A stretch of 64,000 nucleotides of DNA from Rhodobacter capsulatus (lineage in GTDB: Bacteria; Pseudomonadota; Alphaproteobacteria; Rhodobacterales; Rhodobacteraceae). Every line of letters begins with the position of its first letter. Positions within the stretch are counted from its first letter, which is position 1. A model generated the notes under the pieces. It saw only the letters and a list, made by a program, of their open reading frames with translations. It ran no database searches and had not been told where the DNA came from. Shown piece after piece: positions 1 to 64,000 of the stretch. A program made the translations under genes and the position numbers. Where the stretch lies: contig NZ_QKZO01000007.1 of NCBI RefSeq assembly GCF_003254295.1, positions 1-64,000 on the forward strand, read 5' to 3'.

Positions 1-926
1 CGGTGTGCGAAAAGCACAAGGTCAATCAGTTCTACACCGCGCCGACGGCGATCCGCGCGCTGATGGGTCAGGGCCCGGAATGGGTTGAGAAATATGACCT
101 TTCGAGCCTTCGGGTGCTGGGGTCGGTGGGCGAGCCGATCAACCCCGAGGCCTGGGTCTGGTACGACCGATATGTTGGAAAAGGGAAATGTCCGATCGTC
201 GACACCTTCTGGCAGACCGAGACCGGCGGGCACATGATCACGCCGCTGCCGGGGGCGACACCGACGAAACCCGGCTCGGCGACGAACCCGTTCTTTGGCG
301 TCAAGCCGGTGGTGCTCGACCCGCAAACCGCAGTGCGGATCGGCGAGGTCGAATGCGAAGGCGTGCTCTGCATTTCCGACAGCTGGCCCGGTCAGATGCG
401 CACGGTCTGGGGCGATCACGACCGCTTCCAGGAGACCTATTTCGGCCAGTACCGCGGGTACTATTTCACCGGCGACGGCTGCCGGCGCGACAAGGACGGC
501 TATTACTGGATCACCGGCCGGGTCGATGACGTGATCAATGTCTCGGGCCACCGGATGGGCACGGCCGAGGTGGAATCGGCGCTGGTGGCACATCCGCAGG
601 TGGCCGAGGCCGCGGTGGTGGGCTATCCGCATGACATCAAGGGCCAGGGGATCTACGCCTATGTGACTTTGATGAACGGGATCGCGCCCAGCGAGGATCT
701 GCGCAAGGATCTGGTGAAATGGGTCCGGACCGAGATCGGCCCGATCGCGTCCCCCGATCTGATCCAATGGGCGCCGGGCCTGCCGAAGACGCGGTCTGGC
801 AAGATCATGCGCCGCATCCTGCGCAAGATCGCCGAGAATGATTACGGCGCCTTGGGCGACATCTCGACGCTCGCCGATCCCGCCGTGGTGCAGGACCTCA
901 TCGACAACCGGATGAACAGGGCGTGA
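1..926 (+). CDS. acs: acetyl-CoA synthetase, C-terminal part (cut by window edge)
   Basis: Makes acetyl-CoA from acetate, ATP and CoA through acetyl-AMP in the cytoplasm. About 307 residues of a roughly 650-residue enzyme are present; the reading frame is open to the left edge, so no start is called. Visible ANL-superfamily motifs are WQTETGG (adenylate binding), TGDG followed by [13 protein letters not shown] (hinge and C-terminal lid), and [11 protein letters not shown], which carries the acetylatable catalytic lysine. The gene ends just before a long palindrome and faces pyrD. The symporter-kinase at 25-27.7 kb resembles acetate-responsive sensors, but nothing here links the two directly. 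Confidence 0.96.
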
Positions 927-978
927 AACGAAAGAAGGGGGCTTTGCCCCCCTCTTGCCTTCGGCAATTCACCCCCCA

Positions 979-1030
979 GGATATTTGCGCCAAGGTGAAA
1001 CCATGCCCTTTCACCTTGGCGCAAATATCC
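979..1030. repeat. 22-bp perfect inverted repeat (REP-like, also a bidirectional terminator)
   Basis: Arms 979-1000 and 1009-1030 are perfect reverse complements around an 8-nt loop. The arm contains ATATTTGCGCCAAGGTGAAA, a sequence I associate with dispersed intergenic repeats of Rhodobacteraceae (recalled, not checked). It sits between the convergent genes acs and pyrD, where a hairpin this strong would end transcription from both sides. There is no clear T-run. Confidence 0.75.
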
Positions 1031-1073
1031 CACGGGGGTGCGGGGGTGTGAAACCCCCGCTGCCACGCTTGGA

Positions 1074-2132
1074 TCAAAGCCAGCGGTTGCGACCGGTGCC
1101 CACCGCTTCGGAAACTGAGGCAAAACCGTCGCGCGCCAGCAGCGCATCAAGGCCGCGCGCGACCTCTGCCGCCAGGCCGATCCCCTTGTAGACCATCGCC
1201 GAGTAAAGCTGCACCGCCGAGGCCCCGGCGCGGATCTTTTCATAGGCCTCCTCGGCCGAGGAAATCCCGCCGACGCCGATCAGCGGCAGTTTTCCCTCCG
1301 TCAACTTCGAGAGTTGTGCCAGCACCCGCGTGGACTTTTCGAACAAAGGCGCGCCCGAAAGCCCGCCAGCCTGCACCGAACTTGCACTTTTCAAACCTTC
1401 ACGCGAAAGCGTGGTGTTTGTCGCCACGATCCCGTCGATCCCCACGGCCCGGGCGACCTCGGCCACGTCCTCCAGCTCGGCGGGGCTCAGATCCGGGGCG
1501 ATCTTCAGGAAAACCGGCAGCGGACGGGCAAGCTCCGCACGGGCGGCCAGCACGCCGCGCAGAAGCGCCGAGAGCGCCTCCTTGCCCTGCAGGTCGCGCA
1601 GCTTTTCGGTATTGGGCGAGGACACGTTCACCGTGGCGAAATCGATATGCGCGCCGGCGCGTTTCAGCACCGTGGCGAAATCGGCGGCCCGGTCGGCGCT
1701 GTCCTTGTTCGCGCCAAGGTTCAGCCCGACCGGCACGCCCGCGGGCCGCGCCGCCAGCCGGGCCGCGATCGGCTCCATCCCGTCGTTGTTGAAACCGAAA
1801 CGGTTGATCACCGCGCGGTCCTCGGCCAGCCGCCAGAGCCGCGGTTTCGGATTGCCCTCCTGCGGGCGCGGCGTCGCGGCGCCGACTTCCAGAAAGCCGA
1901 AGCCCACCCGCATCAGCGGCCCCAGGGCCACGGCATTCTTGTCGAATCCCGCCGCCAACCCCACGGGATTCGGCAGATCGAGCCCCGCGACCGTCGTCGC
2001 CAGCCGTGCCCCGGTCACCGGGCCGCCGCCGGGCACCAGACCCATCTGCAAGGCTTTCAGCGCCAGACCATGCGCAGTTTCCGGGTCAAGCCCGTGCAGG
2101 AGCGTCAGCCCCAGCCGTTCGGTAATGTTCAT
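1074..2132 (-). CDS. pyrD: dihydroorotate dehydrogenase (quinone), class 2
   Basis: Oxidises dihydroorotate to orotate with electrons passed to quinone, the membrane-linked step of pyrimidine synthesis. The 352-residue product begins [20 protein letters not shown], the amphipathic N-terminus typical of class 2 enzymes. It contains [19 protein letters not shown] and VNVSSPNT, the last with the class 2 catalytic serine, and a C-terminal FMN/phosphate loop (VGGISS). An in-frame extension upstream exists, but this start fits the family. The ATG overlaps the stop of the DUF952 gene as ATGA, so the two genes are translationally coupled. Confidence 0.96.
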
Positions 2133-2467
2133 AACAGCGCCTCGGGGAAGATATGGCCGCACAGGCCGAGCGGCAGCGCGGTGTCCCACACCACATCGGC
2201 CCGGCGCAAGCGGCGGTAAAGATGGGGGAAAAGTGCGCCACCCCGCGACACTTCCCATTTCAGATCCGCGCCCAGCGCCGCGATGGACACCGCCACCAGC
2301 ACCAGATCGCTTTCGGTGGCGAAATGCTTCGCGGCGGTCTCGACGACCTGCGCGGCGGTGGAAAAGTGGATGTAGCCATCGGCCAGATCGACGGGAGCCC
2401 CCGCGGTTTCACCCGCGGCGCAGAGCGCATCCCATTCGGGGCGGCGGAAGATCTTGTAGATCAGCAT
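2129..2467 (-). CDS. DUF952 family protein
   Basis: A 112-residue cytoplasmic protein that begins [19 protein letters not shown] and contains [12 protein letters not shown] and FPHLYRRL, the hallmarks of DUF952. Family members are small glutathione-S-transferase-like-associated proteins with no proven reaction. An in-frame upstream extension (to 2659) runs through the divergent promoter region and is rejected. It is first in a two-gene operon with pyrD (ATGA overlap), an arrangement I believe is common in Rhodobacterales. No function is inferred. Confidence 0.85.
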
Positions 2468-2625
2468 GCAGGTTTCATGCCCTTTGCCCAGAAAATGGTC
2501 AATCCCCGGCTGCGGGCTTTCGTCATCGCCCTGTCGCGCCAAGGGCCGACCAAACGCCCAATCCGGTTTTGACAGCGCGTCTCCGCGCACGCCACAGTAC
2601 GCCATTCCCAACCGAGGAGGATCGA

Positions 2626-4191
2626 ATGTCCGTCCGTCTGCTGCTTTCCACTGCCGCATTGGCCCTGACCGCCGGGACTGCCCAGGCCGATTACACGCTG
2701 CACATCCTGCACACCAATGATCTGCATTCGCGGATCGAGCCGATCAACACATATGACAGCACCTGTTCCGAGAAGGACGCGGCCGAGGCGAAATGCTTTG
2801 GCGGCATCGCCCGCGTCGCGGCGAAGGTGGCGGCGCTGCGGGCCGAGCTGGCGGGGCAGAACGTGATCGTGCTGGATGCGGGCGACCAGTTCCAGGGCTC
2901 GCTTTTCTACACCACCTACAAGGGCGCGGACACGGCCGAATTCATGTCAAGGATCGGCTATGATGCGATGGCGGTGGGCAATCACGAATTCGACGACGGT
3001 CCCGAGGGTTTGGCGGCTTTTGTTGGAAAAGTGCAATTTCCTGTGCTTTCCGGCAATCTGGATCTGAGCCGCACATCGCTTAAAGACAAGATCGCCGATA
3101 CGGTCGTGCTGCAGGTCGGCGGCGAGAAGATCGGTCTGGTCTCGGCTTTGGCCACCGATACGGTGGAAACCTCCTCGCCCGGGCCCGACATCCGCTTTCA
3201 GGACGAGATCGAAAGCCTGAAGGCCGACGTGCAGGCGCTGACCGATCAGGGCGTGACGAAGATCATCGCGATCCCGCACACCGGGTTCGTCAAGGATCAG
3301 GAGATCGCCGCCGCCGTTCCGGGGATCGACGCGGTGGCGGGCGGGCATTCGCACACGCTGTTTGGCAAAGATGGCGCCGGCTATCCGACGATGGTCGGCG
3401 GGGTGCCGGTGGTCTCGGCCTATGCCTATTCGAAATATCTGGGCCATCTGGTGCTGACCTTCGACGATGCGGGCATTCTGAAATCGGCGGGCGGGGAACC
3501 GATCCTGCTCGATGCCTCGGTCACGCCCGATGCGGCGGTGGCGGCGCGGGTGGCTGAACTGGCCAAGCCGCTGCAGGAGATCCGCGACAAGGTCGTTGCC
3601 GACAGCACGGCCGAGATCGACGGCGCGCGCGATCATTGCCGGCAGATGGAATGCGCGATGGGCAATCTGGTGGCCGAGGCGATGCTCGACCGGGTCAAGG
3701 ATCAGGGCATCGCGATTGCGATCACGAATGGCGGGGGCTTGCGCGCCTCGATCGATGCCGGGCCGGTGACGATGGGCGAGGTGCTGACGGTGCTGCCGTT
3801 CCAGAACACGCTCTCGACCTTCGAGGCGAAGGGTGCGACGATCCTGGCGGCGCTGGAAAACGGTGTCAGCGCGGTCGAGGAGGGCGAGGGGCGGTTTCCG
3901 CAGGTGGCGGGGCTGCGATACAGCTTCGATCCGGCCAGGCCCGCGGGGGCGCGCGTCAGCGATGTGCAGGTGGCGACCGCGCTCGGCTGGGCGCCGCTTG
4001 ACGCAGCGGCGACCTATGGCGTGGTGACGAACAACTTCCTGCGCGGCGGCGGCGACGGCTACAGGATGTTCGCGACCGAGGGGATGAACGCCTATGACTT
4101 CGGCCCCGATCTGGCCGATGTGACGGCGGAATTTCTGGCACGGCACTCGCCCTATGCGGCGTCCGTCGATGGCCGGATCGCCCGCAGGTAG
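2626..4191 (+). CDS. periplasmic 5'-nucleotidase / UDP-sugar hydrolase family
   Basis: Predicted to strip phosphate from extracellular nucleotides. The start is set by AGGAGG at 2615-2620, so the much longer open frame to its left is not coding. Residues 1-21 are a signal peptide ending AQA. The metallophosphatase domain follows, with HTNDLHSRIE, DAGDQFQGS, GNHEFDDG and GHSHT as metal ligands. The C-terminal 5'-nucleotidase domain has TNGGGLRASI and FLRGGGDGYRMF, the substrate-binding part. The 521-residue length is normal. It is transcribed alone, divergent from DUF952-pyrD and followed by a strong hairpin. A more specific substrate cannot be read. Confidence 0.93.
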   Translation: MSVRLLLSTAALALTAGTAQADYTLHILHTNDLHSRIEPINTYDSTCSEKDAAEAKCFGGIARVAAKVAALRAELAGQNVIVLDAGDQFQGSLFYTTYKGADTAEFMSRIGYDAMAVGNHEFDDGPEGLAAFVGKVQFPVLSGNLDLSRTSLKDKIADTVVLQVGGEKIGLVSALATDTVETSSPGPDIRFQDEIESLKADVQALTDQGVTKIIAIPHTGFVKDQEIAAAVPGIDAVAGGHSHTLFGKDGAGYPTMVGGVPVVSAYAYSKYLGHLVLTFDDAGILKSAGGEPILLDASVTPDAAVAARVAELAKPLQEIRDKVVADSTAEIDGARDHCRQMECAMGNLVAEAMLDRVKDQGIAIAITNGGGLRASIDAGPVTMGEVLTVLPFQNTLSTFEAKGATILAALENGVSAVEEGEGRFPQVAGLRYSFDPARPAGARVSDVQVATALGWAPLDAAATYGVVTNNFLRGGGDGYRMFATEGMNAYDFGPDLADVTAEFLARHSPYAASVDGRIARR

Positions 4192-4212
4192 AGGCTGCGC
4201 CCCGATTGCGCC

Positions 4213-4237
4213 GCGGGGGGGATTTCCCCCCGCTTTT
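4213..4237 (+). terminator. rho-independent terminator
   Basis: An 8-bp G/C stem (4213-4220 with 4226-4233) and a 5-nt loop are followed by TTTT. It lies 22 nt past the 5'-nucleotidase stop and ends that single-gene transcript. Confidence 0.8.
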
Positions 4238-4287
4238 CACTTGCTTGTGATCGGGTGTTGCGCAACCCTCGGGGCAGAGGTGCGGCG

Positions 4288-4665
4288 ATGAAGCGATCCG
4301 AGATCAACACCATCTTGCGACAGTCCGAGGCCTTCCTGCGCGGCTTCGGCCAGATCCTGCCCCCCTTCGCCCATTGGTCCCCGCGCGCCGAAATCGACGG
4401 CATCGCCTCGGACGGGGTGACGAAATGCCTGCCTGCGGGCGGTATCCTGCGGCTTGCGCCCGGGGAAAGCGTGACCCTGATGCCGGGCAACCGGCACGCC
4501 TTTCGGGGCGAAGGGGGAGATGTACTGATCGGCGAGGTTTCCACGGTCAACGATGACCGCACCGACAACATCTTCCGCGATCCGATCGGTCGTTTCGCGG
4601 ATATCGAAGAGGACGAGGACCGGCAGCATCTGCTGGTCTCGGATGATGAAACGTGGCGTTCCTGA
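4288..4665 (+). pseudogene. D-lyxose isomerase-like protein lacking its central region
   Basis: The 125-residue frame joins two pieces of the D-lyxose ketol-isomerase family. Residues 1-31 (MKRSEINTILRQSEAF, then LPPFAHWSP) match the family N-terminus. From about residue 33 the protein continues as the family C-terminus: LPAGGILRLAPGESVTLMPG, GEVSTVNDD, TDN and FADIEEDED. Family members are about 225 residues, so roughly 95-100 central residues are missing, including the HxH...E metal ligands; only the final ligand (RHAF) remains. The frame is intact, with a GCAGAGG-type ribosome site. It overlaps ttuD by 13 nt. It is either an in-frame deletion remnant or a repurposed mini-cupin; isomerase activity is unlikely. 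Confidence 0.7.
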
Positions 4666-5915
4666 CCCCGACGGACTTGTTGCACAAGCTTTTCGAAACG
4701 GCCGTGGCGGCGGCGGACCCGATGCAGGTTCTGCCGCGGGTGCTGGGGCCGCGCCCGCCCGGCCGGGTGGTGGTGATCGGCGCGGGCAAGGCCTCGGCGC
4801 GGATGGCGGAGGCGATCGAGAGCCTCTGGGGCCCCTGCGAGGGGCTTGTGATCACCCGGTATGGTCATGCGCGGCCCTGTCAAAGTATTGAAATCATCGA
4901 GGCGTCGCATCCCGTGCCCGATGCGGCGGGGGTGGCGGCGACGCGGCGGATGCTGGATCTGCTGCGCCGTCTTGCGCCGGGGGATTTCGTGCTGGCGCTG
5001 ATCTCGGGCGGGGGCTCGGCGCTGCTCTGCGCCCCGGCCGAGGGGCTGACGCTGGCCGAAAAACAGGCGGTGACCACGGCGCTGCTGGCCTCGGGGGCGC
5101 CGATCGAGCAGATCAACACGGTGCGCAAGCATCTGAGCGCGGTGAAGGGCGGGCAGCTGGCCGCGGCGGCCTTTCCGGCGCGGATGCGGGCGCTGCTGAT
5201 TTCCGACGTCGCGGGGGATGATCCGAGCTTCATCGCCTCGGGGCCGACGGTGGGGGATGGCAGCACCCCGGCCGACGCGCTGAAAATCCTGCAAGATCAT
5301 CGCATCGAAGTGCCGCAGATAGTGCTGGCACGGCTGCGCGCGGGCTCGGGCGTGCTGGCGCCGGGCGCCTTGGCGCTCTCGCGTTGCGAGACCGTCATCG
5401 TTGCCGCCCCCGCGCAATCGCTCGAGGCGGCGGCGGCCTTTGCCCGCGGGCAGGGGGTTGCGGTGCGGCTGCAAGGCGATGCGCTGACCGGCGAGGCGGC
5501 GGATCTGGGCGCGAAACTGGCGCGGATGGCGCAGACCTATGCCAGCGCCCGCCGCCCGGGGGAACCGCCGCTGGTTTTGCTCTCGGGTGGGGAATGTACA
5601 GTTTCCCTGCGCGGAACCCCCGGTCTGGGCGGGCCGAATGTTGAATTTCTGCTATCGGCGCTGCGCACGCTGGATGCCGCGCCGGGGATCTGGGCACTGG
5701 CCGCCGATACCGATGGCGTCGATGGCGCGGCCGAGGTGGCGGGGGCGGTGATCGGCCCGGACAGTCTGGCCAAGGCCCGGGCGCGGGGGCTTGATCCGGC
5801 GGCGGCGCTGGCCGGGCATGACGCGCATCGTTTCTTTGCCGCGCTGGGAACCCAGGTGAAGCCCGGACCGACGCTGACGAATGTCAACGACTTCCGGGCT
5901 TTCCTGATCCTTTAG
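4653..5915 (+). CDS. ttuD: glycerate 2-kinase (MOFRL/GckA-TtuD family)
   Basis: Phosphorylates glycerate to 2-phosphoglycerate; older annotations call the family hydroxypyruvate reductase. The GTG start at 4653 lies inside the preceding gene (13-nt overlap), so the two are coupled. Family motifs are VVVIGAGKASARMAEA near residue 40, LISGGGSALL, QINTVRKHLSAVKGGQLA, and LLISDVAGDD with IASGPT. The C-terminal MOFRL domain has LLSGGECTVS, then ALAADTDGVDG. The 420-residue length is normal. In context it may route glyoxylate-derived C3 acids from ureide breakdown into central metabolism. Its end overlaps the convergent allE stop by 4 nt. Confidence 0.92.
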   Translation: MAFLTPTDLLHKLFETAVAAADPMQVLPRVLGPRPPGRVVVIGAGKASARMAEAIESLWGPCEGLVITRYGHARPCQSIEIIEASHPVPDAAGVAATRRMLDLLRRLAPGDFVLALISGGGSALLCAPAEGLTLAEKQAVTTALLASGAPIEQINTVRKHLSAVKGGQLAAAAFPARMRALLISDVAGDDPSFIASGPTVGDGSTPADALKILQDHRIEVPQIVLARLRAGSGVLAPGALALSRCETVIVAAPAQSLEAAAAFARGQGVAVRLQGDALTGEAADLGAKLARMAQTYASARRPGEPPLVLLSGGECTVSLRGTPGLGGPNVEFLLSALRTLDAAPGIWALAADTDGVDGAAEVAGAVIGPDSLAKARARGLDPAAALAGHDAHRFFAALGTQVKPGPTLTNVNDFRAFLIL

Positions 5916-6742
5916 CGGCCGAGCACGCCGCGCAGCCGGGCGTGACGGTTGACATCCTTGTAGAGCAGATAGCGGAACGGCCCCGGCCCGGCGGCGTAGC
6001 AGGCCTGCGGGCAATAGGCGCGCAGCCACATGAAATCGCCCGCCTCGACCTCGACCCAGTCCCGGTTCAGCTTGTAAACGGCTTTGCCTTCAAGGACATA
6101 AAGCCCGTGCTCCATCACATGCGTCTCTTCGAAGGGGATCAGCCCGCCGGGCTGGAAGGTGACGATGTTGACATGCATGTCGTGGCGCAGGTCGGTCGGA
6201 TCGACGAAGCGGGTAGTGGCCCAGCGGCCCTGGGTCTCGGGCATCGCGAGGGGCTTGATCTCGCGCTCGTTCGTCACGAAGGCGGCGGGTTTTTCCAGCC
6301 CCGGCGCCGGTTCCCAAAGCTTGCGGATCCAGTGGAAACGCAGCGGATCATCGGCGCCGTTTTTCACCGCCCAGCGGCACCCGGCGGGAATATAGGCATA
6401 CCCGCCCGCCGCCAGCTCATGTTCCTGGCCATCAAGCGACAGCCACATCGCGCCTCCGGTGACGAACAGCACATGTTCCGCGCCGGGGTCGGCATCGGGC
6501 AGATCGGCCCCGCCGTCGGCGCCGACCTCCATCACATATTGGCTGAAGGTCTCGGAAAAACCGCTCATCGGCCGCGCGATGAGCCACATCCGCGTGTTCG
6601 TCCAGCCCGGCAGGAAGCTGGTCACGATGTCCGAAAAACAGCCTTTCGGGATCACCGCATAGGCCTCGGTAAAGATCGCGCGGCCGGTCATCAGCGCGGT
6701 TTGCGGCGGCAGACCGCCGGTCGGGGTGTAATAGCCAGTCAT
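5912..6742 (-). CDS. allE: (S)-ureidoglycine aminohydrolase (bicupin)
   Basis: Hydrolyses (S)-ureidoglycine to (S)-ureidoglycolate and ammonia, the step after allantoate in ureide catabolism. Two cupin domains are visible across 276 residues. The second carries ETHVMEHGLYVLEG and the C-terminal signature FMWLRAYCPQACYAAGPG, then RYLLYKDVNRH, which is very characteristic of AllE/UGHY. Full length. Its ATG overlaps the stop of the upstream puuE-uraD gene by 4 nt (6739-6742), so the two enzymes are made together. Confidence 0.95.
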   Translation of the reverse strand: MTGYYTPTGGLPPQTALMTGRAIFTEAYAVIPKGCFSDIVTSFLPGWTNTRMWLIARPMSGFSETFSQYVMEVGADGGADLPDADPGAEHVLFVTGGAMWLSLDGQEHELAAGGYAYIPAGCRWAVKNGADDPLRFHWIRKLWEPAPGLEKPAAFVTNEREIKPLAMPETQGRWATTRFVDPTDLRHDMHVNIVTFQPGGLIPFEETHVMEHGLYVLEGKAVYKLNRDWVEVEAGDFMWLRAYCPQACYAAGPGPFRYLLYKDVNRHARLRGVLGR

Positions 6743-8154
6743 GGCAGCAGGTCCTTCAGTCGGTGCCAGGCGATGCGTTCGACCTGATGGCAGGCCTCGG
6801 CGAATTCGGTGGCGCGGTCGTTGGCGATCCGGCGGCGGAAGGCCGCAAGGATCGCCGGTTTCGTATGATCCTTCACCGCGATGATGAAGGGGAAGCCGAA
6901 TTTTTCGGTGTAATCGTGGTTCAGCTCCTCAAACGCCACCCGTTCGGCGTCGGTCAGCGCATCGAGCCCGGCCGAGGCCTGTTCGGCCGTGCTTTCCGCC
7001 GTCAGCCGCCGCGCCCGGGCCAGTTTGCCCGCCAGATCGGGATGGGCCTTGAGCACGCGCAGCCGCTGCGTCTCCGGGGCCGAACGGAACACCCGCGCCA
7101 GCACGCTGGCGACGCCCTCGGCGCAGTCATGCGCCGGGCCAAGCTCCAGCCCATGCGCCCTTTCGGCGATCCAGGGGCTGTGTTCGTAGATCGCGCCAAA
7201 CGCGGCCACGAAGTCGGCTTGCGTCATTTCGCTTGGCCGATCAAGCTCTTGCGGCGGATGCGTGGCGGCCCAATGCGCTGCGATCTGGCTGCGGGTGGCA
7301 AACCAGACGCCCGCATGGCTGCGGGCATAGTCCAGGAAGCGTTTCAGCCCCGCGATCTTGCCGGGACGCCCGATCAGGCGGCAATGCAGGCCGATCGAAA
7401 ACATCTTTGCCGCCCCGGCCGCGCCCTCGGCGTAAAGCGTGTCGAAGCTGTCCTTCAGATAGGTGAAGAACTGTTCGCCCTCGATATAGCCCGGGGCGGT
7501 GGCAAAGCGCATGTCATTGGCTTCGAGCGTGTAGGGGATGATCAGCTGATCGCGGCCGCCGATGCGCCGCCAATAGGGCAGGTCGTCATCGTAAGTATCG
7601 GAAATCCAGTCGAAACCGCCGTCTTCGGCGGTCAGGCGCAGGGTATTGGCCGAGCAGCGCCCGGTGTACCAGCCGCGCGGCCGGTCGCCCACGACTTCGG
7701 CATGCAGCCGGATCGCCTCGGCGATCTGGCGGCGTTCTTCGTCCTCGGGCATGTCGCGATGCTCGACCCATTTCAGCCCGTGGCTGGCGATTTCCCAGCC
7801 CGCCGCCTTCATCGCGGCGACCTGCTCGGGGCTGCGGGCAAGCGCGGTCGCCACACCATAGATGGTGACCGGCAGGTCCATCCCGGTGAACAGCCGGTGC
7901 AGTCGCCAGAACCCGGCGCGCGCGCCGTATTCGTAGATCGATTCCATGTTCCAGTGGCGCTGGCCGGGCCATGGCGCGGCCCCGGCAATGTCGCTCAGGA
8001 AGGCTTCCGAGGCGGCATCGCCATGCAGGATGCAGTTCTCGCCACCCTCTTCGTAGTTCAGCACCAGAGAAATCGCGATCCGGGCCTTCCCGGGCCAGCG
8101 CGCATCGGGCGGAGAGCCGCCATAGCCGCGCATGTCTCTGGGATATCGGGTCAT
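6739..8154 (-). CDS. puuE-uraD: fused allantoinase PuuE and OHCU decarboxylase UraD
   Basis: Residues 1-310 form a polysaccharide-deacetylase-like (cofactor-free) allantoinase: [13 protein letters not shown] at the start, [30 protein letters not shown] and [13 protein letters not shown]. Residues 315-471 are a 2-oxo-4-hydroxy-4-carboxy-5-ureidoimidazoline decarboxylase with [20 protein letters not shown] and [12 protein letters not shown]. The UraD half makes S-allantoin from OHCU and the PuuE half opens it to allantoate, so one chain carries two consecutive steps. Such fusions are known in alphaproteobacteria. It is divergent from uraH, whose enzyme supplies OHCU. Confidence 0.95.
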
Positions 8155-8287
8155 CTTGTCCTCCGGTCCGGCTGCAAAGGGATTGCATGGGCGAGAGTTT
8201 CAGGTTTTTTTCGAAAAGGAAATCATCCGTTTCGTTCCTTGCCGTGCGACATCGCGGCGAGGGAAAGGCACTGCAGAGGAGGGGGCG

Positions 8288-8644
8288 ATGGCCGGATATC
8301 TGACGACCCATGTGCTCGATACCGCCCGGGGCTGCCCGGCGGAGGGCATCGAGATCGTGCTGAGCCGCATCGACGCCACGGGGCGCCATCCGATCGCCCG
8401 AAGTCGCACCAATGCCGACGGCCGGACCGATGCGCCGATCCTCGTGGCGGCAGCGTTTGCGACGGGCTGTTACGAACTGCTCTTCCACGTCGGCGCCTAT
8501 CTGCGCCAGAGCGGACAGGTCGCGGCAGAGCCGCTGTTTCTGGATGAAATTCCGATCCGCTTCGGCATCAATGATGCAGGGGCACATTATCATGTGCCCC
8601 TGCTGCTCTCGCCTTACGGCTATTCGACCTATCGCGGCAGTTGA
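8288..8644 (+). CDS. uraH: 5-hydroxyisourate hydrolase
   Basis: Converts 5-hydroxyisourate, the product of urate oxidation, to OHCU, the substrate of the UraD half of the divergent fusion. The 118-residue transthyretin-like protein starts at the ATG preceded by GAGGAGGGGGCG. It shows [15 protein letters not shown] at the N-terminus, [19 protein letters not shown] at the C-terminus, and ends exactly with the diagnostic YRGS tetrapeptide. A frame extension upstream to 8132 is rejected because it runs into the divergent promoter region (8155-8287). No uricase gene is in the window. Confidence 0.96.
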
Positions 8645-8650
8645 GCCGGA

Positions 8651-11299
8651 TCAGAAATCTTCCCAGTTGTCCTCGGCAGGCGTGTGCTTGACCGCGAGGT
8701 TTGACGCCCGGACGCTGGCGCGCGGTGCCGGGGCCCGTGACGGTGCCGATGCCGGGGCCGGGGCGGCGGCACGGATCGGCGTGGGCGCTGCCGGTTCGGC
8801 GGGGGCAGGCGCGACCGGCGCCGCAGCCACCGGACGGGTTGACCGGAAGTTGCTGGCCGGGGCCGGGGCCGGGGTCGCCTGCTGCGTGCCAAGGCGGAAC
8901 CGGCTCATCGTCTCGTTCAACCCATCCGCCTCGCGGGCCAGCGACTGGCTGGCGGCCGAGGTTTCCTCGAACATCGCGGCATTGTGCTGGGTGACCTGAT
9001 CGAGCTGCAGGATCGCGGTATTGACTTCGCTCAGGCCGGCGGATTGTTCGGTGGTCGAGGCGGTGATGTCCGACATGAAGGTGACGATTTCGGCGACGGA
9101 GCTCTGGATGCCGTCCAGCGCGCTGCCCGCCTGGCCGACAAGCTCCACGCCGCGCTTCACCTGACCGGCCGAATCCGAGATCAGACCGGCGATTTCGCGC
9201 GCCGCTTCCGAGGACCGCTGCGCCAGCGCCCGCACTTCCGAGGCGACGACGGCAAAGCCGCGTCCCGCTTCGCCCGCGCGGGCGGCTTCCACTCCCGCGT
9301 TCAGCGCGAGCAGGTTGGTCTGGAAGGAGATTTCCTCGATCACCGAGGTGATGCGCGAAATCTTGTTCGAGCTTTCGGAAATCTCGCCCATCGCCTGCAC
9401 GGCTTCGCGCACGACCTGACCGCTCGATTCGGTGTTGCGCCGCGCCAGAGCCACCATGTCATTGGCCTTCAGCGTGCGATCGGCGGCCGATTTCACCGAA
9501 GCGGTCAGCTGGTTCAGCGCCGCGGCGGTTTCCTCGAGCGTGGCGGCCTGTTGCTCGGTCCGACGCGAGAGATCCTCGGCCGCGCGCGAGATGCCGCCCG
9601 ATTCGGTGCGGATCAGGCTCGAATTTTCCAGCACCATCGCCATCGCTTCGCGCAGCTTCGCCGTGGCGTCGTTGTAATCGAGGCGCAGCGACTCGTAATC
9701 TCCCGGGAAGGGCTCGCGGATCGCTTGCGTCAGATCGCCTTCGGCCAGATGGCGCAGCACGTTGCGCAGCTGGTCCACCACCTGACGCTGCTCGGCCGTC
9801 AGGCGCTCGCGTTCGATCCGGGCGCGGGTCTCGCGGGATTCGATCTCCGACATGTCGGTGCCGATGGTGACGACGCGCCGGATCGTGCCCTTGCGGTCGC
9901 GCACCGGCGTCATCGCCCCGTTGAGCAGAAGCTCCTGGCCGTCGATCGAGACGAGCATCCGCCCGATCACGCTTTCACCGCGCGCAATCGCCTCGAAAGC
10001 CATCTCTCCGGTCGCCGCCACCCGAATCAGCCGCGAGAAATCCATGCCGATCAGCTGCGACTCGTCGCGTTGCGAGATCACGCACATCGCCACGTTCGCC
10101 GCGCTCATCCGGCCGTCCGGAGTGAATTCCACCCGCAGCTGCGTCGCGTCGATCGCCTCGGTGATCGCGGTGTTGCGCCGCGCCTCGGTGATGTCGTGCC
10201 ATTCGGCGACATGGCCGATCTTGGTGCCATCCGCCGTCATCACCGGATTCGCTTCGACCACCAGGGTGCCCGAGGCCAGATCCTGCTCGATGCGCAACGA
10301 GCTCCGGTCGCCGGTGTCCATCTCGCCCGCGATCTCGGTGCCGCCCTCGACGATGCGGTCGGCGCGATAGCCGATCATGTTGTCCGGGTCGAAATCCGGG
10401 TTGCGGGCCTGGATCGCCGCGGCGTGCACGCGCATCAGCTTCACCATCGCCTCGTTCACCCAGGTGATTTCATGCTCGGTGCTGGTCAGCATGATCGCGG
10501 TCGAGGCCGAGGCCAGCGCCGTGCCCCGCATCAGCGCGACGCGGTTCGTCGCTTCGGCCTGTTCCAGCGAGTGCCGGAAGGCTTCGAGCGATTTCGCGAT
10601 ATGGCCGATCTCGTCCTTGGTGCCGGTATAGGGCACGGCGGTGGTCAGGGCGCCCTCGGCGATCGAGGACATCGCGCTGTTGATCCGGCCCAGCCGCAGC
10701 GAGACCATCGCCCGGAAGACCAGGCTGGTGATCAGCATCGCGGCGATCAGGATCAGGCCGGACACGATCAGGCCGGTGCGGGTGGTCGAGGCGATCGCGG
10801 CATCGGTCTGGTCTTCGGACCAATGCGACAGCACATAGCCAAGGACGGTGCCGCTGGTCGGGCTGGTGACGGGGGTGGCGATGGTCAACCCGTCTTCCGA
10901 GGTGACGATGGATTTCTGCCCGGCGACGGTCTGCGCCATCGCCGTGAGCGGGGAGATGTCGGCGCCCTCGGCGGCATAGGTGGCGATCGCCTTGCCCTTT
11001 TCGTCCACCGCCATCATCGCATCGGCCGGGTTCGAGGGATCGTCCACGACGTCCTGCAGCGCCTTGCCCAGTTGCAGCTTGTCCGAGAAGCGCATCGGCC
11101 CCACCAGCTGCTTGGCGACGATGCTGCTGGCGCCCCGGGCCTGTTGCTGCAGCTGCGTCAAGGCCAGTTCGGTGGTCGTATGCACGTTGTAGAGCGTCAT
11201 CGAGACCACGACCGTCAGCACCGAAGCGGCGACGAGAAGGGTGGCGCGGAAGAAACTCGAATGGAAGAAGCTGACGGAAGCGGACGTCTTGGCGCTCAT
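8651..11299 (-). CDS. methyl-accepting chemotaxis protein with two PAS domains and a CheR/CheB tether
   Basis: An 882-residue inner-membrane chemoreceptor. TM1 is near residues 17-39 and TM2 near 178-200, enclosing a small periplasmic domain of about 140 residues. Then come a HAMP domain (about 201-255), two PAS domains (about 260-370 and 378-495), a second HAMP-like linker, and the signalling hairpin with [19 protein letters not shown] and [17 protein letters not shown] Pro/Ala-rich linker of about 60 residues leads to the terminal pentapeptide NWEDF, close to the NWETF docking site for CheR/CheB. It lies 13 nt after a periplasmic protein gene. The internal PAS domains suggest redox or energy sensing as well as periplasmic input. 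Confidence 0.95.
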
Positions 11300-11312
11300 C
11301 TCGGACCCCGGA

Positions 11313-11882
11313 TTACTGGATCAGTTCGGCATTGAGACCCACCGTCATCGCCCCGATCGGGGCTTTGCTGGCGGGGTCGATCACGGTGAAGGAGGCTTGC
11401 ACCGAATAGCTTTGCGAGGATTCGTCGAATTCCACCTCGCCGACATGGATGGCCTCGGCGCCCTTCGGGAAAGTTTCCAGAAACTTCGCCTCGTCGCCCT
11501 GCCAGTAGTCCGAGGTCGGACCGGCCTGGGCGACGTTCAGCCCGCGGCTGTCGGTCACGAAAGCTTCGGTGAAGCGGCCGCCGCCCGCCTCGATCTTCGC
11601 CCTGAGCGCAAGCGATTCCGGCGCGGCGAGGATCGGTTCGATGGTCGGGCGGTTGGCCGCGTCCAGTTCCGCCCGCCAGACCGCGTCGAGCGAGTCGATC
11701 TGCGGCTGGCTCAGCGCGGCATGGGCCTCGTTCGCGGCGATCACCGCCGCGACAAGGGCCGGATCGGCAGCCCAGGCGCGCAGCTCTTTTTCCACGATTT
11801 CCTTGACTTGCGGCGAAACATCATCCGCCTGCGCGGGCAGGGCGACGAATGCGAGAGCAAGCAGTGCTGCGCTGAATTTCAT
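11313..11882 (-). CDS. periplasmic PDC/Cache-like sensor protein
   Basis: A 189-residue exported protein starting [19 protein letters not shown] (signal peptide). A helical N-terminal part ([20 protein letters not shown]) precedes a Cache-like segment with [23 protein letters not shown], then [18 protein letters not shown], the order seen in PDC sensor folds (GxNVA...DYWQGDE...G-xh-xhG). There is no membrane anchor or signalling domain. It is first in an operon with the chemoreceptor, whose own periplasmic domain is small. It may therefore be a soluble ligand-sensing partner of that receptor (inference). Confidence 0.75.
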
Positions 11883-12088
11883 GAGCGGGCTCCGGTTGCG
11901 GGGACGGTTCCCCGAGAACATTTGTCGCACAGCCTAGCGCGCAACTCTTTCCGCCCGATTAATCGCCAAGAATCATTCCAACTCCTCTCTTTTAAGTCGC
12001 TGCCCTTGCAGGGGGGGCCGCGCGACACTAAGACTTGGGTAACAGACGCGCGCTAAGGCTTTGCGGACATCACGAGGAAAGGCAGCGA

Positions 12089-12718
12089 ATGAAAGACCCG
12101 GTCGACCTTTACATGAACACGCTGGTGCCGATGGTGGTCGAGCAGACCTCGCGCGGCGAGCGGGCCTATGACATCTATTCCCGCCTGCTCAAGGAGCGGA
12201 TCATCTTCCTGGCCGGGCCGTTCCATGACGGCATGTCGAGCCTGATCTGCGCCCAGCTGCTGTTCCTCGAGGCCGAGAATCCCTCGAAGGAAATTTCCAT
12301 GTATATCAACAGCCCCGGCGGAGTCGTCACCTCGGGCCTGGCGATCTACGACACCATGCAATACATCCGCCCGAAGGTCTCGACGCTGGTGATCGGCCAG
12401 GCCGCCTCGATGGGCTCGGTGATCGCCTGCGCGGGCGAAAAGGGCATGCGCTTCTCGCTGCCGAATTCGCGGATCATGGTGCACCAGCCCTCGGGCGGCT
12501 ATCAGGGCCAGGCGACGGACATCATGATCCACGCCCGCGAGACCGAAAAGATCCGCCAGCGGCTTTACGAAATCTACGTCCGTCACACCGGCCGGTCGAT
12601 CGAGGAAGTGGCCGAGGCGCTGGAACGCGACCGTTTCATGTCGCCCGAAGAGGCGCTGGAATGGGGCCATCTCGACGAGATCCTGTCGGCGCGGCCGAGC
12701 CTTGACGGCGGAAAATGA
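12089..12718 (+). CDS. clpP: ATP-dependent Clp protease proteolytic subunit
   Basis: The serine peptidase that forms the 14-mer Clp chamber and degrades substrates unfolded by ClpX or ClpA. The 209-residue product begins [20 protein letters not shown]. The catalytic triad is visible as S107 (GQAASMGS), H132 (MVHQPSGG) and D181 ([11 protein letters not shown]). An upstream in-frame extension to 12035 is rejected because the chosen ATG follows GAGGAAAGGCAGCGA and gives the family N-terminus. CTTGCA at 12005-12010 followed by GACACTAAG could be a heat-shock promoter, tentatively. clpX follows 121 nt later. Confidence 0.97.
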
Positions 12719-12839
12719 CAAATCGATGACCGCTCTTAACCGGGGCGGGGAATTTGCGATTGAGAAGAACGTGGTGCTGTCCTAGACTTCGGTTCAGGAC
12801 AGCCCCCAAAGGCCCGGGTCGGGCCATTCGAGGATGACG

Positions 12840-14114
12840 ATGGCGAACAATTCCGGCTCCGACAGCAAGAACACCCTCTACTGTTCGTTCTGCGGCAAGA
12901 GCCAGCACGAGGTGCGCAAGCTGATCGCGGGTCCGACCGTGTTCATCTGTGATGAATGCGTCGAGTTGTGCATGGACATCATCCGCGAGGAGACCAAGAC
13001 CACCGGTCTCAAGGCGACGGATGGCGTGCCGACGCCGCGCGACATCTGCAAGGTGCTGGATGATTACGTGATCGGGCAGATGCATGCCAAGCGCGTGCTC
13101 TCGGTTGCGGTGCACAACCACTACAAGCGGCTCAATCACGGCACGAAACAGGATGTGGAACTGGCGAAGTCGAACATCCTGCTGATCGGCCCCACGGGCT
13201 GCGGCAAGACGCTGCTGGCGCAGACGCTGGCGCGGATTCTGGACGTGCCCTTCACCATGGCCGATGCGACGACGCTGACCGAGGCGGGCTATGTCGGCGA
13301 GGATGTGGAAAACATCATCCTGAAGCTGTTGCAGGCCAGCGAATACAATGTCGAACGGGCGCAGCGCGGCATCGTCTATATCGACGAAGTCGACAAGATC
13401 ACCCGCAAGTCGGACAATCCCTCGATCACCCGCGACGTCTCGGGCGAGGGCGTGCAACAGGCGCTTCTGAAGATCATGGAAGGCACCGTGGCGAGCGTTC
13501 CGCCGCAGGGCGGGCGCAAGCATCCGCAGCAGGAATTCCTGCAGGCGGACACGACGAACATCCTGTTCATCTGCGGCGGCGCCTTTGCGGGGCTGGATCG
13601 AATCATCGCGCAGCGCGGCAAGGGCTCGGCGATCGGCTTTGGCGCCGATGTGAAGGACCCGGAATCGCGGGGCGCGGGCGAGCTGTTCAAGGAGCTCGAG
13701 CCGGAAGATCTGCTGAAATTCGGTCTGATCCCGGAATTCGTCGGCCGTCTGCCGGTGATCGCGACGCTGGAAGATCTGGACGAGGCGGCGCTGGTGACGA
13801 TCCTGACCGAGCCGAAGAACGCGCTGGTCAAGCAATATCAGCGGCTGTTCGAGATCGAGGGCGTGAAGCTGACCTTCACCCCCGATGCGATGAAGGCGAT
13901 CGCCGCCCGCGCGATCAAGCGCAAGACCGGCGCGCGCGGCCTGCGCTCGATCATGGAAGACATCCTGCTTGACACGATGTTCGAACTGCCGGGCATGGAA
14001 GGCGTGCGCGAGGTGGTGGTGAACGACGAGGCGGTGGAAATGGCCAATGGCGCCAAACCCTTGCTGATCTATGCCGAGACCTCGGGCAAGAAAGAACCGA
14101 AGACCGCAGGCTGA
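12840..14114 (+). CDS. clpX: ATP-dependent Clp protease ATP-binding subunit ClpX
   Basis: The AAA+ unfoldase that feeds tagged proteins to ClpP. The N-terminal C4 zinc domain is LYCSFCGKS to [10 protein letters not shown]. The ATPase core follows with [18 protein letters not shown] (Walker A), [10 protein letters not shown] (Walker B), the GYVG-type pore loop ([10 protein letters not shown]), and the C-terminal sensor-2 helix region ([19 protein letters not shown]). The product is 424 residues. An ATG lies 6 nt upstream at 12834, but GAGG at 12830-12833 is spaced properly only for 12840. It follows clpP in the same direction and ends at a clear terminator. Confidence 0.97.
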
Positions 14115-14135
14115 GCCCCGGTCGTCGCGAAACGG

Positions 14136-14159
14136 AAGGGGCGGGGAAACCCGCCCTTT
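14136..14159 (+). terminator. rho-independent terminator of clpX
   Basis: A 10-bp stem (14136-14145 with 14150-14159, one G-U pair) and a GAAA tetraloop. The distal arm ends CTTT. It lies 21 nt after the clpX stop. Confidence 0.75.
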
Positions 14160-14236
14160 GTGCTGATCGGGTCCGCAAAACACTGGACCTTGGTGGCCCT
14201 GCCGCTATAACGGGGCCAAAGATGCGGAGGTGAGAT

Positions 14237-14611
14237 ATGAAATTCCTGCTGCGCCTGCTGACGTGGTGGAACAGCCAGACACTCGGCACCCAGATCTTCA
14301 CCGCGCGTCACGGGGTGAAGGTCGGCGAGGACGCCGAGGGCAATCGCTACTACCAAAGCAAGGATGGCAAACGGCGCTGGGTGATCTACAACGGCGAAGT
14401 TCAGGCCAGCCGCATCCCCCCCGATTGGCACGGCTGGATCCATTTCACCTGGAACGAACCGCCGACCAAGGCGCCGCTCGATCACAAGCCCTGGGAATTG
14501 CCGCACCAGCAGAATCAGACCGGTCTGGCCACGGCCTTCGTGCCGCCGGGCTCGCTGCGCCGCGCCGATCCCGTGACCCGCACCGATTACGAGGCCTGGC
14601 AGCCGGAATAA
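14237..14611 (+). CDS. NADH:ubiquinone oxidoreductase 17.2-kDa subunit (NDUFA12 family)
   Basis: The alphaproteobacterial homologue of the accessory subunit NDUFA12 (B17.2) of respiratory complex I. In 124 residues it shows [55 protein letters not shown], and a C-terminal tail with Pro and Trp residues, all typical. GGAGG lies upstream. Accessory subunits of this kind occur outside the nuo operon, as here. It leads a collinear set with mlaD and DUF2155. Confidence 0.94.
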
Positions 14612-14650
14612 CCGGCCCAGACCGTCCCACCGCGCAACCGGCTGGAAATC

Positions 14651-15124
14651 ATGAGTGAAAATCGTCTCGAAGTGCTCACCGGGGCGGCCGTTCTGGCCGT
14701 CGCGGTCGGCTTTTTTCTGTGGGCGGGGCAGGGGCACAGCTTCGGCACCGCGGCCAGCGGCTATCCGCTGAAAGCCTCGTTCCGCTCGGTCGAGGGGATC
14801 ACCGTCGGCACCGATGTGCGGATGGCCGGGGTCAAGGTCGGCACCGTCACCGATATCGCGCTGAATGCGCAGACCTTCTTTGCCGATACCACGGTGGCGA
14901 TGAAATCGGGCGTCGACATTCCCGATGACAGCCAGATCCTCATCGCGACCGAGGGGCTCTTGGGCGGCGCCTTCGTCGAGATCCTGCCCGGCGGCAGCCC
15001 GGTCAATCTGGGCCCCGGCGAGGAAATCGTCGACACCCAGGGCGCGGTCTCGGCGCTGGGTCTGATGATGAAATTCGCCGGCGGCAAGGGTGACGACAAG
15101 CCCGCCGAGGGGGCCGCGCCGTGA
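14651..15124 (+). CDS. mlaD: MlaD-type phospholipid transport substrate-binding protein
   Basis: Inner-membrane-anchored MCE-domain protein of the Mla pathway, which moves phospholipid between the inner and outer membranes. A single N-terminal TM (about residues 8-24, LTGAAVLAVAVGFFLWAG) is followed by the MCE domain: LKASFRSVEGITVGTDVRMA, GVKVGTV and LIATEGLLGGAFVEILPG. The 157-residue length matches alphaproteobacterial MlaD. The partner ATPase and permease genes are not here. Its stop overlaps the GTG of the next gene. Confidence 0.92.
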   Translation: MSENRLEVLTGAAVLAVAVGFFLWAGQGHSFGTAASGYPLKASFRSVEGITVGTDVRMAGVKVGTVTDIALNAQTFFADTTVAMKSGVDIPDDSQILIATEGLLGGAFVEILPGGSPVNLGPGEEIVDTQGAVSALGLMMKFAGGKGDDKPAEGAAP

Positions 15125-15489
15125 TTCGCGCGGCGCTGGTCGCGGTTTTGCTGTCGGCCGGGGCCGCCGTGGCGCAGGGCGCCCCCGAGGGGCTGGCCGC
15201 AGCGCCGGGAGCCTTTCTGCGCGGGCTCGACAAGATTGCCGGGGCGGCCAGCGATCTGACGCTCTCGGTCGGGCAAAGCCTTGACTATGGCTCGCTTTCG
15301 GTGCGGCTGGTCGATTGCCGCTATCCGGCTGACGATCCGGCCTCGAACGCCTATGCCTTTCTGGAAATCACCGATACCGCGATCGGCCGCGAAGTGTTTC
15401 GCGGCTGGATGATCGCGCAGAACCCGGCGCTTTCGGCGCTGGATCATCAGCGCTACGACGTCTGGGTCCTGCGCTGCAAGATCGACTGA
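15121..15489 (+). CDS. DUF2155 periplasmic protein
   Basis: A 122-residue exported protein (signal peptide up to about AVAQG) with LSVGQSLDYGSLSVRLVDCRY, EVFRGWMIAQNPALSALDH and a terminal DVWVLRCKID. These are the conserved positions of DUF2155, including the two cysteines that could pair. It starts at GTG 15121, inside the mlaD stop (GTGA overlap), and is therefore coupled to mlaD. Its 3' end overlaps the convergent aat gene by 37 nt. Function unknown; linkage to mlaD suggests an envelope role. Confidence 0.88.
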   Translation: MIRAALVAVLLSAGAAVAQGAPEGLAAAPGAFLRGLDKIAGAASDLTLSVGQSLDYGSLSVRLVDCRYPADDPASNAYAFLEITDTAIGREVFRGWMIAQNPALSALDHQRYDVWVLRCKID

Positions 15490-16091
15490 GCCGTCGCGGG
15501 CGGCGGGGCGGTGAAATCCGCCCTCTGCCCCAGCGCCAGCCGCAGGCGCTTGCGATACTCGATCCGCGGGATCTCGACCCCGCCCAGGCTTTGCAGATGC
15601 GGCGTCAGATATTGCGTGTCGAACAGGCTGAAGCCGCCGCGGATCAGCCGGTCGACCGTATAGGCCATCGCCACTTTCGAGGCATTCGGCGCGCGCGAGA
15701 ACATGCTTTCGCCAAAGAACGCGCCCCCCAGCGTCACCCCGAAGATCCCGCCGACCAGATCCGGACCCTGCCAGACCTCGACCGCATGGGCCGCGCCCAG
15801 ATCATGCAGCGCGTCGTAAAGGCTGAACAGCGCCGCATTGATCCAGGTCTCGGGCCGGTCGGCGCAGCCTTCGACCACCGCCCGAAACGCGGTGTTTGTT
15901 CGAATTGTGAAAGTTTCCCGGCCGATGACCCGGGCGAGTGACCGCGAAATGTGGAAATTCTGCAAGGGAACCACGCCGCGCAGCCGCGGTTCGAACCAAT
16001 GCAACTCCGCCGCGTCGCGTGCGCTTGCCATCGGGAAAATGCCTTGTGCATAGGCCGAAAGCAGTAATTCCGGACTAAGCCCTGCCGTCAT
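15453..16091 (-). CDS. aat: leucyl/phenylalanyl-tRNA--protein transferase
   Basis: Adds Leu or Phe to proteins with N-terminal Lys or Arg, marking them for ClpAP by the N-end rule. Family motifs are ELLLSAYAQGIFPMA, HWFEPRLRGVVPL, ETWINAALFSLYDALH, AVEVWQGPDLVGGIFGVTLG, FFGESMFSRAPNASK and LFDTQYLTPHLQSLG. I use the ATG at 16091 (MTAGLSPE); a TTG at 16100 with GGGGTGA closer upstream would add three residues. It is convergent with, and overlaps, DUF2155. Confidence 0.95.
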   Translation of the reverse strand: MTAGLSPELLLSAYAQGIFPMASARDAAELHWFEPRLRGVVPLQNFHISRSLARVIGRETFTIRTNTAFRAVVEGCADRPETWINAALFSLYDALHDLGAAHAVEVWQGPDLVGGIFGVTLGGAFFGESMFSRAPNASKVAMAYTVDRLIRGGFSLFDTQYLTPHLQSLGGVEIPRIEYRKRLRLALGQRADFTAPPPATAQSILQRRTQTS

Positions 16092-16155
16092 CGTTGCCAA
16101 CCATCACCCCGATCCATAGACTTGCCCGAGTTTGACACGAAAACGCGGCAATGCC

Positions 16156-16863
16156 ATGGGATTTTTCGATTTTTTACGATCGGTCGCGCGGTATGAAAGC
16201 GATGATTACGCGATCGGACGGCTCAATCAGCGCCATCGCAAGCTGATCGCGCCGATTGCCGCCGATCTGGCGGGGGCGCGGGTGCTGGATCTTGCGGCGC
16301 ATGACGGGCGCTGGTCCTATGCCTTCGCCGCGGCGGGGGCGGCCGCGGTGGTGGGGATCGAGGGCCGACAGCATCTGATCGAGCGCTTCGCCGAATTTCC
16401 GCAAGACGCAGCCGCCGCCCGGGTCACGCTGCGCTGCGGCGACATTTTCGACGCCATGGAGGCCGATCTGGCGGCGGGGGCACGCTATGACGTGATCGGC
16501 GTGCTGGGCATATTTTATCACATCATGGACCATTTCCGGCTGCTGCAGCTGGTGACGCGGTTCCAGCCGCGGCTGGTGCTGCTTGACAGCGAGTTCTCGC
16601 AGCGGCCGGGGCAGGTGATCGATCTGGTGCGCGAAGACCCGAGCAAGGATCTGAACGCGCTGGCGCAGGTCGCGGGGCAGGAGAAGGCGCTGATCGGCAT
16701 CCCAAGCCTTGGCGCGCTCGAGGCGATGGCGGATGTGCTTGGCTACAGGACCGACTGGGTGGATTGGTCCGATGTGCGGCCGAACAAGCGGCGTTTTGTC
16801 GCCGATTACTTCCGCCCCAAGGGCAAGCGCCGCGCCACCTGCGTGCTGCGGCCGAAGATATGA
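16156..16863 (+). CDS. class I SAM-dependent methyltransferase
   Basis: A 235-residue methyltransferase of unknown substrate. After an N-terminal helix (FFDFLRSVARYESDD), the Rossmann fold begins ARVLDLAAHDGRWSYAFAAAG (motif I with the DxxxxxGxx variation) and VVGIEGRQ (acidic motif II), with YDVIGVLGIFYHIMDHF as motif IV and following. The C-terminal part contains DSEFSQRPGQVIDLV. The best start follows a poor ribosome site; an upstream in-frame ATG at 16132 is less likely. It ends on a bidirectional terminator facing accC. Confidence 0.85.
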   Translation: MGFFDFLRSVARYESDDYAIGRLNQRHRKLIAPIAADLAGARVLDLAAHDGRWSYAFAAAGAAAVVGIEGRQHLIERFAEFPQDAAAARVTLRCGDIFDAMEADLAAGARYDVIGVLGIFYHIMDHFRLLQLVTRFQPRLVLLDSEFSQRPGQVIDLVREDPSKDLNALAQVAGQEKALIGIPSLGALEAMADVLGYRTDWVDWSDVRPNKRRFVADYFRPKGKRRATCVLRPKI

Positions 16864-16889
16864 AAACGCCCCCTTGCGGGGGCGTTTTT
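16863..16889. terminator. bidirectional rho-independent terminator
   Basis: AAAACG plus five C, a TTGC loop, five G plus CGTTTTT: A-run and T-run on opposite sides make it active on both strands. It separates the methyltransferase (+) from accC (-), whose stop codon is at 16891-16893. Confidence 0.88.
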
Positions 16890-16890
16890 G

Positions 16891-18237
16891 TCAACCGTAG
16901 GTCTTGGCCAGCCATTTCTCGAGCCAGTGGATCGAGTAATCGCCCTTCAGGATGTCGGGCTCTTCCAGCAATTGCCGGAACAGCGGGATCGTGGTGTCGA
17001 CGCCATCGACGATCAGCTCGCCCAAGGCACGATTGAGCCGGGCCAGCGCTTCGTTGCGGTCGCGCCCGTGCACGATCAGCTTGCCGATCAGGCTGTCGTA
17101 ATAGGGCGGGATCTTGTAGCCGTCATAAAGTGCCGAATCGATCCGCACCCCAAGCCCGCCGGGGGCGTGGTATTGCGTGATCTTGCCGGGGCAGGGGGCG
17201 AAGTTCGGCAGCTTTTCGGCGTTGATCCGCACCTCGATCGCATGGCCGCGGATCACCAGATTTTCCTGCGTGAAGTCCATCTCCTCGCCCGCCGCGACAC
17301 GGATCTGTTCGCGCACAAGATCGACGCCGAAGATGCCCTCGGTCACCGGATGTTCCACCTGCAGGCGGGTGTTCATCTCGATGAAGTAGAATTCGCCGTC
17401 TTCATAGAGGAATTCGATCGTGCCCGCGCCGGAATAGCCCAGCTCGCCCATCGCCTTGGCGCAAATGCCGCCGATTCGGGCGCGCTGCTCGGGGGTGATG
17501 CAGGGGCCCGGCGCCTCCTCGAAGACCTTCTGGTGGCGGCGTTGCAGCGAGCAATCCCGCTCGCCCAGATGCACGGCGCGGCCACGGCCGTCACCGAAGA
17601 CCTGGATCTCGATGTGACGCGGCCGCTGGAGATATTTCTCCATATAGACCTCGTCATTGCCGAAGGCGGCCTTGGCCTCGCTGCGCGCGGTGCGGAAGGC
17701 GATCTCAAGCTCGGCTTCCGATTGCGCGACCTTCATGCCGCGCCCGCCGCCGCCCGCGGTGGCCTTGATGATGACCGGATAGCCCATCTCGGCCGCGGCC
17801 TTCTTCGCCGCCTCATAGTCGGGCACGCCGCCATCGGAGCCCGGAACCACCGGAATTCCCAGCTTTTTCGCCGTGTCCTTGGCGGTGATCTTGTCGCCCA
17901 TGATGCGGATATGTTCCGCCTTCGGGCCGATGAAGGTGATGCCGTGATCTTCGAGCACCTGCACGAAGGTCGCGTTTTCCGAAAGGAAGCCATAGCCCGG
18001 GTGGATCGCCTGCGCGCCGGTGATTTCGCAGGCAGCGACGATCGCGGGGATCGAGAGATAGCTTTCCGAAGACGGGTTCGGCCCGATGCAGACGCTTTCA
18101 TCCGCCATGCGCACATGCATGGCATCGGCGTCGGCGGTGGAATGCACCGCCACCGAGGCGATCCCCATCTCGCGGCAGGCACGGATCACGCGCAGCGCGA
18201 TCTCGCCCCGGTTGGCGATCAGGATCTTGTCGAACAT
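16891..18237 (-). CDS. accC: acetyl-CoA carboxylase, biotin carboxylase subunit
   Basis: ATP-dependent carboxylation of biotin on AccB, the first half-reaction of malonyl-CoA and fatty-acid synthesis. The 448-residue ATP-grasp enzyme starts [20 protein letters not shown]. It shows [24 protein letters not shown] (glycine-rich ATP loop), [33 protein letters not shown] and a C-terminal [12 protein letters not shown]. Length and motifs are complete. accB ends 7 nt upstream on the same strand, forming the usual accBC operon. Confidence 0.98.
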
Positions 18238-18244
18238 CTGGCCC

Positions 18245-18736
18245 TCACTCGACGATCATCAGGGGCGCGCCGTATTCGATCGGCGCGCCGTCATCGACGA
18301 GGATCCGCTTCACCGTGCCCGATTTCGGCGCCGGAATGTGGTTCATCGTCTTCATCGCCTCGACGATCAGAAGCGTCTGGCCTTCCTTGACCGTGTCGCC
18401 GACCTTCACGAAGGCCGAGGCGCCCGGTTCCGGCGCCAGATAGGCGGTGCCGACCATCGGCGAGGTGACGGCACCCGGGTGATTGGCCGGATCGGCATCG
18501 GCGGCAGCGGCGGGCGCAGCGGCAACGGCGGCCGGGGCGGGGGCCGCCAGCGCCGGGGCGGCATAGACCGGGGCGGGGGCGGCAACGACGGTCGCCTGTT
18601 TCACCACGCGCACTTCAAGACTGTCGTCTTCGCCATATTCCCGCACGACCGCGATTTCGGTCAGGTCATTCTTGTTCAGCAACTCCGCCAGCGCCTGGAT
18701 GAAGGCGACGTCGTTTTCATGCGATTGTTTGGTCAT
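18245..18736 (-). CDS. accB: acetyl-CoA carboxylase, biotin carboxyl carrier protein
   Basis: Carries the biotin that shuttles CO2 from AccC to the carboxyltransferase. The N-terminal part (to about residue 45) ends [15 protein letters not shown]. An Ala/Pro-rich linker of about 40 residues follows. The biotinyl domain has [18 protein letters not shown] with the biotinylated lysine in EAMKTMN, and ends APLMIVE. The ATG at 18736 is preceded by GAGGA and gives the standard MTKQ-type start; an in-frame ATG at 18790 is less likely. Confidence 0.96.
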
Positions 18737-19033
18737 GCGGTCCTCGAAAGACTCTTCAGGGGCCCCGGGGCTTCGATGGGGCGCGTTCATGTGCCCCCGC
18801 TTATACGCGAGCCGCGCGGGCGAGGAAAGCGTGAACGGATGACGCAGGGGAAACGGTCCGGGCGGGCCGCGCCGGGCAAATCGCGCGATGAAAACGGGCC
18901 GCACCTGCGCCATTGGCCGCGCGACCCGGTGGGTCGGCGGCAAGGCGTCGGTGCGGCCAGAAATCCGCGACACGACCCGCGGGACGCGGGCGCGCGGAGG
19001 ATGCGCAGGGCCGGGACGACAGCCCGGCCGCGT
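18737..19033. other. no gene seen between accB and its upstream neighbour
   Basis: 297 nt of GC-rich sequence expected to hold the accBC promoter. I could not pick out a convincing -35/-10 pair. Open frames crossing it are in-frame extensions of accB or shadows. Confidence 0.5.
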
Positions 19034-19588
19034 TCAGCGCACGACGTCGAGACTGGGTTCGGCCGTTTCCGAGCTGGCCTGCCAGTCGGGATTGGGCTGC
19101 GGTGTCGGCTGCGGCGCCGGTTGCGGCGCGGCTTCGGCCCGCGGTGCGGCCTCGGTTGCCGGTTGCGCCTGCGGCTCGGCCGCGACGGCGGGCTCCGCGG
19201 GCGGTTGCGCGGGCTCTTCGGCCCGGGCGGTCGCCGGAGCGGGCGCGCTGTCCTGCGGCGGCACCGCCATCAGCGCGGCGGCCTTGGCCTCAAGCGGCGT
19301 CACATCGAAGGTCGGCGGCGGGCCGGTCGGCGCATCCGGGTCGGGCACCGCCTCGGCGCGGCTTTGCGCCAGAACGGCGGTCTCGACCGTCACATCGCGG
19401 TTGCGCGCCTGCAATTGCGTGCTCCGCTCGGCCTGCGCCTGGGTACCGACTTCGGCCCCCATGCCGGAATTCGTGCCAGACGATGTGCTTGCCGGTTCGA
19501 CAGTCGTCGCCGGCGCTTTCTTTGGTGGCACCATGCTCAGCAAAGGTGACCATCCGACTTGGGGCATCAGCCCCGATATGCGGTCCAT
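19034..19588 (-). CDS. Ala/Pro/Gln-rich hypothetical protein
   Basis: A 184-residue unrecognised protein. The N-terminus (MDRISGLMPQVGWSPLLSMV) is hydrophobic and could be a weak membrane segment; the rest is low-complexity and rich in Ala, Pro, Glu and Gln, ending DWQASSETAEPSLDVVR. It lacks the charge pattern of a TonB-type Pro-Lys spacer. A good AGGAGAG ribosome site precedes the ATG, which supports it being real. It lies alone between accB and rutR on the same strand. No function is proposed. Confidence 0.55.
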   Translation of the reverse strand: MDRISGLMPQVGWSPLLSMVPPKKAPATTVEPASTSSGTNSGMGAEVGTQAQAERSTQLQARNRDVTVETAVLAQSRAEAVPDPDAPTGPPPTFDVTPLEAKAAALMAVPPQDSAPAPATARAEEPAQPPAEPAVAAEPQAQPATEAAPRAEAAPQPAPQPTPQPNPDWQASSETAEPSLDVVR

Positions 19589-19699
19589 TTCCCCACTCTC
19601 CTCGCGGTTTTACCCCTGTCAATCAGGATGCGCCCGGCAGGTTACCCAAGAGTTACCGAATCCCATCATTTTGCCAGAGGGTTAACGCCGCGCCCGGGG

Positions 19700-20365
19700 T
19701 CAGGGCCGCAGCAACCGCTCGAAGAGCGTGTCGAGGAAGGGCTCCGCCTCGGCAAAGGGATCGTGGCCGGGGCCGAGCACGGCGCGGACCTGCACGTCGA
19801 AATCGGCGTAATGCTGCGTCAGCGCCCAGATCGAGAACAAGAGATGATGCGGATCGACCGGGGCGATCTTGCCCGCCGCGGCCCAGCCGCGGATGATCGC
19901 CGCCTTGTCATCCACCAGCGCCTTCAGATCGACCGCCAGCGTTCCCGCCATCCGCGGCGCGCCCTGCAGGATTTCATTGGCAAAAAGCCGACTTTCGCGC
20001 GGCATCGCCCGGCTCATCTCCAGCTTGCGGCGCATGTAGCGCATGATCTCGTCGCGCGGCTCGCCGGTCGCGCGCATCTCGCGCAGCGGCGCCAGCCAGT
20101 CATCGAGCAGCGAGTTGAGCAGTTCCAGATGGATCGCCTCCTTGGAGGGGAAATAATAAAGCAGGTTCGGCTTCGAGAGCCCCGCCGCGGTGGCGATCTG
20201 GTCCAGTGTCGCGCCGCGGAAACCCTGCGCCGAAAACACCTCCAGCGCGGCTTCAAGGATCGCGTCGATGTTGCGCTTCTGGATGCGGGTGAGCGGACGC
20301 GGGGCGGGCTCGGCCGTCATCGGCTCGGCAGCCACAGGATCGGCGGGCATCGGGTCGGCAGGCAT
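19700..20365 (-). CDS. rutR: TetR-family regulator RutR
   Basis: A pyrimidine-responsive repressor. After an unusual N-terminal tail of short repeats (ADPMPADP, AAEPMTAEP), the helix-turn-helix is IATAAGLSKPNLLYYFPSKEA. The ligand domain matches RutR well: DDWLAPLREMRA, LKALVDDKAAIIRGW, PHHLLFSIWALTQHYADF. Uracil is the known effector in E. coli. The gene diverges from an omega-amino-acid aminotransferase, and a RutR-type operator lies between them. Three in-frame ATGs occur in the first 16 codons; the first has AAGGA upstream. Confidence 0.92.
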   Translation of the reverse strand: MPADPMPADPVAAEPMTAEPAPRPLTRIQKRNIDAILEAALEVFSAQGFRGATLDQIATAAGLSKPNLLYYFPSKEAIHLELLNSLLDDWLAPLREMRATGEPRDEIMRYMRRKLEMSRAMPRESRLFANEILQGAPRMAGTLAVDLKALVDDKAAIIRGWAAAGKIAPVDPHHLLFSIWALTQHYADFDVQVRAVLGPGHDPFAEAEPFLDTLFERLLRP

Positions 20366-20457
20366 GCGGTCACGGTCCTTTTGTGCGGGCCTTTTCTTCG
20401 GGCCTCTTGCGCGGGCGCGGGAAGCTTGACGCCGCCCGTGCCGATGTTAGCCTGATG

Positions 20458-20473
20458 CTGACCGTTCGGTCAA
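20458..20473. promoter_or_regulatory. RutR operator
   Basis: CTGACCGTTCGGTCAA matches the RutR consensus TTGACC-N4-GGTCAA at every fixed base except the first, with perfect dyad symmetry over TGACCG/CGGTCA. It sits 92 nt before rutR and 63 nt before the divergent aminotransferase, where one site can control both promoters. Confidence 0.8.
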
Positions 20474-20536
20474 ACGACCCGGCCCGAGATCCGGGCGCAA
20501 AATTAGGCCCAAGCCGGGCCCTTCAGGGAGACTTCC

Positions 20537-21862
20537 ATGGCGCTCGACCGCAAGACGCCCAATGATCTCAACGCCTTCTGGATGCCGTTCACGGCGAACC
20601 GGCAGTTCAAGAAAGCGCCCCGGATGTTCGTGGGCGCCAAGGACATGCATTATACCACCGCCGATGGCCGTCAGGTGCTCGATGGCACCGCGGGGCTGTG
20701 GTGCTGCAACGCGGGCCATTGCCGTCCGCGCATCAGTGAGGCGATCGCGAAACAGGCGGCCGAGCTTGATTACGCGCCCGCCTTCCAGATGGGCCATCCG
20801 GCGGCCTTTGAACTGGCCAACCGCATCATCGAGATCGCGCCCGAGGGGATGGAACATGTGTTCTACACCAATTCGGGCTCGGAATCGGTCGAGACCGCGC
20901 TGAAGCTCGCCATCGCCTATCACCGCGCCCGCGGCGAGGGCGCCCGGACCCGGCTGATCGGCCGCGAGCGCGGCTATCACGGGGTGAACTTCGGCGGCAT
21001 CTCGGTCGGCGGCATCGTCACCAACCGCAAGATGTTCGGCAGCCTGCTGACCGGCGTCGATCACCTGCCGCACACCCATCTTCCGGCGCAGAACGCGTTT
21101 TCGAAGGGCCAGCCCGAACATGGCGCCCATCTGGCCGATGAACTCGAACGCATCGTCACGCTGCATGGCGCGGAAACCATCGCCGCCGTCATCGTCGAGC
21201 CGATGGCGGGCTCGACCGGGGTTCTGCTGCCGCCGAAGGGCTATCTGCAACGCTTGCGCGAGATCACGAAGAAGCACGGCATCCTGCTCATTTTCGACGA
21301 GGTGATCACCGGCTTCGGGCGTCTGGGTTCGGCCTTCGCGGCGCAGCATTACGGCGTCTTGCCCGACATGATGACCACGGCCAAGGGGCTGACGAACGGC
21401 GTGATTCCGATGGGCGCGGTCTTGACCACCGCGGCGGTGCACGATGCCTTCATGCAGGGCCCCGAGCACATGATCGAGCTGTTTCACGGCTACACCTATT
21501 CGGGCAACCCGATCGCCGCCGCCGCGGGGATCGCGACGCTCGAGACCTACAAGGAAGAGGGGCTCTTCGAGCGGGCAGCCGAGCTCGCCCCCTATTGGCA
21601 GGAGGCGCTGCACAGCCTGCGCGGCACCCGCCATGTGATCGACATCCGCAACGAGGGGCTGATCGGCGCCGTCGAGCTGGAACCGATCGCGGGCGAGCCG
21701 ACGAAACGCGCCTTCACCGCCTTCCTCAAGGCCTATGAAAAGGGGATTCTCATCCGCACCACCGGCGATATCATCGCGATGAGCCCGCCGCTGATCATCT
21801 CGAAAGCGCAGATCGACGAGCTGATCGGCACCTTGAAATCGGTGCTCGACACGCTCGACTGA
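20537..21862 (+). CDS. omega-amino acid--pyruvate (beta-alanine) aminotransferase
   Basis: A PLP enzyme that moves the amino group of beta-alanine or similar omega-amino acids to pyruvate, giving malonate semialdehyde. Class III motifs are DGTAGLWCCNAGHCRP, YTNSGSESVETALKLA, GYHGVNFGG, IFDEVITGFGRLGS and TTAKGLTNG with the PLP lysine, then HGYTYSGNPIAAAAG. Full length, 441 residues. RutR and its operator lie directly upstream; beta-alanine is an end product of reductive uracil breakdown, so control by uracil makes sense. A terminator follows. Confidence 0.93.
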   Translation: MALDRKTPNDLNAFWMPFTANRQFKKAPRMFVGAKDMHYTTADGRQVLDGTAGLWCCNAGHCRPRISEAIAKQAAELDYAPAFQMGHPAAFELANRIIEIAPEGMEHVFYTNSGSESVETALKLAIAYHRARGEGARTRLIGRERGYHGVNFGGISVGGIVTNRKMFGSLLTGVDHLPHTHLPAQNAFSKGQPEHGAHLADELERIVTLHGAETIAAVIVEPMAGSTGVLLPPKGYLQRLREITKKHGILLIFDEVITGFGRLGSAFAAQHYGVLPDMMTTAKGLTNGVIPMGAVLTTAAVHDAFMQGPEHMIELFHGYTYSGNPIAAAAGIATLETYKEEGLFERAAELAPYWQEALHSLRGTRHVIDIRNEGLIGAVELEPIAGEPTKRAFTAFLKAYEKGILIRTTGDIIAMSPPLIISKAQIDELIGTLKSVLDTLD

Positions 21863-21881
21863 GGCGATCGGAGGATGGACG

Positions 21882-21906
21882 GGGGGCGGGTGACCGCCCC
21901 CATTTC
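21882..21906 (+). terminator. terminator of the aminotransferase gene
   Basis: An 8-bp stem (21882-21889 with 21894-21901) and a GTGA loop followed by ATTTC. It lies 19 nt after the stop codon. Confidence 0.7.
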
Positions 21907-21956
21907 CTTTCGGGGTTTCTTAACCATTCTGCGCCATCCTGGGGGCGGAGGATGCC

Positions 21957-22412
21957 ATGCCCACAACTGCCAGCAAAAAGTCGAAACCGCGCGTCAACCC
22001 GGAGGAGGAGCTGTCTCCGCTTCTGGTCTGGGGGGGCGGATCCGCGCTTGTGCTGCTGGTCGCGGGCCTGTTCTGGGGGGTCTGGAAAAGCCAGTTCGCC
22101 GCGCCCTCGGCGCATCTGTTCAACACCCCCACGCAAGAGGTCGAGGCGGGGTATTGCCTGACCGTGGCGCAGTCGATCGTGTCCAGCGGCGCGCCGCCGG
22201 GCAGCTATTTCGAGGAGGCGGCGCAGTTCTGGGTCAAGCGGCTGCGCGACATCGAGGCCGACATGGGGCCGGCGATCGCGAAGGGCCGCGCGAAACTCTC
22301 GGTCGACAAGCAGGGTTCCGGGCAGAAATCCTCGGTCTGGTTGCAATATGCGATGGATCTCTGTTCGCAGAAAGCCGTCACCTATGGCGCGCGGTTCCGC
22401 AGTTTCGACTGA
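21957..22412 (+). CDS. single-pass membrane protein, unknown function
   Basis: A 151-residue protein with GGAGG just upstream. A charged N-terminus (SKKSKPRVNPEEE) is followed by one TM at about residues 22-42 (LLVWGGGSALVLLVAGLFWG). The soluble part contains HLFNTPTQEVEAGYCLTVAQ, FWVKRLRDIEADMG and a second Cys (DLCSQKA). I do not recognise the family; it is probably a lineage-specific envelope protein with the C-terminus outside the cytoplasm. Confidence 0.75.
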   Translation: MPTTASKKSKPRVNPEEELSPLLVWGGGSALVLLVAGLFWGVWKSQFAAPSAHLFNTPTQEVEAGYCLTVAQSIVSSGAPPGSYFEEAAQFWVKRLRDIEADMGPAIAKGRAKLSVDKQGSGQKSSVWLQYAMDLCSQKAVTYGARFRSFD

Positions 22413-22454
22413 GACTTCAGGCCGCTTGACACGGATCGGGGCGGCGGCGCATGC

Positions 22455-22474
22455 TGTGAACCATGTAGTTCACA
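22455..22474. promoter_or_regulatory. 20-bp perfect palindromic operator candidate
   Basis: TGTGAACCATGTAGTTCACA: two perfect 7-bp arms around 6 nt. A TTGACA hexamer at 22426-22431 with a weak CATGCT at 22450-22455 places it over a likely transcription start, 46 nt before the small lipoprotein gene. The binding protein is unknown; the XRE regulator downstream is one candidate. Confidence 0.55.
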
Positions 22475-22520
22475 TCGCCCGGGCCGACCCGCGGCGATCG
22501 CGTTCCGGAGGAGGCCGCAC

Positions 22521-22676
22521 ATGACCTGCACATCCACCCGCAAGGCGTCGCTTGCCCTTGTCGCCGCCATGGCGCTTGTCGCCCTTGCGGGCTGCACGCA
22601 AGCGCCCGAGAAATGCGAAGGCGGCGTGTCCGACCTGTCGACGCTGTCGAGCGTGACGGTGCAAAACCCCTGCTGA
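22521..22676 (+). CDS. 51-residue small lipoprotein
   Basis: Begins MTCTSTRKASLALVAAMALV with a lipobox LAGC, so the mature peptide (about 26 residues, starting CTQAPEKCEGG) would be lipid-anchored; it carries two further cysteines and ends VQNPC. GGAGGAGG lies just before the ATG and a palindromic operator candidate lies upstream. Small size and a conserved-looking signal resemble entericidin-like lipoproteins, but I see no specific family. A 190-nt space with no gene separates it from the XRE regulator. Confidence 0.7.
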   Translation: MTCTSTRKASLALVAAMALVALAGCTQAPEKCEGGVSDLSTLSSVTVQNPC

Positions 22677-22866
22677 GCGGGGCGGCGCCGGGGCCTCTGC
22701 GGCCCGGGCGCCTTTGCCGCGGCGGGCCCGCTGTCGCCGAACCCCGGCGAAACCGCCCGTGGGGATCCTGAATCGCTTTGTATTTCCGAAGCTTGCCGGT
22801 AAGGTCATGCCGTGACGGCGGGAAGGGCCCCTTGCGGCCGCGCGCCGGGCGGCAAGCGGGGAAACG

Positions 22867-24216
22867 ATGGCACGGTCTGCCCTGACGGGGACGCGGATAC
22901 GGGAACGGCGGCTGACGCTGAAACTGCGGCAGGCCGATCTGGCCCGCGCGGTCGGCATCTCGGCCGCCTATCTCAACCTGATCGAACACAACCGGCGTCG
23001 GGTCTCCGAGCCGCTTCTGGACAGTTTCGCCAAGGCGCTGGGCGTGGCGCCGATGGCGCTCTCCGAAGGCGCCGAAAGCGCGCTTTTCGAAGCCCTGCGC
23101 GAGGCGGCGGCGGGCGTTGGCCTGACGGCGGGCCCTGCGGTTGGCGGCGGCGCGCTGATCGACCCGTCCGAGCTGGAACGGATCGAGGAATTCGTCGGCC
23201 GCTTTCCCGGCTGGGCCAAGGTGCTGGCCGCAAGGCAGGCCCGGCTGGCGGCGCTGGAACGGGTGGTCGAGACCTATTCCGAACGGATGGGGCAGGATCC
23301 TTACCTGCTCGACGCGCTGCACGAGGTGCTTTCGGCGGTGACCTCGCTGCGCTCAGGCGCGGCGATTCTGGTCGAGACCCCGGATATCGAACCGGAATGG
23401 CAGGCGCGGTTCCTGGCCTCGATCGCCTCGGAAAGCCTGCGGCTGAGCGCGGCGGCCGAGGGGCTGGTGGCCTATCTCGACAGTATCGAGGCGACGGATT
23501 CGGCTCTGGCCGCGCCGCAGGAACAAATGGAGGCCTGGCTTTCGGCGCGCGGCTGGCATCTGCCGGACTTCGAGCGCCCCGATCCGCCCGACCCCGCCGC
23601 GCTGATCGCCCAGGCGCCGGAGCTGGCCGCCTCGGCCGCGCGCGATCTGGCGCAGGCCTATCTGACCCGGGCGCTGGCCGACAGCCGCCTTTTGCCGCTC
23701 AAGCCCTTTCTCGCCGCGCTGAGCGAGACCGGGCTTGATCCGGCGCGGCTTGCGGCGCGGTTCGGCGCGCCGATGGCCGCGGTCTTCCGCCGTCTGGCGA
23801 CCCTGCCCGAGGGCGCGGCCAATCTGCCGCCGCTGGGTCTGGTCGTCTGCGACGGCTCGGGCACGCTGACCCTGCGCCGCCCGCTGCCCGGCTTTGCCCT
23901 GCCGCGCTCGGCCGCGGGCTGCCCGCTCTGGCCGCTTTACGAGGCGCTCTCGCGGCCGATGCAGCCCTTGCGCCTGACGCTCGACATGGCCGGACGGCTG
24001 CCGCAGCGCTTTCAATCCTGGGCCTTCGCCGCCCCCCGCCCGCCCGAGGGCGCCGCGGCCAGTTTCGACGCCCCGGTGCTGATGGAGGCGATGATGCTGG
24101 TCACCCCCGCCACCAGCCGCCTTGAGACCGCCCGGCCGGTCGGCACCTCCTGCCGGGTCTGCCCGCGGCTGGACTGCGCCGGGCGGCGCGAGCCCTCGCT
24201 GATCGCGGCGCGCTGA
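22867..24216 (+). CDS. XRE-family regulator of the short-chain fatty acyl (ScfR/RamB-like) type
   Basis: A 449-residue transcription factor. The N-terminal helix-turn-helix is LRQADLARAVGISAAYLNLI. A long middle region with low similarity follows. The C-terminal domain ends with a cysteine motif, CRVCPRLDCAGRREPSL, typical of DUF2083 regulators such as RamB and related acetate/propionate regulators. Its middle is Ala/Leu-rich and lacks an obvious HExxH, so it is not a protease fusion. A receiver, a small membrane protein and a symporter-kinase follow in the same direction, suggesting a shared carbon-source circuit (inference). Confidence 0.85.
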   Translation: MARSALTGTRIRERRLTLKLRQADLARAVGISAAYLNLIEHNRRRVSEPLLDSFAKALGVAPMALSEGAESALFEALREAAAGVGLTAGPAVGGGALIDPSELERIEEFVGRFPGWAKVLAARQARLAALERVVETYSERMGQDPYLLDALHEVLSAVTSLRSGAAILVETPDIEPEWQARFLASIASESLRLSAAAEGLVAYLDSIEATDSALAAPQEQMEAWLSARGWHLPDFERPDPPDPAALIAQAPELAASAARDLAQAYLTRALADSRLLPLKPFLAALSETGLDPARLAARFGAPMAAVFRRLATLPEGAANLPPLGLVVCDGSGTLTLRRPLPGFALPRSAAGCPLWPLYEALSRPMQPLRLTLDMAGRLPQRFQSWAFAAPRPPEGAAASFDAPVLMEAMMLVTPATSRLETARPVGTSCRVCPRLDCAGRREPSLIAAR

Positions 24217-24276
24217 CGGCGGTTTGACAGCGCGGGGCCAAGCGTGGATAGATTGGCCCCGGGGAGGAGGAGGATC

Positions 24277-24720
24277 ATGGCCGAAAAGCAAGTGCTGCTG
24301 GTCGAAGACGAGCCGAACATCGCCGAGGCGATCCGGTTCATCCTGACGCGGGCGGGCTGGAAGGTGAGCGTCGAGGCCTCGGGGGCCGCGGCCCTTGCCC
24401 GGATCGCGACGCTGCGTCCGACGGCGGTCATTCTGGATCTGATGCTGCCGGGCTGCTCGGGGCTGGAAATCCTGGCCCAGTTGCGCGCCGATGCCGAGCT
24501 GGGCCGCACGCCGGTCCTGATGCTGACCGCGCGCGGGCAGGTCCGCGACCGCGAGGCCGCCGCCGCCGCGGGTGCCTCGGCCTTTCTGGCCAAGCCCTTC
24601 GCCAATGCCGACGTGCTTTCTGCGCTCGAGGCGATCGCCGCCCCGGTTCTGGCGGGATCGGCTTTGGCAGACCCGGCTTTGGCGGGCCCGGCTTTGTCAG
24701 GATCGGGCAAGGCGGTCTGA
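24277..24720 (+). CDS. single-domain response regulator
   Basis: A 147-residue receiver without an output domain. MAEKQVLLVEDEPNIAEAIR gives the acidic pocket, D54 in ILDLMLPG is the phosphoacceptor, LTARGQ the switch Thr and LAKPF the conserved Lys. The last 25 residues are an Ala/Gly/Pro repeat (AGSALADPALAGPALSGS) with no fold. The start follows GGGGAGGAGGAGG. It overlaps the next gene as TGATG and is in one operon with the symporter-kinase, its likely phosphodonor. Confidence 0.92.
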   Translation: MAEKQVLLVEDEPNIAEAIRFILTRAGWKVSVEASGAAALARIATLRPTAVILDLMLPGCSGLEILAQLRADAELGRTPVLMLTARGQVRDREAAAAAGASAFLAKPFANADVLSALEAIAAPVLAGSALADPALAGPALSGSGKAV

Positions 24721-25007
24721 TGCCGGGGTCCGGCACGCCGCTTTTTCTGGCCCGGCGCTCCTATCGGCGCCGCCGCATGATGGATGCGGCCCGGCTTCTG
24801 CCGCTGGTCGGGCTGGTGCTGTTCCTGCTGCCGATGCTCTGGCATCCGGGCGAGGCGCCGGTGCCCGACACCGCGCGCGGCATGATCTATCTGTTTGCGG
24901 TCTGGGCCGGGCTGATCCTCGCCACCGCGGCGCTGGCGCGTGGTCTGGCCCCGGCGCTTGACGCCGAGGAAGAGGCCGAGGGCAGCCCCGAAACCGGCGA
25001 GGGTTGA
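24720..25007 (+). CDS. small two-TM membrane protein of the sensor operon
   Basis: 95 residues with two membrane segments (about 24-41 LLPLVGLVLFLLPMLWHP and 57-77 IYLFAVWAGLILATAALA) and an acidic C-terminus. The position, coupled to the receiver on one side and 3 nt from the symporter-kinase on the other, recalls the small membrane proteins that accompany SSS-type transporters and kinases. Its function is not known. Confidence 0.8.
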   Translation: MPGSGTPLFLARRSYRRRRMMDAARLLPLVGLVLFLLPMLWHPGEAPVPDTARGMIYLFAVWAGLILATAALARGLAPALDAEEEAEGSPETGEG

Positions 25008-25010
25008 GCC

Positions 25011-27743
25011 ATGCCCTTCGACGTGCTGGTCGGCGTTTCGCTGGTCTATGTGCTGGTGCTGTTCCTTGTCGCCTTCGTCGCCGAGCGTCGCGCCGCCCGG
25101 GGCCGGTTGCGCTTCCTGCACAGCCCCTGGGTCTACACGCTCTCGCTCTCGATCTATTGCACCGCCTGGACCTTTTACGGCGCGGTGGGCTATGCGGCGC
25201 GCTCGGGGCTGGAATTCCTGACCATCTATCTGGGTCCGACGCTGGTCTTCGTCGGCTGGTGGTGGGTCTTGCGCAAGCTCGTCCGGATCGGCCGGACCCA
25301 GCGCGTCACCTCGATTGCCGATCTGATTTCAAACCGTTACGGCAAGTCGAACCTATTGGGCGTGATCGTCACGCTGATGTCGGTGGCCTCGGCCACGCCT
25401 TATATCGCGCTGCAGCTGCAATCGGTCACGCTGTCCTTTGGCGTCTTCGCGGCGCAGACGCCCGGCTCCTGGGCGCTGCCCGACCAATCGGCGACGGCGC
25501 TCTGGATCGCGGGGGGGCTGGCGCTGTTCACCATCCTCTTCGGCACCCGCAATCTCGACGCGAACGAGCGTCACCACGGCGTCGTCACCGCCATCGCGCT
25601 GGAAGCGATCGTGAAACTGGTGGCGCTGCTGGCCGTCGGCATCTGGGTCGTCTGGGGCGTCGCGGGGGGGCTTTCCGACATCCTCGCCCGGATCGACGCC
25701 TCGGATATCGCCGAGTGGAGCCTGAAGCCCGGCCGCTTTGCGGGCCTCACCTTCGTCTCGGCCGCCGCCGTGCTGACGCTGCCGCGGATGTTTCAGGTGC
25801 TCGTCGTCGAAAACACCGACGAGCGGCATCTGGGCACCGCCAGCTGGGCCTTTCCGGCCTATCTGCTGCTGATGAGCCTTTTCGTCGTGCCGATCGCCGT
25901 CGTCGGGCTGGGCCATCCCGGCGCCGGGAGCAATCCCGATCTCTTCGTGCTGACCCTGCCGCTCTCCGAGGGCCGCGGCACGCTGGCGCTTTTGGCCTTT
26001 CTGGGCGGGTTTTCCTCGGCCACTTCGATGGTGATCGTCGCCGCCATCGCGCTCTCGACCATGGTGTCGAACCATGTCGTCACGCCTTTGTGGCTGGCGA
26101 TCTACCGCGACGAACCGGCCGAGCGCGGCGATGTCCGGGGTCTTGTTCTGATGTCGCGGCGGCTCTCGATCGGGCTCGTGCTGGCGATGGGCTACGGCTA
26201 TTACAAGCTCTCGGGCGGGACCGGGGCGCTGGCCGAGATCGGCCTGATCGCCTTTGTCGGCGCGGCGCAGGTGCTGCCCGCGCTTCTGGGCGGCATCTAC
26301 TGGCGCGGCGCCACGCATCTGGGCGCGGCGACCGGGCTGCTGACCGGCTTCGCGATCTGGCTTTATGCGCTGTTCCTGCCCTCGGTCGGTGAAAGCGGGC
26401 TGATCTCGGCGCAGCTGATGGCCGAGGGGCCGCTGGGCCTTTCATGGCTGCGCCCGCAGGCGCTGTTCGGGATCGAGGGGCTTGACCCGCTGCTCCATGC
26501 GCTGCTCTGGAGCCTTCTGTTCAACACCCTGGCTTTCCTTGTGTTTTCGATCCTGTCCTTCCCGGGCCCGGTCGAGCGGCTGCAGGGCGTCGCCTTTGTC
26601 AATGTCTTCGAGGGGCGGCCGGGCGCGCGCGGCTGGTCGCGCACCCAGGCCGAGGCCGAGGATCTTCTGTCGATGGCGCAGCGCATTCTGGGCGCCGAGG
26701 AAGCGCAGCTGTTCTTTCAGGCGCAGGCGGCGGCGCAGGGCAGCCGCGGCTTCCTGCCCGATCCGACGCCGGATTTTCTGGCCGCGCTCGAACGGCAGCT
26801 GGCCGGGTCGGTCGGCGCGGCGACGGCGCATGCGATGATTTCGCAGCTCACCGGCGGCGCGGCGGTCTCGGTGCAGGATCTGATCGCGGTGGCCAACGAA
26901 GCCGCCGAGATCAAGGAATATTCCGCCCAGCTGGAGGCGAAATCGGCGGAACTGGCCCGCACCGCCCGCGCGCTTTCCGAGGCGAATGCGAAACTGACCG
27001 CGCTTTCGGTGCAAAAGGATGCGTTCCTGGGTCAGATCAGCCACGAATTGCGCACGCCGATGACCTCGATCCGGGCCTTTTCCGAGATTCTGATGGAGCC
27101 CGACCTGCCCGAGCCGCTGCGGGCGCAATATGCGGAAATCATTCATGAAGAGGCCCGCCGCCTGACCCGTCTTCTGGATGATCTTCTGGATCTTGCGGTG
27201 CTGGAAAACCGCAAGGTGCAGCTGACCGTTTCCGTGGCGAACCTGCATGACCTGATCGACCGCGCGGTGCAGGCGGCGTCGTCAACCCGGCCCGAGCGCG
27301 ATTTCCGCTATGAACGCGATTTTCCCGCCGAACACATGCCGGTCTTCACCGACACCGACCGGCTGGTGCAGGTCTTCATCAACCTGATTTCGAATGCGCG
27401 CAAATATTGCGGTGCCGAACGCGCCGTGCTGCGCATCGAGGTGAAAAGGCGCGGCAAGCTGGTGCAGATCGACTTTTGCGACAATGGCGCGGGGATCCCG
27501 AAGGCCGCGCAGGGGCTGATCTTCGAGAAATTCTCGCGGCTGACCGACACGTCGAAGGCGGGCGGCGCGGGGCTCGGTCTGGCGATCTGCCGCGAGATCA
27601 TGGCGAACCTTGGCGGGTCGATCGACTATCTGCCGGGGCAGGGCGGGGCGGCCTTCCGCGTGACCTTGCCGCTGCGCCGCCAGGGTCCGGGCCCGGTCCC
27701 GGGGGGCGTGGCAAGCTCCGGGAAAGACCGCGAAAAAGTGTAA
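25011..27743 (+). CDS. sodium:solute symporter-type sensor histidine kinase (CbrA/CrbS-like)
   Basis: A 910-residue membrane kinase. Residues 1 to about 500 are a symporter fold with about 13 TMs (SIYCTAWTFYGAVGYAARSG near the start). A linker and coiled coil (EYSAQLEAKSAELARTARAL) lead to HisKA with H678 in ISHELRTPMTSIRAF. The HATPase domain has NLISNARKYCG (N box), DNGAGIP (G1) and GGAGLGLAICREIMANLGG (G2). No receiver is attached; the single-domain regulator in the same operon is the natural partner. Related kinases respond to acetate, histidine or C-source balance; the ligand here is unknown. Confidence 0.93.
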   Translation: MPFDVLVGVSLVYVLVLFLVAFVAERRAARGRLRFLHSPWVYTLSLSIYCTAWTFYGAVGYAARSGLEFLTIYLGPTLVFVGWWWVLRKLVRIGRTQRVTSIADLISNRYGKSNLLGVIVTLMSVASATPYIALQLQSVTLSFGVFAAQTPGSWALPDQSATALWIAGGLALFTILFGTRNLDANERHHGVVTAIALEAIVKLVALLAVGIWVVWGVAGGLSDILARIDASDIAEWSLKPGRFAGLTFVSAAAVLTLPRMFQVLVVENTDERHLGTASWAFPAYLLLMSLFVVPIAVVGLGHPGAGSNPDLFVLTLPLSEGRGTLALLAFLGGFSSATSMVIVAAIALSTMVSNHVVTPLWLAIYRDEPAERGDVRGLVLMSRRLSIGLVLAMGYGYYKLSGGTGALAEIGLIAFVGAAQVLPALLGGIYWRGATHLGAATGLLTGFAIWLYALFLPSVGESGLISAQLMAEGPLGLSWLRPQALFGIEGLDPLLHALLWSLLFNTLAFLVFSILSFPGPVERLQGVAFVNVFEGRPGARGWSRTQAEAEDLLSMAQRILGAEEAQLFFQAQAAAQGSRGFLPDPTPDFLAALERQLAGSVGAATAHAMISQLTGGAAVSVQDLIAVANEAAEIKEYSAQLEAKSAELARTARALSEANAKLTALSVQKDAFLGQISHELRTPMTSIRAFSEILMEPDLPEPLRAQYAEIIHEEARRLTRLLDDLLDLAVLENRKVQLTVSVANLHDLIDRAVQAASSTRPERDFRYERDFPAEHMPVFTDTDRLVQVFINLISNARKYCGAERAVLRIEVKRRGKLVQIDFCDNGAGIPKAAQGLIFEKFSRLTDTSKAGGAGLGLAICREIMANLGGSIDYLPGQGGAAFRVTLPLRRQGPGPVPGGVASSGKDREKV

Positions 27744-27826
27744 AGTCCGGGGGCAGATCTCAACCTTTTGTAAACCTTGATCTGCGATTCCTTATCCGTC
27801 GACGCACAGGGAAACGGCGGGACGGG

Positions 27827-29080
27827 ATGACGGAAGAACGGCTTCAAACAGTGATGCGGCGCAAGGCCGAGGCGGGCAGGCCCGCGGCGGACGGCTCTCC
27901 GGTCACGGCCGAACGGGCGATCGTGCAGGCGGTCTCGAAAGTGGCGCAGGACATGTTCCAGCTGCCCGCCCAGGTCATGCAGGTGAGCGAGGGGCGGCGG
28001 ACCTTGGCCGACCTGCCCGAGGCGATCGATCCGTTTTCGCTCATCGCGATCATCGAGGGGCCCGAGGAAAGCATGGGCATCATCGCCCTGCCGCCCGAGA
28101 CGCTTTCGGTGCTGATCGAGATGCAGACCACCGGCAATCTGGGCAAGGCCCCGCCGCCGCCGCGCAAGCCGACGCGGATCGACGCCTCGATGGTGGTCGA
28201 TTTCCTCGATACGACGCTCGCGATGATCGAGGAAACGCTGGTCGAGACCGAGGCGGTGATCTGGGCGGGCGGCTTCCGCTATGCCTCCTATCTCGATGAT
28301 CCGCGCCCGCTGGGGCTTTTGCTGGAAGACATGGGATACCGGCTCTGGCAGCTGGAAATCGGCTTTGGCGCCGGGTTCGAGCGCAAGGGCAAGCTGGTCT
28401 GGGCGGTGCCGGTGAACGGGCGCGGCCATTCGCTGCGCCGGATGCCCGGGCTGCCCGACGAGGGGCCGATCTCTCCCGACCGCGAGGCGGCGGAATGGGC
28501 GCATCGGCTGGAAAATTCGGTGATGGGCGCCTCGGCGCAGCTGGATGCGGTGCTGCATCGGGTGACGCTGCCCTTGGCGGCGGTGCTGCGGCTGCGCGCC
28601 GGGATGGACATTCCGATCCCCTCGGACGCTTTGGAAAATCTGACGGTCGAGGGGGTGGGGCGGCGCAAGCTCTCGGCCGCGCGGCTGGGCCAGCATCGCG
28701 GTCTGCGCGCGGTGCGGCTGATCGAACACGAGGAAGAAGAGCTGATGGCGCCGCCCGAACCGAAGGTGCGCCGCGTCGTGCCGCCGCCTTTCGAGGCGGG
28801 GCCGAGCCCCTTTGCCGGGAAATCGGCGCCAAGCGGCCCGCGCGCGCCGCTCGACCGGATCGATTCCCCGGCCTATGATCCGCTGCCCGGAGGCGGCGGC
28901 CTGGGGGGCCTTGGCGGTCTGGGCGGTCTGGAGGGCGGCAGCGATCTGGGTGGTCTGGGCGGTCTTGGCGGCTTCGACAGTGGCGCCGATCTGCCGCCGA
29001 TGGGGCTGACGCTGGACGGGTTCGGTGGCGAGGATCCGGCGGGCGATCTGCCGCCGCTGAAGATCGGCTCGGGGTTCTGA
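27827..29080 (+). CDS. orphan FliM/FliN (SpoA)-type flagellar switch protein
   Basis: A 417-residue protein whose middle is FliM-like (FSLIAIIEGPEESMGIIALP, then FLDTTLAMIEETL) and whose SpoA domain reads LPLAAVLRLRAGMDIPIPSD, LTVEGVGRRKLSAARLG. The tail is low complexity with repeated GGLGGL units (about residues 360-385), unlike classical FliM, and the N-terminal EIDALL-type CheY-binding segment is absent. No flagellar operon is nearby. The start at 27827 lies 84 nt after the kinase gene. It may be an accessory C-ring protein of the kind found in Rhodobacter. Confidence 0.8.
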   Translation: MTEERLQTVMRRKAEAGRPAADGSPVTAERAIVQAVSKVAQDMFQLPAQVMQVSEGRRTLADLPEAIDPFSLIAIIEGPEESMGIIALPPETLSVLIEMQTTGNLGKAPPPPRKPTRIDASMVVDFLDTTLAMIEETLVETEAVIWAGGFRYASYLDDPRPLGLLLEDMGYRLWQLEIGFGAGFERKGKLVWAVPVNGRGHSLRRMPGLPDEGPISPDREAAEWAHRLENSVMGASAQLDAVLHRVTLPLAAVLRLRAGMDIPIPSDALENLTVEGVGRRKLSAARLGQHRGLRAVRLIEHEEEELMAPPEPKVRRVVPPPFEAGPSPFAGKSAPSGPRAPLDRIDSPAYDPLPGGGGLGGLGGLGGLEGGSDLGGLGGLGGFDSGADLPPMGLTLDGFGGEDPAGDLPPLKIGSGF

Positions 29081-29114
29081 GCCGGTCGCCCCCGTCTCTC
29101 GCCTCGCCTGTCGA

Positions 29115-29128
29115 TTGACCTGTATCAA
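29115..29128. promoter_or_regulatory. FNR/FnrL-type box
   Basis: TTGACCTGTATCAA differs from the consensus TTGAT-N4-ATCAA at one base. It is 48 nt before the DksA/TraR-type gene, suggesting oxygen-dependent control. TTGACC could equally be a plain -35 element. Confidence 0.5.
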
Positions 29129-29175
29129 GGCATTCTTCCGGGTTTTGCGCTTTTCTCGCCGGACAGGAGGATGCG

Positions 29176-29499
29176 ATGAAATCCCTTGAACACCGGCGGG
29201 AGGAGCTTTTGGCCCGCAAGGCGGCGCTGACGGCGCGGATGACGCAGATCTCGGACGAGTTCGAGACGCATGAGGCCAAGGACTGGGCCGAGATGGCGAC
29301 CGAGCGCGAGGGCGACGAGGTGCTTGCCGATCTGGGCGATGCGGCCCGGGCCGAGCTGCGGATGATCGAGGCGGCGCTGGCGCGGCTTGATGATGGCGAA
29401 TATGGCTATTGCGTCAGCTGTGGCGAACCGATCGCCGAGGAGCGGCTGGATCTTCTGCCCGCCACCCCCTTCTGCCGCGACCACGCCGCCCGGCATTGA
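29176..29499 (+). CDS. DksA/TraR C4-type zinc-finger protein
   Basis: A 107-residue cytoplasmic protein of the TraR/DksA family, which binds the secondary channel of RNA polymerase. An N-terminal coiled-coil (LEHRREELLARKAALTARM) is followed by the acidic turn and the zinc finger YGYCVSCGEPI ... PFCRDHAARH. The fourth position of the finger is His rather than Cys. The protein is shorter than E. coli DksA (151 residues). ACAGGAGG precedes the ATG, and an FNR-type box lies upstream. Confidence 0.88.
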   Translation: MKSLEHRREELLARKAALTARMTQISDEFETHEAKDWAEMATEREGDEVLADLGDAARAELRMIEAALARLDDGEYGYCVSCGEPIAEERLDLLPATPFCRDHAARH

Positions 29500-29623
29500 A
29501 GCCCGCCTCGGGTCATGGCCTGGCGGGCGCGAAGATTTTCCTGTTCAAACCGCGGCTTGAGGCCGGGTTGCGCTTGCCGTGACCGGGGGCCCGCGCGTAA
29601 CCTGCGGCAAAACCGGAGGGGGC

Positions 29624-31561
29624 ATGGCAAGACGGGTGAGCGTGCAGCGGCGGGACGGTGTGGCGCTGGTGACGCTGGAGGGCGCGGCGACGGGGCCGAA
29701 GGACTGCGGCTTCGATCCGGCGCTGCGTCGGGAGCTTGACGCCGCGCTGACCGAGGCTTTCGCGACCCCGGGGCTGCAGGCGATCGTTCTGCGCGCCGGG
29801 CCGGGCGGCTGGCCCTGCGGCATCGATCCGGCCGAGGAGTACGGCCCCGAACAGCCGGTGCTGGCGGCGCTGTGCACGCAGCTTTCGCAGGCGAGCGTGC
29901 CGGTGGTGGCGGTGCTGTCGGGCACGATCTCGGGCGGGGCGCTGGCGCTGAGCCAGGCTGCGGGGCTGCGCCTTGCGCTGGCCGCGACGCGGTTTCACTG
30001 CCCCGAGGCGGGGCTGAACCTTTTGCCCGCGGCGGGGGGCACGGTGCGGCTGGTGCGCCGCGCGGGCGGGGCGGCGCTGGAGGCGCTGCTCTCGGGCCGG
30101 GTGCTGGATCCGGCGCAGGCGATGACGCTGGGCCTGTGCGATGCCGTCGCCTCCGAGGGCACGATCGAGACCGCCGCCCTGACCGAGGCCTTGCGCGTCG
30201 CGGCGCTGGGCCCCGAGGCGCCGTTTTCCCCGCGCGACGGTGCGCTCTCGAACCCGGGCGCGGCGCTCGATGCGCTGGCGGCGGCGCGGGCCCGCCATCC
30301 GGCGCGCGCCGATCTGCCCGCCGTCGCCCGCATCGCCGAGGTCGCCGAGGCGGCGCTTTTGCTGCCGCTCGCCGCCGCGCTGGATGTCGAGGCGGTGGCT
30401 TATGACGATCTGTCCCGCAGCGAGGCGGCGGCGGCGCTGCGCCATCTGGCGCGGGCGCGGGCGGCGGAGCAAACGCTCGCCGCCGCGCCGACCGAGGGCG
30501 TCGCCCCGGTCCTGCGCGTGGCGCTGTGGAACCCCTCGGCGGCGCAGACCGAGGCGCTGCTGCGGCGCGGGCTGTCGGTGCAGATCGGCACCACCGCGCC
30601 CGAGGCGCTGGCGCGTCTGCTGACCGAGATCGCCCGCGCGCAGGAACAGGCGGTGGCGGCGGGGCAGCTGGATCCCGCCCGCCGCGCAGCCGATTGGGCG
30701 CGGCTGGATCCGGTGGCCGCCCCCGAGGCTTTCGGGCCGACCGATCTCGTGATTGCGAAACCCGCCAGCCTTGCGGAGCGCGACCTTCTGCGGCAGGCCC
30801 TGCCCGCGGGGGCGGTTCTGGCGCTTTCGGGCACGGCGCCGGGCCCGGGCGAGCTGGGCATCGACCGCAGCCAGCGCCTTGCGGCGATCTGGGCGGCGAC
30901 ACCCGAACGGCTGGCCGATCTGCCGCGGCTGGCGGCGGTTTTGCGCGCGGGCGGGATGCGGGTGATCCATGCCCGGGCGCTGGCCCTGCGGCTCGAGGCG
31001 GCCTGGCTTTGCGCCGCCGATCGCTGCGTTCTGGCCGGGGCGGCGCCGCAGGCGGTCGATGCCGCGCTGACGCGCTGGGGCTTTGCCGAGGGACCCTTTG
31101 CCCGTGCCGCGCGGCTGGGCGCCGAGCGGACCGCGACCCGCCTGAGCGCCGCCGGGCGCGGGCCGGGCCCGGTTCTGGCGACGCTGGCGGTGCTGGGCGG
31201 GGGGCCGGAAGGGGCGGCCGAAGCGGCGCTGGCCGCGCTGCGTGCCGAGGCCGGGATCGTGCCGCGCCGCTTTTCCGAGACCGAGATCCTGGCCCGCATC
31301 CTGGCCGAGCTGGCGCTGCCGGGCCTGACCGCGCTGGAGACGGGGGAGGCGTTCCGGCCGGGCGACATCGATCTGATGGCGGGGGCGGAGCTTGGCTTTC
31401 CCGCGCCTCGCGGCGGGCCGATGTTTCAGGCCGACCGGATCGGCGCGCTGGCTTTGCGCAAGCGGTTGCGCGCGCTGGCGGCCGAGGGGGCGCCGCCGCC
31501 GCCCGCGCTCCTTGATGCGCTCATCCGCGACGGCCAGACCCTGGCCGGGCGCTTCACTTGA
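29624..31561 (+). CDS. FadB/FadJ-like multifunctional beta-oxidation protein, catalytically degenerate
   Basis: 645 residues arranged like FadB/FadJ: a crotonase half (1-190), then a dehydrogenase-like half ending GFPAPRGGPMFQADRIG. Key residues are gone. The first crotonase glutamate (GGGCE in FadB) is replaced by SGGALAL; the second survives in CPEAGLNLLP. The dehydrogenase half lacks the GxGxxG NAD loop (the segment reads LRVALWNPSAAQT) and the HFFNP motif. It is unlikely to be a working bifunctional enzyme; isomerase-like activity or a structural role is possible. It overlaps the convergent small membrane gene by 8 nt. Confidence 0.75.
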   Translation: MARRVSVQRRDGVALVTLEGAATGPKDCGFDPALRRELDAALTEAFATPGLQAIVLRAGPGGWPCGIDPAEEYGPEQPVLAALCTQLSQASVPVVAVLSGTISGGALALSQAAGLRLALAATRFHCPEAGLNLLPAAGGTVRLVRRAGGAALEALLSGRVLDPAQAMTLGLCDAVASEGTIETAALTEALRVAALGPEAPFSPRDGALSNPGAALDALAAARARHPARADLPAVARIAEVAEAALLLPLAAALDVEAVAYDDLSRSEAAAALRHLARARAAEQTLAAAPTEGVAPVLRVALWNPSAAQTEALLRRGLSVQIGTTAPEALARLLTEIARAQEQAVAAGQLDPARRAADWARLDPVAAPEAFGPTDLVIAKPASLAERDLLRQALPAGAVLALSGTAPGPGELGIDRSQRLAAIWAATPERLADLPRLAAVLRAGGMRVIHARALALRLEAAWLCAADRCVLAGAAPQAVDAALTRWGFAEGPFARAARLGAERTATRLSAAGRGPGPVLATLAVLGGGPEGAAEAALAALRAEAGIVPRRFSETEILARILAELALPGLTALETGEAFRPGDIDLMAGAELGFPAPRGGPMFQADRIGALALRKRLRALAAEGAPPPPALLDALIRDGQTLAGRFT

Positions 31562-31769
31562 AGGTCACGCCCAGCACGACCAGCATCAGCCCGATCACCG
31601 AAACGAAAAGCGCGCCCAGGTTCAGCGCCACGATGCCGCGCAGCGCCGCGCGCAGGCCCGCATCATCGAGCCCGGCCTTTTTCGCCTTGGCCACTTGCGC
31701 CGCGCAATAGAGGATGCCGATCATCCCCAAAAGCGAGACCGCCGCGCCAGCCCAGATCAGAAAGTCCAT
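31554..31769 (-). CDS. 71-residue two-TM membrane protein
   Basis: MDFLIWAGAAVSLLGMIGIL starts the first TM; a short charged loop (AKAKKAGLDDAGLRAAL) precedes a second TM (LNLGALFVSVIGLMLVVLGV). CGGAGG lies just before the ATG, which rules out the longer upstream frame. The layout is conserved in small Rhodobacteraceae proteins of unknown role. It overlaps the 3' end of the FadJ-like gene. Confidence 0.75.
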   Translation of the reverse strand: MDFLIWAGAAVSLLGMIGILYCAAQVAKAKKAGLDDAGLRAALRGIVALNLGALFVSVIGLMLVVLGVTFK

Positions 31770-31911
31770 CACCGCCTCCGTTTTGCCCGGGCTACCGCGC
31801 GCGCGGGGTCTTGGCAAGCGCCGTGATCGGGGGCGGGTTGCGGCTTGAAGGGGGGGCGGGGCTGCGCTAGTCAGGGGCTTCATCCCGCGTAACGACCTTC
31901 GGAGAGCCTTC

Positions 31912-32160
31912 ATGTCGAACGACGCCTATACCGTGGCCGCGGACGAGCTGCGCCAGTTCATCGAGCAATACGAGCATCTTGAAGCCGAAAAGAAGGACAT
32001 CACCGAGCAGCAGAAGGACATCATGTCCGAAGCCAAGGCCCGCGGCTATGATACCAAGGTGATCAAGAAGATCATCGCCATGCGCAAGCGCGACAAGAAC
32101 GATCTGGCCGAGGAAGAGGCGATCCTCGATATCTACAAGGCCGCGCTCGGCATGTCGTAA
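31912..32160 (+). CDS. gapR: GapR-family DNA-binding protein (DUF2312)
   Basis: An 82-residue nucleoid-associated protein. It is nearly all helical (ADELRQFIEQYEHLEAEKKD) with the conserved EAKARGYDTKVIKKIIAMRK and an AEEEAILDIYKAALG end. In Caulobacter, GapR clamps overtwisted DNA ahead of forks and polymerases; the length and core here are the same. It is monocistronic, with GGAGAG before the ATG. Confidence 0.95.
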   Translation: MSNDAYTVAADELRQFIEQYEHLEAEKKDITEQQKDIMSEAKARGYDTKVIKKIIAMRKRDKNDLAEEEAILDIYKAALGMS

Positions 32161-32175
32161 GCGCCCGCCGCCGCG

Positions 32176-33063
32176 TCAGGGCGTGATCAGCGTCACGCCC
32201 GGCAGGCGGGCCATGTCGGCCAGATCGGCGGCGTAACGCGCAGCGATCTCGGCCACCAGATCCGCGGTGAAGCCCGGCAGGGGCACATCGGCCACCAGCG
32301 CCTCGGGGCGGGCGAATTTTTCCAGAAACGCGATCAGCACCTTGCGCCGCTGCTCGGCCGTCTGCGGCGGGTGGCTGGCCAGATAGGCGCGCAGCCGCCG
32401 GGCGCCCTCGGGCTGCATCAGCGCCTCGGCCAGACCATATTCGCCCATCAAAGCCCCTGCCTCGGGCAGCCCGCCCATCCGCCGCAGCACCTCGGGGAAG
32501 AGCAGCGGCAGATCCTCGTTGCACCAGAGCACGAGTTTCGCACCGACCCGCCCGGCGGCCTCGGCCATCCGCGCCACGACCGGACCCCAGCGCAGATCCT
32601 CGGGCGCATGGCCGCAGAGCAGCTCGGAAAAATCGCGGCCGGGCTGCCGCGCCGCCAGCGCCACCAAGAGCAGCGCGGGGTCAAGCAGGCCCAGGTGAAA
32701 CTCGGTCCGGTCCTGCGGGAACAGATTGGCCAGCGGCACCAGCTTGTCGGCGGCGGCCGGATAAAGCCCGCTGGCGCCGATCGCGCGCTCGGGCAGGGCG
32801 AGGAAATTCTCGTAGCTGAAGACCAGCCGCTCGACCGGGCCGCGGGCGCCGCGCAGGCAGGCGGTGCGCAGCCGGTCCTGCGTCGCCGCATCGGCGGGCT
32901 GCCCTTTCAGCCCGATCAGCGCATCGCGCAGCGCCATGCGATAGGCCGCGGGGGCGGGGGCATGGGACTGCGCCGCGGTCATCGCCTCGGGGTTGGTGGC
33001 CAGCGTCCTGACAAGGCGTTCGTCATCGGTGGCATGGGCGCCCAGATGAAAGACCAGATCCAT
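32176..33063 (-). CDS. conserved hypothetical protein with a sulfotransferase-like N-terminus
   Basis: A 295-residue cytoplasmic protein beginning MDLVFHLGAHATDDERLVRT, reminiscent of the HxGAHKTGTT start of sulfotransferase-like proteins but with the PAPS loop altered. Other landmarks are VFSYENFLALPERAIG, VLWCNEDLPLLFPEVLRRM and LPGVTLITP at the end. I believe it is a Rhodobacteraceae family without assigned function. It lies between gapR and tRNA-Thr and is transcribed alone. Confidence 0.8.
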   Translation of the reverse strand: MDLVFHLGAHATDDERLVRTLATNPEAMTAAQSHAPAPAAYRMALRDALIGLKGQPADAATQDRLRTACLRGARGPVERLVFSYENFLALPERAIGASGLYPAAADKLVPLANLFPQDRTEFHLGLLDPALLLVALAARQPGRDFSELLCGHAPEDLRWGPVVARMAEAAGRVGAKLVLWCNEDLPLLFPEVLRRMGGLPEAGALMGEYGLAEALMQPEGARRLRAYLASHPPQTAEQRRKVLIAFLEKFARPEALVADVPLPGFTADLVAEIAARYAADLADMARLPGVTLITP

Positions 33064-33164
33064 TGGTGTTCTCCTCGCGTCACCATAACGGCCAAAGCCG
33101 GGAAGGCAAAGCCCCGCCGTCCGGTCTTGCGCCGGGGCGGCCGGAAGGTTATTTCAGCACCGTG

Positions 33165-33240
33165 GCCGGCGTAGCTCAGTTGGTAGAGCGTCTGATTTGT
33201 AATCAGGGGGTCGGGGGTTCGAGTCCCTCCGCCGGCACCA
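33165..33240 (+). tRNA. tRNA-Thr (UGU)
   Basis: A complete 76-nt cloverleaf with encoded CCA: acceptor GCCGGCG pairs with CGCCGGC before A-CCA, D stem GCTC/GAGC, anticodon stem TCTGA/TCAGG with loop TTTGTAA (anticodon TGT at 33198-33200), and T arm GGTTCGAGTCC. It reads codon ACA. Confidence 0.97.
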
Positions 33241-33356
33241 GTCTTCATGGCAAGAAATCGGCCATCTTGCTGCCCTGCGGGGCCGGGCGGGCGTGAATAG
33301 GCTCTGGCGGTCCGGCGCCGTTCGGCTATGCTTCGCGCAGCAGCATGGAGGGTGTC

Positions 33357-35021
33357 ATGGTCACGCGGATCGTCGTTCTGGGCGGGGGTTTCGGCGGCAT
33401 GTACACGGCCCGCGCACTTGCGCGCAGGCTGGGCCGCAAGGCCGAGATCGAGCTGATCAACGCCGAGAATTACTTCGTCTTCCAGCCGCTTCTGCCCGAG
33501 GTGGGCGCGGGCTCGATCATGCCCGCCCATGCGGTCTCGCCGCTGCGCTTCCTGCTCAAGGGCGTGCAGGTGCGCAAGGCCGTCGTCGACAGCGTCGATT
33601 TCGAGCGCAAGGTGGTCACCGTCTTTCAGGGCATCCAGCGCCGCCCGACCGAGGTGCCCTATGACCATCTGGTGATCGCGCTGGGGCAGGGCACCGATTT
33701 CTCGCGCATGCCGGGGCTTGAGGAACATGCGCTGAAGATGAAGACGCTCGAGGATGCGCGGCGTCTGCGCGAGCATGTGATCGAGCAGCTTGAACATGCG
33801 CAGGTCACCGCGTTGCCCGACACCAAGCGCGGCGCGCTGACCTTCACCGTCGTCGGCGGCGGCTTTTCCGGCGTCGAGACCGTGGGCGAGATGAAGGAGC
33901 TGCTCGACCGCTCGTTGCCGTTCTATTCCAACATCGACCCCTCCGAAGTCCGCGTGCTGCTGGTCGAATATGCGCCGCGGATCCTGAACGAGATGCCGAA
34001 GGAGCTGGCCGATTACGCGACGAAGCATCTGCTCGGCCATGGCATCGAGCTGAAACTGGGCACCGGCGTGCGCTCGGCCACGCATCGGCAACTGGTGACG
34101 AGCGCGGGCGAGGTGATCGACACCCGCACCATCGTCGCCACGATCGGCAATGCGCCCTTGCCGGTGATCCTGCGCATGGGGCTGCCCCTGGAAAAGGGCC
34201 GCGTCGCGGTGGATCGCTGCCTGCGCGTCAAGGGTCGGACCGATGTCTGGGCGCTGGGCGATTGCGCGCTGATCCCGCTCAAGGACGATGCCACGGAGCG
34301 CAACGATTTCGCCCCGCCCACCGCGCAATTCGCGGTGCGCGAGGCGAAACGGGTCGCCGCCAACATCACCGCCGTGCTGAAGGGGCGCGCGCCCGGGGTC
34401 TTCGCCTACAGCTCGCGCGGCGCGCTGGCCTCGCTGGGCGCGAAACGCGGCGTCGCCGATATCTTCGGGCGCAACATCACCGGCTTTCCGGCCTGGTTCA
34501 TCTGGCGGTCCTATTATCTGGCGTTGTTGCCGGGCATCGGTACCCGCATCCGGGTGATGATCAACTGGTCGCTCGATCTGCTGGGGGCGCGCAGCCTCGT
34601 GCAGCTGCGCACTTATCAGAAACCGCCGATGCGGCATGTCTATTTCCGCGCCGGCGACCGGATCTATCAGGCGGGCGACCGCTCGGACGGGTTCTACACG
34701 GTGATTTCGGGCGCGGTGCAGATGGTGCGGACCGACCCCGAGTCGGGCGAGATGACGACGCGGGTGATCGGCCCCGGCGGCCATTTCGGCGAACGGCTGA
34801 TTCTGGGGGCGACGCGGCGCAAGACCTCGGTGAACGCGATCGAGGATACCAAGGTGCTGGTGATGAACCGCGCCGAATTCCTGATGCTGGTCGAAAGCTT
34901 CGAGGCCTTCCGCGATTATTTCCGCCCCTACATGGACAAGCACGGCGTCAGCCTGCCCGGCACGGCCGGGCCAGAGCCGAAAGCCGAGCCGAAAGAAGAG
35001 CCGCAGCGCCCGGGCGCCTGA
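33357..35021 (+). CDS. ndh: type II NADH dehydrogenase with C-terminal cyclic-nucleotide-binding domain
   Basis: A non-proton-pumping NADH:quinone oxidoreductase on the inner membrane. The first FAD-binding loop is RIVVLGGGFGGMYTARALAR, the NADH loop is FTVVGGGFSGVETVGEM, and DVWALGDCALIP closes the FAD site; IWRSYYLALLPG is the membrane-binding part. Residues from about 425 to 535 are an added cNMP-binding domain (RAGDRIYQAGD, GAVQMVRTD, and the phosphate cassette FGERLILGATRRKTSV), so electron entry may be allosterically controlled. GGAGGGTG favours the ATG at 33357 over 33345. Confidence 0.92.
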   Translation: MVTRIVVLGGGFGGMYTARALARRLGRKAEIELINAENYFVFQPLLPEVGAGSIMPAHAVSPLRFLLKGVQVRKAVVDSVDFERKVVTVFQGIQRRPTEVPYDHLVIALGQGTDFSRMPGLEEHALKMKTLEDARRLREHVIEQLEHAQVTALPDTKRGALTFTVVGGGFSGVETVGEMKELLDRSLPFYSNIDPSEVRVLLVEYAPRILNEMPKELADYATKHLLGHGIELKLGTGVRSATHRQLVTSAGEVIDTRTIVATIGNAPLPVILRMGLPLEKGRVAVDRCLRVKGRTDVWALGDCALIPLKDDATERNDFAPPTAQFAVREAKRVAANITAVLKGRAPGVFAYSSRGALASLGAKRGVADIFGRNITGFPAWFIWRSYYLALLPGIGTRIRVMINWSLDLLGARSLVQLRTYQKPPMRHVYFRAGDRIYQAGDRSDGFYTVISGAVQMVRTDPESGEMTTRVIGPGGHFGERLILGATRRKTSVNAIEDTKVLVMNRAEFLMLVESFEAFRDYFRPYMDKHGVSLPGTAGPEPKAEPKEEPQRPGA

Positions 35022-35095
35022 GCCTGGCCGCGCCTGAGCCTGGCCGCGGCGGTGCCGCGCCCGGTTTTGGCGGCCTGCGACGGCCCGGAAAAGGA

Positions 35096-35125
35096 AAAGG
35101 CGCTGGAAAGTTTCCAGCGCCTTTT
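35096..35125 (+). terminator. rho-independent terminator after ndh
   Basis: A 13-nt arm pair (35097-35109 and 35111-35123; the innermost pairs form the loop) followed by TTTT-like sequence. It ends ndh and marks the last chromosomal feature before the foreign block. Confidence 0.8.
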
Positions 35126-35132
35126 GGAATGA

Positions 35133-35185
35133 TGGTGGGCGATAACGGATTTGAACCGCTGACATCTTCGATGTGAACAAAGCGC
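35133..35185 (-). pseudogene. 3' fragment of a tRNA-Val(CAC) gene
   Basis: Reading the minus strand, the last 53 nt of a tRNA are intact. The anticodon arm is CTTTG/CGAAG with loop TTCACAT (CAC at 35173-35175), then the variable loop, a T arm with GGTTCAAATCC, acceptor 3' strand ATCGCCC, A, CCA (35133-35135). The matching 5' acceptor GGGCGAT and a proper D arm are not found upstream. This is what a tRNA attachment-site remnant looks like. Confidence 0.6.
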
Positions 35186-35304
35186 CGCGAGGCCAAGCTA
35201 TTGTTTTTTGGCTGATCGCGCTGTTTTTATTGAGGCCGTTTCGACTGTCTCGCAAAGGTGTTTCAGGTTCGCCCAGTTCAATGAACCGCCGCGCGCTTCG
35301 TAAA

Positions 35305-35359
35305 CGCGCACCGGATTGCAAATCCGTGAAGACCGGTTCGATTCCGGTGGTCTGCACCA
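35305..35359 (+). pseudogene. 3' fragment of a tRNA (Cys anticodon GCA); probable attachment site
   Basis: The sequence has an anticodon loop TTGCAAA (GCA at 35318-35320), a T arm ACCGG-TTCGATT-CCGGT, acceptor 3' strand GGTCTGC, A, and CCA at 35357-35359. The required 5' acceptor GCAGACC does not occur upstream, so the 5' half is missing or replaced. It lies 137 nt before the integrase start, the classic place for attL. Confidence 0.55.
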
Positions 35360-35496
35360 GTGTCGTGTTGCATGCCGTCTCATGTTGACTCTGCGCCCCG
35401 GGAAATCTCAACGCCACAAAGATGTAATTGTCTCAAGGTGTTGCGGGTGATACCCCTGCACCGCATCGACAATGTGGGGCCAAGTGTGGGGCTGAT

Positions 35497-36705
35497 ATGG
35501 GGGCAAGGGACAAGCTGACGGCGGTCAAGATCCGGGCCGCGGCGCCGGGGCGATATGGCGACGGCGCCGGGTTATACCTCGACCGCACCGAGGACGGCGG
35601 AAAATGGCTTTACCGTTATACGATCGCCGGGCGGCGCCGCGACATGGGGCTGGGCTCTCTCGATGCCGTGACCCTCGCCCAGGCGCGCCGCGAGCGTGAT
35701 CGCTGGGCCGCGGTGCTTGCATCCGGCCGGGACCCGATCTCCGAGCGGGCGCGCGAGAGGGAGGCCGCGGCAACGCGCGAGGACCCGTCGCTGTCGGATC
35801 TTGTCGACACCGTCTTTGGCGCGATCAAGCACACGCTCAAGGGTGAGGGGGAGGCGGGGCGCTGGATGTCGCCGCTGCGCGTCCATGTGCTTCCGAAGAT
35901 CGGCACGCGCCCGGCATCATCGCTCCGGACCGCCGATTTCGTGCGCGTGCTGCAGCCGATCTGGCGCACGAAGCCGACGGTCGCCGAGAAGGCCTATTCG
36001 CGGCTCAACCTCTGCTTCAAGAAGGGCAAGCGCATCGGCTATGCCGTCGACTCCGACACGCTGGCCGCGGCGCGCGAGCTGCTGGGGGATCTGCACATCG
36101 AGCCCGAGCATATCGCCGCGACGCGCTGGCAGGATGCCCCGGCGCTGTTCACGCGGCTGGCCGGGGATACCTCCGGGCTGATGTGCCTGCGCCTGCTGCT
36201 GCTGACCGCCGTCCGGGGGGATGCGGCCCGGGGCGCGCGTTTCAACGAAATCGACGGCAGCCTGTGGATCGTGCCGAAAGAGCGCGTGAAGGGGCGGCTG
36301 AAAGCGGCCACGGATTTCCGCGTCCCGCTTTCGTCCCAGGCGCTTGCCATCGTGGCCGAGGCGCGGCGGCTCTCGAACGACCCCGAGACCGGCCTGCTGT
36401 TTCCGGGCGATCGCGGCGAACCGATCAGCCAGAATGCGCTGCTGAAGGCGATCAACAAGATCGGCGAGGCGGGCAGGCCGCACGGCTTTCGCACGACATT
36501 CCGAACCTGGGTGCAGGATACGCTGGACGGCTCGCACGATCTGGCGGCAGAGGCGGCGCTTGGCCACGTCATCGGCAACAAGGTGCGCCGCGCCTACGCC
36601 AGATCCGACTACCTCGACCAACGCGCCGCGCTCATGCAGCGGTGGGCGGACTATGTGACCGGCGAGTCGGCGCAGGTGGTGCAGCTGAGGCCAAGCGCGG
36701 GCTGA
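35497..36705 (+). CDS. int: P4-type tyrosine site-specific integrase
   Basis: Catalyses integration and excision at a tRNA-type attachment site. The N-terminal DUF4102 domain starts ARDKLTAVKIRAAAPGRYGD with GLYLDRTEDGGKWLYRY. The catalytic core has the first Arg in LLLTAVRGDAARG, HGFRTTFRTW (HxxR), LGHVIGNKVRRAYARSDYLDQR (second His and the tyrosine nucleophile). About 402 residues from the ATG at 35497; an in-frame upstream start at 35428 is unlikely. This integrase family is typical of genomic islands, P4-like satellites and some prophages. It keeps the high GC of the chromosome, unlike the genes after it. Confidence 0.93.
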   Translation: MGARDKLTAVKIRAAAPGRYGDGAGLYLDRTEDGGKWLYRYTIAGRRRDMGLGSLDAVTLAQARRERDRWAAVLASGRDPISERAREREAAATREDPSLSDLVDTVFGAIKHTLKGEGEAGRWMSPLRVHVLPKIGTRPASSLRTADFVRVLQPIWRTKPTVAEKAYSRLNLCFKKGKRIGYAVDSDTLAAARELLGDLHIEPEHIAATRWQDAPALFTRLAGDTSGLMCLRLLLLTAVRGDAARGARFNEIDGSLWIVPKERVKGRLKAATDFRVPLSSQALAIVAEARRLSNDPETGLLFPGDRGEPISQNALLKAINKIGEAGRPHGFRTTFRTWVQDTLDGSHDLAAEAALGHVIGNKVRRAYARSDYLDQRAALMQRWADYVTGESAQVVQLRPSAG

Positions 36706-36755
36706 TCTGGTCGGGCCTGGCGTCGCGATCGGCCCAAACCTGTCACTCGCTTGGC

Positions 36756-36782
36756 GTGAAATGCCGCGACGCGGCATTTCAC
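36756..36782. terminator. 12-bp perfect hairpin after the integrase
   Basis: GTGAAATGCCGC (36756-36767), GAC loop, perfect complement 36771-36782. There is no T-run, but the stem is strong enough to stop or protect the int transcript. Confidence 0.6.
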
Positions 36783-37229
36783 TTTGCGGCCGTTCGCGTA
36801 ACTTCCACCACCTAAAGCATCACGACAACTGAAGTGCGAAATTCCAACCTTCGCGATTCATGGGGGCAGTGCAACTTGAACCTTGACATTGGCCTATCGG
36901 TTGCACCAGCATAGGCAGGCTGTCGGATTGGCAGTGCAAGTCAATCTGCATCGACCTTTCACGCGCGGCCACCGGTCCGGAGAGCCTGTCAGCATTTAGC
37001 GTGAGACGTCTGTACTATGGAAGAAGGTGCTGACAATAGGCTGGCAGGAAAGAGTAACTCGCAACGATATTTCTGAGGAACTGGGTCTTTCGATCGATTA
37101 GCTAGGCAGCCTTATTGGGAGCATGACAGTAACTGAATCTGGCAGGCGCTCAATTATGCGAGGATCGTACAATGTTGTCTGACGCATTGGCCCCACAAGC
37201 CCAATCCGACAAGTTGAAGGCGCTAGAAA
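36783..37229. other. no gene; upstream region of the Kiwa genes with lower GC
   Basis: About 450 nt where GC content drops sharply. TTGACA (in CTTGACATTGG near 36882) is a possible -35 but has no good -10 at 17 nt. Short frames are interrupted on both strands. It may hold decayed mobile DNA and the kwaA promoter. Confidence 0.45.
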
Positions 37230-37751
37230 TTGCTTAGCAGCCTAGCCCGCCTTGCTCTGACTGCCACGGCGATCGCGCCCGTTGGGTTCACATATGCATT
37301 CGTCGCCGCCTTCAACCGGGCGTGGTCAACAATGATGTGGCTATCGCTCGGCTCAACGATATTGGTTGTGTTGTGCCTGTGGGTTCTCAAGGCAATCCGC
37401 TCCAGGCGCGCCCCTGCCGCTGAGCGACACAGGATCACCACGGTGGAACCTGCCGACAGAGAGAACATGGCGATTATGCTCTTGTATCTCTTGCCGTTGT
37501 TTACGGCTGATTTCGGAAAATTGAACTGGATAATGTGGGTGCCCACGATTGCGATCTTCGCATTTATCGCCGTTACCAGCCACAGCTACTTTTTCAACCC
37601 CCTGCTAGGTGCGTTCGGCTGGCACTTCTACCGTGTCGGTACCCCACAGAACGTCACCAGCATCTTAATTACCAAGCGGACGATCCGCAAAGGTGACCAG
37701 ACGATCAACGGTATCGAGCTGGGGGACTATGTGATTCTAGAAACGGAGTAA
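37230..37751 (+). CDS. kwaA: Kiwa anti-phage defence protein KwaA (membrane subunit)
   Basis: A 173-residue membrane protein with four likely TMs: about residues 4-27, 32-52, 79-96 (MAIMLLYLLPLFTADFG) and 101-118 (WIMWVPTIAIFAFIAVTS). These are followed by a cytosolic tail (GTPQNVTSILITKRTIRKGD). The TM layout and the LLYLLPLF segment fit KwaA, and the gene ends 3 nt before an unmistakable kwaB. Translation must begin at the TTG at 37230 or later, because an in-frame TAG lies at 37224-37226; AAGG upstream supports it. Called mainly on topology plus linkage. Confidence 0.78.
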   Translation: MLSSLARLALTATAIAPVGFTYAFVAAFNRAWSTMMWLSLGSTILVVLCLWVLKAIRSRRAPAAERHRITTVEPADRENMAIMLLYLLPLFTADFGKLNWIMWVPTIAIFAFIAVTSHSYFFNPLLGAFGWHFYRVGTPQNVTSILITKRTIRKGDQTINGIELGDYVILETE

Positions 37752-37754
37752 CTA

Positions 37755-38624
37755 ATGCCGAGAACACTTTTCGCACTTTGCAATCATGACGGGCAGACGG
37801 TCGTGCGTCGTGTCCCATTGGAAGACGGCGTGCAGGGCGACGTCGAAAGGATCTTCGACGAACAGGAACAATCATTTTTCCTCGGTAAAGATGAACCGAT
37901 TGAGTTTAATGGCGATTGGAAGCCAGATGAAAATCAGCTGCTTTGCATCACTGACAGAGATCTTCTTGCTCAAATGAATGAGACGTTGGCCATCGGGGCG
38001 GGGGCATACGACCGTTTGGACATCAGCAGTTATGATACAGCCGGGGTCAAAGCGCTGTTCATGCATTCCGAGCAGATCAAAGGGCATATTCTATTGCAGA
38101 AGTTTCGCACATCCCAGTACCTGCAACGCAAGGGTCTGACGCTGGCGTTTAACGGCAACCAGTTTGGCAAACTATCAGAGCGAGGGTTTTCGCTGGATGA
38201 AAGGCTGGGCGCTGTTGTTGACGGCGACACCGTAATGTTTGTCAGCTTCCACGTGCTGCGGTCTATCTTGACGGTTCAAGAGCATTTCGCCGAAGCGACC
38301 GCTCAGGAAGTCGACGAATTCGCACAACACGCATCTTTTCATATCGAGAACCGAGCCGTTTTCGACAGCCACATGGATGAGCGCTGCCGAAAATTGATTC
38401 GAGGCATCAGTAAATCGAGAGTCCTAGTCGATCACAATGCTGCGGAGATCATCGCTAGGGCAAAAACCGTAGGACTTACGCTGGTGGAAGACGGTGGTCG
38501 CATTGTTCTTCCGTCCGTGAAGCGCGACCTGAAAACGGTCCTCAGCTTCTTGGAGGAAAGCGTCTACAAGGGAGTCTTTTCTGAAGAAACTTTCTTGACC
38601 AACTCAAAGCGCCCCTTGGCCTGA
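37755..38624 (+). CDS. kwaB: Kiwa anti-phage defence protein KwaB (DUF4868)
   Basis: A 289-residue soluble protein of the DUF4868 family. The core segment ILLQKFRTSQYLQRKGLTLA, then GKLSERGFSLDERLGAVVDG and VMFVSFHVLRSILTVQEHF, follows the family pattern closely. In Kiwa the membrane protein KwaA and KwaB form a complex that blocks phage DNA replication and late expression. KwaB is normally about 310 residues, so this one is essentially full. GC is lower than in the flanking chromosome. No other member of the operon follows. Confidence 0.88.
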   Translation: MPRTLFALCNHDGQTVVRRVPLEDGVQGDVERIFDEQEQSFFLGKDEPIEFNGDWKPDENQLLCITDRDLLAQMNETLAIGAGAYDRLDISSYDTAGVKALFMHSEQIKGHILLQKFRTSQYLQRKGLTLAFNGNQFGKLSERGFSLDERLGAVVDGDTVMFVSFHVLRSILTVQEHFAEATAQEVDEFAQHASFHIENRAVFDSHMDERCRKLIRGISKSRVLVDHNAAEIIARAKTVGLTLVEDGGRIVLPSVKRDLKTVLSFLEESVYKGVFSEETFLTNSKRPLA

Positions 38625-39345
38625 ACCGTCGACGTGGGCACGAGGCTGTCTAGCTGAAATGAAGACCTCTGGCTGCGTTTTGCATCTTCTCGATGTCGGT
38701 GTTCTGTACACGGTCATTATTCGCTCGCGAGCGCAGCGAACTTGCGCTTTCCGCCCCTACGCGACGGTAACGAATCGAACGACGTGACCGGCCTTTTGCG
38801 TACGGTTGGGGCCATCCTATGCCGCGAAGCGACATTCGCCAAACCGGCCTTCGGAGCATCCTCAAGTTGGGCCGGATTCTAATCGACGGTGGAGGAAAAA
38901 TCTCGCGGCAGGTCACGTCTGATATTCAAAGGTTGGGGGCAAGTCGGCCCCCACCTTCCCTGTTATAGGGCGACATGCCGGCCTTCGCCGCGATTCAAGT
39001 CTGCGCTGTGGCCTCCTCCCCTCGCTCAAATAACACCTCTCGGCCGAGGCTGTGTGGAACTCTGATTTCCCGGACTCTAAAAGAACGGTTTCCTTGGCAG
39101 CTCGCCTGTGGCAGCTCGTATCGGAACGAAACTTCGTAGGCGCGACGGCCGGAGAACATCGCTCCAGAGTCGACCAGGTTCGATCGAGTTTCCACACAGC
39201 CTCGACCCTAAGCGGCCTCTCGATGGCCCCTATAGCCGACATCCGCTTCGCGCCTGAAACTCGGTCGTTCCTTGATCAGTGTCGAACACTTGAAACCTGC
39301 CATGCCGGGAAACCCTGTTTGACGTTACCCTATCGCTTTCTGCGT
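38625..39345. other. no supportable gene in about 720 nt
   Basis: Open frames here (for example 38913-39242 minus, 39052-39423 plus) lack ribosome sites and protein-like composition (many Arg, Ser and Cys; no hydrophobic pattern). The region separates the plus-strand Kiwa genes from a minus-strand operon that converges on it, so it may be terminators plus decayed sequence. Confidence 0.5.
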
Positions 39346-39858
39346 TCAACTCACACGCACTACGCCACTTTTGAGGAAGACGGCGAGATCAGCGACAGTC
39401 GAGAAAATCTCGTCAGGATTTGACGCTTCCAGACCTTGTATGTCACCGCATCCCCAAGCTGAGCCCAAGGCCATGACCCCAGCGCCGCGAGATGCTTCCG
39501 TATCCTGCGGCTGATCACCGACGTGATAGGTGTTCTCAGGACTGGCGCCTGCCTTCGACATAGCCAGAAGCAAGCCTTCCGGGTCCGGCTTTTTGTTTTT
39601 CACTTGATGATAACCCACGACGATGTCGATGGGCCACTTGTGTGCTCTTATGAATGCCTTAGGCACCATGTCGGGGCTTTTCGTGACGATGGCGAGGGTA
39701 TGCCCTGAGGCATGTAGCTCGCTGAGTAGCTCTGTCATGCCCTCATAAACGGGCAGTTGAGGCGCCTTCGCCATCACGGCTTTCCAGTTCCGTGCAGCCC
39801 TCAACTGCTCGACCGAGGACGTGTCGACGAGCGTCTGGTCGAAATCGAAGATAATCAT
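39346..39858 (-). CDS. HAD-family phosphatase, third gene of the PRTase-DprA operon
   Basis: A 170-residue HAD hydrolase with all four motifs: IIFDFDQTLVDTSS (nucleophile Asp), IVTKSPDM (motif II Thr), a Lys near VKNKKPDPEG (motif III) and HVGDQPQDTEASRGAG (motif IV acids). The cap is small, as in phosphoglycolate-phosphatase-like members. Its ATG follows the DprA-like stop by 1 nt, so all three genes must be translated together. The likely substrate is a small phospho-compound, perhaps a nucleotide or phosphoribosyl product of the first gene. Confidence 0.88.
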   Translation of the reverse strand: MIIFDFDQTLVDTSSVEQLRAARNWKAVMAKAPQLPVYEGMTELLSELHASGHTLAIVTKSPDMVPKAFIRAHKWPIDIVVGYHQVKNKKPDPEGLLLAMSKAGASPENTYHVGDQPQDTEASRGAGVMALGSAWGCGDIQGLEASNPDEIFSTVADLAVFLKSGVVRVS

Positions 39859-39859
39859 G

Positions 39860-40822
39860 TCAAAAGTCCATCGAGATTTGAGATTTTCCAGTCCCTACGG
39901 GGAATTCCGTGGGCGCCGATTTATCAATGGCTTTCACACTGTTTAGAAAAGCAAGGAGGGCGTGACCGTCCGCAATCGGCACCGCCCAATTCTCCGCGAT
40001 GAGCATCTGATTTCCCTGCGTTTTCGGCTCGTGACGCCACGACTGCGGGTGATCGATGCAGGCGAGCGCACGTTTCTGCTCGCGAGAGAAGCGGATGGTG
40101 TGCATCGTTCCGCCCTTCACGTCGGTTTCTATAACGAGGACCGCATCGGAAAGGCCGCTTTGGATGCGGTCACGCTCCGCGAATGCGGAACGCATCGGTG
40201 TCATTCCAATCGGATACTCGCTCACGAGGCACCCGCCCGCTTCCAGCAGGCGGCTCGCAAGACCGCGGTTCGCGGCGGGATACACCTTCTCTAATCCGTG
40301 AGCCATCACGGCGACGCCGACGCCGTTTTGATCCAAGCAGCCCTCATGGCCGAGAGTATCGCAGCCATGGGCCAAGCCACTGACCACAACAAATCTCTGC
40401 TCGGTGGCTGTAGCGGCAGAGCGCCTTGCTACCTTTTCACCGTAGGCCGTGGGGTCGCGAGTGCCGATCACGGCGACGCTATGTGCTGCGTGCAATCCCG
40501 ACGAGTCCCCCTTAACATAGAGGATTGCGGGAGGATCGGGCATATGGCGCAGGCGCTCTGGATAGCTTTCATCGTAGAAGGAAAACGCCTTGATGCCGCT
40601 ATCGATGGACCGTTGGAGGTTATCCTCCGCCTTACTCCATGCGTCAGCGAAGTCGATATTCGAGATATTGCCTACGCGGGCCAGCTCGGCGATCTGATCG
40701 CGCGCGCTCCCGGCCTCTAGCGGGCTTCTGATTATCCGCAGAGCTGCGCGGCGCCCGATCCCCTTGAGGTTCAGCAGGGCCGCAAGGCCAATAGTGGACG
40801 GAGTGATAGCTGCCTCGTTCAT
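39860..40822 (-). CDS. DprA/Smf-like (SLOG superfamily) protein of a defence operon
   Basis: 320 residues. An N-terminal helix-hairpin-helix (LLNLKGIGRRAALRII) is followed by the DprA Rossmann domain: VAVIGTRDPTAYG, VVVSGLAHGCDTLGHEGCL, VAVMAHGLEKVYPAANRGL, CLVSEYPIGMTPM, FAERDRIQSGLSDAVLVIE, GGTMHTIRFSREQKRALACI. The usual C-terminal winged-helix is absent. Chromosomal dprA works in transformation; this copy sits in a defence-rich island between a phosphoribosyltransferase and a HAD phosphatase (3-nt and 1-nt gaps). A DprA plus phosphoribosyltransferase pair is, as I recall it, an established anti-phage system (Rst_DprA-PPRT). Confidence 0.9.
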   Translation of the reverse strand: MNEAAITPSTIGLAALLNLKGIGRRAALRIIRSPLEAGSARDQIAELARVGNISNIDFADAWSKAEDNLQRSIDSGIKAFSFYDESYPERLRHMPDPPAILYVKGDSSGLHAAHSVAVIGTRDPTAYGEKVARRSAATATEQRFVVVSGLAHGCDTLGHEGCLDQNGVGVAVMAHGLEKVYPAANRGLASRLLEAGGCLVSEYPIGMTPMRSAFAERDRIQSGLSDAVLVIETDVKGGTMHTIRFSREQKRALACIDHPQSWRHEPKTQGNQMLIAENWAVPIADGHALLAFLNSVKAIDKSAPTEFPVGTGKSQISMDF

Positions 40823-40825
40823 GGA

Positions 40826-41512
40826 TCAGACCTTCGAGTTCTTTTGGGCATGTTCGTTCTCGCCTTGCTGCCACAAATTGTCCCAGCTGGCGGGAACGTG
40901 GTCATTATCAGGGTTCGGACAATAGGCTACGCGCTCGGATTTCGCGAGCGCAATTCCATAGACAGTGCTGCCAGGGTTGGCGGCATGGATAGCCAACGCA
41001 ACTCGCGAAAGTGTGTCGCCTCGTGTTACGATATCATCGAAAATCACGAAGGTGTTTGTCTGCATTTTCGCTGCTTGGTAGTTTGCCTTGTCCAACTCAG
41101 CTGATCGCGCGCTGGCGTCATAGATATTATGAATCTTCTGATGGATGTTCTTGGCAAGTGACGTGCTGCTATAGTTGGCGCCGCAAACGCCGGCGCACTC
41201 CTTCGTCATCCAGCATATCGATCTGTTAGGGTTTGCTTGCGTTTCACCCGACGAGAGGACGGGCAGAAACATGGTCTGGTGCATATTGAGGCCGAGATGC
41301 TTCATCAGCGCGGGCACCGCTTCGTACATCACCGTCGCCGCGCCCCACTCCGCCTTGTTCTCCTTGTTCTTGAATCGGTTGAAGCGCGAGGTCCAATGCT
41401 CGCCAGTCTTATCCTTCAGCCTGTAGGCGATGGTGTAAGTTGCAGTCAGGCCGTTGGACATACTTAGCCGCGGAAACTCCATCCAACCTGAAACGCTCTT
41501 GTAATAAATCAT
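40826..41512 (-). CDS. phosphoribosyltransferase-like protein of a DprA-linked defence operon
   Basis: A 228-residue protein whose PRPP-binding loop is clear: FVIFDDIVTRGDTLSRVALA (two acids, TRGDT). Near the N-terminus it has ATYTIAYRLKDKTGEHWTSR; a cysteine cluster lies in SICWMTKECAGVCGANYSS and near ERVAYCPNP. It resembles ComF/type I PRTases rather than a housekeeping purine or pyrimidine enzyme. GAGGG precedes the ATG at 41512. It is first in the three-gene operon, so it presumably makes or consumes a phosphoribosyl compound tied to the DprA-like partner. Confidence 0.82.
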   Translation of the reverse strand: MIYYKSVSGWMEFPRLSMSNGLTATYTIAYRLKDKTGEHWTSRFNRFKNKENKAEWGAATVMYEAVPALMKHLGLNMHQTMFLPVLSSGETQANPNRSICWMTKECAGVCGANYSSTSLAKNIHQKIHNIYDASARSAELDKANYQAAKMQTNTFVIFDDIVTRGDTLSRVALAIHAANPGSTVYGIALAKSERVAYCPNPDNDHVPASWDNLWQQGENEHAQKNSKV

Positions 41513-41958
41513 TTGTCCCTCAGTTGCCGATGTTGTGGCGCAGCTTCCCCAAATCTGCCGTTGGCGCTCGCGTGCGGCATTTTCGCCGGTCGAGTGATGG
41601 CATTCGATGATCGCCTAGCGGAAGTCAAAGTAAATGCTGCAAGACGGTCTGCCAACGGTTCGCGAGCCTAGACGACGATTTCCCCTAGACGACTTCAACA
41701 GTAAGACCTTGGCGATCACGTTGCCCTCGTCACCATCAGCCCCGGTCTGTCTTCAACCGGCATGATACTGATCGGCCAGCAGCATGCTGGGCCCGTCAGC
41801 AGTAGATTAAGTGTAGCCGACGGCGGTGTATGGCGCCCCAATTCGTCCGGTGAAATCTACCCGCCGCGGAACGAATTTCCCGCGGCAGGCGTGAAGACTG
41901 CGAGTGAGACACCTAGAAGATTGGTGCCTCCAGTGTCGATTAGAGACAGAATTATGCC
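41513..41958. other. 446-nt intergenic region upstream of the PRTase operon
   Basis: No gene is supported; a frame on the plus strand is a shadow of the neighbouring regulator. TTGACT (complement near 41626) is a weak -35 candidate for the PRTase promoter. It separates the operon from the XRE-ImmA gene on the same strand. Confidence 0.4.
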
Positions 41959-43155
41959 TCAGTCGCGCCTCAGTGGAACGACATTATTTCGATCTCCTGC
42001 CACCTCACTTTTAGCCCTAAGTGATGGAAACGGCAAAATTTCAGCCTTCGAGGCTGACAGGGAGCCTGGAGGCAGCCCACAAAGTGATTCGACATCGGAT
42101 TCCGATAGTCGGAAATCGGCGATTAGGTCTGCCCTCGTTCTGACTCCCTCATCCAGCAGAAGCTTGATGGAACGCGAGAGCAGACGCGGATCTTCTGGGA
42201 TCAGCGTATCGTCAAGGGGTTCACTCTTCCGCCAGCCCCGCGCGCTGTAATGCTTCCAAAGCCGGCGCTCATACTCGCCTTCTACAATCCCGAGGTTCAC
42301 GCACCGCATGATCATCGCGCCGACCGACACCTTCCACCGCTCCTTGAGGGCGAGAAAAGTGTTCAGTGAGGGCGACCATATTTCGGACGAGAAGGTTTCA
42401 GCGGGCATCAGGAACGCGCCCGCGAAATAGAAGGCTTGCCGTTCGATCTCCTTGAAGTCAGCGGATCCGTTCAGGCTTTTCGAGGGGATGAAACGATGAA
42501 GCACGAGGTGGGCAAGCTCATGCGCCGCGTCCATGCGGGATCGAACCGCCGTCGCCTTGTCGCTTGCGATCAGCATGTATGGCCGATTGTCGAGGTCCGA
42601 CCAGTTCGAGACGCCGTCCATTTTCGATGTGCCGACTTCCTCGCGAACGACCACGACGCCAGCATTTTCGATCGCGAGCAGCAGGTCGTTGATAGGGCCA
42701 AGGCCCAAGCCCCAGCGAGCACGACACTCAAGCGCGGCGGCCTCGATGTCCTCGTCGCGAATGTCCCGGTGATCTTTCGCCTCGATTGATGGAACGTCCA
42801 CCTCCGGCAGATCGACCCAGTCCTGCAGCACCGCAGAAATATCCTGCGCCCAGCGCAGCCGAACCCTCGCGCGCTTCCGTTCCCCTTGAGTAGTGCTCGA
42901 CAGAAGGGATCGGAAGAACATTGGGCGGCTGCCATGTTCTAGATCCGAACGCAGGAAATAGGACACCGGCAAGCGTAGCGCCGTGGCAAGGGCATCCAAC
43001 GCATCCGGCTCCGGCGAATGGTCCCCGGACTCCCATCTAGAAATCGCGGAGCTTTTCCGGCCAACCATTTCGGCAAGGGCGATCTGAGTCAGCCCCCTCG
43101 AATCCCTTGCTTCCACCAATCGCTTCGCTTGGAAGCCCGGCGTTCCAGTTTTCAT
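41959..43155 (-). CDS. XRE regulator fused to an ImmA/IrrE metallopeptidase
   Basis: 398 residues. An N-terminal XRE helix-turn-helix (LTQIALAEMVGRKSSAISRWE) is joined to a COG2856 peptidase with the zinc motif AAHELAHLVLH and a downstream acidic region (EIERQAFYFAGAFLMPAETF). Such fusions act as regulators that cleave themselves or a repressor when triggered, often controlling integrative elements or defence modules. It is the second gene after an unrecognised ORF (29 nt apart). In-window context (restriction-modification, PRTase-DprA) supports a defence or conflict role. Confidence 0.9.
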   Translation of the reverse strand: MKTGTPGFQAKRLVEARDSRGLTQIALAEMVGRKSSAISRWESGDHSPEPDALDALATALRLPVSYFLRSDLEHGSRPMFFRSLLSSTTQGERKRARVRLRWAQDISAVLQDWVDLPEVDVPSIEAKDHRDIRDEDIEAAALECRARWGLGLGPINDLLLAIENAGVVVVREEVGTSKMDGVSNWSDLDNRPYMLIASDKATAVRSRMDAAHELAHLVLHRFIPSKSLNGSADFKEIERQAFYFAGAFLMPAETFSSEIWSPSLNTFLALKERWKVSVGAMIMRCVNLGIVEGEYERRLWKHYSARGWRKSEPLDDTLIPEDPRLLSRSIKLLLDEGVRTRADLIADFRLSESDVESLCGLPPGSLSASKAEILPFPSLRAKSEVAGDRNNVVPLRRD

Positions 43156-43184
43156 ATTGTGTCCTCCGGTGTGCCGAGCATGGC

Positions 43185-43838
43185 TCAGCCCTGCTCCGAA
43201 GGCCCCTTGCGCTTGAGTTTCGGAACCGCCCGATCCGCGATATCGACCGGAACATCCTTCTGCTCGGCGGGGGCGTTGTAGAGCGCGATGATGTCCTCGA
43301 TCGAGGACAGCTTAATCCAAGATGACAGATCGTGGGAGGGGATGCCGACACCCGCGAAGGCCGGCAGCATCGGATCGCCATTCTTGGAGGCGGTAACCAC
43401 CAGCATCGCGCACATATTGTCTGGGGACGGTTGTGGCCGGTTCCTGTCGAACAGGTCAATCTGCCACGGGCTAAGCCATTCGTTCAACGCGCTCCACCGC
43501 TGCCGGAACTTCGTGGGGCGCGGTTGACCGCAATGCGAAAGAACATTGGCGCGGATCATGAAATTTCCGTCGCGCTCAACCACGGAGTAGCAGGCTCCCT
43601 TTGGAGACGTGTCGGGGACGTGAACATTGAGGCCGGCTGCTCTCCCGGCGCTGCGGAAGCCGTCCTCCGCCAAGAAATGCCGCAACTGACCCAAGGCACC
43701 ACGGCGCTCCGGGGGAGCAATTTTCTCAGCTGTCAGCCTGTGGGCTTGAGCGAACGCTGCGTCAATTTCCTCGCCCAACGAGCGGAAGAACGTCTCGGGC
43801 CATGCCTGAACAAGGCGGGCAATAGGATCGTGGGTCAA
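43185..43838 (-). CDS. unrecognised protein paired with the ImmA/IrrE regulator
   Basis: I do not recognise this gene. From the TTG at 43838 (AGCAGGG upstream) it encodes 217 residues: MTHDPIARLVQAWPETFFRS, RSAGRAAGLNVHVPDTSPKG, PRPTKFRQRWSALNEWLSPW, then QIDLFDRNRPQPSPDN, AMLVVTASKNGDPMLPAFAG. Longer starts reach 44072, but that extra N-terminus is Cys- and Met-rich and covers AT-rich sequence that looks like a promoter, so I reject it. It leads an operon with the XRE-ImmA gene; a toxin, effector or ImmA substrate is possible. Confidence 0.6.
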   Translation of the reverse strand: MTHDPIARLVQAWPETFFRSLGEEIDAAFAQAHRLTAEKIAPPERRGALGQLRHFLAEDGFRSAGRAAGLNVHVPDTSPKGACYSVVERDGNFMIRANVLSHCGQPRPTKFRQRWSALNEWLSPWQIDLFDRNRPQPSPDNMCAMLVVTASKNGDPMLPAFAGVGIPSHDLSSWIKLSSIEDIIALYNAPAEQKDVPVDIADRAVPKLKRKGPSEQG

Positions 43839-44180
43839 GGCGACACCCTGCTTGCTGTTTTCTGGATATTGCCTCACATTTTTTGCGTTATCAAGCGGGA
43901 ATCCGTAAAATATGTGGTTTTGACAAGCTTGGATGTAGCAAAGCCGTGCTGCGCAGCTTGCTCGCGCGGTAATGGTCGTCGGATTCCGCATCGACACTGC
44001 AAGACAGTACCAAGCCATGTCGTTACCTTCATTTTGCCTCTCGTGCATTGAGGGTGACCTAGAAAATGACATGCTCCGGGGATGTCGGCTTCCTTAACCC
44101 TGCTGCGGTCGCAATGCTGCACTGCCGTCAGGCGGCTTCCCGCCCCTTTGCGAGGGCAGCGGACTGATCGCCGTTTCGGG
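43839..44180. other. 342-nt intergenic region upstream of the ImmA-partner operon
   Basis: Contains AT-rich stretches, including TTGATA (complement, around 43882) followed by a weak CAATAT about 17 nt on; this pair is the likely promoter of the operon. No gene on either strand is supported. Confidence 0.45.
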
Positions 44181-45020
44181 TCAGATGATGAGGTCCAGAG
44201 GAAGGTCCGCGATATCTCGGAGACGCTGGCCATCGATCATGGTTTCGACCAGTTCCAGGGTTTCCCGGTCTTGTTCGCGCAGAGTCTCCACCAATTCGGG
44301 GAGCGCAAAGTGATAGACGCAGTCCATGTCGCCCGTTCCCAACGCGATGGCCGCGATACGTGAAGGAGTTGGCTCGGCGGTGACGGCGACGATATGGGGC
44401 AACCGGCCCTTTCGGTTCCTGACAAGGTTCAACGCTTCTGAACGCGTGTTCTGCACGCGGTCGGAACGGATTGTCAGCTTGCAGCTGATCGACGCGTGCA
44501 GGCTCGCCTGCACGCCATTGGCCTCGCGCAGCGCAGTGTGTCTTGCGACCGTGTCATCCACTAGGAGCTGCTGCCTGTTGATGTTGGCGTCGGGTTCAGG
44601 TCGGCGCAAGACGACGACGTCGGGCTTGATGAGGTAGTCCGTCCCGAGAAGGGTCCGCAGTTCCTTGTTCTCGATCGCAAGGGAGCGAAGGGCGTCGAGA
44701 TGGCTGTACTGGTCGAACTGCGAGATTGCCTGCCCCCTCTCGACCGCAAAGGAGCCGGGGCGCAGATGCAGCAGTTGCGCGAAACAGGACGCGACGAAGT
44801 TCTGCGTAGCGGTTTCGAACATCGCCCCCGCCGTCTGCCCCGCGGGTTTCGCGGCATGGCTCTTGCTCGCGCCGATCTTCGCCACCAATGCTGTCGCTAT
44901 ATCCCGACTTGGGCGATTGGACACGTCGGCAATCGACGGAACCCCCTTCGTTTCAGTGATCGGGCCAGCCAGACATTCGGCATGGAACTTGCGACGGGCT
45001 TCAAGCAACCAAGGCCGCAT
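44181..45020 (-). CDS. NgoMIV-type type II restriction endonuclease (predicted site GCCGGC)
   Basis: A 279-residue enzyme very close, as I recall it, to NgoMIV along its length: SNRPSRDIATALVAKIGASK, PGQTAGAMFETATQNFV, SHLDALRSLAIENKELRTLL, GTDYLIKPDVVVLRRP, LHASISCKLTIRSDRVQNTR and EALNLVRNRKGRLPHIVAVT. The active site is the D of TDYLIKPD plus the SCK lysine, as in NgoMIV; the RSDR segment contacts the CCGGC part of the site. It overlaps its methylase by one base (TGATG), ensuring co-expression. Confidence 0.93.
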   Translation of the reverse strand: MRPWLLEARRKFHAECLAGPITETKGVPSIADVSNRPSRDIATALVAKIGASKSHAAKPAGQTAGAMFETATQNFVASCFAQLLHLRPGSFAVERGQAISQFDQYSHLDALRSLAIENKELRTLLGTDYLIKPDVVVLRRPEPDANINRQQLLVDDTVARHTALREANGVQASLHASISCKLTIRSDRVQNTRSEALNLVRNRKGRLPHIVAVTAEPTPSRIAAIALGTGDMDCVYHFALPELVETLREQDRETLELVETMIDGQRLRDIADLPLDLII

Positions 45021-45988
45021 CAGGCCACCGCATGGAAGCGACGCGCCGTGATCGCTTTGCGCAAGTTCTGCGCGACGGCACGGGCCACCGGGGGCGGGAA
45101 GGCATTTCCGACCTGGCGATATGCCGCCGTCTTGCGGCCGACAAATTGCCAGTCATCGGGGAAGCCCTGCAGCCGCGCAACCATGCGGACAGTCAGGCGG
45201 GGGACGCCCGCAAAGCCCGGCTCGGGGGCGTCTTCGGCAATGGTATGGCCGTTCACCCCAAGGGTCGCCCAGGCGCGTTTGGCGCGGGTCGGCCCGAGAT
45301 CCGGCCCGCCGTGTTTCTTGGAACCGCCAACGATCGTGGGGGCGATTTCGTCAGCCTGTGCAGCCCAGGCATCGGCGCCCTCCCAGCCATTCGCGCCCAT
45401 GAGGTCACGCAGGCGTTCTCCGACGGTTGGGGGGCGCATGTCGCTCCCCTTGGGCCATTCGAACTTGTCGGCGTATCGATCATGGACCGCGACGATCACG
45501 ACACGCGGCCGCAATTGGGAGACGCCGAAGTCCGATGCATTGAAGAGGTGCCATTCGGCGAAAGTGTAGCCCAGGGCTCGCAACTGGGCCTTCAGTTCCT
45601 GCCGGTAGTCATGGAAGACGGCATCCAGAAATCCGCGGACGTTTTCGAGCATCACGGCTTTCGGGCGCACCTCATCCACCACACGGATGGCAGACGGGAA
45701 GAGGTCGCGTTCGTCGGCGGCCCCGAGTTGCTTGCCTGCCTTCGAAAACGGTGGGCAGGGGACGCCCCCCGCTACCAGATCAACCCCCGCATAAGGACGC
45801 GCATCGAACTGGGTCAGGTCGGACTGAGGGCCTTCGAGGACGTTCCAGCATTTCCGGTTCAGGTTCAGTGTCTTCCGACACCAGTCATCCACTTCGACAC
45901 AGGCCTGATGGGCGAAACCCGCCTGCTCGATGCCAAGCGCTTGCCCACCTGCGCCCGCGCAAAGTTCCACAGATGTAAGTTCACCCAA
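45020..45988 (-). CDS. C5-cytosine DNA methyltransferase, partner of the NgoMIV-type enzyme
   Basis: 322 residues with the standard m5C motifs in order: VELCAGAGGQALGIEQAGF (I), GVPCPPFSKAGKQLGAADER (IV, catalytic Cys), AVMLENVRGFLDAV (VI), FGVSQLRPRVVIVAVHD (VIII), a target-recognition region, and QVGNAFPPPVARAVA (X). It starts at TTG (45988), preceded by AGGGAAGG at a good distance. The methylase is upstream of the nuclease, so protection is made first. Methylation of GCCGGC is inferred from the nuclease. Confidence 0.94.
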   Translation of the reverse strand: MGELTSVELCAGAGGQALGIEQAGFAHQACVEVDDWCRKTLNLNRKCWNVLEGPQSDLTQFDARPYAGVDLVAGGVPCPPFSKAGKQLGAADERDLFPSAIRVVDEVRPKAVMLENVRGFLDAVFHDYRQELKAQLRALGYTFAEWHLFNASDFGVSQLRPRVVIVAVHDRYADKFEWPKGSDMRPPTVGERLRDLMGANGWEGADAWAAQADEIAPTIVGGSKKHGGPDLGPTRAKRAWATLGVNGHTIAEDAPEPGFAGVPRLTVRMVARLQGFPDDWQFVGRKTAAYRQVGNAFPPPVARAVAQNLRKAITARRFHAVA

Positions 45989-46237
45989 CGCAGTCCGCCT
46001 TCCCTAAAGCTTGGTGCTTCATACAGAGCGGGTCAGCGGGCAAAATGTCAATTCCCTCCCCCTTGTCGCGCGTCTTGCGTTGACCTGCAAAATCGATCCG
46101 GGGACGTGTGAGGCAGGGATTCGAGGCGCGCCCCGGGCTGCGCGGCCTCGCGGGTCTCACACCGTCAGGCGACAAGCAACAGCACCGCTTGTCGGATCGC
46201 GCGCGGCGCACCGATGAAGCTTGCGACATAGGCGACA
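45989..46237. other. intergenic region between the methylase and the phage Dam gene
   Basis: About 250 nt expected to hold the restriction-modification promoter. Open frames here show no ribosome site or protein-like composition. It also marks the change from low-GC cargo to high-GC phage genes. Confidence 0.45.
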
Positions 46238-46272
46238 GGCGTAGGCCCTCGCGTTCGAGGGCCCACGCCTTT
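46238..46272. terminator. strong hairpin below the phage Dam gene
   Basis: GGCGT plus GGCCCTCG pairs with CGAGGGCC plus ACGCC, 13 bp with one A-C mismatch and a CGTT loop. TTT follows on the plus side only. It lies 12 nt past the Dam stop and may end the phage late transcript. Confidence 0.6.
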
Positions 46273-46283
46273 CCCTTCCCCCG

Positions 46284-47093
46284 CTACCGCACTTTCCCGC
46301 GGATCAGCAGCTCAGCGGCGGGGATGCTTTGGCCTTTTCCGGCGATCGAATAGGTGGTGCGGACCGGCTCGATCTCAGCCCAGGAGAAGATCTCGCGGAT
46401 CTCGGGCACGTCGTTGATCGAGAGCAGGAACCGCCCCTTGAGGCCGCGCAGCCCATCGGCGAGGCGCTGGAAGTCGTCGCGGCTGAACAGATCCTTGCCG
46501 TAATCGCCCTCGCAGCCCCAATAGGGCGGGTCGAGGTAAAACAGCGTCTCGGGCGCGTCATAGCGCTGGATGAAGGCGCCGAAATCCAGGCATTCGATCA
46601 CCACGCCCGAGAGGCGCGCGTGCAGATCCTCCAGCATCGGTTCCAGCGTCAGCAGGTTGAAGCGGCCGGGGCGATCGCGGCTGACGCCGAAGTTGCGGCC
46701 GCTGATCTTGCCGCCGAAGGCGGTGCGCTGGAGATAGAGGAACCGCGCCGCGCGTTCGAGATCGGTGAGCGTGTCCGGCCGGGTCGCCAGCAGACGCTCG
46801 AACTCGCTGCGGACCGTCAGCTGGAAGCGCAGGATTTCGAGGAACTGCGGATAATGCCGCTGCAGGATCCGGAACAGGTTCGCGATGTCGCGGCCCGCAT
46901 CATTGATCACCTCGGCCCGCGGGCGGGCGCGGCGGCGCAGGAAGATCCCGCCCATGCCCACGAAGGGCTCGCAATAGGTCCGGCAGGGGGTCTCGTCGAG
47001 GATCGTGCAGATCCGTTTCGCCAGGTTGCGTTTGCCGCCGAGCCAGGGTGCCGCGGGGGCCACCGGCGCGACGGGAATCATCGACTCCGTCAT
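46284..47093 (-). CDS. phage orphan adenine-N6 DNA methyltransferase (Dam/D12 class)
   Basis: A 269-residue methylase with the SAM loop PWLGGKRNLAKRI and CEPFVGMGGIFLRR (motif I FxGxG), INDAGRDIANLFR, and the catalytic LFYLDPPYWG (motif IV). It is at the distal end of the late operon and has no restriction partner in frame. It likely methylates phage DNA to evade host enzymes or to regulate packaging. The TTG at 47108 preceded by GGAGGG is an alternative start. Confidence 0.9.
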   Translation of the reverse strand: MTESMIPVAPVAPAAPWLGGKRNLAKRICTILDETPCRTYCEPFVGMGGIFLRRRARPRAEVINDAGRDIANLFRILQRHYPQFLEILRFQLTVRSEFERLLATRPDTLTDLERAARFLYLQRTAFGGKISGRNFGVSRDRPGRFNLLTLEPMLEDLHARLSGVVIECLDFGAFIQRYDAPETLFYLDPPYWGCEGDYGKDLFSRDDFQRLADGLRGLKGRFLLSINDVPEIREIFSWAEIEPVRTTYSIAGKGQSIPAAELLIRGKVR

Positions 47094-47186
47094 CTGAATA
47101 TGTTCCAAGGGCCCTCCCTCGCGAGGGGGGAGCGGCCATGAGCTTGTGCTGGTCGACGGGGGTTCTTAGCGGTTCTCCCCGTGTCG

Positions 47187-47224
47187 GAGGGGGTTGGCGC
47201 CCCCTCTGGCCTCCCAAGAGGCCA
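47187..47224. terminator. two adjacent hairpins between lysis genes and Dam
   Basis: Arms 47187-47193 with 47200-47206 (GAGGGGG/CCCCCTC) and 47207-47213 with 47218-47224 (TGGCCTC/GAGGCCA). Neither has a T-run on the minus strand. They sit in the 169-nt gap between the LLH holin and Dam and may attenuate read-through. Confidence 0.5.
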
Positions 47225-47262
47225 AAACGTCATTCTTTACAGAACCTTCCCGGCGGGCGGTC

Positions 47263-47610
47263 TCACCGGCTGAGGGTTGCGATCTTGGCCACGGCGAGGC
47301 TTCGCAGCACGCCGTCGCGCGGCGCGAGGGCGCGGATGGCGTCGGGGACCGAGGCCTGGGCATGAGCGACGGCGTCGCGGGCGAGGAGGTCGAGATCGCG
47401 GCCGTCGTCGCGGCGCCCACGGCGGGTCAGGGCGAGCTGCGCGCCGGTCATCAGCGCCTGATGCAAGGCCTCGCGCTGCGCGGCCTCGATCTCGATGCCC
47501 CAGCGCGCGCGCAGTTTTGCCGCCGCCCAGCCGATCAGCGCGGTGGTGATCGTGGCGAGGATCGGCAGCACGATCTGCGCGAGGATCGTGGCGAGGAGGG
47601 TGTCGGTCAT
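47263..47610 (-). CDS. phage holin, LLH-like
   Basis: A 115-residue protein with one N-terminal TM (LLATILAQIVLPILATITTALIGWAA region, residues 4-29), followed by a long charged helix (KLRARWGIEIEAAQREALHQ) and a C-terminal tail ending VAKIATLSR. This matches LLH-type holin proteins. It is placed after the endolysin in the lysis module. Confidence 0.78.
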   Translation of the reverse strand: MTDTLLATILAQIVLPILATITTALIGWAAAKLRARWGIEIEAAQREALHQALMTGAQLALTRRGRRDDGRDLDLLARDAVAHAQASVPDAIRALAPRDGVLRSLAVAKIATLSR

Positions 47611-47628
47611 CGGGGTCTCCGTGGGGGC

Positions 47629-48318
47629 TCAGGCTTCGTTGCTGGAGAGGGCGAGGCCTTTGGTGGTGCGGCGGACCGGCCGCCCGGTGACGGGCACGCC
47701 CGCGGGCCAGCGCGCCGCGAGGAGGCGGGTCTTGGCGATCCGGGTGACGGTGACGGCATCGGATTGATTGCCGCCGAGGACGTGATAGGCGCTCGCATCC
47801 TCGCCGCGGTAAAAGCCGACATGGCCCTGCCAGCCGGAGGGGGCGCCGCGCCAGAAGACCAGCACCGCGCCGAAGACCGGCGCGACGGGATCGCCAAAGC
47901 GGCTCCAGGCGCGGGCGGCAAGCGGGGTGTCGGGCAGGATCACCCCGGGCAGGGCCGCGCGCAGGCAGCTTGCCACGAAGGCGCCGCACCAGGGCACGGC
48001 GCGCGGGTCGATCGCCCCGGCCGCCGGATCGAGCCAGGCGCGCAGCCGCGCTGTGTCGCGCCGCTCGTGCAGGCCTTGCAGGCGCAGCGCCTCGGTCATC
48101 CAGGGAAGGTCGGGGCAGGGAAGGTCGGGGCAGGGCGCATCTGCGCGCATCAGCGCCGCGATCACCGGCCCGAAACCGGGCTCGGCCGACAGCCCGCGGC
48201 TGCGCCCGAAGGCCGTGATCGCGGCTTTCGTCTTCGGCCCGCAAAGCCCGTCGATCGGCCCCGGGTCAAAGCCGAGCGCGCGGAGCCGCAGCTGCGCGGC
48301 CCGCCAGTCTGTCGTCAT
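47629..48318 (-). CDS. phage endolysin: peptidoglycan-binding domain plus TIGR02594 cysteine peptidase
   Basis: Degrades the cell wall at the end of the lytic cycle. Residues 1-60 are a PG_binding_1 domain (LRALGFDPGPIDGLCGPKTK). A short tandem repeat (PCPDLPCPDLPW) joins it to a TIGR02594/CHAP-like amidase/peptidase with AVPWCGAFVASCLR (catalytic Cys), SGWQGHVGFYRGED (catalytic His) and YHVLGGNQSDAVTV. The length (229) is normal. There is no signal peptide, so it needs a holin. Confidence 0.92.
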   Translation of the reverse strand: MTTDWRAAQLRLRALGFDPGPIDGLCGPKTKAAITAFGRSRGLSAEPGFGPVIAALMRADAPCPDLPCPDLPWMTEALRLQGLHERRDTARLRAWLDPAAGAIDPRAVPWCGAFVASCLRAALPGVILPDTPLAARAWSRFGDPVAPVFGAVLVFWRGAPSGWQGHVGFYRGEDASAYHVLGGNQSDAVTVTRIAKTRLLAARWPAGVPVTGRPVRRTTKGLALSSNEA

Positions 48319-48319
48319 C

Positions 48320-48640
48320 TCACGACTCCTTGTTGTGAAAGAAGACCCGGGTCAGCGCCACCTGGGCGCCGCGCGGGCCGAGATAGGCGAGCGAGGCGAC
48401 GACGCCGGTGGTCACGGTCCGGCCGAGCTCGAAATAAGCCGCCACCGCCTCGCCGATGATCGCCATGCCGACCGCGACGGGCAGCTCCCAGAGCAGTTCG
48501 CGGCTCAGGAACCGGCGCTTGCGCGCCCGCACCTCGGTCGAATGCCACATCAGCCGCCCGGCGAGCGCCGCCGCCATCGTAGTGACGGCCCCGCCCCAGA
48601 TGGCATCGACAAGTTCGACGAGGCCCCTTGCATCGCTCAT
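48320..48640 (-). CDS. phage holin (LydA-like, Phage_holin_3)
   Basis: A 106-residue membrane protein starting MSDARGLVELVDAIWGGAVT. The first TM is near residues 14-31, a basic linker (STEVRARKRRFLSRELLWEL) follows, and a second pair of TMs covers residues 50-85 (VGMAIIGEAVAAYFELG, VTTGVVASLAYLGPRGAQ). AGGGCAGGA precedes the ATG. This layout fits LydA-type holins. It directly precedes the endolysin. Confidence 0.78.
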   Translation of the reverse strand: MSDARGLVELVDAIWGGAVTTMAAALAGRLMWHSTEVRARKRRFLSRELLWELPVAVGMAIIGEAVAAYFELGRTVTTGVVASLAYLGPRGAQVALTRVFFHNKES

Positions 48641-48701
48641 GATCCTGCCCTTTCGCGGCTTGCCGCCCGGCGGGCGGTGACGGTGACGGCGCCCGAGGGC
48701 A

Positions 48702-49196
48702 TCAGAAGGTGAGGGCGACCGCGGCCGGGTCGGCGGCGGCGCGGATCTGCGCGGCCAGATCGGCTTCGCGGTCGAAACAGGCCTGCACATGGGCACGCAC
48801 GGCCAGCGCGAGGGCGATGATCTGCGGCGCGCTCAGCGCGACGAACTCCCCGGTCGCAAGCTTCCAGCGCAGGGTCAGGGCCGGATCGAGCTGGGCGGCA
48901 AGGGCGGCGGCGGTGAGGCGGCTCTGGCTCAGATCGTCGGTCTGCAGGCGCAGCCCGTCGTGCTCGATGCCGCGGGCGATGGCGGCGTCGCGCGCGGCCT
49001 TGAGATTGGCGAGCGCCTGATCGACCGAGAGCCGCGCCGGGGCCGGTTCCCAGCCCTCGCCGGTCCAGAGATGATCGGCCCCGGGGCGCAGCGGCACCTC
49101 GGCCGTGCCCTCGGGATAGGCGGTGCGAAGCGCCGCCTCGGGGGTCCCGATGGTCTGCCAGTAGCCGTGGGCGGGGTGGAAAAAGCCGTGTTCCAT
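48702..49196 (-). CDS. phage DUF4376 protein (tail-fibre associated)
   Basis: 164 residues. The first part (MEHGFFHPAHGYWQTIGTPE) is collagen-like tail-fibre adapter sequence; the second (ALANLKAARDAAIARGIEHD to IIALALAVRAHVQACFDRE) is a DUF4376 domain. Its ATG overlaps the stop of the fibre gene as TGATG. Proteins of this class are fibre chaperones or distal fibre parts. Confidence 0.8.
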   Translation of the reverse strand: MEHGFFHPAHGYWQTIGTPEAALRTAYPEGTAEVPLRPGADHLWTGEGWEPAPARLSVDQALANLKAARDAAIARGIEHDGLRLQTDDLSQSRLTAAALAAQLDPALTLRWKLATGEFVALSAPQIIALALAVRAHVQACFDREADLAAQIRAAADPAAVALTF

Positions 49197-50140
49197 CAGC
49201 GCAGCTCCGCCCAGGTTGCGGGCGCGGCGCCCTCGAACCGGTAATAATGCCCCGCGGGGACGACGGCCTGATGCGACATGATCCGCAGGGTCGAGCCGGT
49301 CCCGGTCGCGGCGATCAGGATGTTGGCGGGGGCCGCGACGCCCAGATAAAGCGCGGTGTTCGCCGTCGTGCCGCTTGTGGTGATGCTGACCGCGATCGGG
49401 CGCCCGGTGGTGTTCTGGTAATTGGTTCCGGCGAGGCGGGCGGCGGTGACATCCTGCCAGGACTGCGCGACCCCCAGCGCCAGCGCCCCGATCAGCCCGT
49501 TGATCTCGCTTTGCGAGCCATGCAGCCGCACCCAGGCCCGCCAGGTGCTGGCGGCGCGCCAGCGGATCCACTGCCCGGTGTCGCTCTCGCCCTTGTTGTG
49601 GCCCCAGACCAGCTGGACCGCGGCCGAGCCGTCGTAAAAGATCGTCAGCACCATCCCCGCGCCGGTTGCAAAGGGGGTGTTGTCGGTCAGGGAAGCGGTG
49701 AAGCGGTTCCAGCCCGAGCGGGTGATCGCGTTCAGATCCGTCACCGCCTCGGCCAGGGGGGTGACCGTGCCAAGGCCGAGCGTGGCGCGTTGCGCGGCCG
49801 CATCCGCGTCGCTCGCCAGCGCCAGACCGGCGGCGCTGGCATTGGCGAGGATCGCCTTTCCGGCGCCGGAGGCGGTCAGGAATTCCAGCGCGGTTGCCCC
49901 GGCATTGACGGCCATCAGCTTGCCGCCATTGCCCCTCAGCGCAAGTCCGGTCCCGGCGCCCGCCGCAAGCGCCGCGGCCAGCGCCGCATCGGCCTGGGTC
50001 TCGGCATGATCTCCGAGCGCGTCGAGATACTCGGCGAAGGTCTTCCAGAACAGGAGCGAGGCTTCCATGCGCGCGCTGAAGGTCTCCGGGTTGGAGCGCA
50101 GCGGCGGCGGCGGGACGGTCGGTTTGGCGGGTTTTGCCAT
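49196..50140 (-). CDS. phage tail fibre/receptor-binding protein (pyocin-knob type)
   Basis: 314 residues. An N-terminal helical part (ARMEASLLFWKTFAEYLDALG) is followed by Ala/Gly-rich shaft sequence, then a knob-like domain (AITRSGWNRFTASLTDNTPF, LTIFYDGSAAVQLVWG, WIRWRAASTWRAWVRLHG) of the pyocin-knob kind, then a C-terminal beta domain. It is predicted to bind the host surface. It is coupled to genes on both sides by TGATG overlaps. Confidence 0.78.
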   Translation of the reverse strand: MAKPAKPTVPPPPLRSNPETFSARMEASLLFWKTFAEYLDALGDHAETQADAALAAALAAGAGTGLALRGNGGKLMAVNAGATALEFLTASGAGKAILANASAAGLALASDADAAAQRATLGLGTVTPLAEAVTDLNAITRSGWNRFTASLTDNTPFATGAGMVLTIFYDGSAAVQLVWGHNKGESDTGQWIRWRAASTWRAWVRLHGSQSEINGLIGALALGVAQSWQDVTAARLAGTNYQNTTGRPIAVSITTSGTTANTALYLGVAAPANILIAATGTGSTLRIMSHQAVVPAGHYYRFEGAAPATWAELR

Positions 50141-51078
50141 CAGACGATTCCTTGTACTTCGATGGAGATCAGCGACCAGGCGTCGGTCTGATAGGCCGCG
50201 CGGTAGCTGCGATAGAATCCGTAGTTGATCGCCGCCTTGCGGGGATCGTCCGAGCCGATCCAGACCGCGGCGGTGCCGCCGCGCAGGCTGCGCATGCGGG
50301 TGTCGAAGCCGAGCAGCCGGGCGTTCGGCAGGCAGGTCTCGAAGGTGCTGAGCCGGGTTGCGGCGCGGCGCACGGTGGTCAGATCGCCGTAATCGTCCTG
50401 TTTGACATAGGAGAAATCGACGCCCTGAAACCCGGTGCCGCCGATCACCGGGCGCCCGAGCGCCCAGACCGGGCCGAGGACGATCTGCCCGACGCTGACC
50501 TGCCCGCCGCGGCGGATGGCCTCGATGGTGATCTGCGCGGCGGCATAGGGCGGCAGATCGGTGAGGACGAATTCGGAGAGCTCGGTGATCGGCTCGACAT
50601 AATAGCCCAGCCCGTCGCTGACGACGGTTTCGTCCTGCATGGCGATCGCGCGGCGGTAGACCACGGCCCCGGCATCGGTCATCGTCACGCGGATCTCGGC
50701 GGCGCTGATGCCAAAGCCCGCGACGCCGCCCACGGCCACGCCGGGGGCGAGGGTGACGCGGATGATCTCGGCGGCGCGGGCCAGAACCGAGGGCTTGCCG
50801 TCGAAAAGCCGCCAGCGGTTGGTGGCGCCGATCACCTGCCAGAAGACCGGATCGGGGTCGTCGATCAGCGGATCGGCCAGCGCTGCCTGTTCGAGATCGG
50901 GATCATGGCCGGTGTTGTCGCCCTGGAGCGCGCGATAGACGGTATGGGTGGCGGGGCTGATCACGAAGGCGCCGCGGGGATAGGTGGTCTGCGCGTTCCA
51001 GCGCGGAAAATCCGTCTCGGGGATAGAGCAGGAGATCAGCGTCGCATCGGTGACGGCAATCGGGGTCAGGATCTTCAT
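50140..51078 (-). CDS. phage tail-associated structural protein with carbohydrate-binding N-terminus
   Basis: 312 residues; residues 20-85 (DFPRWNAQTTYPRGAFVISP, TVYRALQGDNTGHDPD) look like a chitin/carbohydrate-binding module of the CBM5/12 type common at phage tail tips. The rest is predicted beta-rich with no recognised family. It lies between the tape measure and the tail fibre, where tail-tip genes belong. Confidence 0.7.
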   Translation of the reverse strand: MKILTPIAVTDATLISCSIPETDFPRWNAQTTYPRGAFVISPATHTVYRALQGDNTGHDPDLEQAALADPLIDDPDPVFWQVIGATNRWRLFDGKPSVLARAAEIIRVTLAPGVAVGGVAGFGISAAEIRVTMTDAGAVVYRRAIAMQDETVVSDGLGYYVEPITELSEFVLTDLPPYAAAQITIEAIRRGGQVSVGQIVLGPVWALGRPVIGGTGFQGVDFSYVKQDDYGDLTTVRRAATRLSTFETCLPNARLLGFDTRMRSLRGGTAAVWIGSDDPRKAAINYGFYRSYRAAYQTDAWSLISIEVQGIV

Positions 51079-53963
51079 CGCGCGGGGTCCAGGCTCATGC
51101 GCTCCTGCACGGCCAGCAGCCGGGCGGTGAGGCGGGCATTGTTGATGTCGCCTTCGCGGATCGCGCGCACCACCTCGGCCAGCAGGCCCTGCACGGTGGC
51201 ATCGGTGCCGGTCAGGCGGCGGCGATGGCCTTCCGAGGTCGCGGCATAAAGCGCCTCGGCGCCGCTGCGATAAAGCGACTGGGTGTCGAGATCCTTCAGC
51301 GCCGCGGTCAGCGCCTGGGCCTGATCGGTGATCTCGGCCATGGCCGGGGCCAGCTGGATCAGCTTTGCGGCCAGATCGCTGTCGCCGCTCGCAAAGGCGG
51401 CGTCGATCAGCTGCCGGAAGGCCTGGCGCGAGCCGGGCAGGGCGTCGATGCCGAGCCCCGCCAGCGCCTGCGACAGCTCTTCGCGTGCCTGGGCGAGGCG
51501 TTCGGCGGGGCTGTAGAACCCGGCGTAATAGCTGCTGACGGCCTCGGACATGGCCTCAAGGCCGCCGAAGGCCCCGGCCCATTTTGAGGCCGCATCGGCG
51601 CCCGCCAGCGAGGTGTCATAGGCGGTCTTGCCGAGCCGGTCGAGCCAGGCATTGGCCGTGGCCAGCGCCGAGGAAAGCCGGGTCAGGGTCTCGCTTGCGC
51701 TCTCGCCCCGGCGCGCGAAGGCCGAGGTGAAGGCCGAAAGATTGCCGCTGACGCCTTCGCCCGCGGCCAGGATTATCCGCGCCAGTTCGTCGGACAGCTG
51801 CGTGAATCCCGCCCGGATCGCCTCTTGCGCGTCGCTGTCGGAGAGCCCGTGGGTGGAGATCTTGATCTGCGTCGCAAAGCCCTTGAGCGCGTCGCGCCCG
51901 GCGATGCCGAGCGTGTCGGCCATGTCCGCGACACCGCCCACGATCCCGGCCACCGCGGCCTCGATCGGGTCGGCAATCGCCGCACCGGCTTCGGTGAAGG
52001 TCTCGCGGGTCTTCTTCGACAGCCCCCAGAACCGCGAGGTCTTCGTCTTGCTGAAGGTCTCGACCAGCGTGTCCATGTCGGTGACGGTCAGCCGCAGCCC
52101 GGCGTCAAGCTGGGTGACCTTCTTCTTGAAGAACGAGAAGACCACGCCCACCCCGGCAAGGATCGGCAGCGCCGCGCCGATGGCGGCGCCGAAGGCCCCG
52201 AGGCTGCTCGTCGCGCTGCCGACGACCGAGGAGAGATAGGTGCCCGCGGCGCCAAGGCCGCCGCCCGCCCCGAAAAGCGCGGTGCCCAGCCCCGCCGCGC
52301 CCGAGCCGATCGCGCCGAGAAAGCTGCCCGCGGTGCCAAGGAGGCCGAGCGGTCCCGCAAAGCCGCCCGCCGCCGCCCCGGAGACGGCCGCGCCCGCCGC
52401 CCCCGCCGCTGCCCCCGTGGCGGCGCCGCCGCTGACGCCAAGGCCGAGCGAGAGCGTGATCCGGTTTTTGAGAAAGAGCGCCACGACCTGCTTGAGCGCG
52501 TCCCGGGCGAGGCTGACCAGCCCCTTGAAGCCGCCCTGAAACCCGTCAAGCATCCAGTCCACCGCGCCTTCGACCGAGGACCGAACCCCGTCCCGCAGCG
52601 CATCGGCAAACTCCTGCGCGGCCTTTTGCGCCTCGGTCAGGCCCTTCTTGACCTTCTTTCCGGCGCCGGAGCCCGCGCCCCCGAGACCTGTCAGCGTGCC
52701 CTCGGCTTCGGTGGCGGCCGCGCTCACCTCCTGCGCGGCCGCGGCGGCGTCTTCCGCCCCGATCTGCAGGTCGCGCAGGGTTTGCGTGATCCCCGCATCT
52801 GCGCCCATCAGCCGGGTGCCGAACAGATCATTCATGCCGTCGGCAAGTGCCCAGGTGAACTCCACCCATCCCCCGGCCATGTCGCGCAGAACCTCGAAGA
52901 ACTTCGCCTTGAGCTTGTACCAGGCGGCGGCAAAGCCCCCGGCCTTGCGCACGGCATCGAGGATGGCAAGGCCGAGCTCGCCCATGGCGACGACGAGCAC
53001 GCCGACGCCGGTGGCGGCGATCGCGGCGCGCAGCCCGGCCATGGAGACCGAGAGCGCCATCGTCGCCAGACGCGCGGCGAGCGCGGCCGCCTGCCAGGCG
53101 ATCAGCCCGGCGGTGAAGGCGGCGGCATAGGCGGTCAGATGCGGCAGCGCCGCCATCAGCCCGTCGATCACCCCGCGCAGGAACCCGCCCTCGCGCATGG
53201 CATTGACGAAGGCGCGCGCCATCGCCTCGACCGCCGGGGCGAGATCGGCGGCAATGCGGTTGCGCGTGGCCTCGATGACGACCGAGATATCGTCGAGCGC
53301 CCGCTCGGCCGCGCGCAGCGCGGTGATCGCATCGGTCCCGAGGACGGCGCCAAAGCTCGACGCGGTCTCGCCCAGGCGGGCCATTTCTGCGCCATTGGCG
53401 CGCAAAAGCGGCAGCAGCAGCGTGGAATCGCTGGCGATGGCCTCCATGTAGAAGGTCATCTCCGCCTGCGAGAGGCCCGCTTTCTCCAGGCTCGACACAT
53501 AAAGCTGCAAGGCCTGCGGCCCCGAAAGATCGCGAAACGCCTGCGCGGTCACGCCGACGCGCGGCGCGATCTTTTCGAAGAAATCCGCCATCGCGCCGCC
53601 GCCGGTGGAGAGATAGTCGCCCACCTTGTCGTTCACGTCCTTGAGGATATCGGCGAGCTTCTCCTGTTCGATGCCGACCGTCCGCGCCCCGAAGGACCAG
53701 TGCTGCAGCTCCTGCGCCGAGGCGCCCGCGACCTGCGACAGGCGGGTGATCTCGCGGGCGGAACGCGCGGCCGCGGTGACGATCGCGGCCAGGGCCGGGC
53801 CGCCGATCGCCGCGCCGATGGCGGAGACCGCGGCCGAGGCGGCCATGGCCGCGCCCTTGAGCGTGCCGAGCGAGGCCGTCGATCTGGCGACGCCCTTTTG
53901 GAAACTGGCGCTGTCGAGACCGAGATTGACGCGCAGCGCGCCGATCACCGCGGATGCAGACAT
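51075..53963 (-). CDS. phage tail tape measure protein
   Basis: About 962 residues, by far the largest late gene, which sets tail length. Starts MSASAVIGALRVNLGLDSAS (tape-measure N-terminal fold). Long helical stretches alternate with Ala/Gly-rich hydrophobic segments (AGLRAAIAATGVGVLVVAM, then a stretch near residues 520-620 rich in GAA and GAG repeats), as in membrane-penetrating tape measures. The ATG at 53963 has GGGGA at a good distance; 53969 is an alternative. The tail chaperones lie just upstream. Confidence 0.93.
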   Translation of the reverse strand: MSASAVIGALRVNLGLDSASFQKGVARSTASLGTLKGAAMAASAAVSAIGAAIGGPALAAIVTAAARSAREITRLSQVAGASAQELQHWSFGARTVGIEQEKLADILKDVNDKVGDYLSTGGGAMADFFEKIAPRVGVTAQAFRDLSGPQALQLYVSSLEKAGLSQAEMTFYMEAIASDSTLLLPLLRANGAEMARLGETASSFGAVLGTDAITALRAAERALDDISVVIEATRNRIAADLAPAVEAMARAFVNAMREGGFLRGVIDGLMAALPHLTAYAAAFTAGLIAWQAAALAARLATMALSVSMAGLRAAIAATGVGVLVVAMGELGLAILDAVRKAGGFAAAWYKLKAKFFEVLRDMAGGWVEFTWALADGMNDLFGTRLMGADAGITQTLRDLQIGAEDAAAAAQEVSAAATEAEGTLTGLGGAGSGAGKKVKKGLTEAQKAAQEFADALRDGVRSSVEGAVDWMLDGFQGGFKGLVSLARDALKQVVALFLKNRITLSLGLGVSGGAATGAAAGAAGAAVSGAAAGGFAGPLGLLGTAGSFLGAIGSGAAGLGTALFGAGGGLGAAGTYLSSVVGSATSSLGAFGAAIGAALPILAGVGVVFSFFKKKVTQLDAGLRLTVTDMDTLVETFSKTKTSRFWGLSKKTRETFTEAGAAIADPIEAAVAGIVGGVADMADTLGIAGRDALKGFATQIKISTHGLSDSDAQEAIRAGFTQLSDELARIILAAGEGVSGNLSAFTSAFARRGESASETLTRLSSALATANAWLDRLGKTAYDTSLAGADAASKWAGAFGGLEAMSEAVSSYYAGFYSPAERLAQAREELSQALAGLGIDALPGSRQAFRQLIDAAFASGDSDLAAKLIQLAPAMAEITDQAQALTAALKDLDTQSLYRSGAEALYAATSEGHRRRLTGTDATVQGLLAEVVRAIREGDINNARLTARLLAVQERMSLDPAR

Positions 53964-54013
53964 GGGCATTCCCCGAAAAGACAGGGCCGCCCGAAGGCGG
54001 CCGGTTGAGCGGA

Positions 54014-54361
54014 TCAAGGCCGGGGGCGCAGCGCCATGGCGATCAGCGCGCCCCGGACCCGTTCATGGTCCACCTCGCGCGCGCCCTGCGCGGGGGCGGC
54101 GGTGGCGGCGGTGTCGTCCGGCCGGAACTCCGGCAGGTGTTGCGGATCGTGGAAGGCAAAGGCCACGAGCCCGGCGAGCTGGTGATTGAGGGCGCGGGCG
54201 GTCTCGACCTCGGCGCGGCGCTGCGCGGCGGCACCGCGCAGGATCATCACCGCCTCGCGCGGGGTCAGATCCCAGAAGCCCGGATAGTCCTGCCCGGCCT
54301 CAAGCCAGGCGCGCAGCAGCGCGTTCAGGGGGTCCGTTTCTTCCGGCTCGCCCCGTTTCCC
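54014..54361 (-). CDS. tail assembly chaperone extension (T of a G/GT pair), read by -1 frameshift
   Basis: This frame is open from the slippery site at 54355-54361 to the stop at 54014. The first part, before the only ATG at 54247, is clearly coding: RAWLEAGQDYPGFWDLTPRE. So the ribosome must enter it from the upstream frame rather than start at that internal ATG. The downstream part is Ala/Asp-rich. The same arrangement makes gpGT of lambda, which recruits tail tube protein to the tape measure. Confidence 0.8.
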   Translation of the reverse strand, partial: GKRGEPEETDPLNALLRAWLEAGQDYPGFWDLTPREAVMILRGAAAQRRAEVETARALNHQLAGLVAFAFHDPQHLPEFRPDDTAATAAPAQGAREVDHERVRGALIAMALRPRP

Positions 54362-54690
54362 CCGGTCTCTCCGGCGTCCCCGGTCTGGGCGCCCGCCTGC
54401 GGAAAGGCGGCGCGGATCGCCTCGCCCAGAAGCCTTGCCGCTTCGGTCTGGCCGATCTCGTCCATCAGATCGCCCGCCGCTTCCTCGGTGAGGCCCTCAT
54501 GCGAGAGCGCCGCCCAGACCATGCGGCGGATGCGCCGCGTGTCGCCGGGGCTTTGTTCGAGCGCGGCCATCGCCTCGAGCAGGGTCTCGCCCGCGGCGTC
54601 CTGGTAGCGGACGAGGGCATTGGTGGAGAGCCGGAAATACCGCTCTCCGGCGAAGGGCACCGCGCCGCGCAAGCTGGTCATGCCGGTCAT
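54325..54690 (-). CDS. tail assembly chaperone (G-like)
   Basis: 121 residues: RGAVPFAGERYFRLSTNALV, YQDAAGETLLEAMAALEQSP, GLTEEAAGDLMDEIGQTEAA, ending GNGASRKKRTP. It is all-helical and matches tail chaperones found between tube and tape measure in siphoviruses and gene transfer agents. Its 3' end contains the GGGAAAC slippery heptamer. A second ATG at 54681 would remove three residues. The ATG overlaps the tail tube stop (ATGA). Confidence 0.85.
   Translation of the reverse strand: MTGMTSLRGAVPFAGERYFRLSTNALVRYQDAAGETLLEAMAALEQSPGDTRRIRRMVWAALSHEGLTEEAAGDLMDEIGQTEAARLLGEAIRAAFPQAGAQTGDAGETGGNGASRKKRTP
54355..54361 (-). other. programmed -1 ribosomal frameshift site GGGAAAC
   Basis: In the G frame the codons read G GGA AAC, the X-XXY-YYZ form. 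After a -1 slip both tRNAs re-pair (GGG, AAA) and translation continues into the T frame. Lambda G/T uses GGGAAAG at the same position relative to tape measure. Confidence 0.8.
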
Positions 54691-55127
54691 GCCTTCGTCC
54701 CCTTGGTCCAGGTCACGTTGCCGGTGGCGCGGATGCTGATCGTCATGGCGATCAGGCCGGTGACGTCGTTGCCCTCGACCTGCGGGGTCGGGAAGCCGCG
54801 GAACTGGAAGACATCGCCGGTCTTCTGGCCGGGGGCGGGTTTGAGGGTGGTGCGGTAGTAAACCGGCTCGTCGCGGAGGGAATCGGCGATCTGCTGTTCG
54901 TAGCCCGCGGCGGTATAGCCGCAGGGCACCGAGATCTCGCCCGCGTCGCGCATGCCGCGGATGTATTCCTTGAAGCCGTTCGGGCTGTCGAGCGAGGTGG
55001 CATCGATGTAATCGGTGCTCGGCGCGGGGATGGCGATGCCCTTGCATCCGGGGATTGCCGTCCAGGCGACGCCATCGGTGGAGCGCTCGACGGTGGCGCC
55101 GTAAGCGATGATTTGACTGTTGGCCAT
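54687..55127 (-). CDS. phage major tail tube protein
   Basis: 146 residues starting MANSQIIAYGATVERSTDGV. Features IPAPSTDYIDATSLDSPNG, YIRGMRDAGEISVPCGY, and TYPE RDEPVYYRTTLKPAPG, the beta-rich immunoglobulin-like tube fold of siphoviral tail tubes. GAGGAGGG precedes the ATG. It lies between the tail terminator and the chaperones, the standard position. Confidence 0.88.
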   Translation of the reverse strand: MANSQIIAYGATVERSTDGVAWTAIPGCKGIAIPAPSTDYIDATSLDSPNGFKEYIRGMRDAGEISVPCGYTAAGYEQQIADSLRDEPVYYRTTLKPAPGQKTGDVFQFRGFPTPQVEGNDVTGLIAMTISIRATGNVTWTKGTKA

Positions 55128-55137
55128 GCGGCCCTCC

Positions 55138-55506
55138 TCAGCTGGTGAAAACCGTGATGAAATCGAGCGAGACCCGGAACGGGGCCTCGCTGTCGTGTGA
55201 ATCGCGCGTGCCCGCGTGAAAGACCCCCTGAAACCCGCCGCCGCTGTAGCCATCCAGGACGGCGCGCACGGCGCGGGAGAGGCGCTTGGCCGCGCCGTAG
55301 CTTTCGGCGTAGCAATCGACCTGGACGCGGCCGCGGGAAATGCCATCGGGGCCGGAGAGCAGCAGCCCGCCGGTCTCGGCGATCGTCCAGAGCACGAGGC
55401 GCGGGCAGGCGGTGTCCTGCGGGTTGGCGCCGAAATCGATCCGGTCGCCCGCCAGCGCCGTGACCGCGCCCGAGGCCAGCAGCGCGGCGCGAAAGCTCTC
55501 TTCCAT
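55138..55506 (-). CDS. phage tail terminator/completion protein (DUF3168)
   Basis: 122 residues: MEESFRAALLASGAVTALAG, then PRLVLWTIAETGG, RGRVQVDCYAESYGAAKRLS and VSLDFITVFTS, the DUF3168 pattern. Members cap the tail tube at the head side. Starts one base after the HK97 gp10 stop. Confidence 0.85.
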   Translation of the reverse strand: MEESFRAALLASGAVTALAGDRIDFGANPQDTACPRLVLWTIAETGGLLLSGPDGISRGRVQVDCYAESYGAAKRLSRAVRAVLDGYSGGGFQGVFHAGTRDSHDSEAPFRVSLDFITVFTS

Positions 55507-56009
55507 CAGCCCTTCTCCTTTGCGGCCGCGCGTCGCGCCGCCTTCTCGATCTCGACCCAGAGCGTCTTGCCCAGCCGATCGAGGGTGGGTCTGCCCTCGG
55601 CCTCCCAGGCGGGGCGCAGGAAGGGGCGGGGCGCGGTGCCGGGGTGCTGGGTTCCGGCGAATTGACCGCGGTTGCGGTGCGGCTTGGTGCCGAATTCCAC
55701 CAGATGGGCGTGATTGCCCGCCTGTTTGTAATCGGGGCCGAGGAACATCTCGACCGCGGCCTTGCCCTCGGCCTGCAGCTTGCGGTTTGCCTGCTGCTGG
55801 CGCTTGCTGAGCTTCGTGCTGATGCTGATCGAGCGCTTCAGATTGCCGGTCGGCCCCTCGGGGGCGAGCGCCGCGGCCAGATCCACCACCGGCCGGGCGG
55901 CGGTCTTCAGCGCGCGCCGCATCACCGCTTTCGCCGTGGCGGTCCTTTCGATCTGCGCCAGCGCCTGTTCGAGGTCGCGCAGCCCTTCCAGCTTCACCGT
56001 GCCGGTCAT
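55506..56009 (-). CDS. HK97 gp10-family tail component
   Basis: 167 residues. MTGTVKLEGLRDLEQALAQI begins; MRRALKTAARPVVDLAAALA and HAHLVEFGTKPHRN are family hallmarks, with PRPFLRPAWE near the end. This family joins head and tail. The ATG at 56009 overlaps the upstream adaptor stop as ATGA; an in-frame extension to 56093 is a shadow. Confidence 0.9.
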   Translation of the reverse strand: MTGTVKLEGLRDLEQALAQIERTATAKAVMRRALKTAARPVVDLAAALAPEGPTGNLKRSISISTKLSKRQQQANRKLQAEGKAAVEMFLGPDYKQAGNHAHLVEFGTKPHRNRGQFAGTQHPGTAPRPFLRPAWEAEGRPTLDRLGKTLWVEIEKAARRAAAKEKG

Positions 56010-56341
56010 CCGGCCGCCTTTCCGATCATGATCGCCGCAAGGGAGAGCTCGATCAGCCCGGCGCCCGGGGCGCAAATCCCGCGGATCTCCCACAGCTGGC
56101 CGCGCGCCCGCACCCGGTCCGCGGCGGTGATCTGGCGGGCGAGGCGAGAGGCGCGCAGGCGCAGCCTTGCATCGCGGCGCGTCCCGATCTGCCCGGCGGC
56201 GGCGGCTTCCTCGCCCGCGGTCTCGCGCAGGCTGGCCCAGAGGGTCGCATGTTCGTCCCAGCCGGTGAGGCTGCGGCTCAGCCCGTCATCGCCGAGCCGC
56301 GGGCGCAGGATCGTCGCCCTTGTGTCAAGGCATTCGCCCAT
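56006..56341 (-). CDS. phage head closure/head-tail adaptor
   Basis: 111 residues, similar to SPP1 gp16-type stoppers: RSLTGWDEHATLWASLRETA, AARLASRQITAAD-like segments, and GQLWEIRGICAPG near the end. It closes the capsid portal before tail joining. Close spacing on both sides marks a single transcript. Confidence 0.82.
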   Translation of the reverse strand: MGECLDTRATILRPRLGDDGLSRSLTGWDEHATLWASLRETAGEEAAAAGQIGTRRDARLRLRASRLARQITAADRVRARGQLWEIRGICAPGAGLIELSLAAIMIGKAAG

Positions 56342-56343
56342 TC

Positions 56344-56937
56344 TCAGCCCCCCGAAAGCCCGCCCGCCATCACGCGCGGGCGCAGATAGCGGGCTTGCCG
56401 GAGCATCGCGCGCGCCCCGAAGGAGAGCGCACCGGGGCTTGCCGCCTCGCCTGCGATGGTGATCCCGGCCGCGTGCCAGTCCCGCGCGATCAGCACGATC
56501 GCCTGGCGCAGCGGCAGGAGCGCCGGGCTTTCGGGATCGGCGCCGACCGTGGCGGTGATCGTGACGGGGCAGGGGGCTGCGCCGGAGGGCAGCGCGCCCG
56601 CGGCAAAGTCGAGCCGCGGTTCGTCATGGGCGAGGCGCAGCCGCCAGCGCGCCGGGTCAAGCGCCTGCGCGCCCGTTTCGGTCTCGACCACCACCTGCGC
56701 CACCGCCACCACCGGCGCGCAGGGAAACCACCAGCGCCGCAGGCCGGGCACGGCCTCCAGCGTGATCTCCACCTCGCGCGGGCCGAGCGGGCGGTTCGTC
56801 GCCTGTTCGACCAGGCTTTGCGCCGCCGCAAGACAGGCCGCGAGGGTCGCGTCGTCTTCTGTCCCCTCGTCCATGTGGGTGGCGCGCTTGAACTCGGCGA
56901 CGCTGACCACGCCCGGGACCGGTCCCAGAACGCGCAT
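56344..56937 (-). CDS. phage head-tail connector (gp6/phiE125 gp8-like)
   Basis: 197 residues. VVSVAEFKRATHMDEGTEDD, ACLAAAQSLVEQATNRPLGP and PLRQAIVLIARDWHAAG are typical of the connector family that docks beneath the portal. Its ATG overlaps the upstream stop as TGATG. Confidence 0.85.
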   Translation of the reverse strand: MRVLGPVPGVVSVAEFKRATHMDEGTEDDATLAACLAAAQSLVEQATNRPLGPREVEITLEAVPGLRRWWFPCAPVVAVAQVVVETETGAQALDPARWRLRLAHDEPRLDFAAGALPSGAAPCPVTITATVGADPESPALLPLRQAIVLIARDWHAAGITIAGEAASPGALSFGARAMLRQARYLRPRVMAGGLSGG

Positions 56938-57443
56938 CAGCCCGCGCGCCCCTGCACCGGCGGGGCGCCGTCTTCGCCGTCGTCGTCAAGGTCTTCGCCT
57001 GCGCCGTCGTCGTCAGGGTCGACGAGCACGAACTCCGGCTCGGGCGCGTCGTCGTCGGTCTCGTCATCGGGGCCTTCCGCGGCGGGGTCGGCGGCGTGAT
57101 CGGCGGCGGGCTCTTCCTCTTCGGCCGGATCTTCCCCGGCCGCCGTCCTGGTGGTCAGCGGCACCGCCTTGCCCCGGGCCACCAGCGCCGCGGCCTCAAG
57201 CGGATCGAAGCCCGCCACATCGCCCGCATGATAGGGCGGCGCGGCGGCGAGGAAGGTCAGCACCACGCGCTTGCAGGCTTCCGGCCCGGCCGCCGTGGCG
57301 GGCAAGGACGGCGCGGCCTTCACCGCCTCGGCCGCGCCGCTGGCGATCAGCGCGCGCGCGACGGGGGCCTCGAACCCGGCAATCTCGCCGGTGTTGTAGG
57401 GCGCGGAGCCCCGCAGAAATCTTACCGTGACCAGCCTGGCCAT
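56937..57443 (-). CDS. phage protein with a duplicated module and acidic tail
   Basis: 168 residues with two copies of a roughly 35-residue unit: residues 5-38 (VTVRFLRGSAPYNTGEIAGF) and 58-93 (RVVLTFLAAAPPYHAGDVAGF), each followed by a similar ALIASGAAE/LVARGKAVP segment. A highly acidic tail (about residues 100-158) follows. I do not recognise the fold. Located between capsid and connector, it could be a capsid decoration or head-stabilising protein. Confidence 0.75.
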   Translation of the reverse strand: MARLVTVRFLRGSAPYNTGEIAGFEAPVARALIASGAAEAVKAAPSLPATAAGPEACKRVVLTFLAAAPPYHAGDVAGFDPLEAAALVARGKAVPLTTRTAAGEDPAEEEEPAADHAADPAAEGPDDETDDDAPEPEFVLVDPDDDGAGEDLDDDGEDGAPPVQGRAG

Positions 57444-57497
57444 GTGTCATTCCTTTCCGATCAGGGACCGGGCCGCGACCGGGCGCGGCCCGGGGGA

Positions 57498-58823
57498 TCA
57501 CAGCGCCCAGCCGATGCCCTGCAGCCCGGCGATCGCCACCTCATGTTCGGGGGCAAAGTCATGCTCGGCGATGGCGCGCATCAGCGTCTGGTCATTGGCA
57601 AAGGCCGATTGCATCTCGCCATTGGCGTCGAGATAGGCGGCCTCGGTCGATTGCGCGATCCGCAAGAGGCCGCTTTCGCCGATCACCAGATAGGAGAAAT
57701 CGGCAAACATCACCTCGGTCTCGTTCGCCCCGGCGCCAAGGTTGTTGGGCAGCTGGGTGGTGGTGTGGATCGGAAATCCCATCAGCTCGCCGCGCGCGTC
57801 GATCGAGGGATAAAGCGCATTGCCATGCAGATCCTTCAGCGCGGCCAGGAAGTTCTTCGCCCCCGGGCGCATGATCCAGCCCGGCGTGACCATCAGGATA
57901 TTGGCATCCTCGACCAGCGAGACGAGCTTGCGCAGCGCCTTGTCGATCGCCAGCGCGTCGGTGCCCGCCACCGCGCCCAGCCAATGCCCCGCCGGGATCC
58001 AGTTGCGCGCGCCCTTGGGCGCCTCGTTCGTGCCGTCGCCGCGCAGGAAGGCCAGATCCTCGCGCGCGCCCATCACCTTGAGCAGATCATCGCGCACCAG
58101 CGCGCCCATCTGCAGCGAGGAATAGGAGAGCAGCGAGTTCGAGATCGGCACCAGCGCGCGCAGCTTCTTGAAGCTCTGGTCGACGGCCTCGAAGCCCGGG
58201 GCGCTGGCGCGCGGCGCCACGGTCTCGCCGCCATAGCCTGCGCTTGCGCTGCCCGCCTGACGCGCCTTGCGCAGCTGCCCCGCGGGCATCGGCACCACCC
58301 GCGCCCCGGCGCGGCGCATCACCACCCGCGGGCGCAGCATCTCGATCAGATCCGCGGCCAGCGGGCGCGGCACCGTCACGCCGCCCGCGGTCGCATCGGT
58401 GGCGTTGAGCGCGGCCGCGACCTGGCCGAAGCCCGCCCGCTCCAGCTGGGCGACGGCGCGGCCCAGATCGCCCTTTTGCGCCGCGAGCGCGCCGACGATC
58501 AGCCCGACCTCGATGCCCTTGTGGGCGGGGTCTTTCGGCACCGCCGCCACCCCCGGAGCCGGAGCCGCGCCCGGGGTCGCGCCCGGATCGGTGTCGCCCG
58601 GCCCCGCGGCGGCGGCCTTTGCGGCTTCCACCGCCTCGGCGCGCTTCACCTGCTTGTCGGCGGCCTCGAAGGCGCCCTGCGCCGCCGCAAAGGCGGTTTC
58701 CGCCGCGCTGATCGCCGCCGCATCGGGCGTCTCGGCCGCTTCCAGCGCGGCCAGCGCCTCGGCCCTTTCGGACATGCCGTCCGCCGCCGCCTTTCGCGCG
58801 CGGCGCAGATCATCGATCGTCAT
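57498..58823 (-). CDS. HK97-fold major capsid protein with N-terminal scaffold
   Basis: 441 residues. The first 75 or so (MTIDDLRRARKAAADGMSER onward) form a charged coiled-coil delta domain, followed by a low-complexity Ala/Pro linker (PGATPGAAPAPGVAAVP) where the maturation protease likely cuts. The shell domain shows RPLAADLIEMLRPRVVMRRA, RALVPISNSLLSYSS, IMRPGAKNFLAAL and ADFSYLVIGESGLLRIAQS, all standard for HK97-type capsids. An in-frame extension upstream to 58910 is rejected. Confidence 0.95.
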   Translation of the reverse strand: MTIDDLRRARKAAADGMSERAEALAALEAAETPDAAAISAAETAFAAAQGAFEAADKQVKRAEAVEAAKAAAAGPGDTDPGATPGAAPAPGVAAVPKDPAHKGIEVGLIVGALAAQKGDLGRAVAQLERAGFGQVAAALNATDATAGGVTVPRPLAADLIEMLRPRVVMRRAGARVVPMPAGQLRKARQAGSASAGYGGETVAPRASAPGFEAVDQSFKKLRALVPISNSLLSYSSLQMGALVRDDLLKVMGAREDLAFLRGDGTNEAPKGARNWIPAGHWLGAVAGTDALAIDKALRKLVSLVEDANILMVTPGWIMRPGAKNFLAALKDLHGNALYPSIDARGELMGFPIHTTTQLPNNLGAGANETEVMFADFSYLVIGESGLLRIAQSTEAAYLDANGEMQSAFANDQTLMRAIAEHDFAPEHEVAIAGLQGIGWAL

Positions 58824-58921
58824 CGTTCTTCCTTTCCGAGAGTCCGGGATCCAAGGCCGCGGCGCCGGGCGCGCGGCCACATTCCCCGCCGCCACCGCGC
58901 GCGGGGTCACACCGGCCGGGG

Positions 58922-58975
58922 CCGGGATGTCTTAGAGACGGGCCTTCGCCGGGATATCTTAAAGACGGGCCTTCG
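58922..58975. repeat. 27-bp tandem duplication at the 3' end of the phage protease gene
   Basis: Units 58922-58948 and 58949-58975 are identical at 25 of 27 positions. On the minus strand each unit holds the last codons (AAG GCC CGT CTT) and a stop; the proximal unit contains the true stop of the protease gene and the distal one is a copy. Another repeat of the same 27-nt period lies at 63862-63908. Confidence 0.85.
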
Positions 58976-59867
58976 CCCGGGCCGCGGCGGCCAGCGCCCG
59001 CGCCCCCCGCGCCAGACCCTTGCGGGGGGCGCGGGCATGGGCGGCCCGCAGCCGGGCATAAAAGGCGGCGCGGGTCTCGATCCGGTCGGCGAGCCCGCGG
59101 GCCAGCGCCTCGGCGGGATCAAAGACCGCGCCGCCATCTTCGGGATCGTCGCTGACCGACAGCCGCGCGGCGAGATCTTCGGGCGCGATGCCGCGCCCTT
59201 CCGCCACCGCCGCGTGAAACCGCGCCTCGGTGCGGTCAAGGCCGCGGCGGATCTCGGCCTTGCCGTCCTCGGTCGCCGGATCGGGCCATTTTGCCCGGGC
59301 ATGGCGCGAGGTGAAATCGAAGAGCTGCACCCCCGAGGCGGCGCCCGGCGCGACATTGGCCGCCGCCGTCACCGCCACCCCGATCGAGCCCACCGCCGCG
59401 CCGGGCGTCATCACCAGCTCGCGCGCCTGGCTGGCCAGCCAATAGCCCGCCGAGGCGGCAAGCGGCGCGGCCAGCGCATGGACGGGCTTGACCGCCGCCA
59501 GATCGCGCAGCGCCGTCACCGCATCCTCGATGCCAAGCGTGTAGCCGCCCGGCGTGTCGAACTCGACCACCACCGCCGACACCGCAGCATCGGCGGCGAG
59601 CTCGGCGCAGGCCTCCGCGATGCCGCGATAGGTCGCCCAGCCCAGATAGCGTTCCAGAAGCGCCGAATTCGGCGTCAGCAGGCCGCGCACCGGCATCACC
59701 GCAAGGCCGCGCTCGCGCGTGTAGCGCGCCGGATCGCCCGCCAGGGCCTGCGGCTCTGCCGCCGCCGCTGCGGGCCAGGCCGTCGCCAGAAGATCGGCGG
59801 CCCGCGCCGTGTCCAGCGCCATCAGCCCGCCGCCCGCGGCCAGCACCTCCCGCACCGTTCTGCCCAT
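58959..59867 (-). CDS. phage S49-family prohead protease
   Basis: 302 residues, matures the capsid. The S49 fold is visible as GLLTPNSALLERYLGWATYR, VVEFDTPGGYTLGIEDAV, AAPLAASAGYWLASQA with the Ser nucleophile, and VGSIGVAVTA; LFDFTSRHARAKWPDPATED follows. The C-terminus is a lysine/alanine-rich tail ending RAKARL. It lies between portal and capsid, the usual position in HK97-like phages that use S49 rather than ClpP or HK97 proteases. Confidence 0.92.
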   Translation of the reverse strand: MGRTVREVLAAGGGLMALDTARAADLLATAWPAAAAAEPQALAGDPARYTRERGLAVMPVRGLLTPNSALLERYLGWATYRGIAEACAELAADAAVSAVVVEFDTPGGYTLGIEDAVTALRDLAAVKPVHALAAPLAASAGYWLASQARELVMTPGAAVGSIGVAVTAAANVAPGAASGVQLFDFTSRHARAKWPDPATEDGKAEIRRGLDRTEARFHAAVAEGRGIAPEDLAARLSVSDDPEDGGAVFDPAEALARGLADRIETRAAFYARLRAAHARAPRKGLARGARALAAAARAKARL

Positions 59868-59870
59868 CGC

Positions 59871-61175
59871 TCAGTCTTCCTTCCCGGTTGCGGCCTCGTC
59901 CTTGCGCGTCATGTTCGGCGGCGGATAAAGCGCATCGCCGCCCGCGATCGGGTCCTTGCCCTCGATCGCGCGCCCCTCGTTCGGCGTCAGGATCGGCCCG
60001 CCCACCGCCTTGGTGATCGCCTCGTAGCGTTCCTTCGTCGTCGCCATCAGCAGCGCGTCATACTGGTGGCGCAGGAACAGCCCGGCGCGGCGCTCGGCCG
60101 CGCTGAGCAGCCCCTGGCCCAGACCCGATTCAAGGAACCGGCCCCAATGCGTCAGGCATTCGGCCTTGTAATCCAGCGCCTGCTGCTCGCCGTTCGCCTT
60201 CACCCCGTATTCGAGCATCTGCAGCTTGGCGGGCGGCACCCGGTAAAGCGCCGCGATCTGTTCGCGGTCGAACTTCTGCGAGGCCAGCAGCTCCAGATCC
60301 GCCGCCGAAAGGCCAAGCGACTTGATGTCGTCGCTCTGTCCGATGATCAGCACGCCCTCGTCGGCATCCTCGGCCATCGCCGCCTTGAGCCGCGCCCGCG
60401 CGCGCTGCCAGGTCTCGTCATCGGCGCCGAAATCCTCGAGCTTCGCCACCGCCTTGAAGCCCTTGCCGCCCGCCAGCCGCGCCGCCGCCTCCTGACGCGC
60501 CAGCGCAATGCCCAGCGTCTCGGCCGCCACCTCGATCGGGCTGCGCCCGGTCCAGCCGTCCTCGGCCATGTAGCGCAGATGCGCCATCACCCGCCCCGAA
60601 ACGCGGCGGTGTACCTGCGCGCCGTCCTCAAACTCGTAATACCGTTCGCGCCCGGCGCGCAGCACGGTGCAGTGATCGGGCCGGATCGCCTCGATCAGCG
60701 TGACCTCGCCCGCGCCGTCGCGCGGCGCAAAGGCAAAGCCGCGGCCGCGCAGGGTGAAGGCATAGCCGATGGCGAAGCGCATCACATGGGCGGGCACGCC
60801 GGGCGCGGCTTCGGCATTGAGCAGGTGATCAAGCGGATGGTCGCGCAGCCGGATCTCGCGCCCGCTGCCCGCGCGCTGAAACACGCCGAGCGGCAGCTTT
60901 GCCAGATCGCCCGCGATCACCGTGCAGGCGGCCACCACGGTCGCATGCTTTTGCGCCAGATCGGGCGTCACCCGCGGCAGGCTGCGCACCCGGCTTGCGC
61001 CCGCGATCCCGAACTCCCGCCAGCCCGCGTCGTGCGAGACGGGCAGGGCGGCCGCGCCCGCCGTCGCCCGCCCCAGGGCCGGTCCGGTCAGGGCCGGTTC
61101 GATCCGCGCCGCGGCAGGCGGCATGGCAGGCGGCATGGCACGGGCGCCCAGGCCCAGAAGACCGCGCAGGTTCAT
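59871..61175 (-). CDS. phage portal protein (HK97 family)
   Basis: 434 residues. MNLRGLLGLGARAMPPAMPP begins a variable N-terminus; then FGIAGASRVRSLPRVTPDLA, VVAACTVIAGDLAKLPLG, RDHPLDHLLNAEAAPG, VMAHLRYMAEDGWTGRSPIE and YRVPPAKLQMLEYGVKANGE are well-placed portal motifs. The C-terminal EDxxTG tail is charged. It overlaps terL by 4 nt (61172-61175). Confidence 0.95.
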   Translation of the reverse strand: MNLRGLLGLGARAMPPAMPPAAARIEPALTGPALGRATAGAAALPVSHDAGWREFGIAGASRVRSLPRVTPDLAQKHATVVAACTVIAGDLAKLPLGVFQRAGSGREIRLRDHPLDHLLNAEAAPGVPAHVMRFAIGYAFTLRGRGFAFAPRDGAGEVTLIEAIRPDHCTVLRAGRERYYEFEDGAQVHRRVSGRVMAHLRYMAEDGWTGRSPIEVAAETLGIALARQEAAARLAGGKGFKAVAKLEDFGADDETWQRARARLKAAMAEDADEGVLIIGQSDDIKSLGLSAADLELLASQKFDREQIAALYRVPPAKLQMLEYGVKANGEQQALDYKAECLTHWGRFLESGLGQGLLSAAERRAGLFLRHQYDALLMATTKERYEAITKAVGGPILTPNEGRAIEGKDPIAGGDALYPPPNMTRKDEAATGKED

Positions 61176-62845
61176 AATGTCTCCACCCCTCTTGCTTGTT
61201 TGCGCCTTCGCTCGCCCGCGGCGGCGCGTCCCACCGCCATGATCATCGCCACCGCGGCATCGATCCGCCCGGTCGAGCGTTTCTTGTTCGGCTTGATGTT
61301 CTCGGCCGCGTCCTCGTCGCGGTGCACGTTGCCCACCTGCCAGGCGAGCACCGGATTGCCGCCGTGGCGGAGGCGGTTTTGCGCCACCAGTTCCTCGACC
61401 CGCTTCATCGGGTTCGACATGCTGGCAAAGCCCTGGCGGTGCTCGACCATCGGCAGGCGCCGCTTTGCCAGCCGGTCGGCCATGTACTTCATCCCCCAGG
61501 GATCATAGGCGATCTCCTGCACCGCGAAGGTCTTCGCGATCCAGCCGATCCGCGCCTCGATCTGCGCCTCGTCGATCGCGCCGCCGGTATGCACCTCCAG
61601 CCAGCCCTGGTCGCGCCAGGCGACATATTCCCGTTTCTCCTTTTGCGCCCGCACGATGAAGCCCTTCGGCCCGGCGGGCAGGAAGGTATAGGCGATCAGG
61701 TAGATCAGCCCGTCGAGCGGCACCGCGACGACAATCGCCGTGGTGTCGATCTTGTTCGACAGATCCACCCCCACCCAGGCATCGCGGCCGTAAAGCCTGC
61801 GCGGATCGAAGGGCGCATCGGCCGCGCCCTGGTCCCAGCTCTCGCGCGCGATCCACATCTGCTCGCCCTCGGTCCAGAGGTTGCAGTGGAAGCGCTTGAA
61901 GTTCGGCATCGAGGCGGCGATCGCCGCCGCTTTCGAGGCCGCCTCGTGCATCTTCCCGATCGGCTTCGACACGCCGAGGTTCGGATTGCCCATCGGCCAG
62001 AAGGCCGGATCGAGCGGGTCGCAATCGGCGGGCGGCTCGGCGACGAAGCCGAAAAAGGCGTCATCGGTGATCGCGCCGCGCAGCACGCCCTCGGCATAGC
62101 CGCGCAGCTCGCCGCAGAGCGACTGGCGGTCATGGCCCGCGGTGGTGATCACCCAGTCGATCGGCTGCGCCCGCGCGATCATCGATTCGACGATCGTTTC
62201 GGCCAGTTCGCGGTCGGTCCAGCGGTGCATCTCGTCGCGCGCCAGAAAGCTCGGGTTGATCCCGTCGCTGGAATCGCCATCGCGCGACAGGCACTTGATC
62301 ACCCCGTCCACCCGCGGCGTGACGATCTCGTGGCGCATCGTCTGCATCATCCTGCAAAGGACCGGCGAGCGCTTGACGATCCGCCCCACCTCCTTGAACA
62401 AAAGCCCCGCCTGATCGCGCGTCGTCGCCGCGCAAAAGCCCTGCGGCGCCGCCTCGCCGTCCAGAAGCTGGGTGAACAGCATCGGCACCGCGGTATCGGT
62501 GGTCTTGCCGTTCTTCTTGCCGACCTGATGATAGGTCGAGCGGAACCGGCGCAGCCCCGAGCCTTCGCGCTTCCAGCCAAAGACCGAGCCGTGCCGGAAC
62601 ACCTGCCAGGGCTGCAGCTCCAGCGGCCTGCCCGCCATCGGGCCGACCGTATGTTGCAGCATCCGCGCGAAATTGATGATCCGGTCGGCGGCGGCGCAGT
62701 CGAAGTAAAGCCCGCGTTCGGCGCCGGTGTCGAGATCGCGCAGATGGCGCGCGCAGGCCAGCCGCACCAGCTCGCCCGCCACGATCCGCCCCTCCATCAC
62801 ATCGGTCGCATAGCGCGAGACCGGGTGATCAAGCGCAGGGCGCAT
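61172..62845 (-). CDS. phage terminase large subunit
   Basis: 557 residues, the ATP-driven packaging motor and nuclease. N-terminal ATPase: HQVGKKNGKTTDTAVPMLFT (Walker A-like, GKKNGKT), NPSFLARDEMHRWTDREL (Walker B, DE). C-terminal RNase-H nuclease: DAWVGVDLSNKIDTTAIVVA (first Asp) and NKKRSTGRIDAAVAMIMAVG (last Asp). It belongs to the Terminase_1 group. The start codon lies 17 nt inside terS. Confidence 0.96.
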   Translation of the reverse strand: MRPALDHPVSRYATDVMEGRIVAGELVRLACARHLRDLDTGAERGLYFDCAAADRIINFARMLQHTVGPMAGRPLELQPWQVFRHGSVFGWKREGSGLRRFRSTYHQVGKKNGKTTDTAVPMLFTQLLDGEAAPQGFCAATTRDQAGLLFKEVGRIVKRSPVLCRMMQTMRHEIVTPRVDGVIKCLSRDGDSSDGINPSFLARDEMHRWTDRELAETIVESMIARAQPIDWVITTAGHDRQSLCGELRGYAEGVLRGAITDDAFFGFVAEPPADCDPLDPAFWPMGNPNLGVSKPIGKMHEAASKAAAIAASMPNFKRFHCNLWTEGEQMWIARESWDQGAADAPFDPRRLYGRDAWVGVDLSNKIDTTAIVVAVPLDGLIYLIAYTFLPAGPKGFIVRAQKEKREYVAWRDQGWLEVHTGGAIDEAQIEARIGWIAKTFAVQEIAYDPWGMKYMADRLAKRRLPMVEHRQGFASMSNPMKRVEELVAQNRLRHGGNPVLAWQVGNVHRDEDAAENIKPNKKRSTGRIDAAVAMIMAVGRAAAGERRRKQARGVETL

Positions 62846-63269
62846 TCACCGCCCGCATCAGATCCTCAAAAAGATCGCCCTGGCTCGCCGCGCCGAGCCG
62901 CTTCTCGTCGATCGGCGAGAGCCCGAAAAGCGCGCCGAGCCGGATCATTCCCTCCAGCGCGGATTTGCGCAGATGCACCTCGGGGCGGGTGCGCTTCTGG
63001 TTGCCGTTGCGCCCCGCGCCGGTCTCGTAGGTCACGCCGTTCGCGCCGATATCGCGCGTCATCGCGATATAGACCGCGACCTCCTCGCAATAGCCCGCGA
63101 AGAGCTCGTGATAATGCGGCTCCAGCCGCTTGAGCCGGACCAGCTGCGGGGCCAGCCGCAGCCAGACCGCGCGCGCATCCGCGCTCATGAACTCGGGCGG
63201 CGCCGGAATGGTCTCGTCTTCGCCCTTCATCGGGGTGACGATCCTCAGAGTGCCTTTCGCGCCGCGCAT
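62829..63269 (-). CDS. phage terminase small subunit (P27 family)
   Basis: 146 residues from the ATG at 63269: PPEFMSADARAVWLRLAPQL, VRLKRLEPHYHELFAGYCEE, TYETGAGRNGNQKRTRPEVH, LFGLSPIDEKRLGAA, typical of P27-type TerS that recognises the packaging site. The upstream extension to 63491 is a shadow. It overlaps terL by 17 nt. Confidence 0.92.
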   Translation of the reverse strand: MRGAKGTLRIVTPMKGEDETIPAPPEFMSADARAVWLRLAPQLVRLKRLEPHYHELFAGYCEEVAVYIAMTRDIGANGVTYETGAGRNGNQKRTRPEVHLRKSALEGMIRLGALFGLSPIDEKRLGAASQGDLFEDLMRAVNAPCA

Positions 63270-63393
63270 GCCGCCCCCCGTGTTCCTTCCTTCCAAGTGG
63301 GTTTTTGATCCCAATTTCCCGCCCGCGAAAACGGAGCTCCTCCCGCCGGTGCGGGGGGGAGGGGGCCAGTTTCCGGATACCCCCCGGGGGGGC

Positions 63394-63768
63394 TCAGTCC
63401 GCGCCGTGCCAGATCTCGCGCGCGGTCTTGCGCGAATGGCAGCGCTTGCACAGCGGCTGCCAGTTCGTCCGGTCCCAGAACGCCCGCGCATCGCCCCTGT
63501 GGCGGGTGATGTGATCGACCTCGCGCGCGGCTTCGATCACGCCCAGTTCGGCGCAATCGGCACAAAGCGGATGCGCCGCCAGAAAGGCCGCCGCCGCCCG
63601 CCGCCAGCGCGGATCGTGATAAAGCGCGTGCCAGCGCGTGGCCTCGGCCGAGCGTGCGGCTTTGGCCTTGCGCTCCCGGTCACGGGCCAGATGTTCGGGG
63701 CAACGCGAGCCGCCGGGCAGGGCCAGCGCCTCGCAGCCCGGCGCCGAACACAGCTTCCTGATCGCCAT
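63394..63768 (-). CDS. phage HNH endonuclease
   Basis: 124 residues with GGGGA before the ATG at 63768. N-terminal Cys pairs (CSAPGCEAL, SRCPEH) suggest a zinc finger; the HNH motif is AREVDHITRHRGD ... DRTNWQPLCKRCHSRKTA. HNH genes next to TerS are standard in HK97-like phages and needed for cos cleavage. 124 nt separate it from terS. Confidence 0.93.
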   Translation of the reverse strand: MAIRKLCSAPGCEALALPGGSRCPEHLARDRERKAKAARSAEATRWHALYHDPRWRRAAAAFLAAHPLCADCAELGVIEAAREVDHITRHRGDARAFWDRTNWQPLCKRCHSRKTAREIWHGAD

Positions 63769-63861
63769 GTCGTCCCCGGAAAATAAAAACGCCCGCAAGG
63801 CCGGTCAGCCTTCGGGCGCAATTCGAGATCATGCAAAATCCATACGCAGTCGCGATTTAAC

Positions 63862-63908
63862 GGTCAAGCGCAAAGTCGCATTCGTTTTGGTCAAGCGCAA
63901 AGTCGCAT
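63862..63908. repeat. 20-bp direct repeat, period 27
   Basis: GGTCAAGCGCAAAGTCGCAT occurs at 63862-63881 and 63889-63908, exact. On the minus strand the second copy is the last codons and stop of the gene that enters from the right edge; the first copy lies just past the stop. The same gene-end duplication is seen at 58922-58975. Confidence 0.85.
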
Positions 63909-64000
63909 CCGCTCCAGGGCCGCCGCCAGCGCCTTGCGCAGGGCTTCGATGTTCTGCCCGCTCTTCGCCCAGCCATGCGCCAGCAGCACATCGCCAAGGC
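63891..64000 (-). CDS. unidentified phage protein, C-terminal fragment (cut by window edge)
   Basis: About 36 residues in frame from the right edge to a TGA at 63891-63893: GDVLLAHGWAKSGQNIEALR near its start and ERMRLCA at the end. It is helical and charged; the family cannot be told from this piece. It is upstream of HNH on the same strand, so probably part of the late or middle region. Confidence 0.5.
   Translation of the reverse strand, partial: LGDVLLAHGWAKSGQNIEALRKALAAALERMRLCA

Follow-up and report, generated by a model that had tools for sequence, protein, structure and literature searches.

A ShosTA-type locus of Rhodobacter capsulatus with a separate HAD hydrolase gene that retains its catalytic residues

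In Rhodobacter capsulatus, three closely packed genes encode a phosphoribosyltransferase (PRTase), a DprA-like protein and a HAD hydrolase, and the locus raises the question of what a HAD enzyme would do beside a DprA-PRTase pair. The genes lie in a stretch of 64,000 nucleotides (GCF_003254295.1, contig NZ_QKZO01000007.1, positions 1-64,000, forward strand), here called the window. A preliminary description gave the pair the name Rst_DprA-PPRT, which we take to be ShosTA, the DprA-PRTase system of P2-like phages, and it placed the HAD outside the known version of that system.

The tight packing given in that description is borne out by reading frames of 228, 320 and 170 aa, separated by 3 nt between PRTase and DprA and by 1 nt between DprA and HAD (Table 1). 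The 228-aa protein has PRTase matches only (Pfam, PADLOC, NCBIfam), its PRPP loop is intact, and the DD, TRG and T of the loop are invariant in 16/16 trio loci. Its match to P2-type ShosT is weak (hhalign, 20.8%) and its fold is nearer to ComF than to that protein. No RecQ-like helicase, the feature joined to the PRTase in PsyrTA/RqlHI, was found on it, nor is it fused to a HAD-like domain as P2-type ShosT is (PDLC03012); in the window these are two separate genes. A zinc ribbon formed by the PRTase cysteines was considered and rejected, as the cysteines are not conserved.

The DprA-like protein is matched by the PADLOC ShosA model PDLC03961 over residues 7-260 (243.4 bits, 7.7e-73) and by Pfam PF02481 over residues 75-280 (9.1e-60), with 40 residues remaining after the domain, and its nearest solved relatives are the ShosA entries 9vzo (9.4e-29) and 8zva. 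A winged-helix model is absent from its Pfam matches. This agrees with what had been read from the sequence earlier, but it is unremarkable: the PADLOC ShosA model, at 303 positions, is equally short, so that the lack of a winged helix is normal for ShosA.

All four HAD motifs (DxDxT, T/S, K and GDxxxD) are found in the 170-aa protein, as D5, D7 and T9; T59; K90; and G114-D115 with D119. Residue checks across the trio loci confirm the intact PRPP loop and the complete HAD of the preliminary description. The best profile matches of the HAD are small-molecule phosphatases, and its fold matches single out no one substrate. An equivalog-level match to inorganic pyrophosphatases was not reached in NCBIfam (PpaX, 71.7 bits against a cut-off of 218; InDiPhoBT2121, 33.1 against 245). 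PADLOC returned only a weak generic hydrolase match (0.0073) and no HAD model belonging to the ShosTA system in the window, so that defence callers miss what would be a ShosTA component.

Table 1. Features of the trio and its neighbourhood (window coordinates)
Feature	Position	Strand	Remark	Basis
Integrase-like gene	35428-36705		one edge of island	domain/defence scan
KwaA-KwaB (Kiwa) pair	37230-38624	+	flanks trio	PADLOC
HAD hydrolase gene, 170 aa	39346..39858	-	motif-complete, reduced cap	motifs, model and fold matches
HAD motif IV, GDQPQD	39502..39519	-	residues 114-119	complete in 15/16 trio loci
HAD motif I, DFDQT	39832..39846	-	nucleophile D5	D, D, T in 16/16 trio loci
DprA-like gene (ShosA), 320 aa	39860..40822	-	without winged helix	PADLOC, Pfam, PDB matches
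C-terminal tail of DprA-like protein, QISMDF	39863..39880	-	putative sliding-clamp-binding motif	pattern conservation
PRTase gene (ShosT catalytic part), 228 aa	40826..41512	-		reading frame, PADLOC ShosT 2e-9
PRPP-binding loop, DDIVTRGDT	41012..41038	-	residues 159-167	within FDDIVTRGDT
RmrA	43155-41959	-	flanks trio, directly upstream	PADLOC
RmrT	44072-43185	-	RmrA/RmrT, toxin-antitoxin-type pair	PADLOC
NgoMIV-type restriction enzyme	45020-44181	-	3.3e-99	Pfam

A scan of genome contigs by DprA alignment alone gave 32 loci, which were then subjected to domain searches. PRTase, DprA and HAD occur in that order in all 12 loci with a DprA identity of at least 53% (L083-L094), spaced by -8 to +16 nt between PRTase and DprA and by -4 to +3 nt between DprA and HAD. 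The remaining loci comprise a HAD-PRTase fusion beside DprA (L097), a DprA-PRTase pair without HAD (L095), DprA alone (L096) and 17 presumed housekeeping dprA loci (L098-L114) with neither partner; "presumed housekeeping", here and for L062-L081, refers to length (most at least 354 aa), taxonomic background and the absence of partners. By tblastn, the same-order trio was found on three rhizobial plasmids, from Rhizobium (L037), Sinorhizobium (L038) and Agrobacterium (L036/L039, with a DprA that runs over the start of the record), and a plasmid search also gave more divergent trios from Hymenobacter (L040, in which the HAD lacks an annotation) and Segatella (L042). Co-occurrence of the trio in other genomes, on which the preliminary description had let its reading depend, is thus seen on the rhizobial plasmids and in 12/12 DprA-selected loci. 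Among the matches listed in the plasmid search with the HAD (40 of 68 records), 23 have E <=1e-15, and by coordinates a DprA match adjoins 22 of these 23. The exception is a HAD relative (36%) on a Cyanobacterium plasmid (L045, 3965-4486), which lies beside cas1-cas2 and is without DprA. In the Segatella plasmid, three PRTase-like ORFs stand in a row ahead of DprA and HAD (1805-3773), and in a Bryobacterales MAG (L091, 4969-5523) the HAD gene lies in two frames, from decay or assembly error.

The trio is sparse. The 30 top-ranking ShosA loci from 385 genomes of the same class included one HAD, the window's own, together with 7 DprA-PRTase pairs without HAD, two loci showing DprA alone (L056 and L059, the latter at the end of a contig) and 20 that are presumed housekeeping or unclear. 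Of the 10 best of these ShosA loci, 7 are ShosA-PRTase pairs without HAD; such pairs are also found in SopEPhi (L047), L007, L010 and L095. P0003, searched in 293 relatives, matched its own genome and gave two weak partial matches (33-36%); in phage records, tblastn with P0003 gave no match. Nothing was found in the genome scan with a single DprA sequence or in the viral scans with PRTase and with HAD, and the viral scan with the DprA alignment gave one locus, L082. The ShosT model matched 284 of 398 genomes; since 9 of 14 controls matched as well, ComF-bearing ones included, it is unspecific at E 1e-5, and two of its matches stood out among the 398 genomes (L006 and L007). Within the trio, the HAD is the best-conserved protein by identity. 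Conservation is given as identities only because synonymous sites were saturated in the dN/dS calculation for purifying selection, with most dS undefined.

Membership of the trio in the ShosTA type is well supported. The comparison with PADLOC models returned ShosA and ShosT, which goes against the refuting outcome named in the preliminary description, housekeeping homologues as best hits for all three genes. That the three are unrelated housekeeping genes or a chance cluster might be argued from the ComF-like fold of the PRTase and from the universality of the DprA and HAD families; we rejected this reading, which is scarcely credible given that the trio recurs across families and into Acidobacteriota (L091) with its order conserved, that the DprA-like protein scores under curated housekeeping cut-offs (TIGR00732, 177.9 bits against 191.15; PRK10736, 163.4 against 495), and that a separate housekeeping dprA of 396 aa lies elsewhere in the same genome.

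The surroundings are those of a defence island. KwaAB, RmrTA and an NgoMIV-type enzyme stand around the trio, and these neighbours, with the PADLOC ShosA/ShosT calls, uphold the earlier identification of DprA plus PRTase as a recognised anti-phage kind. G+C is 0.53-0.60 over about 37-45 kb and at least 0.65 in the surrounding window. The Pfam search of RmrT was without a match. A 322-aa ORF after the NgoMIV-type enzyme (44181-45988 region, minus strand) resembles a cytosine methyltransferase by eye. Left-flank homology to two genus members ends near 35185; a 42-nt stretch (about 35307-35348) recurs at 98-100% in the match lists of many genus members. The attachment site of the island is possibly at about 35186-35348; a convincing direct repeat flanking the island was not found. 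KwaB-KwaA also adjoins ShosTA in the Pf phage PfAC02a (L046). The twelve trio loci L083-L094 have 60 flanking ORFs between them, of which one is a KwaB and 4 match protein kinase; serine/threonine kinase ORFs adjoin several trio loci, one of them annotated beside the trio of L038 (3524-4561).

The HAD is not foreign to ShosTA, because the solved P2-phage ShosT (8zvb) is itself a HAD-PRTase fusion. The 424-aa ShosT of phage P2_4C9 (L048) scores 973 bits against PADLOC ShosT PDLC03012 and aligns over 100% without difference to 8zvb; by Pfam it has an N-terminal HAD domain and a C-terminal PRTase domain, and the HAD profile aligns to ShosT residues 30-159. The claim that the HAD lies outside the known version therefore does not hold, as ShosT of the P2 hotspot has it fused at the N-terminus and a Pseudomonas Pf-phage record annotates ShosT as HAD/PRTase. 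P2 ShosT has lost the catalytic aspartates, its motif I being FSIADVV and its motif IV GRSQED; both this protein and the G640 fusion (L006) are without D5, D7, T9 and D115. Of the 16 trio loci, 15 keep the full set of HAD residues (the exception, L091, has the frame break), as do 11 of the 13 rows in a wider set, among them fusions from Bradyrhizobium, Priestia, Deinococcus, a Pf phage and an E. coli plasmid, and the HADs of L082 and L097 look intact by eye. Fusions were counted as 8 of HAD to PRTase and 1 of HAD to DprA. The latter, from Deinococcus (L044, 3359-4777), has no PRTase match in its 8.6-kb stretch and a coiled-coil protein as upstream neighbour. On the E. coli plasmid (L043, 4888-8796), a protein next to DprA carries HAD and PRTase fused ahead of a part with a RecQ helicase annotation.

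ShosTA itself and the HAD as a fused ShosT domain, the latter from the annotation of the Pf-phage record, are already known. What is new, as read from the sequences, is a HAD that is free-standing in ShosTA, as a separate gene with its predicted catalytic residues retained. In the papers searched, a set that did not extend to the principal account of ShosTA (Pu et al. 2025), neither a free-standing HAD in ShosTA nor a clamp motif in ShosA was found described.

A DprA tree of 46 rows, with 9 presumed housekeeping rows kept and an arbitrary root, has a branch with support 95/81 that splits 27 rows from 19. The tree omits L003 and L060, which duplicate the window, L036/L039, whose gene is divided by the record start, and L050, L051, L056, L059, L078, L096 and most presumed housekeeping rows. 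On the 27-row side, 26 rows are HAD-linked (17 with a separate HAD, 8 with HAD fused to PRTase and 1 with HAD fused to DprA), and the other is L095, without HAD; the 19-row side holds 10 DprA-PRTase pairs without HAD and the 9 presumed housekeeping DprAs. The P2-type pair and several other rows have long branches. This split suits one origin of the HAD link, with later fusions and splits and with a P2 type whose active site probably decayed.

After a variable linker, the DprA-like proteins of the trio end in a tail of the form Q-x-x-[M/L/F]-x-F. The pattern Q..[LMIF].[FL], defined after the tails had been inspected, matches 14 of 16 trio-clade DprAs (not L088 and L091) and also the DprA of L082, 0 of 37 presumed housekeeping DprAs (a set without L078, 290 aa) and 6 of 404 other ORFs of at least 200 aa. 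Other ends read QMSML (L041), QLNMF (L049) and QLSVMDF (L095), and canonical ShosA ends in TQQLSLLGDE, with the 8zva construct stopping short of the tail. No such tail was found in the ShosAs of HAD-less pairs, nor in the E. coli plasmid and Pf ShosAs. Clamp-binding peptides have the consensus QL(S/D)LF at the C-terminus and are described as highly variable in passages of PMC9690074; QISMDF is a relaxed hexameric form of such a motif only. By this resemblance, the DprA tails may bind the sliding clamp.

We favour the reading that three-gene ShosTA is a split two-step, PRPP-using toxin, made up of PRTase and HAD and restrained by a replisome-tethered DprA, with a probability of about 0.55. In this reading the DprA-like protein is ShosA, the PRTase corresponds to the C-terminal, catalytic portion of ShosT, and the HAD, free-standing and apparently with a complete active site, corresponds to the N-terminal domain of the solved P2-phage ShosT. 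The DprA-like antitoxin would bind DNA and hold the PRTase in check; for RqlI/RqlH such binding has been demonstrated by other workers. Through its tail the antitoxin may also sit on the sliding clamp at the replication fork. Interference of a phage with replication would lift the restraint, and the PRTase, as its intact PRPP loop suggests, would move phosphoribosyl from PRPP onto an acceptor. The HAD would act in the same direction, either stripping the 5'-phosphate of the product or degrading the released pyrophosphate, and so make the step irreversible; a disturbed nucleotide pool and DNA damage, as reported second hand for ShosT, would then stop the cell. This reading is favoured because of the reports on ShosT and the PRTase-HAD pairs of capsule and O-antigen synthesis. 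In passages of one review (PMC12593503), ShosT is said to be a PRTase and pyrophosphatase, with purine metabolism disturbed and DNA duplications, filamentation and death following, while ShosA is said to bind DNA and T7 Gp0.7 to act as trigger. In capsule and O-antigen synthesis, according to excerpts of PMC10299916 and PMC11127046, a PRTase adds ribose 5-phosphate from PRPP and a HAD phosphatase then removes the phosphate. Counted against the split toxin are the canonical ShosT, which works with a HAD whose catalytic residues are gone, so that not every member needs HAD catalysis, the HAD-less ShosA-PRTase pairs, one of them (L095) even on the HAD side of the tree, the weak match between PRTase and ShosT, the ComF-like fold, HAD folds without a single substrate and the long branches.

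The HAD might instead be an off-switch, protecting the host by dephosphorylation or breakdown of what the PRTase makes. This was the hypothesis of the preliminary description, in which the PRTase would make a phosphoribosyl nucleotide signal, the DprA-like protein would bind the signal or DNA, and the HAD would remove the signal. Complete phosphatase motifs, tight coupling to the antitoxin gene in the 12 DprA-selected loci and the one HAD-DprA fusion (L044) speak for this. Against it stand the 8 HAD-PRTase fusions, the decayed HAD still present on the toxin in the solved ShosT and the many loci that have DprA and PRTase without HAD, and we consider it unlikely. The fusion counts, 8 against 1, appear to suit better a HAD that shares in the PRTase reaction. 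The HAD could also be mainly a scaffold or regulator of the PRTase with its chemistry dispensable, as in P2-type ShosT. In favour of this, P2 ShosT and the G640 fusion lack the catalytic residues, and yet a DprA-PRTase system from a P2 hotspot protects against T7 and lambda (in the parts of PMC9122126 that deal with it). It is distinctly unlikely, since the catalytic residues are retained in 15 of the 16 trio loci and in most rows of the wider set, and the HAD is the best conserved of the three proteins. Very unlikely, in turn, is a 3'-phosphatase that repairs DNA ends in DprA-guided recombination and rescues the host. A weak PNK3P match (PF08645, 7.3e-4, below its cut-off), a reduced HAD cap that would admit a large substrate and the statement in the ShosTA review passages (PMC12593503) that ShosA acts through recombination point that way, against best profile matches to small-molecule phosphatases and fusions mostly to PRTase.

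Compared with known systems, the trio shares with P2-phage ShosTA (8zvb-8zvd, 9w2p, 9w2q; ShosA 9vzo and 8zva) a winged-helix-less ShosA, a PRPP-loop PRTase, the HAD-like domain and a Q-based C-terminal ShosA tail, but P2 has DprA followed by a fused HAD-PRTase where the window has separate PRTase, DprA and HAD genes with HAD motifs intact. ShosTA of Pf phage PfAC02a (OR790968) likewise has an intact HAD, PRTase and DprA with KwaAB adjoining, although its HAD and PRTase form one 478-aa protein with C-terminal zinc ribbons. PsyrTA/RqlHI also pairs a DprA-like antitoxin with a PRTase-bearing toxin, the toxicity of which needs the PRTase active site (in the relevant passages of PMC4670107); its RecQ helicase is absent from the window trio. 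The bipartite ribofuranosyltransferases (gPRT plus HAD phosphoribose phosphatase, as in CriT-CrpP of the Hib capsule), as the same excerpts on capsule synthesis present them, resemble the trio in using a PRTase and then a HAD on one PRPP-derived ribose; they differ in having glycan acceptors and no DprA, and the likeness drawn here is one of reaction. Ter-type modules, in which PRTases and HAD phosphoesterases are proposed to make a nucleotide signal (excerpts of PMC7824862), differ in that no Ter genes were among the genes scanned beside the window trio. HAD domains recur in defence systems, and their function there is stated to be unknown in a passage of a 2026 paper (PMC13092281).

A wider claim, which we offer as a tentative possibility, is that DprA-PRTase-HAD loci belong together in a single wide superfamily of defence systems. 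Its toxin would ribosylate in two PRPP-dependent steps, a clamp-tethered DprA would hold it, and phage takeover of the replisome would free it; P2-type ShosT, with its decayed HAD, would be a derived form. Because HAD and PRTase are split here and the HAD active site is kept, either enzyme can be deleted or mutated without touching the other. Through its tail, the DprA offers a concrete connection of a ShosA-type antitoxin with the replisome that is quickly testable and, if true, would explain how phage replication could be sensed.
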